DNA of 24,559 nt from a virus. The stretch lies in IMG/VR virus record IMGVR_UViG_3300043419_001263, positions 1 through 24,559 of that record. The stretch is one strand, 5' to 3'. This document shows, piece by piece, positions 1-24,559 of this stretch. The notes beneath the pieces were generated by a model. It was not told the DNA's origin. It saw only the letters and a list, made by a program, of their open reading frames with translations, and did not search any database. Position numbers and translations under genes: made by a program. Every line of letters begins with the position of its first letter. The stretch's first letter is position 1.

Positions 1-9
1 TATATTTTG

Positions 10-62
10 CCTTTTTTCAATTTATGGATCTATTATACCATAACTGCAGGATTTGTACATAG
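10..62 (-). promoter_or_regulatory. Sigma-70-type promoter and leader module, copy A
   Basis: TGTACA at 59-54, 16-nt spacer, TATAAT at 37-32 preceded by TGG. The leader CATAAATTGAAAAAAGG (26-10) is identical to that of copy B and holds a ribosome site. The gene it serves must begin just beyond the left edge of the window. Confidence 0.85.
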
Positions 63-116
63 GCCTTGCAAGTTATTGATTTCATTAGCTTTTTTACTTG
101 ACTAAAACGGTAGACT

Positions 117-178
117 ATTGCCTGGGGGCCTCAACCTGGGAGCGCTTAGGGGCCCCGGGGTGATCCCCACGCTATTTC
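117..178 (-). other. GC-rich structured non-coding segment
   Basis: About 74% G+C in 121-170, in a genome of about one third. It contains nested inverted repeats: GGGGCC with GGCCCC around an inner CCT/AGG pair, and GGGGATCACCCC. It lies between the 111-residue gene and promoter copy A. It may be a terminator, an RNA-stabilising structure or a small RNA; no T run follows the stems. Confidence 0.5.
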
Positions 179-200
179 GACTTGGAAAAAAACTGGAGAA

Positions 201-536
201 TTAGCCTCTGCGCATACGACTGATATCTTTAGCATCATCGCTACTGAATACAGGCACTGCGTTTGACTTGTGAAGTGTACCGATACCAAGCATCTTGTCA
301 CCGGTATATTGATGTTGCTGTTTCTTAGTACAATCGTGATAGCCACTATTCAATGAAGGATAGTGTGGTGTCTCGCGTATGTATGGCTTAGGTGATGGAA
401 CCTTCGCAACCGCTTTGAGTGGCTTTTTAGGTTCGTACTTTTTGACTAACGCTTCCCATGAAGCCTGCAACTCTCGCTGCTTGGCAGTTGGTTTACGTTT
501 GCGCTTTTTAGAAGTTTGATTAGTATAGATCAGCAT
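201..536 (-). CDS. Conserved basic hypothetical protein, 111 residues
   Basis: I start it at the ATG at 536 because the upstream in-frame codons to 572 are the promoter itself. The N-terminus is basic (SKKRKRKPTAKQRELQ, about 9-24). It is followed by WEALVKKYEPKKPLK, a Pro/Lys linker, and a C-terminal HYPSLNSGYHDCTKK, YTGDKMLGIGTLHKSNAVPV and AKDISRMRRG. The YPSLNSG ... YTG-x4-GI-x-x-MHKSN-VPVF pattern is known to me from many T4-like marine phages and some other bacteriophages, always without a function. The basic head suggests nucleic-acid binding. From promoter copy C it would be made from a leaderless message. A GC-rich structured segment follows the gene. Confidence 0.8.
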   Translation of the reverse strand: MLIYTNQTSKKRKRKPTAKQRELQASWEALVKKYEPKKPLKAVAKVPSPKPYIRETPHYPSLNSGYHDCTKKQQHQYTGDKMLGIGTLHKSNAVPVFSSDDAKDISRMRRG

Positions 537-542
537 AGATGT

Positions 543-571
543 ATTATACCACGCTTTTTCTCGCATGTACA
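543..571 (-). promoter_or_regulatory. Sigma-70-type extended -10 promoter, copy C
   Basis: TGTACA at 571-566, 17-nt spacer, TATAAT at 548-543 preceded by TGG. Upstream are GGGGGCC and an AT-rich stretch, shared with copy B. Six bases lie between the -10 hexamer and the ATG at 536, placing the expected RNA start on the start codon. Confidence 0.85.
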
Positions 572-610
572 TAGGCCCCCTGAAAATATTTTTTCATGCT
601 GGGGAACGAA

Positions 611-634
611 CACGGGGAACCGAAGTCCCCCGTG
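611..634 (-). terminator. UUCG-tetraloop hairpin
   Basis: On the minus strand CACGGGGGAC, TTCG, GTTCCCCGTG forms a 10-bp stem (one G-U pair) closed by C(UUCG)G, a very stable tetraloop often used by T4-like phages between transcription units. No T run follows directly, so it may terminate inefficiently or protect the 3' end. It lies 23 bases past the 55-residue gene. Confidence 0.8.
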
Positions 635-657
635 CCGAGATATGGATCACCTGCCTT

Positions 658-825
658 TTAGTGGTAATATTCTTCTGCGATTTTGCCGATATAATTATCG
701 ACCTGCTGTTTCTTCATCTGAAGCTGACCGACTTTGTCGCTTCGACCCTCCTTTTTCATTCGCGCTATACAATGCTCAAGCTCTCTTGAATCTTTTTTTA
801 GTTTTTCTAATTGGGAAGGAACCAT
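658..825 (-). CDS. Small coiled-coil protein, 55 residues
   Basis: A strong ribosome site (TTAGGAGAACAG) precedes the ATG at 825. The protein reads MVPSQLEKLKKDSRELEHCI and continues KKEGRSDKVGQLQMKKQQVD, a pair of charged helices that look like a short antiparallel coiled coil, ending IAEEYYH. It stands between the nrd terminator and the UUCG hairpin at 611-634. I see no clear promoter in the 80 bases upstream, so it may rely on terminator read-through. The family is unknown; small coiled-coil proteins of this type often regulate host functions. Confidence 0.75.
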   Translation of the reverse strand: MVPSQLEKLKKDSRELEHCIARMKKEGRSDKVGQLQMKKQQVDNYIGKIAEEYYH

Positions 826-905
826 CTGTTCTCCTAACGGTTAAATTGTAAGGTTATCAAATCGCATGATATAGAATATTTGCTATAAAGGTCTCCTGTG
901 GAAAT

Positions 906-940
906 GAAAAACGGACCAGAGTCAGTTAAGACTTGGTCCG
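906..940 (-). terminator. Rho-independent terminator of the nrd operon
   Basis: On the minus strand CGGACCA pairs with TGGTCCG around an inner AGTC/GACT stem, directly followed by TTTTTC. It lies 40 bases past the stop of the DUF6433-like gene. Confidence 0.9.
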
Positions 941-980
941 CCGTGTTAAAATTGTGTGTAGTATACACTCATACAGTTAT

Positions 981-1415
981 TTATCTAATGATGAGTCCTG
1001 GGAACGCTTCTGCCACAAGTTTTTTTGTTAATCCTTTGTATACACCATCTAAAGTTTTATCCTTCATATGGCATACTAATGGGATCTCTTTGCTGTCGAT
1101 CCTATAAAGGATATCAATGAACATCTTTTCTCTACGTACTCGATTGACTTGTTCACCTGGTCCACCTTTGACAAAGTACCTAAACTTTTTTGTCTCTGAC
1201 ATTAGTCTAGTCTTATCGTATAGTTTCTTTTCTTTCTCATCGATTGGTGGAATACCTGGAGGAAGTAAGAATTGTACTGTATCATCAAATGCACCTTTGA
1301 GGATATCACGAAGTTCAAGACAATTAAATTTTTGTAGGAGTTCAAGCTTCTCTTTACGAGACTCTGCTTTACCTACTAACTCTAACATCTCAGTGACTAA
1401 TAATTTTTTTGCCAT
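981..1415 (-). CDS. Conserved T4-like protein of unknown function, 144 residues (DUF6433-like)
   Basis: The protein starts MAKKLLVTEMLELVGKAESR and has LELLQKFNCLELRDILKGAF, then a proline loop LLPPGIPPIDEKE and a C-terminal FIDILYRIDSKEIPLVCHMK. I recall this as the DUF6433 family, widespread in T4-like cyanophages next to RNase H or recombination genes, with no known function. It appears all-helical and cytosolic. It starts three bases after the RNase H stop and is followed by a strong terminator, so it ends the nrd operon. A partner role for RNase H is only a guess. Confidence 0.85.
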   Translation of the reverse strand: MAKKLLVTEMLELVGKAESRKEKLELLQKFNCLELRDILKGAFDDTVQFLLPPGIPPIDEKEKKLYDKTRLMSETKKFRYFVKGGPGEQVNRVRREKMFIDILYRIDSKEIPLVCHMKDKTLDGVYKGLTKKLVAEAFPGLIIR

Positions 1416-1418
1416 ATA

Positions 1419-2270
1419 TCAAAACTCTTGGACAGATTCTACTAACATCTTGCAGCGCTTTTTAATCAAGTAGTCGAGGATGCGAGCGCGTGGAGCAACC
1501 TCTTGATTTTCAAAAGTATTTATGATACTTTCAGTGTGCTCTTTTGGGATTTGATCTAAATCGATCAATAACTTATTACGTTGGTAATTGCGATAAGTTT
1601 CTGTGTCCATTACTTTTTGAAGATCTTCTGCACCTGCTAACCAAGCTTCAATCTTTTTCTTAGTGACTGGTGTCTGACGTAAACCATCAACAAAGGTATT
1701 ATCAACAGAGAGAACGTTAGGAATACCATCGCCACTGTCACCACGAATAATATGCTCAAACAAATATAGGTGAGGGTTGGGATCCGTAACCATTTTTTTC
1801 TGGATTGGTGAGAACTGTTTAACATTCTTGTATTTATGTAATTGTACAAAGTCCTTATCTGAAGAGATAATCATTACAGGTTCTGCTTTACCAAACTCTT
1901 GAGTTTCTTTAACCAATGTAGCAATTACGTCATCTGCTTCAACGTGAGGAATGTGCACCACTTTATATGGGAAGTTTGCCTTGATCTCTTCGCGAATAGT
2001 GTTTAAGTATTCGAAGAATAAATTCCAATCCATACCACTATCTTCGCGAGCTTTCTTGCGATGAGCTTTGTATTGCGGGAATACACGCTTACGCCACGAT
2101 GAACCACCATCACAAGCAATTACGATCTGTCCATATTCGCCTTTGTATTTGTGTGCATACATGCGAATGCTATTCAGAATCATGTGTCGTAGAAAATCCT
2201 CACTAAGCTCTGCACCAGGCTGAGAATAGAATGAGGCGATAGAAATTTGGGAGTAGTCGATGATAATCAT
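1419..2270 (-). CDS. rnh: T4-type RNase H (5'-3' exonuclease, FEN1 family)
   Basis: The 283-residue protein removes RNA primers from lagging-strand fragments. Its metal-site residues are visible in order: Asp5 (IIIDYSQ), Asp54 followed by the basic patch WRKRVFPQYKAHRKK (59-73), Glu111, Asp113 and Asp114 (EADDVIATL), Asp138 and Asp140 (SSDKDF), and Asp178 and Asp181 (RGDSGDGIPN). Length is close to T4 Rnh (305). The ATG at 2270 is seven bases from a promoter-like -10 box, with no ribosome site of the usual kind if transcription starts there. Reading through from the nrdA promoter would give a leadered message instead. Confidence 0.93.
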   Translation of the reverse strand: MIIIDYSQISIASFYSQPGAELSEDFLRHMILNSIRMYAHKYKGEYGQIVIACDGGSSWRKRVFPQYKAHRKKAREDSGMDWNLFFEYLNTIREEIKANFPYKVVHIPHVEADDVIATLVKETQEFGKAEPVMIISSDKDFVQLHKYKNVKQFSPIQKKMVTDPNPHLYLFEHIIRGDSGDGIPNVLSVDNTFVDGLRQTPVTKKKIEAWLAGAEDLQKVMDTETYRNYQRNKLLIDLDQIPKEHTESIINTFENQEVAPRARILDYLIKKRCKMLVESVQEF

Positions 2271-2277
2271 AATCTAT

Positions 2278-2306
2278 ATTATACCACATTAATTGTCTGT
2301 TGTAAA
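2278..2306 (-). promoter_or_regulatory. Variant promoter at the RNase H gene (TTTACA, TATAAT), copy F
   Basis: TTTACA at 2306-2301, a 17-nt spacer, TATAAT at 2283-2278 preceded by TGG. It lies inside the last codons of the GIY-YIG-like gene. Seven bases separate the -10 hexamer from the RNase H start codon at 2270, so RNA should begin at or next to the ATG. Confidence 0.7.
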
Positions 2307-2707
2307 CCCTTAATGTGAGCTCTATGCACTTTAACCATTATCCAATCATTATAATATTGTTCGCTAGTTAACACATTGCGTGTAAACTGTTCGTATGCTT
2401 CTAAGTAATTACATTCGCCTTTTCCTGCACATAAATGCAGGATTTCGCGCTTATAGTTCTCTTGACCATTTTGCTTGAGTTCTTCTAATAAAATCTTATT
2501 AGATCCGAAGTATGTCTTCCAATCTGATTCTACTTTAAGTCTCTTCTTTTTACCTTTTACCATCTTAGTCTTACTAGACCAAAATAGTTTCTTACCTACA
2601 TACAGTTTGCCTGACTTAAGGCATGTAATAAGATAAACGAAGCCGTAAACTTCTTTATGTGTTTGTTCGCCTAATTCGTAAGGCTTACCATTGTATATCC
2701 ATGTCAT
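2279..2707 (-). CDS. GIY-YIG-like endonuclease family protein
   Basis: The protein (142 residues from the ATG at 2707; the ATG at 2722 would add five) contains YGFVYLIT at 21-28 and KLYVGKK at 34-40, variants of the GIY and YIG halves of the motif, a WKTYFGSNK segment at 63-71, and Glu103 in NYLEAYEQ, which fits the metal-binding glutamate. A basic KGKKKRLK stretch (51-58) would suit DNA contact. Similar proteins are common in T4-like phages, from free-standing homing endonucleases (Seg family) to conserved repair-like genes. Its place in the nrd operon and lack of extra DNA-binding domains fit a minimal nuclease. Its end overlaps the promoter-like -10 box of the RNase H gene. Confidence 0.75.
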   Translation of the reverse strand: MTWIYNGKPYELGEQTHKEVYGFVYLITCLKSGKLYVGKKLFWSSKTKMVKGKKKRLKVESDWKTYFGSNKILLEELKQNGQENYKREILHLCAGKGECNYLEAYEQFTRNVLTSEQYYNDWIMVKVHRAHIKGLQQTINVV

Positions 2708-2876
2708 CGTCGAATCCGCCATTCTTAAGAAGGTCTAGATCATCCTCTAGTTCCTCTTCTATATATGACGACCCGCAGAATGGACAATATTCTGGTTGGT
2801 TATCTACATTGTCTGCATCGAATTCAATGGTGGATTCAACACCACATTCTCTACACTCAGTTGTTATTTTTGTCAT
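2685..2876 (-). CDS. Zinc-ribbon protein with acidic tail, 63 residues
   Basis: The start at 2876 is chosen because its ATG overlaps the glutaredoxin stop (ATGA). A start further upstream at 2903 would add nine residues of overlapping sequence. Cys8 and Cys11 (CREC) and Cys31 and Cys34 (CPFC) form a classic zinc ribbon, followed by an acidic tail (IEEELEDDLDLLKNGGFDDD). Ribbons of this kind bind nucleic acid or mediate contacts with RNA polymerase. The acidic tail argues for a protein partner or a DNA mimic. Its function in the reductase operon is unknown. Confidence 0.85.
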   Translation of the reverse strand: MTKITTECRECGVESTIEFDADNVDNQPEYCPFCGSSYIEEELEDDLDLLKNGGFDDDMDIQW

Positions 2877-3106
2877 AGTGTCTGTTCTTTTAATTCTAAC
2901 CATGTTTTGGTTTTTTGTAAATCACCGATGAGCTGTTCTCCGTGAAATACTTGTGGGACAGAACGAAGACCATGTTCAACTAATACATCTCGTCCTGCTG
3001 CATTTGTTTCTATGTCAACTTCAGTGTACTTAATGCCTTTAGACTCTAAAAATTGTTTTACTTGTACACAATTAGGACATACTTTCTTTGAATAAACTAT
3101 AATCAT
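2873..3106 (-). CDS. Glutaredoxin
   Basis: The 77-residue protein is a minimal glutaredoxin fold with the redox pair Cys10-Pro-Asn-Cys13 near the N-terminus (YSKKVCPNC), the cis-proline Pro51 in SVPQVF and GD at 61-62. Such proteins recycle the C-terminal cysteines of NrdA using glutathione or thioredoxin reductase, which fits its place directly after nrdB with a four-base overlap. The stop overlaps the start of the zinc-ribbon gene (ATGA). T4 encodes its counterpart as nrdC; sequence here looks more like NrdH/Grx, so I do not assign a symbol. Confidence 0.93.
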   Translation of the reverse strand: MIIVYSKKVCPNCVQVKQFLESKGIKYTEVDIETNAAGRDVLVEHGLRSVPQVFHGEQLIGDLQKTKTWLELKEQTL

Positions 3107-4224
3107 AATGATAGACCTTTCATCGATTCAGCTGTAACGTCTTGCTTAACACCACCAGTAATGTAACTCGTAATTTCTGTTTCTTGAGGAGCAACTTGAA
3201 CATTGCCGCCACCAATCCATTTCTCAGTCCATGGTAATGGATTAGATTGTGATACTGTATATGGACAATGGTAGTTCATAGCTCTCATACGACGGCAACC
3301 AATCCACTCAACGTAATCGCCTAATAGCTTTTCGTTTAGACCAATCATTGAACCATCTTTAAACAAGTATTTAGCCCATTCTTTTTCTTGTTCAATGGCT
3401 GCAACAAACATATCACTTACTTGCTTTTCCGTCTCTTGACGAATACGTTCCATATCTTTATCATCTTTAATCAATGAACGAATAATGGATGTTGATGCTG
3501 CTAAGTGTGTATTCTCATCACGTGCAATAAATTTAATTACTTTGGCATTGCCTTCCATCTTCTTTAATTCAGCGAATGCCCATGAGCATGCGAATGAAAC
3601 ATAGAAGCGAATACCTTCGAGTATGTATACACTCATCAAACACAAGAATAATTTCTTCTTCAATTCATACATGTCAATCGTAATAGTTTCACCATTGACA
3701 GTGTGTTGGCCAACACCTAAAAGCTCAAAGTAACGAGAATATGAAATGAATTCGTCGTAATATTTAGATATGTCATGAGCGCAATCAAGGATAGGTTGAA
3801 TGCTCTTAATCTCGTCAAATACTTTTGAAGGATTTGCATAGATGTTCCTAATAATATGTGTGTATGAACGTGAGTGGATCGTCTCGAAAAACGCCCACGT
3901 TTCTACCATCACTTCTAATTCTGGCACAGATGCCATAGGTAAAAATGCAAGGTTAGGTGAACGACCTTGCACTGAGTCCAATAAAATTTGACGTTTTAGA
4001 TTAGATGTAAAAATGTGTTGTTCAAATTCATTTAAGTCATGGAAGTCTTTACGATCTTTTGATAAGTCCATTTCTTCTGGTCGCCAAAAGAAACCAAGTT
4101 GCTTATCAGTAATTTTTTCCATTTGTGGGTATCTAACTGTATCATATCTTGCGATATCTACTGATTCACCAAAAAACATTGGTGATTCTAAATGACTCTT
4201 ACTGTTTAACTTAAATACTGACAT
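3103..4224 (-). CDS. nrdB: Ribonucleotide reductase class Ia, beta subunit
   Basis: The 373-residue protein is the small subunit carrying the diiron-tyrosyl radical cofactor. All ligands are visible: Asp83 in LLDSVQGR, Glu114 and His117 in FFETIHSRSY, Glu203 in LEGIRFYVSF, Glu237 and His240 in RDENTHLA. The radical Tyr121 is present, so it is a standard class Ia enzyme rather than a radical-less variant. The length equals E. coli NrdB. Its end overlaps the glutaredoxin gene by four bases. Expression should follow the nrdA promoter at 6706-6734 because no terminator lies between. Confidence 0.97.
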   Translation of the reverse strand: MSVFKLNSKSHLESPMFFGESVDIARYDTVRYPQMEKITDKQLGFFWRPEEMDLSKDRKDFHDLNEFEQHIFTSNLKRQILLDSVQGRSPNLAFLPMASVPELEVMVETWAFFETIHSRSYTHIIRNIYANPSKVFDEIKSIQPILDCAHDISKYYDEFISYSRYFELLGVGQHTVNGETITIDMYELKKKLFLCLMSVYILEGIRFYVSFACSWAFAELKKMEGNAKVIKFIARDENTHLAASTSIIRSLIKDDKDMERIRQETEKQVSDMFVAAIEQEKEWAKYLFKDGSMIGLNEKLLGDYVEWIGCRRMRAMNYHCPYTVSQSNPLPWTEKWIGGGNVQVAPQETEITSYITGGVKQDVTAESMKGLSL

Positions 4225-4386
4225 TTACCATTTCCCTAACGGACATTTAAATGATGGCACAATTATCTTCAATAAGATAATACAACCACATTCTTTACAA
4301 CGTTCAACTGCTAAGAGATCCGTCTTCTTCGGACAAGAAGCACAGATCTCATACCTTTTTATTGCTAATTCTTTTATATCTTGCAT
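4225..4386 (-). CDS. Cys-rich small zinc-binding protein between nrdA and nrdB
   Basis: A 53-residue frame starts at the ATG at 4386, inside the end of nrdA, and its TAA is directly followed by the nrdB ATG. It reads MQDIKELAIKRYEICASCPK and continues to a C-terminal FKCPLGKW. Cys15, Cys18, Cys30, Cys33, Cys35 and Cys48 make two metal-binding knuckles (CxxC and CxxCxC plus Cys). Short proteins ending CP-GKW are frequent in marine T4-like phages, from memory, without known function. The 13-base overlap and the zero-base junction to nrdB argue that it is translated with the reductase, perhaps as an assembly or redox partner. That role is inference. Confidence 0.85.
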   Translation of the reverse strand: MQDIKELAIKRYEICASCPKKTDLLAVERCKECGCIILLKIIVPSFKCPLGKW

Positions 4387-6674
4387 GATTCACAGTCATC
4401 CTCACCATCAACTGGTTGAGCTAACTGTTCTTCAATTTCCTTAAACTCTTTTTCGTGTAACTCACCAGCACCGTCATATGTATTAAAGTAATAGAGTTGC
4501 TTACCACCATACTTATAGAACATAACCATATGCTTAATCATATCAGCCATTGAAACTTTATGATCTTCATAATTCTCAGGATTATATGATGTATTCACAG
4601 AAATACCTTGATCGATGTACTTTTGCAAGATAGCACAAATCTTTAAGTAACCTTCAGGAGATTTTTGGTCCCACAATAAATCATATTGATTCTTCAGTTT
4701 GTGATAACCTGGTACAACTTGAGCCATCACACCATCTTTCGATTGTTTGAATGAAACGAGTGCACGTGGTGGTTCGATACCATTAGTAGAGTTACTAATC
4801 TGTGCAGATGTTTCTGCAGGCATCAAAGCCATTAATGTAGAGTTGCGAATGCCATAATGAATTAAGTCTTGGCGCAAATTAAACCAATCCACACGTTCAA
4901 CGTGTGGCACTAGTTCGTCAACTTCTTTCTTATATGTATTATTTGGTGTTTCTCCACGTGAATACTTTGTTTCACCATGTGAAGGACATGCACCTTTTTC
5001 TTTTGCTAAGTTTACAGATGCTTTAATCAAGTAATATGACCATGCTTCTGCATACTCATCAATCACTGGCAATGCTGCATCGTCGTATCTCAATCCTCGT
5101 TTTGCGAGGAAGTAGGCGAGGTTGATGATGCCGTTGCCAAGAGGGCGGCGATTTTTCGTCCCTCTTTCTGCAGCTGGTACTGGATACCATTGATAGTCAA
5201 GTAAGGCATCGAGTGCTCTGACTGAGAGGTCGCAATACTTTTCGAATTCTTTTGGTTCGTTGATGAGTCCCCAGTTGATGGCCGACAAAGTGCACAGACT
5301 GATTTCTCCATTTTCATCCTCCGCTGAAGTTAAAGGTTTGGTTGGTAAATCGATTTCGCAACATAGATTTGACATACGGATTGGTGCTTTTTCTGGTATA
5401 AATGCACCATGACTATTCGCATGATCTACGTTCATTAAGTAAATTCTACCTGTATCCTTACGCTCGCTCATATATTGAGTGAATACTTCCATAGCAGAAA
5501 GCGTCTTCTTACGGATACTATCGTTTGCTTCATAAGCAACGTATAACTCTTTAAACTTGTCTTGATCTGCATAAAACGCTTCATACAAATCAGGTACTTC
5601 ATCAGGTGAAAACAATGTGATGTTGCCACCAGTTAGTAAGCGTTCGTACATTAGCTTGTTAAACTGGAAGCAGTAATCCATATGACGTACTCGAGTTTCT
5701 TCAGTTCCTTTATTGTTCTTCAATACAATAAGGTTCTCAAACTCAAGATGCCAGATAGGAAGATAAACAGTTGCAGCACCACCACGTACACCACCTTGTG
5801 AACATGATTTAACTGCAGCTTGAAAATACTTTAGAAAGGGAATGAGGCCAGTGTGAATAACTGAACCGTCACCAATACGACTACCAATAGCACGAATGCT
5901 ACCAGCGCCGATGCCAATCCCAGCCTTTTTAGAAATGTAACGGACAATGGAAGTCGACGTCGCATTGATGGAGTCCAAAGAATCATCTGACTCAATAAGG
6001 ACACAGCTACTAAACTGGCGAGTAGGAGTGCGAAGCCCAGCCATGATTGGGGTAGGAAGGCTAATATAGAATTGAGATACTGCATCGTAATATTCCTTTA
6101 CGTATTTCATGCGAGTCTCTTTAGGATATTGCATAAAGAGGTTCATCGCAATAAGCATGTATAGAATCTGCGGTGTTTCATATGGTACTTTAGTAATTCT
6201 ATCTTGTACTAAATACTTACCACGAAATTGTTCCATACCTACATACGTAAACTCATTGTCACGATCATGTTTGATGTGTTTATCTAACTGATCAAATTCA
6301 TGTTCATCATATTCATTTAAGACTTGTCCATCATACATACCACGCATGACGTTTTGAATGACAACAGTGTGTAGTGACCATGGTTTGTATTCACCATAGA
6401 CTTGTTTACGTATCTTATAGTTGACTAGACGAGCAGCAACATACTGATAGTTAGGTGTATGTTCAGAAATTAATTCTGCTGCAGACTTGATGAGCAACTC
6501 GTGGATGTCATCTGTCTTCATGCCGTCGTTGATTTGAATGTTTGCTTTTAATTCGATCTCACTGATCGAGACACCGTTAATACTTTCTGTTGCCCATTCC
6601 AAAACCTTGTGGATTTTGTTTACGTCGAAGTATTCTTGTTTGCCATCGCGTTTTACTACATTTATATTTTGCAT
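4374..6674 (-). CDS. nrdA: Ribonucleotide reductase class Ia, alpha subunit
   Basis: This 766-residue protein is the large subunit that reduces ribonucleoside diphosphates to deoxy forms for phage DNA synthesis. An N-terminal ATP-cone (about 4-92, beginning VVKRDGKQEYFDVNK) is complete. Catalytic residues are present: the redox pair Cys224 and Cys461, the thiyl Cys438 with Asn436 and Glu440 in NLCCEI, and the radical-transfer pair Tyr728-Tyr729 near the end. The C-terminal CESCKI (Cys761, Cys764) is the shuttle pair reduced by glutaredoxin, which is encoded two genes on. Length matches E. coli NrdA. Two segments (5085-5335 and 5825-6070), holding Cys461 and Cys224, have higher G+C and C-ending codons. 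It overlaps the next small gene by 13 bases. Confidence 0.97.
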   Translation of the reverse strand: MQNINVVKRDGKQEYFDVNKIHKVLEWATESINGVSISEIELKANIQINDGMKTDDIHELLIKSAAELISEHTPNYQYVAARLVNYKIRKQVYGEYKPWSLHTVVIQNVMRGMYDGQVLNEYDEHEFDQLDKHIKHDRDNEFTYVGMEQFRGKYLVQDRITKVPYETPQILYMLIAMNLFMQYPKETRMKYVKEYYDAVSQFYISLPTPIMAGLRTPTRQFSSCVLIESDDSLDSINATSTSIVRYISKKAGIGIGAGSIRAIGSRIGDGSVIHTGLIPFLKYFQAAVKSCSQGGVRGGAATVYLPIWHLEFENLIVLKNNKGTEETRVRHMDYCFQFNKLMYERLLTGGNITLFSPDEVPDLYEAFYADQDKFKELYVAYEANDSIRKKTLSAMEVFTQYMSERKDTGRIYLMNVDHANSHGAFIPEKAPIRMSNLCCEIDLPTKPLTSAEDENGEISLCTLSAINWGLINEPKEFEKYCDLSVRALDALLDYQWYPVPAAERGTKNRRPLGNGIINLAYFLAKRGLRYDDAALPVIDEYAEAWSYYLIKASVNLAKEKGACPSHGETKYSRGETPNNTYKKEVDELVPHVERVDWFNLRQDLIHYGIRNSTLMALMPAETSAQISNSTNGIEPPRALVSFKQSKDGVMAQVVPGYHKLKNQYDLLWDQKSPEGYLKICAILQKYIDQGISVNTSYNPENYEDHKVSMADMIKHMVMFYKYGGKQLYYFNTYDGAGELHEKEFKEIEEQLAQPVDGEDDCESCKI
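5085..5335. other. Compositional patch in nrdA around Cys461
   Basis: G+C reaches 55% in 5101-5160 against 32% in 4921-4980 and 35% in 5401-5460. Codons shift to ATC, AAC, CTC, GGC and GCC. It encodes about residues 447-530, including Cys461. Confidence 0.6.
5825..6070. other. Compositional patch in nrdA around Cys224
   Basis: G+C is 47-55% in the three 60-base blocks from 5881 to 6060 and drops to 33% in 6061-6120. Codons such as ATC, GGC, TCC and GTC replace the usual A/T-ending ones. The patch encodes about residues 200-283, containing Cys224 and the glycine-rich GIGIGAGSIR. Confidence 0.6.
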
Positions 6675-6705
6675 ATTATTATCGAACTCCGAAAATCAGA
6701 AGTAT

Positions 6706-6734
6706 ATTATACCACATGCAATGAAGCATGTACA
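6706..6734 (-). promoter_or_regulatory. Sigma-70-type extended -10 promoter of the nrdA operon, copy E
   Basis: TGTACA at 6734-6729, 17-nt spacer, TATAAT at 6711-6706 preceded by TGG. The spacer contains an inverted repeat (ACATGC, six bases, GCATGT) covering the gap between the two boxes, which might be an operator. A leader of about 25 nt carries GGAG twelve bases before the nrdA ATG at 6674. Confidence 0.85.
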
Positions 6735-6752
6735 TAGGTAAATTGTTTGTTG

Positions 6753-6959
6753 TTAGGCTACAGCAGATGCGAGTGAAATTGCTGCGTTAATGGCAACGTT
6801 TAGTTGCTCTTTCAATTGTAATTCATCTGCAGTCGTTGCGACTGCTTGTTCTACTTCTAGCCCTTGAAGTAGGCTGACATATTCTTCCTTAGAAATTTGA
6901 CCACTTTCATATGCTGCAGTATACTCTGCATAGTATGCTTGTATTTCTGTTGCGATCAT
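6753..6959 (-). CDS. Small alanine-rich helical protein, 68 residues
   Basis: The sequence MIATEIQAYYAEYTAAYESG then QISKEEYVSLLQGLEVEQAV forms two or three amphipathic helices and ends LNVAINAAISLASAVA, a hydrophobic helix. It overlaps the lipoprotein gene by four bases (ATGA) and is the last gene of the late block. No terminator separates it from the nrdA promoter 18 bases downstream, so late RNA may read into the reductase operon. Similar KEEY-LL helical hairpins occur in short phage proteins near the tail or fibre genes, but I cannot name a function. Short final helix could insert in a membrane or pack in a bundle. Confidence 0.7.
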   Translation of the reverse strand: MIATEIQAYYAEYTAAYESGQISKEEYVSLLQGLEVEQAVATTADELQLKEQLNVAINAAISLASAVA

Positions 6960-7348
6960 CGTGGCTTGCTCCCTAGGACTGTTTGAATTTTCTCAGCATT
7001 TCTTTCGACTTGCTGAAGCTTCATCTTGCAAAAGATTGGTGATGTCTTATCATCAAACTTTATTTGTTCTGACAATTCTACCATCTGACTTGCCATCTTA
7101 TACGCTTCTGGATTGCGTGGTATGTATTGAGTAAAGTTCTTAAACTCTAAAGATGTATTTACTATTTCTTTGATTTCAGACTTAAGCGCAGTAGGAGTAT
7201 CACATGATTTCTGTGCTACTTGTGCTTTAGTGCGTATCTTATTTATCAAAGCATATTCTTGATTATCGTAATGTGCCATGAAGTATGCATCAAACACTGT
7301 ACAACCGCTTAATGTCATAACTAAAAGTGTTAATGCAATCTTTTTCAT
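6956..7348 (-). CDS. Outer-membrane spanin lipoprotein (Rz1-like)
   Basis: The protein starts MKKIALTLLVMTLSGC, a short signal peptide with lipobox LSGC and lipid-bearing Cys16. The mature part of about 114 residues is helical with two Cys (in KSCDTP and IFCKMK). It begins with an AGGATG ribosome site inside the i-spanin's last codons and overlaps that gene by four bases. Order and overlap are those of i-spanin/o-spanin pairs. At 130 residues it is close to T4 PseT.3 in size and lacks the proline-rich character of lambda Rz1. Another lipoprotein role, such as superinfection exclusion, cannot be ruled out. Confidence 0.7.
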   Translation of the reverse strand: MKKIALTLLVMTLSGCTVFDAYFMAHYDNQEYALINKIRTKAQVAQKSCDTPTALKSEIKEIVNTSLEFKNFTQYIPRNPEAYKMASQMVELSEQIKFDDKTSPIFCKMKLQQVERNAEKIQTVLGSKPR

Positions 7349-7944
7349 TTTACATCCTCAAATATTTTCTTCTGTGTTCTATACCATTCTTGCCAAGCTT
7401 TTAATTTCTCACTGTTCTCATGACAAACTCCATAGTTTTCTGTAACTACTGTGAGCAGTTCAGGCACTTTAACTTCTGAGGTTCCTCTAACAGTACTGAT
7501 GGCGCTTCCGGGAACTTCATTTTGACTGGCACTGTCGTGGAGCATGACTGCAGCATTAGACAGCTGGCAAGTATCAGTAACGTATTTACTAATTGCTGCT
7601 TTGTTTTCATCTGTATTTTCCTTAATCACTTGAATCTTCGTGACTACTTTAGTCTCGATCTTTGTGTTAGCTTCGGCTGATTTAGCTTCTGCAATTTTTA
7701 CTTTCTCTTCGAACTCTGCAACCTTAGAACGCCATGCAAGTTCTGTAACCAATCCACCTTCTAAGTATATACCAAGAGCGAGGATTACCATACCGATTGG
7801 CTTTACTAATCTTCCATAGTTACTTATAACAGGAAGCTTTGACACTATAGTGCTTGCGAATGTGGTTACTAAACCAACTATTAGTACGATGTGTACAAAA
7901 TAAGTGATAAACCAATCAGGGAGAAAAGATGTAATAAACCACAT
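7345..7944 (-). CDS. Inner-membrane spanin (Rz-like)
   Basis: The 199-residue protein has two hydrophobic segments (about 12-32 and 47-66). A coiled coil follows (FEEKVKIAEAKSAEANTKIE, about 77-96), and the C-terminal domain reads VTENYGVCHENSEKLKAWQE then WYRTQK. The NYG-C-x4-7-L-x-x-WQEWYR pattern is characteristic of Rz-type i-spanins, which link the inner membrane to an outer-membrane lipoprotein and fuse the two membranes at lysis. The next gene is a lipoprotein overlapping by four bases, which fits a two-component spanin. Two N-terminal membrane segments instead of one is unusual. The form of the C-terminal domain recalls phages of Betaproteobacteria, from memory. Confidence 0.75.
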   Translation of the reverse strand: MWFITSFLPDWFITYFVHIVLIVGLVTTFASTIVSKLPVISNYGRLVKPIGMVILALGIYLEGGLVTELAWRSKVAEFEEKVKIAEAKSAEANTKIETKVVTKIQVIKENTDENKAAISKYVTDTCQLSNAAVMLHDSASQNEVPGSAISTVRGTSEVKVPELLTVVTENYGVCHENSEKLKAWQEWYRTQKKIFEDVK

Positions 7945-9173
7945 TATGCTGAAGGTCCATATGATTCTAATTTACCTAATACAACCCAAGCAGAACCGGT
8001 TCTGATTAGTGTAAACGTTACTAATTCTTTTTTGTTAGCAGTTCCAGTAGGAACTGTAGAACTTAACCAATTAATCGTTTGACTGTTTCCATTTATTTGA
8101 ACAGCATTAGGTATATATGGTGTAGATCCTTGTGCAAGTATTAATTTGCATTGAATGACACGATCATTGTTTGATGGTACATTTGTAAAATTAGGAGTAA
8201 AGTTCTGAGATATTGAGTTGTGATACCACGTAGATCCAGTTCTAAAATCATGTGTAGTCACTAAACCAGCAGATATTTTAGTTTGAATAGCTTCTATTAA
8301 CTGACCATGCGTTGTAGATCCTTCTAATTCTGCATTACTCAATCTTGTATTTTCAGCTAAAACTGCAGGACCTTGGCCAATAGTTGTGTATATTGTCTTT
8401 ATAGTTGGCGAAGCAGCAATACTAGAATATGTTTCATATATGTGGCCACCTTTATCATTAACAGAAGTTGAGAATGCATATTCACATTGTGCATTGATTT
8501 GCTGAATCCACATAGTATATGTAGTATTAGGTAACAACGTATAATTAGTAGTTGATAAAAGATTAGAACCTAATTGATTTACAATTTGGGCGTTTGGACC
8601 AAAGTGACCATAGGCTACCATTGCAGGAGTAATCGCAATCTGCGAAGCAGTCCATGCTGGACCAACTTGAATAGCAAACCACGCTCTGTTGTCTACGCTA
8701 ACATATTTAGTTAAGTACAATGCAGAGATTGGTTCATCGCCTGTTGTAAATGACACATAGTTAACAGCAATTCCAGGTACGGTGATTCCATCTAAAAATC
8801 CATGGATTGTTAAACGAGGATCTCCACTAACACCACCTCCAGCAACTGGATTTCCATTGGCGTCTAATAGTTCTCCATCTGTATTAAATGTAAATTCTGC
8901 ATCACCAGCTCTAATAATAACGTTATCGCTATTTCCAGAAACAACTAGATCGTCGTTTTCTTTTCTAATATATGCACCTTCAACACCAAAGTCTATTTGC
9001 GCTGTGTCAGTTAATGTAACATGACCATCTGTACCAACAGAGATTTCATTTGTGTCTGCTTTTAGTTTTAAGTCATAACCCTTTGCAGATTCGATCGTGA
9101 ACGGTCTGTCACCTAAACTCTCAGTGATCTTATCACCAGTTGTAAATTTAATTTTTTGATACTTAGGTAGCAT
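7944..9173 (-). CDS. Virion structural or fibre-like protein, 409 residues
   Basis: The first 110 residues are repeating beta turns (KLKADTNEISVGTDGHVTL, IIRAGDAEFTFNTDGELLD), typical of trimeric fibre shafts. A Gly-rich linker (AGGGVSG, about 110-117) leads to a beta-rich distal part. The C-terminus VTFTLIRTGSAWVVLGKLES is a pattern common at the end of phage tail-fibre or baseplate-decorating proteins. It overlaps both neighbours by one base (TAATG), so the gene is translationally coupled between the 548-residue protein and the spanin gene. Receptor binding is plausible but not shown. Confidence 0.7.
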   Translation of the reverse strand: MLPKYQKIKFTTGDKITESLGDRPFTIESAKGYDLKLKADTNEISVGTDGHVTLTDTAQIDFGVEGAYIRKENDDLVVSGNSDNVIIRAGDAEFTFNTDGELLDANGNPVAGGGVSGDPRLTIHGFLDGITVPGIAVNYVSFTTGDEPISALYLTKYVSVDNRAWFAIQVGPAWTASQIAITPAMVAYGHFGPNAQIVNQLGSNLLSTTNYTLLPNTTYTMWIQQINAQCEYAFSTSVNDKGGHIYETYSSIAASPTIKTIYTTIGQGPAVLAENTRLSNAELEGSTTHGQLIEAIQTKISAGLVTTHDFRTGSTWYHNSISQNFTPNFTNVPSNNDRVIQCKLILAQGSTPYIPNAVQINGNSQTINWLSSTVPTGTANKKELVTFTLIRTGSAWVVLGKLESYGPSA

Positions 9174-10819
9174 TATGCGTTCTCATGTTCTTGTGATACG
9201 TAAGTCTTGAATCTTGGCATTGGTTTACGTTTTAATGGTTCACTCATCATCTTAACCTTTTTACCTGCATCGCCTTGTGTACCAGCAATCGAACCACCAC
9301 CAACATTGTTAGCGGCTACTTCTTCTTTCTGTAATGATTTCTCATGGTTAATCTCTGCTTTATCAGCATGTGCTTGTGCATGAGAGTGTTGTCCTAGTTC
9401 TTCGTGGTAACGAGACATTGAATCGTGATAGTCTGCAAGATGTGTATAGCGAGTTGATGCATCATTTGCTTTATCGGCTTTCTCTTTATGGCCTTGTGCA
9501 ATGCTCCAATGTTTGTCTGCAGATCCACGACCTTCTGCTAATTCAACTTTAGCACCATGACCTTTCATTGCAGATTTAAATGAATCTGCTTTGTGGGATG
9601 GAACTTTAACGTATGTTGCTTTATCTGTTGTATCAGATACTTTAGCATCGTGCTTGGTGAATGTAGACTTATGATCTCCAGTTAGTTTATCTCTGTGATC
9701 GATGCGGAATTCAACATGAGATTCTACTTGCATACGACGACGTGTCATCACGCCTTGCATATAACCGTTCTCATATTCTGTATAGTCTTTTGTACCAGCT
9801 TCATATGGATTTTTCTTAGGTTCTTCTTGTTGACCTGACCAGAAACCATGAGAGAAACATTCAGTCTCTTCTACAATGTATCCTTCTTCTAATTTAGATT
9901 CAAGCATAAATTCTTTATGTCCGTTTAACACGTCTTCGATCCATTCTTTTTGTACTGGTGCGTCTAAGTCGTGATGAGATTTCTGTGCGTCTTTTAAACT
10001 CATAACAATTAATGCACCATAAGTACGCTTACCATCTGCATCTCTGCCACGTGCTTTCATACGAGCACGTAGTTGTGTTTTACCTTCTAATTCTGGTGAA
10101 CCTAATTTTGCACGATCTTCACCAGTGTGGTAGAATCCATGACCACCACCAATTTGGATGTATGGTGTATCACGATCTTTACCGTAGTGTGCTTTAATTG
10201 GTTCTGCATCTGGATGTGTATGATAGACGTTACCTTTTTGTAAGTCAGATTCATAATCACCAGTTGGTTTGTCCCACTGTTTGTTTACTTTTTGTAAGAA
10301 ACCAGTTGCTTCGATTGATTTGGCAGTCTCAGGATATTTTGCTCTTGAACGATCAGAGATACCCCATTTTTTACCATCATGCTTTAGTTCGATTTGACCG
10401 AACATAGCTTTATGATCTTTCTTAACTTCTAAGTTATGTTCTTGACCATTGTGTTTGAACTTGGCATCTGGTGCATCACCGCTTGAACCAGCAGTTGTAG
10501 AATCTGGATCTGCTTTACCATACTTCTTAAGTTTGTCGTTTACATCTTTCTCATAATCAAATCCACCGCTTGCATACGCTTCATTAATCATAGCTTGTAC
10601 TAATTCAGTAGCATCAAACTGTTCTGATTGGTTTTGTGCATTAGCGGCGCGTTTCTTTTCAGCGTCCAACATTTGTTGACGTTTAGAATTTAATGTTTCA
10701 ATGTCACTTGCAGTTTTATCAGACATAGCTGCTTGCGTGGCTTTATGAGTGTCACGAATCTTTTGCACTTCCTGTTTCATTGAATCTAGTTTGCGCTGTA
10801 GAGATGGATTGATTGGCAT
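9173..10819 (-). CDS. Late protein with possible PD-(D/E)XK domain, 548 residues
   Basis: The N-terminal 65 residues form a helical coiled coil (KQEVQKIRDTHKATQ). Residues about 115-275 look like a PD-(D/E)XK nuclease core: Asp118, then Glu131-Val-Lys133 in NLEVKKDHKAMFGQIELKHD, with Gln142 and Lys146 following. The remaining half is charged and His-rich (GQHSHAQAHADKAEINHEK). The C-terminus holds NNVGGGSIAGTQGDAGKK and EPLKRKPMPRFK, a Gly-rich motif recurring at the end of phage internal or structural proteins. The stop overlaps the next start (TAATG). It could be an internal head protein carrying a nuclease, or a structural protein with a dead nuclease fold. The ribosome site is poor (TAAGAATAAGAA). 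Confidence 0.7.
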   Translation of the reverse strand: MPINPSLQRKLDSMKQEVQKIRDTHKATQAAMSDKTASDIETLNSKRQQMLDAEKKRAANAQNQSEQFDATELVQAMINEAYASGGFDYEKDVNDKLKKYGKADPDSTTAGSSGDAPDAKFKHNGQEHNLEVKKDHKAMFGQIELKHDGKKWGISDRSRAKYPETAKSIEATGFLQKVNKQWDKPTGDYESDLQKGNVYHTHPDAEPIKAHYGKDRDTPYIQIGGGHGFYHTGEDRAKLGSPELEGKTQLRARMKARGRDADGKRTYGALIVMSLKDAQKSHHDLDAPVQKEWIEDVLNGHKEFMLESKLEEGYIVEETECFSHGFWSGQQEEPKKNPYEAGTKDYTEYENGYMQGVMTRRRMQVESHVEFRIDHRDKLTGDHKSTFTKHDAKVSDTTDKATYVKVPSHKADSFKSAMKGHGAKVELAEGRGSADKHWSIAQGHKEKADKANDASTRYTHLADYHDSMSRYHEELGQHSHAQAHADKAEINHEKSLQKEEVAANNVGGGSIAGTQGDAGKKVKMMSEPLKRKPMPRFKTYVSQEHENA

Positions 10820-10828
10820 TTCTTATTC

Positions 10829-11422
10829 TTATCTGTAGATGTCTTCTAACGTTATGTATATGTGTTGCTTTGTAGATGGATGATACACTGAGTATACACT
10901 TACATCTCCAATTTTACCACATGGCATACAGCTCATCTCGTTTACCATAATCAATGAACCTTTAAAAGCAACTGGTTCACCTGTTATGGAAGAGACACAA
11001 TGCTCTGCCAACTTATACTTTCCTGGAAGTAAATTACCTTCCTTAACCATCCAAGTTTTTGACTCAGATAGTGTATTATCTAGTTCGATGTTCTGATCTT
11101 TGACATACTGTTTAAAGCCTTCATAGATCGCATCGCTACTCATGTTTGTATTCTCTTTGATTAACCAAAGTGCAGCAGCATATGATGCCAACTTAGTCTT
11201 ACCAAATGGAGCTTTGTTTAATAATCTTTTCATGTTATACACTAATCTAAAGAATAATGTATAAGCATCTTTTTCTTGTGATGTTACAGGACTTCTAAGT
11301 TTCTTTCCGTTCTCATCCACTAAACCTAACTTATAGGCTTTTGTCTCATTCCATGGAGTTACTAACTGTCGAAGAAACCTAAATGTATAGTAAATGTCAA
11401 CTGCGCGTTGTACTAATGCCAT
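10829..11422 (-). CDS. Conserved T4-like protein of unknown function, 197 residues
   Basis: AGGAAG stands upstream of the ATG, inside the previous gene's last codons. The sequence has YYTFRFLRQLVTPWNETKAY (11-30), KLGLVDENGKKLR, EKDAYTLFFRLVYNMKRLLN and FGKTKLASYAAALWLIKE, followed by a beta-rich end with HCVSSITGEPVAFKG and a CMPCG pair near 167-171. I know the pattern from marine T4-like phages, where it follows the NSFEKLT protein, but not its function. The CMPCG could bind metal. It is late expressed with its neighbours. Confidence 0.85.
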   Translation of the reverse strand: MALVQRAVDIYYTFRFLRQLVTPWNETKAYKLGLVDENGKKLRSPVTSQEKDAYTLFFRLVYNMKRLLNKAPFGKTKLASYAAALWLIKENTNMSSDAIYEGFKQYVKDQNIELDNTLSESKTWMVKEGNLLPGKYKLAEHCVSSITGEPVAFKGSLIMVNEMSCMPCGKIGDVSVYSVYHPSTKQHIYITLEDIYR

Positions 11423-11791
11423 TTAAATCTTCCTCAATACCTGAATGACTTTTAAGTCTAAAGGTATTTCAACATATTGATCTTCTGGCAAATAATTCAA
11501 GTAGACTAAGAATGTCTTTAATAAAGGCCAGTTCTGTTTATCAATTTTATGAAACATCATATGGTTTGCTGCTTTAATACCAAACACATTATAAATTACA
11601 ATCAAGTGGTTTAAAATCAAGCGTTCGCTTAACTCACCCGTTGTTTCATAACGATTGAATAATCGTTTTATATACTTGAACTTTTGCAAGTCCTCTTCAA
11701 ATTCCTCAGTAGTCATGCACTGAGGATTATTATAATTCTTGGCGGCGAACAATGTAAAATTCTTGTTCGTTAACTTCTCAAAGCTATTCAT
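11423..11791 (-). CDS. Conserved T4-like protein of unknown function, 122 residues
   Basis: AGGA lies six bases before the ATG. The sequence begins MNSFEKLTNKNFTLFAAKNY and contains EEFEEDLQKFKYIKRLFNRY, then LSERLILNHLIVIYNVFGI and a C-terminal YLNYLPEDQYVEIPLD. This all-helical protein is very well conserved in marine T4-like phages (I recall it as a DUF7207-like family), always near head and tail genes, without assigned function. It ends one base before the next start, with which it is usually paired. A structural or assembly role is likely because it sits in the late block. Confidence 0.85.
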   Translation of the reverse strand: MNSFEKLTNKNFTLFAAKNYNNPQCMTTEEFEEDLQKFKYIKRLFNRYETTGELSERLILNHLIVIYNVFGIKAANHMMFHKIDKQNWPLLKTFLVYLNYLPEDQYVEIPLDLKVIQVLRKI

Positions 11792-11810
11792 AATATCCTA
11801 TGACAAAGTG

Positions 11811-11838
11811 ATAATAGGGAGATGGTTCTCCCTATTAT
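11811..11838 (-). terminator. 12-bp hairpin between late genes
   Basis: ATAATAGGGAGA, a 4-nt loop and TCTCCCTATTAT form a perfect 12-bp stem. No T run follows on the minus strand, so it may be an RNA-processing or mRNA-stabilising hairpin rather than a strong terminator. It lies between the 456-residue gene and the 122-residue gene. Confidence 0.6.
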
Positions 11839-11851
11839 ATATTACTACTAA

Positions 11852-13222
11852 TTACTGCTTTGATTTACAGTCACTAGCTTCTTTGTTCATGCTTGCTTTG
11901 AAACTGCCGAACTTTTTTTTGTCGCCGGCTTTTTTTTCTGTTGGCTCGGTGTCGATTTCTTCGCCGGCGCCGGTTTTGTAGACTTCTTCTTTAACGCCGG
12001 TTTTTTGGTCGCCGAGCTTTTCTTTGGCGTTGTAACTTCCTGGACCTTTTCCTTTTGGAGCTGTGGCTGCTCCAACTTTTCCGGTTCCTGAGTCAAACTT
12101 TCCTTGGGTTGGGTCGTCTTGGACTCTGATGCTGTGGCTGTCGATGAACTTGGCTTCTGTCCCAGAATGAGGTTCCATAACTTCTTGATCATTTTGTTTA
12201 TCCTTCATGTTTGCATGTTTAATTTCTTTGGCTCCCATCTTAACGATGTCGTCCTGTGTCGCTTCATCTAAAACTAAGAATGATTCATAGTCAGTCGATT
12301 CATTACGTTGTGCTGCATAATAAGCACCTAATGCTTGCTTCTTACGTTGCTCTATTGATTTACCGGCAAATTTAGGATTATCTGATTTAACAAAGTCAGA
12401 GATCCATTCGCCAGCAGATGCATCTTTTGACAATACTTCATTAATAAGCATGTCGATTTCTTTAATAGAAAAAATATCTAATTCGCTAATCATTGTATCA
12501 ACATCATGTTGTACATCTGACTTGTCATAAACATAAACGTCGTGATGTGCAGCATCAGCTTTCTGAATACGCTGGTGTGTATGTGCACCAGATGAACCAG
12601 AAACATCGCTATTAGTACGCTTACCATTAGCGTATGTACCCTTTGGTGCATTCTTAGAATACTTGTGTGCGTTAGGATTATTTTTACCTAAACGACCTTG
12701 TAAAACAACTCGCTTACCAGTACCCTTTACAGATGCTTTAAGATCAGCTAATTTTTTCTCTGAATCTTCATCACCTGGTTTATGTGTAAATTTATATGAT
12801 TGGCTATAACGAGCTTGTGCTTCGCCTAACATATCTGAACCATCATACCAAACATCATCTTCGATCAACTCTAAATTAGATTCATCAAATGATTCATTTT
12901 TCTTTTTTTTCTTTTCAGATTCAATCTTCTTTAGCGCAGCATTAGATGGACCTTTTACATAGTCGCTTTCTTTCTCTGTACCGCCATAGCGACCAGCTTT
13001 AGCTTGATGTTTATACACACCATCTTTAGCTTCATATTCTACAAGTTCTTCAGCAGAAACTTCTGCTTCTTCTTTTTGTGCACGAAGTTTAGCAAGATCA
13101 TCACCATCAACTTTACCGTTTTTATTAACGTCTAGTTTATGTTGCTTACCTTTTAGTTCTTCAGCTTTCATTTTAGCGTAAGCTTCTGAAACTGAATCTG
13201 TTTTAAAAATTCCCCAAGTCAT
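11852..13222 (-). CDS. Prohead-core-like protein with EF-hand loop, 456 residues
   Basis: A strong ribosome site (AAAAAAGGAA) precedes the ATG. Residues 31-42 (DVNKNGKVDGDD) are a dockerin-type calcium loop with ligands at positions 1, 3, 5, 9 and 12. The body is hydrophilic and Lys/Glu-rich, with KGPSNAALKKIE (90-101), a Lys run (104-108) and the recurring phage motif GEWISDFVKSDNPKF to ALGAYYAAQ (271-304). Several L/I-x-E sites could be cut by a gp21-type protease. From about residue 347 the codon use shifts to C-ending codons and G+C rises to about half. It is most likely a scaffold or internal head protein. A 12-bp hairpin follows the stop. Confidence 0.7.
   Translation of the reverse strand: MTWGIFKTDSVSEAYAKMKAEELKGKQHKLDVNKNGKVDGDDLAKLRAQKEEAEVSAEELVEYEAKDGVYKHQAKAGRYGGTEKESDYVKGPSNAALKKIESEKKKKKNESFDESNLELIEDDVWYDGSDMLGEAQARYSQSYKFTHKPGDEDSEKKLADLKASVKGTGKRVVLQGRLGKNNPNAHKYSKNAPKGTYANGKRTNSDVSGSSGAHTHQRIQKADAAHHDVYVYDKSDVQHDVDTMISELDIFSIKEIDMLINEVLSKDASAGEWISDFVKSDNPKFAGKSIEQRKKQALGAYYAAQRNESTDYESFLVLDEATQDDIVKMGAKEIKHANMKDKQNDQEVMEPHSGTEAKFIDSHSIRVQDDPTQGKFDSGTGKVGAATAPKGKGPGSYNAKEKLGDQKTGVKEEVYKTGAGEEIDTEPTEKKAGDKKKFGSFKASMNKEASDCKSKQ
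11885..12180. other. Compositional patch in the 3' part of the 456-residue gene
   Basis: G+C is about 50-55% in the 60-base blocks I counted between 11941 and 12180, against 38% just upstream. Codons change to GCC, GGC, GAC, ACC, ATC and TTC. The patch encodes the low-complexity Lys/Glu/Gly-rich tail. It suggests replacement of the tail by recombination with a phage of different composition. Confidence 0.6.
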
Positions 13223-13241
13223 TTTGATTTCCTTTTTTGTT

Positions 13242-13249
13242 TATTTATT
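13242..13249 (-). promoter_or_regulatory. Probable late promoter AATAAATA
   Basis: A one-mismatch version of the T4 late box, 19 bases before the ATG at 13222. The short leader holds AAAAAAGGAAATCAAA, a strong ribosome site. The NATAAATA form is accepted for cyanophage late promoters. Confidence 0.55.
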
Positions 13250-14546
13250 ATCGTGTAATTTCTTCCCAATCTAGGGAACCTAATACATCTGCACCCGCTG
13301 TACTAGAAGAAACTACTAACGTTAATTCAGTAGCTACACCAGTAAAACTGTTTCTTTGAAATTGAAACTTAAATAAAGCTTCTTTTAAAATATCTATTGA
13401 TGTTGAACCTTGATTAGAACCTTGCATAAAACCTGATGCTAATATTCTACCACCGCTATAACTAGTACCACCTATATTATATTCAATCGCTGAATCTAAA
13501 TCCGTATTTGTCCAAGATCCACCAGTTGTTATGCCTTCTGTTCTTAGTTCCCAACGATAGTTTGCATTATTAGTTATACCAAGAAGTGACACGGCTGACA
13601 AGATAACGATAGCATCAAGTCTAGTATTTTTTAATCTTAATGATACAACTGGATATAATTCAGATGCATTTGTTAAATCTCTAGGAGATGCGATTGGTAA
13701 AGCAATAGATTGTTGAAGACCGCGTAATTCATAACCACCTTCAGAAATAACGCTAGAGCAAATTTGTTTTAATGTTGCACCTGTTGTAGTACCAGTATTT
13801 TTAATTTCGTATCTAAGTGGTAAAGATGCAGTAGTAATATACGGTGTTGTAATAACATTTGCGTGATGGAATGTATGACAATGGATTAATTGACCATTGA
13901 TTACAAATCCCATTCTAACGCTACCTAAACCTAACCACTCAATATCCATCCAACAAATTTGAGCTTTAGTTAAGTCAAGCGTTAATTGTGATGGACCAGT
14001 TCCATCTAGTTTATCTTGTGACCATGCAGATTGCGCTACTCTAGTTTCTTGCAAAGAACCTGAAACACTACTGCGTTCTACAAAACTAATAGTAGTTCCA
14101 TCTTGTTCTAAGTACATACCGTTACTTGCACCATAATAACCAACTCTTTGGCGAAGGTTAGTTTGTGGAGATGCAAATACAACGGTGTTTAAAACAAACA
14201 AAGATTTGCCTGGTTGATATGAAAATACTTTTGTAGTTTCACGTATTACTTCGTCGTTTAAAGCAGTTCCAATTGTTAAATCAACTGTGGCGTGATTAGC
14301 ATTAAATGTCGATGACGCTGTTCCAGTTAATTTAGTTGACCATAAACCATTATCTTTAAAACGATGTGATGAATCAAACAATGTCATTGGTTGAGACATT
14401 CGTGCTCTACCAAATGCATCAACTGCCACACCAGAAGGATTTGCAGGACCAACACGATTTCCGTATTGATCCGCTAACATTACTACTTCATAAATTGTAT
14501 CATTATTATTTAAGTAATGGTGTTTGTCAGCTCTAAACTGTGCCAT
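13248..14546 (-). CDS. Virion structural protein, 432 residues
   Basis: The protein is beta-rich and non-hydrophobic, typical of a virion surface or fibre protein. It has DAFGRARMSQPMTLFDSSHR (residues 43-62), then VIRETTKVFSYQPGKSLFVL, LRQRVGYYGASNGMYLEQDG and a long C-terminal set of strands ending LGSLDWEEITR. I remember this LFDS-HR / YQPGKS / LRQRVGYFG pattern from large virion proteins of marine T4-like phages, where it is annotated only as structural. A lectin-like sandwich is plausible. The ribosome site is weak and the gene starts one base past the preceding stop, suggesting coupled translation. Confidence 0.8.
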   Translation of the reverse strand: MAQFRADKHHYLNNNDTIYEVVMLADQYGNRVGPANPSGVAVDAFGRARMSQPMTLFDSSHRFKDNGLWSTKLTGTASSTFNANHATVDLTIGTALNDEVIRETTKVFSYQPGKSLFVLNTVVFASPQTNLRQRVGYYGASNGMYLEQDGTTISFVERSSVSGSLQETRVAQSAWSQDKLDGTGPSQLTLDLTKAQICWMDIEWLGLGSVRMGFVINGQLIHCHTFHHANVITTPYITTASLPLRYEIKNTGTTTGATLKQICSSVISEGGYELRGLQQSIALPIASPRDLTNASELYPVVSLRLKNTRLDAIVILSAVSLLGITNNANYRWELRTEGITTGGSWTNTDLDSAIEYNIGGTSYSGGRILASGFMQGSNQGSTSIDILKEALFKFQFQRNSFTGVATELTLVVSSSTAGADVLGSLDWEEITR

Positions 14547-14547
14547 A

Positions 14548-14910
14548 TTATTTGTTTACCAATAGTGTTAACCAATCAACATGACCGATTAAATATCCAA
14601 CTACAATTGCACCACCAACAATCATCCATCTCCAACGTTCTAATACATCAACACGATTTGAAATTTTTTCTACATCTTGTTGAATTTCTTTTTGGATTTC
14701 TTGATGTTGTTCGCGAGCAGATTCAGCAGACTTATTTAGTTTTTCTTCTAAACGTTTGTCCATCGATTCGATTTTATCGACAATCTCACGATTACCAGTA
14801 GTAATACGTGAATGAAGTTCTTTGATATCTTCTTTCACTGCTGCTACATCTTCCTTAATGCCTTCAACTTGCGTTTCCAATTTCGCAATTCTTTCGTTAT
14901 CTAAAGCCAT
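14548..14910 (-). CDS. Coiled-coil protein with C-terminal membrane segment
   Basis: The first 90 of 120 residues form a regular heptad coiled coil (IAKLETQVEGIKEDVAAVKE and on). They are followed by RWRWMIVGGAIVVGYLIGHV (about 92-111), a single membrane span just after an aromatic/basic belt. This is the layout of XhlA-like or DUF-type phage membrane proteins, thought to help lysis or anchor complexes at the inner membrane. It sits between two virion genes and starts two bases after the preceding stop, so it is late expressed. A holin-associated role or a tail-membrane role are both possible. Confidence 0.75.
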   Translation of the reverse strand: MALDNERIAKLETQVEGIKEDVAAVKEDIKELHSRITTGNREIVDKIESMDKRLEEKLNKSAESAREQHQEIQKEIQQDVEKISNRVDVLERWRWMIVGGAIVVGYLIGHVDWLTLLVNK

Positions 14911-14912
14911 GA

Positions 14913-16586
14913 TTACGCCTTTTTAGATTTCTTAGCCATTTGTTTCATCGCTAAGCGTGCTAAATGGCGCGCCCTTGATTGTGGTGTATGTTCTGCACCT
15001 GATTTATCTTTAATGCTATCTGGAGTTTTTGTATATGGACCATCGAATGGTACATTCTCAACGCCTTCTTTTGGCACACAATTAGGAACTTTCTTGCCAT
15101 TTTTCATTTTCATTCCAATAGCAGTATAACCTTTCCAACATGCGTCTTTCAAACCTTCTTCTTCAAGATTCGTTTCTTCGCCAAGTTCTTCTTTTGATTG
15201 CAAATAATCTCTTACAGTTGTAATATAATCTTGTGCTAGTGTAATTTTAGATTGAACCCATTCAGGCATGTTCTCATCATCTTCAATCATGTCGACTAAA
15301 TCTTCTGAGTTACGCAAGATAGTTTGTAATTGAGTACGAGCCATTTGACCTTCATAGTCATACTCGCCCTTATCACTATCTTTTTTCTCATCTAACATTT
15401 GTTCTTGCACTTTAATTTTCATGCGAGAGAACATCGTATCATCACCAGTTACTAAACTAATTAATGACTCATATACGTTTAATAATAGATCACGTTGTTT
15501 GATTGATAGTTGTTTATCTTCTGAAAGAGTCTTCATTGCCAAACGAAGGTTTGCAAGTTCATCTTTCTCAACTAAACCAAGACGAGCTAATAAGTCAAAA
15601 CGTTTATCAGTTTTGTCTTTAGCTTCTTCTAATTCAACTTCTTCTTTAGTTAAACCGTGATATGCACCTTTAACCATATTGATTTGTTTCTCACCAACTC
15701 TAGCAAAGAAACCTTTTTTCTTTGGAGGATTCTTAAGAGCTGCAATGCGATCGTCTGATTGCTTATCAATCGATTTTTTTAAATGATCTGCTGCATCTTT
15801 ACGGACATCGTCCATAGAGTATTCATTGATTGCTTCTTCATGAACCATACCTGAATGGTTTGCGTCATGCACTTTCCAACCTTTTTTGGCAAAATGTTTC
15901 TTACCAATTTCAATAGCACGATCTTTATCATGTGCTGTTACACGTACAAACTTTTGAATAAGTTCTTTACGCTTAGTAACAGCTGGATGGTCAGAGTCTG
16001 AAACAGTAACACCAATTCTATGTACGCCGATTGATGGTGCAACTGGTGCTTGTTCTTTCATCTCAGTACCATTAATCTTCTTAATAGTTTCTGGATGTGA
16101 ACGATTTTGTGTACGTTCTTTATCTAAGTCTTGAGTAGTTAACTTATCACCAATCTTCTTACGTAAGTATGCTGGAACATCTGACTTATTAACACCTTCG
16201 TCGATCTCAGTTTCTTCTTTCATGTACTCATCGTATTTGGATTTCAAATGCGCTTGTGCTTTAGACTGCGCATATTTACCGTGTTCTTTACGAGAGAACT
16301 CAGCTTTAGTTTGGCCTCTGTTACCTAGTACTTCATAGTTACCTTTACCATCAGAAGACACATAAGGTTTTTGTTTACCTTGCATATGAACAGGAACTGC
16401 ACTTTCGTTTGCTAATTTTTTATCATCAGCATCATTATCACCGTCATTATCTAGATCATCTTCTTTACTATAGTCATCATCGGCAATCTTCTTGCGCTTG
16501 TGAACTTTACGACCGCCTGCAGATAAAACAAAATCAGCAGATGAAACGTATTTTGCTTCTAGTAGTTGTCTTAATGTCTTAGCCAT
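14913..16586 (-). CDS. Prohead-core or internal virion protein, 557 residues
   Basis: GGAG lies eight bases before the ATG. The start MAKTLRQLLEAKYV contains LLEA, fitting the T4 gp21 cleavage pattern (L/I-x-E then A/G/S) after residue 10. Residues 43-55 form an Asp-rich loop (DDLDNDGDNDADD) of calcium-binding type. The middle is helical and charged, with RLGLVEKDELANLRLAMKTL and VYESLISLVTGDDTMF. A later segment (EGQMARTQLQTIL, then MPEWVQSKITLAQDYITTV) recurs in head-region proteins of cyanophages. Near 483-505 the CWKGYTAIG and VPNCVP motif is shared with the gene at 16841-17791. The tail is basic. It is most likely a scaffold or internal protein, proteolysed during maturation. Confidence 0.75.
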   Translation of the reverse strand: MAKTLRQLLEAKYVSSADFVLSAGGRKVHKRKKIADDDYSKEDDLDNDGDNDADDKKLANESAVPVHMQGKQKPYVSSDGKGNYEVLGNRGQTKAEFSRKEHGKYAQSKAQAHLKSKYDEYMKEETEIDEGVNKSDVPAYLRKKIGDKLTTQDLDKERTQNRSHPETIKKINGTEMKEQAPVAPSIGVHRIGVTVSDSDHPAVTKRKELIQKFVRVTAHDKDRAIEIGKKHFAKKGWKVHDANHSGMVHEEAINEYSMDDVRKDAADHLKKSIDKQSDDRIAALKNPPKKKGFFARVGEKQINMVKGAYHGLTKEEVELEEAKDKTDKRFDLLARLGLVEKDELANLRLAMKTLSEDKQLSIKQRDLLLNVYESLISLVTGDDTMFSRMKIKVQEQMLDEKKDSDKGEYDYEGQMARTQLQTILRNSEDLVDMIEDDENMPEWVQSKITLAQDYITTVRDYLQSKEELGEETNLEEEGLKDACWKGYTAIGMKMKNGKKVPNCVPKEGVENVPFDGPYTKTPDSIKDKSGAEHTPQSRARHLARLAMKQMAKKSKKA

Positions 16587-16589
16587 TTA

Positions 16590-16844
16590 TTAATCTCCGA
16601 AAGCAACTGCTACAGCTTTAACTGCTGCACCTGCTGCAATAGTTTCTGCTGCAGTTTTACGTACAAATGCTACGTCACCAGCTTTAACTGTAACTGTACC
16701 TGTTGTATTGTCTTCTAAAGCAACGGTCAATAATACTGCTCCAGCCGTATCATTATATACACGCACTAATTGTGCTCCGCTTAAAGTAGTAGCAGTTGAT
16801 AATGATACTTCAGTACCTAAAAGTTTGAGGATTCTTTCGCTCAT
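16590..16844 (-). CDS. Small putative virion protein, 84 residues
   Basis: The protein is rich in small and beta-forming residues: LVRVYNDTAGAVLLTVAL, then TGTVTVKAGDVAFVRKTAAE and KAVAVAFG. It reads as one compact beta sandwich. Similar short proteins with a final A/V-AV-AF strand occur in marine T4-like phages as structural proteins, from memory. Own late promoter 64 bases upstream and the ATGA overlap with the preceding gene suggest high late expression, as expected for a capsid decoration or other abundant virion part. That role is inference. Confidence 0.7.
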   Translation of the reverse strand: MSERILKLLGTEVSLSTATTLSGAQLVRVYNDTAGAVLLTVALEDNTTGTVTVKAGDVAFVRKTAAETIAAGAAVKAVAVAFGD

Positions 16845-17791
16845 TTGTTATTCCCATCGAATGTTGATAAGTCTTCTTTAAATGACTTAAGCTTTGTTTT
16901 ATTTTTCTTATTTATAGGTACACAGTTTGGTACTGTTTTACCATCTTTTTCTTTTGTACCAACCATACTGTAACCAGTCCAACAAGGATTTCCCATCTTT
17001 TCAAGCATTTGATTGATGACAGCTTCTTCTACTTTAATAACATCGCGCAACCATTTACGTTGCTTAACACCTTCGTAAGTTTCAATAATTACATAGTTAG
17101 AGCCTAATCGTTGGATTTGACCAATGTCTTTAGATTCTTTTACTTCAACTACATCACCAACTTTAAATAATTCACCGCTTACATATGCTTCACGTTCTTT
17201 AGACAATGTTGGTAACTGGATATGTTGTCTAAAATTAAATGTTTCTTTTAATCCTAATCCTACACGGATAGCATTAAAAAGCTTTTGATTTTCTTTTATT
17301 GTTGATGGCAAAAACTTATTAAACAACTCGTAGTTGTTGTCTTTAACTGACTCGACAACTTTTGCTTCGATGTCATGTGTATCAACGGAAATAAAATCAA
17401 TTGTCTTGAAATTGTAACGAGATCTATTGTCTTTATTTACAGATTCAATTAGTTGTGTTCGCACATTAGGCATAACAAGATTAACGTGTGTATAACCTTG
17501 TTCGTACAAAGAATCTAGTGCATCATATAAATCTACGATCTTTGAATCACTAATGATAGAACGCGCTTGACGTGGAAACATCTTGCGCATAAATTTAATC
17601 TTTGTATTGTAATCTAGCGGAGAACTCTCATTACATTCTTGTGAAGTATAGATCCTATACGGTCCACCTTGTGCAGTTTCATGCACTTTATTAATGATTT
17701 TCTCATGCTCAATATTTGGAGGATTAAAATGACCAAAAGTTATCGTAACCTTGCCACTAGATTCCTTCAAATATTCCTTAAACTGTTTCAT
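16841..17791 (-). CDS. Degenerate nucleotidylyltransferase with SH3-like and Cys tail
   Basis: The 316-residue protein starts MKQFKEYLKESSGK at 17791 (GGAAGC upstream; the longer frame starts inside the preceding gene). Residues 14-180 align by eye with the nucleotidylyltransferase at 18673-19293: GHFNPPNIEH versus GRMNPPTTGH, and GYTHVNLV versus GVTHLHIV. However, TTGH has become NIEH and the SGTKMR motif is replaced by IEAKVVE, so catalysis is probably lost. Residues about 206-255 (FKVGDVVEVKES, GQIQRLGSNYVIIE, RKWLRDVI) look like an SH3/KOW barrel seen in virion proteins. The tail has CWTGYSMVG and VPNCVP (270-292). It is likely a structural or scaffold protein derived from the enzyme. The stop overlaps the next start (ATGA). 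Confidence 0.75.
   Translation of the reverse strand: MKQFKEYLKESSGKVTITFGHFNPPNIEHEKIINKVHETAQGGPYRIYTSQECNESSPLDYNTKIKFMRKMFPRQARSIISDSKIVDLYDALDSLYEQGYTHVNLVMPNVRTQLIESVNKDNRSRYNFKTIDFISVDTHDIEAKVVESVKDNNYELFNKFLPSTIKENQKLFNAIRVGLGLKETFNFRQHIQLPTLSKEREAYVSGELFKVGDVVEVKESKDIGQIQRLGSNYVIIETYEGVKQRKWLRDVIKVEEAVINQMLEKMGNPCWTGYSMVGTKEKDGKTVPNCVPINKKNKTKLKSFKEDLSTFDGNNK
16909..16916 (-). promoter_or_regulatory. T4-type late promoter TATAAATA
   Basis: Exact late consensus, located inside the 3' end of the 316-residue gene and 64 bases before the ATG at 16844. It would raise expression of the small 84-residue virion protein and the genes after it. Confidence 0.75.
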
Positions 17792-17792
17792 A

Positions 17793-18230
17793 TTATAAAC
17801 CGCTTCCAGCGTTAAATTTAGCCAACTTCTTGCCACTCTTCCGAGCAATGTCTTCTTGTTTCACACGACGTAATAGTTTACCTGAAATACGTTTGATAGA
17901 ACCCTTCATCTTTGAGAGTTTCAAATCAACTTGTTTTCTTTGTGCGATTGGAATTTCTGAGCGAGAACGACCTTGATAAAGGCGTTTAATTAGCAGATTG
18001 CGTGCTCTTTGTTTGGCTCTTGCTGTGAGACGGTCTTTGCTAGCTAAGCGTCTTGATTGGATCTTCTTAGCCATTTGGATGCGTGCTGAACGGCGCATGA
18101 ATTGTTGTTTCTTTTTAATGCGCGCTGCAGTATCTAATACCTCATTTAGTATAGACTGCTCTTCCTCTGTTAGCCCAACAGACTCAGCGACATCATCGAA
18201 TTCGTGCGAATACTCTTTAAACGTAATCAT
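17793..18230 (-). CDS. Highly basic head-region protein, 145 residues
   Basis: It starts MITFKEYSHEFDD with GGGA five bases upstream, again resembling a capsid-targeting N-terminus. After a short acidic helix the remaining roughly 110 residues are a long Arg/Lys-rich helix (KKKQQFMRRSARIQMAKKIQ and onward, with RLTARAKQRARNLLIKRL). This composition fits nucleic-acid binding within the capsid, as for T4 internal proteins, or a prohead core component. Related basic proteins occur in marine T4-like phages, from memory. The stop lies one base before the next ATG, so the genes are translationally linked. Confidence 0.75.
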   Translation of the reverse strand: MITFKEYSHEFDDVAESVGLTEEEQSILNEVLDTAARIKKKQQFMRRSARIQMAKKIQSRRLASKDRLTARAKQRARNLLIKRLYQGRSRSEIPIAQRKQVDLKLSKMKGSIKRISGKLLRRVKQEDIARKSGKKLAKFNAGSGL

Positions 18231-18297
18231 ATTTTCCCATTAACCTCGTGTTGGAGACATTCCAACCGTTGATAATAATATTGAACATGCTTTTCAT
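18217..18297 (-). CDS. Possible micro-protein in the late leader
   Basis: A 26-residue frame, MKSMFNIIINGWNVSNTRLM then GKYDYV, lies between the late promoter and the gene at 18230 and overlaps that gene by 14 bases. The pattern looks more protein-like than random, but no ribosome site precedes either ATG (18297 or 18288). It could instead be chance coding over an RNA hairpin. Confidence 0.2.
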   Translation of the reverse strand: MKSMFNIIINGWNVSNTRLMGKYDYV

Positions 18298-18351
18298 GGG
18301 CGGTTACCAGTCCACAGCCCTACAAGTTCTTCAATACAACTGGTGTAATCT

Positions 18352-18359
18352 TATTTATA
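18352..18359 (-). promoter_or_regulatory. T4-type late promoter TATAAATA
   Basis: An exact TATAAATA in the gap downstream of the 91-residue gene, about 120 bases before the ATG at 18230. The leader it would produce contains small inverted repeats (GTTGGA/TCCAAC at 18250-18266, and GGGC/GCCC near 18298-18320) and a possible micro-frame. Confidence 0.75.
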
Positions 18360-18370
18360 TAAGTTTTAGT

Positions 18371-18646
18371 TTATATCTCATCATCATCTAAGTCCCAATC
18401 ATCTGATCCTTCAGATGTTAGGATAGTCATCCTAAATTTACTTGGTTCCAAACCTTGCAATTGAGGTGCTAATTCAAGGTAATCTTCATCTTCTAAGCTA
18501 TTATGTACTACTTTCATTGGATAGTACTTTCGAATAGAAGCTCTCTTCTTTGGAGCTTCAGTCTTAACTTCAACCCACTCATCAGGTTCTAACTCAAACG
18601 TCTTGAGTCTTTGTTGCTTCTTATGGGTTTTCACTTTTGACTTCAT
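18371..18646 (-). CDS. Hypothetical protein, 91 residues
   Basis: The protein has a basic start (MKSKVKTHKKQQRLK), a middle WVEVKTEAPKKR, and a very acidic tail (SDDWDLDDDEI). No clear ribosome site precedes the ATG at 18646, so a start further inside is possible. It lies 26 bases after the nucleotidylyltransferase stop and just before a TATAAATA late promoter. The charge split, basic head and acidic tail, is common in small assembly or scaffolding proteins. I do not recognise a family. Confidence 0.65.
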   Translation of the reverse strand: MKSKVKTHKKQQRLKTFELEPDEWVEVKTEAPKKRASIRKYYPMKVVHNSLEDEDYLELAPQLQGLEPSKFRMTILTSEGSDDWDLDDDEI

Positions 18647-18672
18647 AGATTATCAGATTATTTCTGTACTAA

Positions 18673-19293
18673 TTAATCAGTATGTCCCATACCTTTGCGT
18701 ACATCATTCATTAATTCTTTTGCATCGTTATCTGATACATGGCTAGGAACACCTTTGCGGAATGACTTAAAGTCATTGTTCTTAGCATGTTCGCGCATCT
18801 TTGTACCTGACATACCTTCGTCGCCTTCAGCATCAGGATCTCTTTCACCTGAAGAATGTACTGTTATCTTCTTAAACTTGAATGGTACTTTACCATCTTT
18901 ATTAGGTTTACCATTTAGTTCTTTGAATTTCTTTTTGTATTCATCAACGCGATCTGAACCAGCAACAATGTGTAAGTGTGTTACACCTTGTTTATGTAGT
19001 TCTGCAGCATGAGAGAAGATTGTTGGATTGTCTTTAGATGCAGCTTTAATATTTGCACCTGGTGCATAACGTCTTAAGTGTTTTACTTTTTGTTCTGAAG
19101 ATAATGGATTCTTTTTAGAGTCGTTAGAGTGAGAAACAACCATGTGATGTTCTCCACCTACTTCTTTAGCCACGTCTTGTACTTTGTTGATAACTTTAAG
19201 GTGACCAGTAGTTGGAGGATTCATGCGACCATAAGCCAATACTGCGTGCTTGGCTTCAGCTTCTTCTTTTAGGAATGTTAAGAATGTCAACAT
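18673..19293 (-). CDS. HIGH-type nucleotidylyltransferase (NMNAT/cytidylyltransferase-like)
   Basis: The 206-residue protein has GRMNPPTTGH at 22-31, the nucleotide-binding T/HxGH motif, and SGTKMR at 162-167, the matching C-terminal motif of the family. This is the fold of NMN adenylyltransferase, pantetheine-phosphate adenylyltransferase and glycerol-3-phosphate cytidylyltransferase. Such enzymes transfer a nucleotide to a phosphate-bearing acceptor with release of pyrophosphate. Both catalytic motifs are intact, so activity is likely, but the acceptor is not readable. It starts MLTFLTFLKEEAEA, again like a capsid-targeting sequence ending in E-E-A. Its position among head-region genes and beside a second, degenerate copy (16841-17791) is notable. 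Confidence 0.8.
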   Translation of the reverse strand: MLTFLTFLKEEAEAKHAVLAYGRMNPPTTGHLKVINKVQDVAKEVGGEHHMVVSHSNDSKKNPLSSEQKVKHLRRYAPGANIKAASKDNPTIFSHAAELHKQGVTHLHIVAGSDRVDEYKKKFKELNGKPNKDGKVPFKFKKITVHSSGERDPDAEGDEGMSGTKMREHAKNNDFKSFRKGVPSHVSDNDAKELMNDVRKGMGHTD

Positions 19294-20474
19294 TATTTTC
19301 TTACCTTTAATAGATTAGCTTTAGCAAACTCTGCACGATTAACTAATTTAGTTGGTTCGCCTTTATGATTAACAACGAAACCTTCTGGTTTCGACTTCTT
19401 ACCATCGATATGGTGTTCTAAACCACCTTCGTGTGTCTCTAATGCACTCGTTAAGATGTTCTTTGCTTTTTGCAAGTGCTGATGCATCTTAAACAAATTA
19501 TCATAATGTTCTTTGTTCTTCTGAACATGAGATACGTGTTCTTTTCCAGCTGATAGTTTTTCTGCCTTACTTTTTTCTGTCTTAACTTTATCTGCTAGTT
19601 TTTGATGGACGTTTTTAAGATGTTGCATAAAACCTTCTGCAGATGGAGTTTCATCTGTACGTACAGTATGATTGATGTATGTCGATAAGTGACCAGCTTC
19701 GCCTTGATGTTTCAAAGTACCTGCATACATCTTTTTGCCTTGTTTCTTATGAATCTCTTTTGCAGCATCCATGTGTTTTTTGAATTCTGCTTCTTGATCT
19801 TTCGTATAATGTACTTGTGTAGTATCGTGTTCAGCAGATTTTAAATGTACATCTGGGTGTGATTCAAAATCTTCTTGACTTGCATTGGGTGTAGCATGCA
19901 TTGTGTGAAGATCTTTGCCTTCGTATTTAGTATGCACTACAATACCAACTTTAGACTTCTTAACTTTGTCAGCCTCTTCGCCTTTAGCTGTGTAGGTGAT
20001 TGTGTTTGGTGTGAACGATACACTGCCATCTTTATTTTTCTTATGATCGTCAGGTGTATGCATGATATCACCTTGATATACACCATTTTTAGGAGCAACT
20101 TTAGGGAGATGCTTAAGCGCAGCTTTTAATTTTGTTGCCAAACCTGGTGCATGACCATGATTATCATCAACATCTTTTTCGGTGTAATTGATCTTTGGAT
20201 TTTTGTTGAATGCAGATTTAGATGCAACAAAGAACTTACCAGTTTTTGGGTGGTGGCCAAAAACAACAGCAGGAGAACCGTCATACTTCATTGTTAGTGC
20301 AGTACTGTGTTCACCAGCCTTGATAGAGTCATGTGCTTGTTGTAAAGCACTATGAGCATGATCGAAACCTTCTGAACCATGAAACAATGGTCTATCTTCA
20401 GCATGATGAATGTGCTTTAGTTTTGCACCTTCATCTTCCTCTAATAGAAAGTTCGTAAACGATTTCATTGTCAT
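19293..20474 (-). CDS. Ligase/capping-superfamily-like nucleotidyltransferase protein
   Basis: The 393-residue protein shows motifs of the covalent nucleotidyltransferase superfamily (DNA ligases, RNA ligases, capping enzymes). They are KYDG at 63-66 (motif I, nucleotidyl-lysine), VYQGDI at about 132-137 (motif III position), a VGIVVHTKYEG strand at about 176, EGFVV at about 364-368 (motif IV) and Lys about 376 (motif V candidate). I recall the family as a phage DUF, possibly DUF6267, without an assigned reaction. The N-terminus MKSFTNFLLEEDEG resembles a capsid-targeting sequence. A long charged coiled-coil-like insertion lies around 290-345. I use the ATG at 20474, since the ATG at 20489 has its purine tract touching the codon; 20468 is also possible. 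It overlaps the following gene by one base (TAATG). Confidence 0.75.
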   Translation of the reverse strand: MTMKSFTNFLLEEDEGAKLKHIHHAEDRPLFHGSEGFDHAHSALQQAHDSIKAGEHSTALTMKYDGSPAVVFGHHPKTGKFFVASKSAFNKNPKINYTEKDVDDNHGHAPGLATKLKAALKHLPKVAPKNGVYQGDIMHTPDDHKKNKDGSVSFTPNTITYTAKGEEADKVKKSKVGIVVHTKYEGKDLHTMHATPNASQEDFESHPDVHLKSAEHDTTQVHYTKDQEAEFKKHMDAAKEIHKKQGKKMYAGTLKHQGEAGHLSTYINHTVRTDETPSAEGFMQHLKNVHQKLADKVKTEKSKAEKLSAGKEHVSHVQKNKEHYDNLFKMHQHLQKAKNILTSALETHEGGLEHHIDGKKSKPEGFVVNHKGEPTKLVNRAEFAKANLLKVRK

Positions 20475-20476
20475 GT

Positions 20477-20869
20477 TTAGCAATTCCATTTCCTTAATGC
20501 CAAAGCTTTACGTGTTGGTCGACCTTTTTCATCTTTCATCGGACCATCTACTCCGCTCATGCGAGCACAAAAAGATTTACGACGTTTAGCAGCTTTACTT
20601 CCAGGTTTTAATTTAGAAGGTTTAGTAGTTACAGCAGTTTGCAATTTGCTACCAGGATTTTCTCTACGATATGCATCAACACCTTTTTGTGTCAATCCAC
20701 CAGTAGAAGACTTATGACCTTTAGCATCGATAGCTGCTTCTTCTAGATCTGTTTCTTCTTTGCAGTCACACTGTTCAGGTGTATCTTTCTTATATTTCTT
20801 GGTTAACTTTTTAGTTCCCCATTCTCCTGCGCCGTGTTCTTCTTCTAAGTATTGTTTGAATGTAATCAT
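20477..20869 (-). CDS. DUF6321-like capsid-region protein
   Basis: The 130-residue protein begins MITFKQYLEEEHGAG, which resembles the capsid-targeting N-termini of T4 internal proteins. The last 75 residues match what I remember as DUF6321: GLTQKGVDAYRRENPGSK, then TTKPSKLKPGSKAAKRRKSF, CARMSGVDGPM and a terminal RKWNC. The domain is strongly basic and occurs in many phages, which suits DNA binding inside the head. Two Cys pairs (CDCKEE near 34-36; CARM and terminal C) might bind metal. It overlaps the preceding gene by four bases and is followed by the ligase-like gene. No enzymatic function is known to me. Confidence 0.8.
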   Translation of the reverse strand: MITFKQYLEEEHGAGEWGTKKLTKKYKKDTPEQCDCKEETDLEEAAIDAKGHKSSTGGLTQKGVDAYRRENPGSKLQTAVTTKPSKLKPGSKAAKRRKSFCARMSGVDGPMKDEKGRPTRKALALRKWNC

Positions 20870-21960
20870 AGGTAACTAAAATCTCCCATTAAACGGGTTG
20901 GATACCCGCCTTGTCCTTGTGTGTCTCTAATATTTAATTTGAGTCTATACTTCTTTGTTTCGATCTCGATATCCACGCGTTTACCAGTACCGGTTTTACC
21001 GCCATAGTAAACGACACATGATGTAGGTGTCGCCGCTGCTTCTTTATATTTTTTATCTATCTTAATAGATTTAATGCCTGATGAAAGCTTGTGAATAACA
21101 TGGTATCCATGACCGATACCAGATTCAAGTAATTTTTTCAATGCTACTTTTTGTGCACCGTCCATTTGAGGCCACACATCTTCGTTGTAACCTTTGTCTA
21201 GCTTACCGTTAAACACATCACAAAATACTGGAGCTTTGATATTGAATAAGCTCAATAGTTTTTTACCATTTTGGTCTTCAATTAAACCAGCTTTAATTTC
21301 TTCAGTAGTTAAAACTGTTTTTAAACCAACGTTAAAGAATGTTGCTGTATTACCTAGTTTCAAACTTAGATATGCTACTACTTTTTCTTTACCGTCTTTT
21401 GTACCCATCAAAGTCAAGTCAGTAACGATAGCACCGATATCTCCATCTGCTCCACCACCCGGTGCAGAGATGATAACATCTGGTGAATAAACAAGTGGAC
21501 GCTTCTTATTTAGTGCACCTTCTTGGACTACTCTAATTTTACTGTATTGTGTAAGATCATATTCTTGTTTTAGATCTTCTAATGCTGCAATCATTTTAGT
21601 GTCAGTGATCTTGATTCCTGACCACCAATCTTCTAAAGATTTTGCAAATTGTGGCTCAAATAAATTACCTCTATTATTTACACCTTTATTACCAGAAGAA
21701 CCTGCACCAAATTTAACGCTGACTGAAGAAAGCTTTGCATAACGTTTAAGTTCTGCTAAGTTAACTTCACCTTCTAACATTCGAGTGACGTTAACTTTAC
21801 CAAGTTTACTTGGATCAATATTAATTGGAGTTTCAATTGCTGGAAACTTTGCATTAAGCCATGCAAACAAGTTCATGATCTCATCGATCTTCTTTTGCTG
21901 CCCACCTTTTAGTGTAGTTTGAATCTCAGATGCGGTTTTAGGGAAGAATGTATATGCCAT
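20866..21960 (-). CDS. Conserved late phage protein with possible nuclease-like fold, 364 residues
   Basis: I place the start at the ATG at 21960 (MAYTFFPKTASEIQ). An upstream in-frame ATG at 22038 would run through the terminator and promoter. The protein has an NRGNLFEPQFAKSLEDWW segment (about 120-137), then DVIISAPGGG, a DIGAIVTDLTLMG strand and AYLSLKLGN. Glu near the N-terminal helix, Asp in a strand and a following S-x-K recall PD-(D/E)XK-type restriction-like folds with a Ser in place of the usual acidic residue. This is a pattern impression, not proof. It is the first gene of the late block and its stop overlaps the next start (ATGA). A structural virion role is the main alternative. 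Confidence 0.75.
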   Translation of the reverse strand: MAYTFFPKTASEIQTTLKGGQQKKIDEIMNLFAWLNAKFPAIETPINIDPSKLGKVNVTRMLEGEVNLAELKRYAKLSSVSVKFGAGSSGNKGVNNRGNLFEPQFAKSLEDWWSGIKITDTKMIAALEDLKQEYDLTQYSKIRVVQEGALNKKRPLVYSPDVIISAPGGGADGDIGAIVTDLTLMGTKDGKEKVVAYLSLKLGNTATFFNVGLKTVLTTEEIKAGLIEDQNGKKLLSLFNIKAPVFCDVFNGKLDKGYNEDVWPQMDGAQKVALKKLLESGIGHGYHVIHKLSSGIKSIKIDKKYKEAAATPTSCVVYYGGKTGTGKRVDIEIETKKYRLKLNIRDTQGQGGYPTRLMGDFSYL

Positions 21961-21965
21961 TCTTC

Positions 21966-21973
21966 TATTTATA
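21966..21973 (-). promoter_or_regulatory. T4-type late promoter TATAAATA with start codon at the RNA start
   Basis: An exact match to the T4 late consensus, which is read by the phage sigma factor gp55. Five bases (GAAGA) separate it from the ATG at 21960, so RNA should begin at or next to the A of the start codon. It directly follows a terminator, which supports its being the principal promoter of the long late block. Confidence 0.85.
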
Positions 21974-21974
21974 A

Positions 21975-22000
21975 GAAAAAGAGGGGGCACTCGGCCCCCT
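21975..22000 (-). terminator. Rho-independent terminator before the late block
   Basis: On the minus strand AGGGGGC, a 5-nt loop and GCCCCCT are followed by CTTTTTCTT. It lies 35 bases after the metallopeptidase stop and ends within two bases of the TATAAATA late promoter, so early and late units are insulated from one another. Confidence 0.9.
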
Positions 22001-22034
22001 TTAAAGTTACTACTATGAAAAAAACTAAAATACA

Positions 22035-22451
22035 TCAACTATTCTTTACATACATCTCATATAATGGCATCTCAAGTTCTCTTGCCTCAATCTCCCATGG
22101 TGAATTCCAATGATCTTTGGTCTCATGGTATTCACGTTCATTAATTCTACCTGTCATCATCTGCCAAACGTGCACCAATTCATGTGCTAAGCACTTGATA
22201 AGGAAGTCTAAACCTCTGTCTCCTCGGACATCCACATGGATCTCCTTTGGCTTTCCATTGTCATATTCTTCTGTGCATAGGCAGTAGCCATCCACATTCT
22301 TACCCAAACCTGCACCCTTGACTGAGATGATAACCTCAACCTTTCTGTCAGAGCGATCCAAAAGCTCATTCAGAAACAATGATGCAGCTTTGTACACTTC
22401 TTCCCGCTTTGCAGCAGTCATATATCTTGATGGTTTAACGTATACCAACAT
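22035..22451 (-). CDS. Putative zinc metallopeptidase (HExxH)
   Basis: The 138-residue protein has the zincin signature HELVH (His90, Glu91, His94) in AHELVHVWQ, followed about 26 residues later by WEIEARELE, where Glu120 or Glu122 would be the third zinc ligand. The layout and size resemble SprT/WLM-like small metallopeptidases seen in phages. The N-terminal half looks like a mixed alpha/beta lead-in with ISVKGAGLG and IHVDV strands. No signal peptide is visible, so it should act in the cytoplasm or on the virion. It shares a transcript with the 56-residue protein from promoter copy D and is followed by a terminator. The substrate is unknown: host protein or prohead processing are both possible, though T4 uses a serine protease (gp21) for the latter. 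Confidence 0.75.
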   Translation of the reverse strand: MLVYVKPSRYMTAAKREEVYKAASLFLNELLDRSDRKVEVIISVKGAGLGKNVDGYCLCTEEYDNGKPKEIHVDVRGDRGLDFLIKCLAHELVHVWQMMTGRINEREYHETKDHWNSPWEIEARELEMPLYEMYVKNS

Positions 22452-22454
22452 GTC

Positions 22455-22625
22455 TTACTCGTAATCAGGACCAAAAGAACGAGGATCTGCCAAGTGCATT
22501 AGATCTTCCTCAACATTAATTACCCACTCCAATGGAACATGTAACATGCCTGCCACCGTGATAGGTTTAAATCCTTGCCGAAGCAATTCTTCAATTTCGT
22601 ATGCGATTTCTGCCATTTTACTCAT
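22455..22625 (-). CDS. Conserved small helical protein, 56 residues
   Basis: The frame begins MSKMAEIAYEIEELLRQG and continues KPITVAGMLHVPLEWVINVE, a pattern of three short helices. The stretch PITVAGMLHVPLEWV resembles a helix-turn-helix of the kind found in sigma-like or MarR-like DNA binders, and I remember similar short proteins from cyanophages, but no function is established. The ATG at 22625 is only five bases from the -10 box. A second ATG at 22616 has GAG four bases before it and is an alternative start with an eight-base leader. The stop is followed after three bases by the metallopeptidase ATG, so the two genes form a unit. Confidence 0.75.
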   Translation of the reverse strand: MSKMAEIAYEIEELLRQGFKPITVAGMLHVPLEWVINVEEDLMHLADPRSFGPDYE

Positions 22626-22630
22626 AGTAT

Positions 22631-22659
22631 ATTATACCACATTTTTCATCGAATGTACA
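22631..22659 (-). promoter_or_regulatory. Sigma-70-type extended -10 promoter, copy D
   Basis: TGTACA at 22659-22654, 17-nt spacer, TATAAT at 22636-22631 preceded by TGG. The -35 part overlaps the last codons of the 49-residue gene. Only five bases separate the -10 hexamer from an ATG at 22625, so the expected RNA start falls on or next to that start codon. Confidence 0.85.
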
Positions 22660-22795
22660 TAGCGTAAGCTATGTGGCCACCAAAATATAATACTGCAAGT
22701 GTTGCAAAGATTCTGATTAATGCTCGCTCTCTTTTTTCTCTGCGAATTTGTTCTAAGAAAATGTAACGATACGACTTTCCCCAATCTTGCATCAT
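22646..22795 (-). CDS. Small membrane protein, 49 residues
   Basis: The start at 22795 is set by AGGAAC five bases upstream and by the ATGA overlap with the preceding gene. An alternative in-frame TTG at 22855 would sit inside that gene without a good ribosome site. The first half is charged (EQIRREKRER, about 15-24). Residues about 29-46 form one hydrophobic segment, IFATLAVLYFGGHIAYAM, probably a membrane anchor with the N-terminus inside. The last codons are unusual: they also form the -35 region of promoter copy D, so coding and promoter sequence overlap. Function is unknown; small phage membrane proteins often act in exclusion or lysis control. Confidence 0.65.
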   Translation of the reverse strand: MMQDWGKSYRYIFLEQIRREKRERALIRIFATLAVLYFGGHIAYAMYIR

Positions 22796-22968
22796 GCAGT
22801 TCCTTTCTTCAAGTTCTTTGCAATCAAGTTGGCATTGCGTGCACCAATCTTCCAAAGTGTGCCTGTACGATTGATGAATGTACGTTCACTTGCTTTGATC
22901 TTACGCGGTTGGCAAAGTGTAAACTTAACACCATCTACTACAGTCACTGTGTCTTGATATTTAGCCAT
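22792..22968 (-). CDS. Small hypothetical protein, 58 residues
   Basis: This short frame fills the gap between the 108-residue gene (stop at 22971) and the next small gene. It starts MAKYQDTVTVVDGVKFTLCQ and ends NLIAKNLKKGTA. The first half looks like paired beta strands and the second is Arg/Lys-rich with a GTLWKIGARNANL core. The stop TGA at 22794-22792 overlaps the ATG of the following gene (ATGA), and the last codons supply that gene's ribosome site (AGGAAC). The overlap argues that it is real. Function is unknown. Confidence 0.75.
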   Translation of the reverse strand: MAKYQDTVTVVDGVKFTLCQPRKIKASERTFINRTGTLWKIGARNANLIAKNLKKGTA

Positions 22969-22970
22969 GA

Positions 22971-23297
22971 TTAACGTACCTGTGAAACATAAACGTCAAA
23001 CTTAACTGCATACTCTTGTGGCAAATATGCATCGTATGCACGCTTGCGACCATAGTCTTGCAATGCAGCTTGAACACGTGGACCACGACCCATCAAACGA
23101 ACACGATAACGATTAGGTGCCTTTGGAATAGGCAAACCTTGATACTCTGCACGTTTAACTGCCCAATAATGAGACTGCTTTGCTTGATCGTTCATTGACT
23201 TTACTGTCTTTTTGATCATAGCGATTTGTTGCATATCTGCCGCAGATTGTGGATCTGCAGTAAACACATAAGAAGTTGAGCGAACGATTTTAGTCAT
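22971..23297 (-). CDS. Hypothetical protein, 108 residues, basic
   Basis: The start at 23297 is supported by AAGGAG six bases upstream. The same frame stays open further upstream, overlapping the 95-residue gene, but that part has no ribosome site. The protein starts MTKIVRSTSYVFTADPQSA, has a helical central part and an Arg-rich segment (PNRYRVRLMGRGPR, about 62-75), and ends in beta-like DVYVSQVR. Position between two other small early-type genes suggests a host-takeover or regulatory role, which is only inference. I do not recognise the family. Confidence 0.75.
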   Translation of the reverse strand: MTKIVRSTSYVFTADPQSAADMQQIAMIKKTVKSMNDQAKQSHYWAVKRAEYQGLPIPKAPNRYRVRLMGRGPRVQAALQDYGRKRAYDAYLPQEYAVKFDVYVSQVR

Positions 23298-23307
23298 GAG
23301 TTTCTCC

Positions 23308-23595
23308 TTACTTAGACAAGTTGATGATACGTGCATCGAATTCCATGAAACTTGTTTCCATTGGTACGAAAACAATCTTACCAACGCGTGAACCTTTTTC
23401 GCCACGTTTGTTTTCTTTGCCATCGAAAACGTCTTTAGTACAAGTCACTTTGAAAGCTTTGTAACCAACTTCGTTAGTCACTGCTTCTACAACACCTTCA
23501 ACGTAGCAGTCATTGCGACCTTGCATTGGTTTGAAATCATAGCCACGAATAACTTCACCTACGTTTGCTGCACCTTCGAATTTAAGCTTTTTCAT
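23308..23595 (-). CDS. Conserved small phage protein, 95 residues
   Basis: I chose the ATG at 23595 because AAGGAAC lies 7 nt upstream. A longer reading from a TTG at 23613 would include this ribosome site. The protein begins MKKLKFEGAANVGEVIRGYD and looks like a compact beta-rich fold with a central VEGVVEAV strand. It resembles a small unknown protein I remember from cyanophages, but I cannot name a function. It is the first gene after promoter copy B and is followed 10 bases later by the 108-residue gene, forming a run of four small genes expressed together. Confidence 0.8.
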   Translation of the reverse strand: MKKLKFEGAANVGEVIRGYDFKPMQGRNDCYVEGVVEAVTNEVGYKAFKVTCTKDVFDGKENKRGEKGSRVGKIVFVPMETSFMEFDARIINLSK

Positions 23596-23624
23596 AATAG
23601 TTCCTTTTTTCAATTTATGTAACC

Positions 23625-23652
23625 ATTATACCACGTCTGCAGAGAATGTACA
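23625..23652 (-). promoter_or_regulatory. Sigma-70-type extended -10 promoter, copy B
   Basis: TGTACA at 23652-23647, a 16-nt spacer, then TATAAT at 23630-23625 preceded by TGG (extended -10). Upstream is an AT-rich stretch and then GGGGGCCC, also seen before copy C. The predicted RNA start leaves a leader of about 20-25 nt containing AAAAAAGGAAC, a good ribosome site for the 95-residue gene. The promoter and leader (23603-23655) match the module at 10-62 at 43 of 53 positions. Confidence 0.85.
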
Positions 23653-23743
23653 TAGGGCCCCCTAAAAATAATTCGCCGAGAAAAAAGCTAATAGAATCAT
23701 ATACTTGCACGGACAGCTCGTCATCTGGGAGCATTTCACCCTG

Positions 23744-23775
23744 TAAAAAATAAGGGCCCTATGGAGGGCCCTTAT
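23744..23775 (-). terminator. Rho-independent terminator after the aldolase-like gene
   Basis: On the minus strand a perfect 10-bp stem (ATAAGGGCCC paired with GGGCCCTTAT, 6-nt loop) is followed at once by a run of six T. It lies 56 bases past the aldolase stop and upstream of the next promoter, separating the two transcription units. Between it and the aldolase stop, near 23810-23826, there is a smaller inverted repeat (ACCAGG, AGTT, CCTGGT) of unknown role. Confidence 0.9.
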
Positions 23776-23831
23776 GTAAGTCATTGATTTTGAATACTTT
23801 TTTACTACTGACCAGGAGTTCCTGGTTGAGT

Positions 23832-24485
23832 TTATTTTCCTGAAGCTAGTACTATCTTACAGATGTGTTCTAAGCGCTCAATGTGCTCATATGCTCTCCA
23901 TGGACTGGTATCAATAGCAACCACACCATGTCCTTTGATGCCTACGATGTCATAAGCTACATTACCATCTCTATCTAACTTTAAATTTGTATGACACTGG
24001 TCTGCAAGTTCTTGACTAATTGGTGGTACATCACCTACGTTAGGTGCTACACGTGTATATCGATTAAGTTCCGGAAATGCATCGCTAATTGTACTTAGAT
24101 CGATACCTGCATGCATAGCAGCAATACAGTATGTTGGATGCACATGAACTACAACTCTAACATCGTCTTTGTGCTGACCCATTTCTTTTTGTAAACCAAA
24201 GTGTAGAGGCATTTCTCCACTTGGTTTTAGCTTTGCACTAATGTCAGTGTATTCTACTTCCTCCCAACTATAATTAAATGATGCAGTTCCACATCCACTG
24301 TTGATGCTTTTATGGATTGCAATCTTTTTAAATTGGTCTGGTTGCAATGTTTGTTTACGGATACCACTTGGTGTAATATAAAAATGGTCTCTATCGTGGT
24401 GGCGAATACTTACGTTACCATCTCGACTTGTAATCCAATTACGCTTATAAGCGTCAACCATAATATCGCATATAGTTTCTAACAT
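23832..24485 (-). CDS. Class II aldolase/adducin-family protein
   Basis: The 217-residue protein has the full length and metal site of the class II aldolase/adducin family (L-fuculose-1-phosphate aldolase, ribulose-5-phosphate 4-epimerase and relatives). These are cytosolic zinc enzymes that cleave or epimerise sugar phosphates through an enediolate. Visible key residues are the N-terminal GNVS loop (about 24-27), TPSG (38-41), a candidate catalytic Glu91 in PSGEMP, zinc ligands His114 and His116 in HVHP, and His186 in GHG. All expected metal ligands are present, so it is probably active. The substrate cannot be read from sequence. It follows an unknown gene by two bases and is closed by a strong terminator at 23744-23775, so it is the last gene of its operon. 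In a phage it would count as an auxiliary metabolic gene. Confidence 0.85.
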   Translation of the reverse strand: MLETICDIMVDAYKRNWITSRDGNVSIRHHDRDHFYITPSGIRKQTLQPDQFKKIAIHKSINSGCGTASFNYSWEEVEYTDISAKLKPSGEMPLHFGLQKEMGQHKDDVRVVVHVHPTYCIAAMHAGIDLSTISDAFPELNRYTRVAPNVGDVPPISQELADQCHTNLKLDRDGNVAYDIVGIKGHGVVAIDTSPWRAYEHIERLEHICKIVLASGK

Positions 24486-24486
24486 A

Positions 24487-24559
24487 TTATTTTCCTGTTA
24501 AGTCGCTAGCCATAGGGAAAATCTCTGCAATACATTTAGCGATTGCTACTGCGACTTCT
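24487..24559 (-). CDS. C-terminal end of an unknown gene (partial)
   Basis: A reading frame enters from the right edge and ends with TAA at 24489-24487, two bases before the ATG of the aldolase-like gene. The visible 23 residues read EVAVAIAKCIAEIFP followed by MASDLTGK. The short alanine-rich helix followed by a polar tail looks protein-like, and the tight spacing suggests it shares an operon with the aldolase gene. The start and most of the protein lie outside the window, so no function can be given. Confidence 0.6.
   Translation of the reverse strand, partial: EVAVAIAKCIAEIFPMASDLTGK

Follow-up and report, generated by a model that had tools for sequence, protein, structure and literature searches.

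In phage T4, amber-suppression genetics on the internal protein IPIII, whose capsid-targeting sequence (CTS) reads MKTYQEFIAE/A (here and below, the slash marks the known or predicted cut), assigned targeting to residues 4 and 7 and processing by the gp21 protease to residues 8 and 10 (PMC9026906). A review has suggested the CTS as the loader of various proteins in T4-like phages, and head packaging of NAD-ADP-ribose enzymes has been proposed from gene context (PMC9503650). Enzymes have also been reported from cyanophage virions: the S-CREM2 virion proteins include a SAM hydrolase, a kinase, a cytidylyltransferase, and a Cas9-like nuclease (PMC10665884, Table 3), a cytidylyltransferase was detected in S-SM1 virions (PMC3037559), and a cytidylyltransferase is the one enzyme named apart from the structural virion proteins of S-SZBM1. 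Such cyanophage virion enzymes have so far stood without an explanation of their sorting and have been suspected of being contaminants. In the open-licence literature, we found no paper describing a link between the CTS and cyanophages.

The window studied here is an entire virus record of 24.6 kb (24,559 nt), itself a fragment, with its T4-type genes on the minus strand. Relatives of its proteins occur in T4-like cyanophages, Methylophilales phages, and Stenotrophomonas phage DLP6, and its DNA-level relatives among phage records are nrdA fragments only, with no close one. Four neighboring minus-strand genes, named here by the position at which they start, begin with M-x-x-F-x-x-[FY]-L-x-E, i.e., 20869 (MITFKQYLEE/E), 20468 (MKSFTNFLLE/E), 19293 (MLTFLTFLKE/E), and 17791 (MKQFKEYLKE/S). 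Their register is exactly that of the T4 IPIII CTS, as checked on the T4 sequences (MKTYQEFIAEA in IPII and IPIII, MKTFKEF and MKTFKEFTSTTTPVSTITE/A in IPI, and FGSFLTE/A in gp23). MLTFLTFLKEEA is a leader sequence of this set. For 20468, the open reading frame opens at 20489 and holds an earlier ATG at 20474, and the homologues start at MKSF. The leader of 18230 (MITFKEYSHE/F) keeps residues 4, 7, and 10 and has at residue 8 a Ser that is conserved in close homologues (FKEYSxEFD); an L-T-E comes further along, after the aromatic part, as in T4 IPI. The leader of 16586 (MAKTLRQLLE/A) is a weak, marginal variant whose close homologues begin MKTLAQFLEA or MKSLKDFLEA, and its membership of the set is uncertain. 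Aromatic residues occupy the targeting positions 4 and 7 in five of the six window leaders, 16586 being the exception, and the processing pair of L or I at residue 8 and E at residue 10 is present in 20869, 20468, 19293, and 17791 and absent from 18230. The preliminary description had listed these leaders and counted four of the six as sharing F-x-x-F/Y-L-x-E, a count that proves exact, the remaining two being imperfect. The leaders of 20869 and 17791 are kept in their homologues, and an alignment of DUF6267, the family of 20468, shows no variation at leader positions Met1 and Glu10 across members as little as 27% identical.

We consider it highly probable that the window leaders serve as T4 IPIII-type capsid-targeting propeptides for a group of enzymes packaged into the head. 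The aromatic residues 4 and 7 would draw the newly synthesized protein into the core of the prohead, a gp21-type protease would cut after L/I-x-E10, and the freed protein would remain alongside the DNA inside the head and, most likely, pass into the host at infection. The proposed cargo comprises a nicotinate-nucleotide-adenylyltransferase-like enzyme, its degenerate paralogue, a DUF6267 protein of ligase type (covalent nucleotidyltransferase-like), and two small basic proteins. For the window's own phage, we infer the packaging, the cleavage of the leaders, and the injection; as to the task of the cargo, supply of NAD or nucleotides and end repair or protection of nucleic acids in the first minutes is a reasonable guess.

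The row starts with a basic DUF6321 protein of 130 aa (20477..20869, minus strand; PF19846, E 1.1e-23; leader at 20840-20869); a DUF6321-like C-terminus, as read by eye, also ends the virion-detected S-CREM2 protein gp137. It is followed by the DUF6267 protein of 391 aa with ligase-type motifs (19293..20468, minus strand; PF19782, E 1.2e-100; leader at 20439-20468), in whose alignment KxDG, QxD, EGxV, and K376 are invariant, with KxDG, EGxV, and the terminal Lys in the ligase order. The structure model of this protein is confident (pLDDT 87.7), and its fold starts after disordered residues 1 to 16, as expected of a removable leader. In Foldseek, its matches to ligases and capping enzymes were weak (E about 0.5 or worse), and these enzymes recur among the top matches; a sequence search of solved structures with DUF6267 and the nucleotidylyltransferase returned nothing useful, and no papers on DUF6267 were found.

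The intact nucleotidylyltransferase of 206 aa (18673..19293, minus strand; PF01467; leader at 19264-19293) carries PTTGH and SGTKMR, with T28, G30, H31, S162, K165, and R167 invariant in the alignment, and the best fold match of its model is NadD (E 1.5e-6). These motifs and the modeled fold indicate a HIGH-superfamily fold and not the substrate. The protein falls in phrog_3041/395 and is weakly matched by the phage NMN-adenylyltransferase family phrog_3462, and in some of its relatives the nucleotidylyltransferase is fused with a P-loop kinase-like domain, an arrangement resembling NadR. Its paralogue, the degenerate nucleotidylyltransferase of 316 aa (16841..17791, minus strand; phrog_395, E 1.1e-51; leader at 17762-17791), has its PTTGH active-site motif replaced by PNIEH. 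Between the two genes lies that of a strongly basic protein of 145 aa (17793..18230, minus strand; 38 K+R versus 15 D+E; leader at 18201-18230), and the row ends with a repetitive charged protein of 557 aa (14913..16586, minus strand; matched by phrog_9737/4359 modules only; weak leader at 16557-16586). The enzyme calls first made from the sequence, namely an intact and a degenerate nucleotidylyltransferase and ligase-type motifs in 20468, were right. The label of late genes given to the row at that time is not established: the late-promoter sequence TATAAATA is not enriched in the window (3 copies versus 2.3 expected), with one copy sitting upstream of 18230.

A chance origin of the leaders was ruled out by controls with internal methionines and with permuted motifs. 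The exact T4-register motif stands at 7 of 3,661 distinct internal methionines of the same loci, giving an expectation of 0.055 for the 29 gene starts of the window, where 4 were seen (Poisson P about 4e-7). A closely similar motif is found at the ATG start of 266 genes (117 sequences, 1,573 called genes), whereas 200 permuted motifs matched a mean of 6.2 gene starts and always fewer than 266. These leader counts are not independent trials: the loci are relatives of one another, and leaders overlap with two patterns used to fetch them (MTMKSFTN and KEEAEAKH). Among the 106 unique leaders of these related loci, residue 4 is aromatic in 99, L or I precedes x-E in 96 (a feature partly built into the motif used), and the residue after E10 is more often E, Q, or D than A.

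The leader occurs on at least 10 unrelated families in related loci, including DUF6267, DUF6321, the nucleotidylyltransferases, several small or uncharacterized proteins, and a HAD phosphatase-like protein that matches a polynucleotide kinase family. The leaders could be alike through shared descent of duplicated genes, as the paralogy of 19293 and 17791 might suggest, but this is hardly credible given that, once the leader is set aside, the DUF6267, DUF6321, HAD phosphatase-like, kinase, and SAM hydrolase families are unrelated to one another, and paralogy as the sole cause was ruled out on this ground. A C-terminal version of the signal is not clearly enriched overall (26 cases, where the controls averaged 12 and reached at most 24); signal-like C-terminal ends are seen as SFSQYIKE in the locus L121 and FKEFLEYIE in S-SCSM1_93.

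Published virion proteomes provide an independent test. In S-CREM2, the leader begins the virion SAM hydrolase (MKDFDSFLEE), kinase (MKRFDAFLTE), and cytidylyltransferase (MKNFSSFLTEA), the Cas9-like nuclease has FASFMAEA with the motif starting at residue 19, and the virion proteins gp13 and gp136 begin MKDLHSFLTE and MQTFSMFFSE. Among the 55 named non-structural S-CREM2 proteins, a list that we drew up with tail endolysins left out, the leader is present in 4/4 virion-detected and 0/51 undetected proteins (P 2.9e-6) with a pattern loosened to admit the Cas9-like protein; under the strict T4 register, all 219 S-CREM2 proteins give 4/52 detected versus 0/167 undetected (P 0.003). The nucleotidylyltransferase family of 19293 is found in virions of S-SM1, S-CREM2, S-SCSM1, and S-SZBM1, and its virion members begin MKKFSAFLNEA in S-SM1, MRFRQFIIEA in S-SZBM1, and MKSFLQFLKEA in S-SCSM1, where the protein is a virion-labelled NMNAT of the cytidylyltransferase family. 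The S-CREM2 set weighs more because its members are unrelated, whereas the four cytidylyltransferases are homologues. In S-CRM01, a kinase was reported from virions, and several genes in a row around it have the leader or a variant. Conversely, DUF6267 lacks the leader in S-CREM2 (gp87) and S-SZBM1 (141) and is absent from their reported virion proteins. Three proteins bear the leader yet were undetected in virions, S-SZBM1_191, S-SZBM1_192, and S-SCSM1_30, all small and the last a look-alike of S-SZBM1_191. The association between leader and virion is not significant in S-SZBM1 alone and reaches P 0.0016 when pooled over three proteomes, with counts entered by hand.

The authors of two of these proteomes caution that abundant proteins may contaminate virions, and the leader-bearing enzymes could accordingly be contaminants from the lysate, the leader having another role or none. 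We regard this as very improbable, since none of the 51 other named non-structural proteins of S-CREM2, replication and metabolic enzymes included, was detected, and the leader is on all four that were.

Genes gp21 to gp23, and with them a T4-type prohead protease, are absent from the window, a 24.6-kb fragment. Among the 18 long records carrying these cargo genes, Peptidase S77 (gp21, the prohead protease) was found in 8 and gp23 in 10, the long records lacking a match being possibly incomplete; the protease-bearing ones include an 81-kb record (L080) whose nucleotidylyltransferase is 84% identical. In these sister records, gp23 has L-x-E sites near residues 50 to 60, and gp21 has its own N-terminal [YF][LI]xE/[EDT] site, whose tolerance after the cut (E, D, or T) matches the loose post-cut residue of the leaders. 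This bears on another explanation, in which the leader would be a docking helix for a different partner (neck, tail, scaffold, or host protein) and the proteins would be virion-bound without being processed head cargo. In favor of such a helix are the often acidic residue after E10, unlike the T4 IPII, IPIII, gp22, and gp23 sites, and Ser at residue 8 in the 18230 family, which makes processing at E10 unlikely in that family. However, the register is identical to that of the T4 CTS, L or I at residue 8 with Glu at residue 10 is what a processing site needs, and the gp21 propeptides of the same phages are equally tolerant after the cut, so that we judge the docking helix unlikely. Loading into the capsid, as the preliminary description had read these leaders, is supported by the exact T4 CTS register, the unrelated families, gp21 and gp23 in sister records, and the agreement with virion proteomes.

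Since tagged enzymes of related phages were found in purified virions, it is probable that the enzymes carried in a phage head can be predicted by looking for the tag in the sequence. Moreover, we give somewhat better than even chances to the broader idea that in aquatic T4-like phages a single short, interchangeable N-terminal tag serves to preload the head with a kit of unrelated enzymes, the injected proteome then being predictable from sequence alone. The kit would include a NAD-type adenylyltransferase, the ligase-like DUF6267, a HAD phosphatase, a SAM hydrolase, a kinase, and a Cas9-like nuclease, and it would act before any phage gene expression. A sequence-readable tag would split true cargo from contaminants and yield candidate first-contact effectors for phages that abound in aquatic habitats. 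It would also suggest that packaged enzymes are aimed at early NAD, SAM, and nucleic-acid chemistry, and the leaders offer natural CTS variants for head-loading tools.

With T4 IPI-III and Alt, the locus shares a ten-residue N-terminal leader with aromatics at residues 4 and 7, L or I at residue 8, and E at residue 10, a cargo (here a proposed one) in which basic proteins are accompanied by enzyme (Alt in T4), and a gp21-type protease, here in sister records. It differs from the T4 internal proteins in its proposed cargo, two paralogous nucleotidylyltransferases plus a ligase-like protein of no known relation to them, and from the T4 CTS in a less restricted post-cut residue. With the cyanophages S-SM1, S-CREM2, S-SCSM1, and S-SZBM1, it has in common the cytidylyltransferase/NMNAT-like family and the leader found on virion-detected proteins, whereas the corresponding papers, in the portions available, report virion presence without a sorting signal; DUF6267, leaderless in S-CREM2, S-SZBM1, and S-SM1, is leader-bearing in the window. 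The phage NAD salvage enzymes (NadV, NadM, NadR) are similar in the HIGH-superfamily adenylyltransferase and, in some relatives, the kinase-like fusion, and, unlike for the NAD-ADP-ribose enzymes (PMC9503650), the evidence for packaging is here a targeting sequence and not gene context. The earlier statement that no described system has this combination does not hold for the cargo, as cyanophage virion enzymes are known, but apparently does for the link between leader and cargo. The CTS in T4 and enzymes in cyanophage virions are thus known already, and what appears new is the link of the CTS leader to virion enzymes together with the breadth of the tagged families.

An extended form of the probable T4-type capsid-targeting leader, roughly M-x-x-S-R-W-x-x-W ... 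[FL]xSF[LMI]xEA, begins the virion-detected Cas9-like protein of cyanophage S-CREM2 (L006:7704-10313, minus strand; L numbers denote related loci compared with the window), and the starts of S-CRM01 g128 (L151:8422-8973) and of a phage MA01 protein (L152:6216-9137) resemble it. A shorter variant, M-K-x-[LFI]-x-x-[FIL]-[LI]-E-A, is seen on relatives of the 557-aa repetitive protein and on the nucleotidylyltransferases of Melnitz-2 and DLP6 (window 16557-16586, minus strand; L002:14914-16866; L001:19851-22019). S-CREM2 gp160 (L008:28342-29235), also virion-detected, contains GFTGAAAPEGPVAGYDP, which is almost identical to a stretch of the major capsid protein gp23 (L008:18481-19851) that lies shortly downstream of the presumed cleavage site in gp23. 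A small leader-bearing family, S-SZBM1_191 (L148:22311-22628; MKSFKSFLSESVNISGDFNGN) and S-SCSM1_30 (L153:44215-44535; MKTFKQFMSESVNISGDFNGN), lies near structural genes and was detected in neither the S-SZBM1 nor the S-SCSM1 virion proteome.

The phrog_26930 protein of the window (9173-10819, minus strand) is devoid of a leader and ends in PRFKTYVSQEHENA; its homologues at L084:7029-7994 and L094:3833-4804 carry MKSFGSFLNEE and MKSFRGFLIEE, respectively. Two nucleotidylyltransferases lacking an N-terminal leader (L121:7998-8591 and L126:7998-8585) terminate in SFSQYIKE and SFSQFIRG, as if the targeting part had been relocated to the C terminus; overall, such a C-terminal version of the signal had no statistical support.

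Among leader-bearing enzymes of related loci, an HAD phosphatase-like protein (phrog_415, polynucleotide kinase; L026:2751-3365) begins MLNFKEYIKEQ, with a DUF6267 gene nearby. The L088:8001-9773 product fuses a leader, a nucleotidylyltransferase, and a P-loop kinase-like domain weakly matching Zeta_toxin, and this joining of nucleotidylyltransferase to kinase-like domain resembles the arrangement of NadR.
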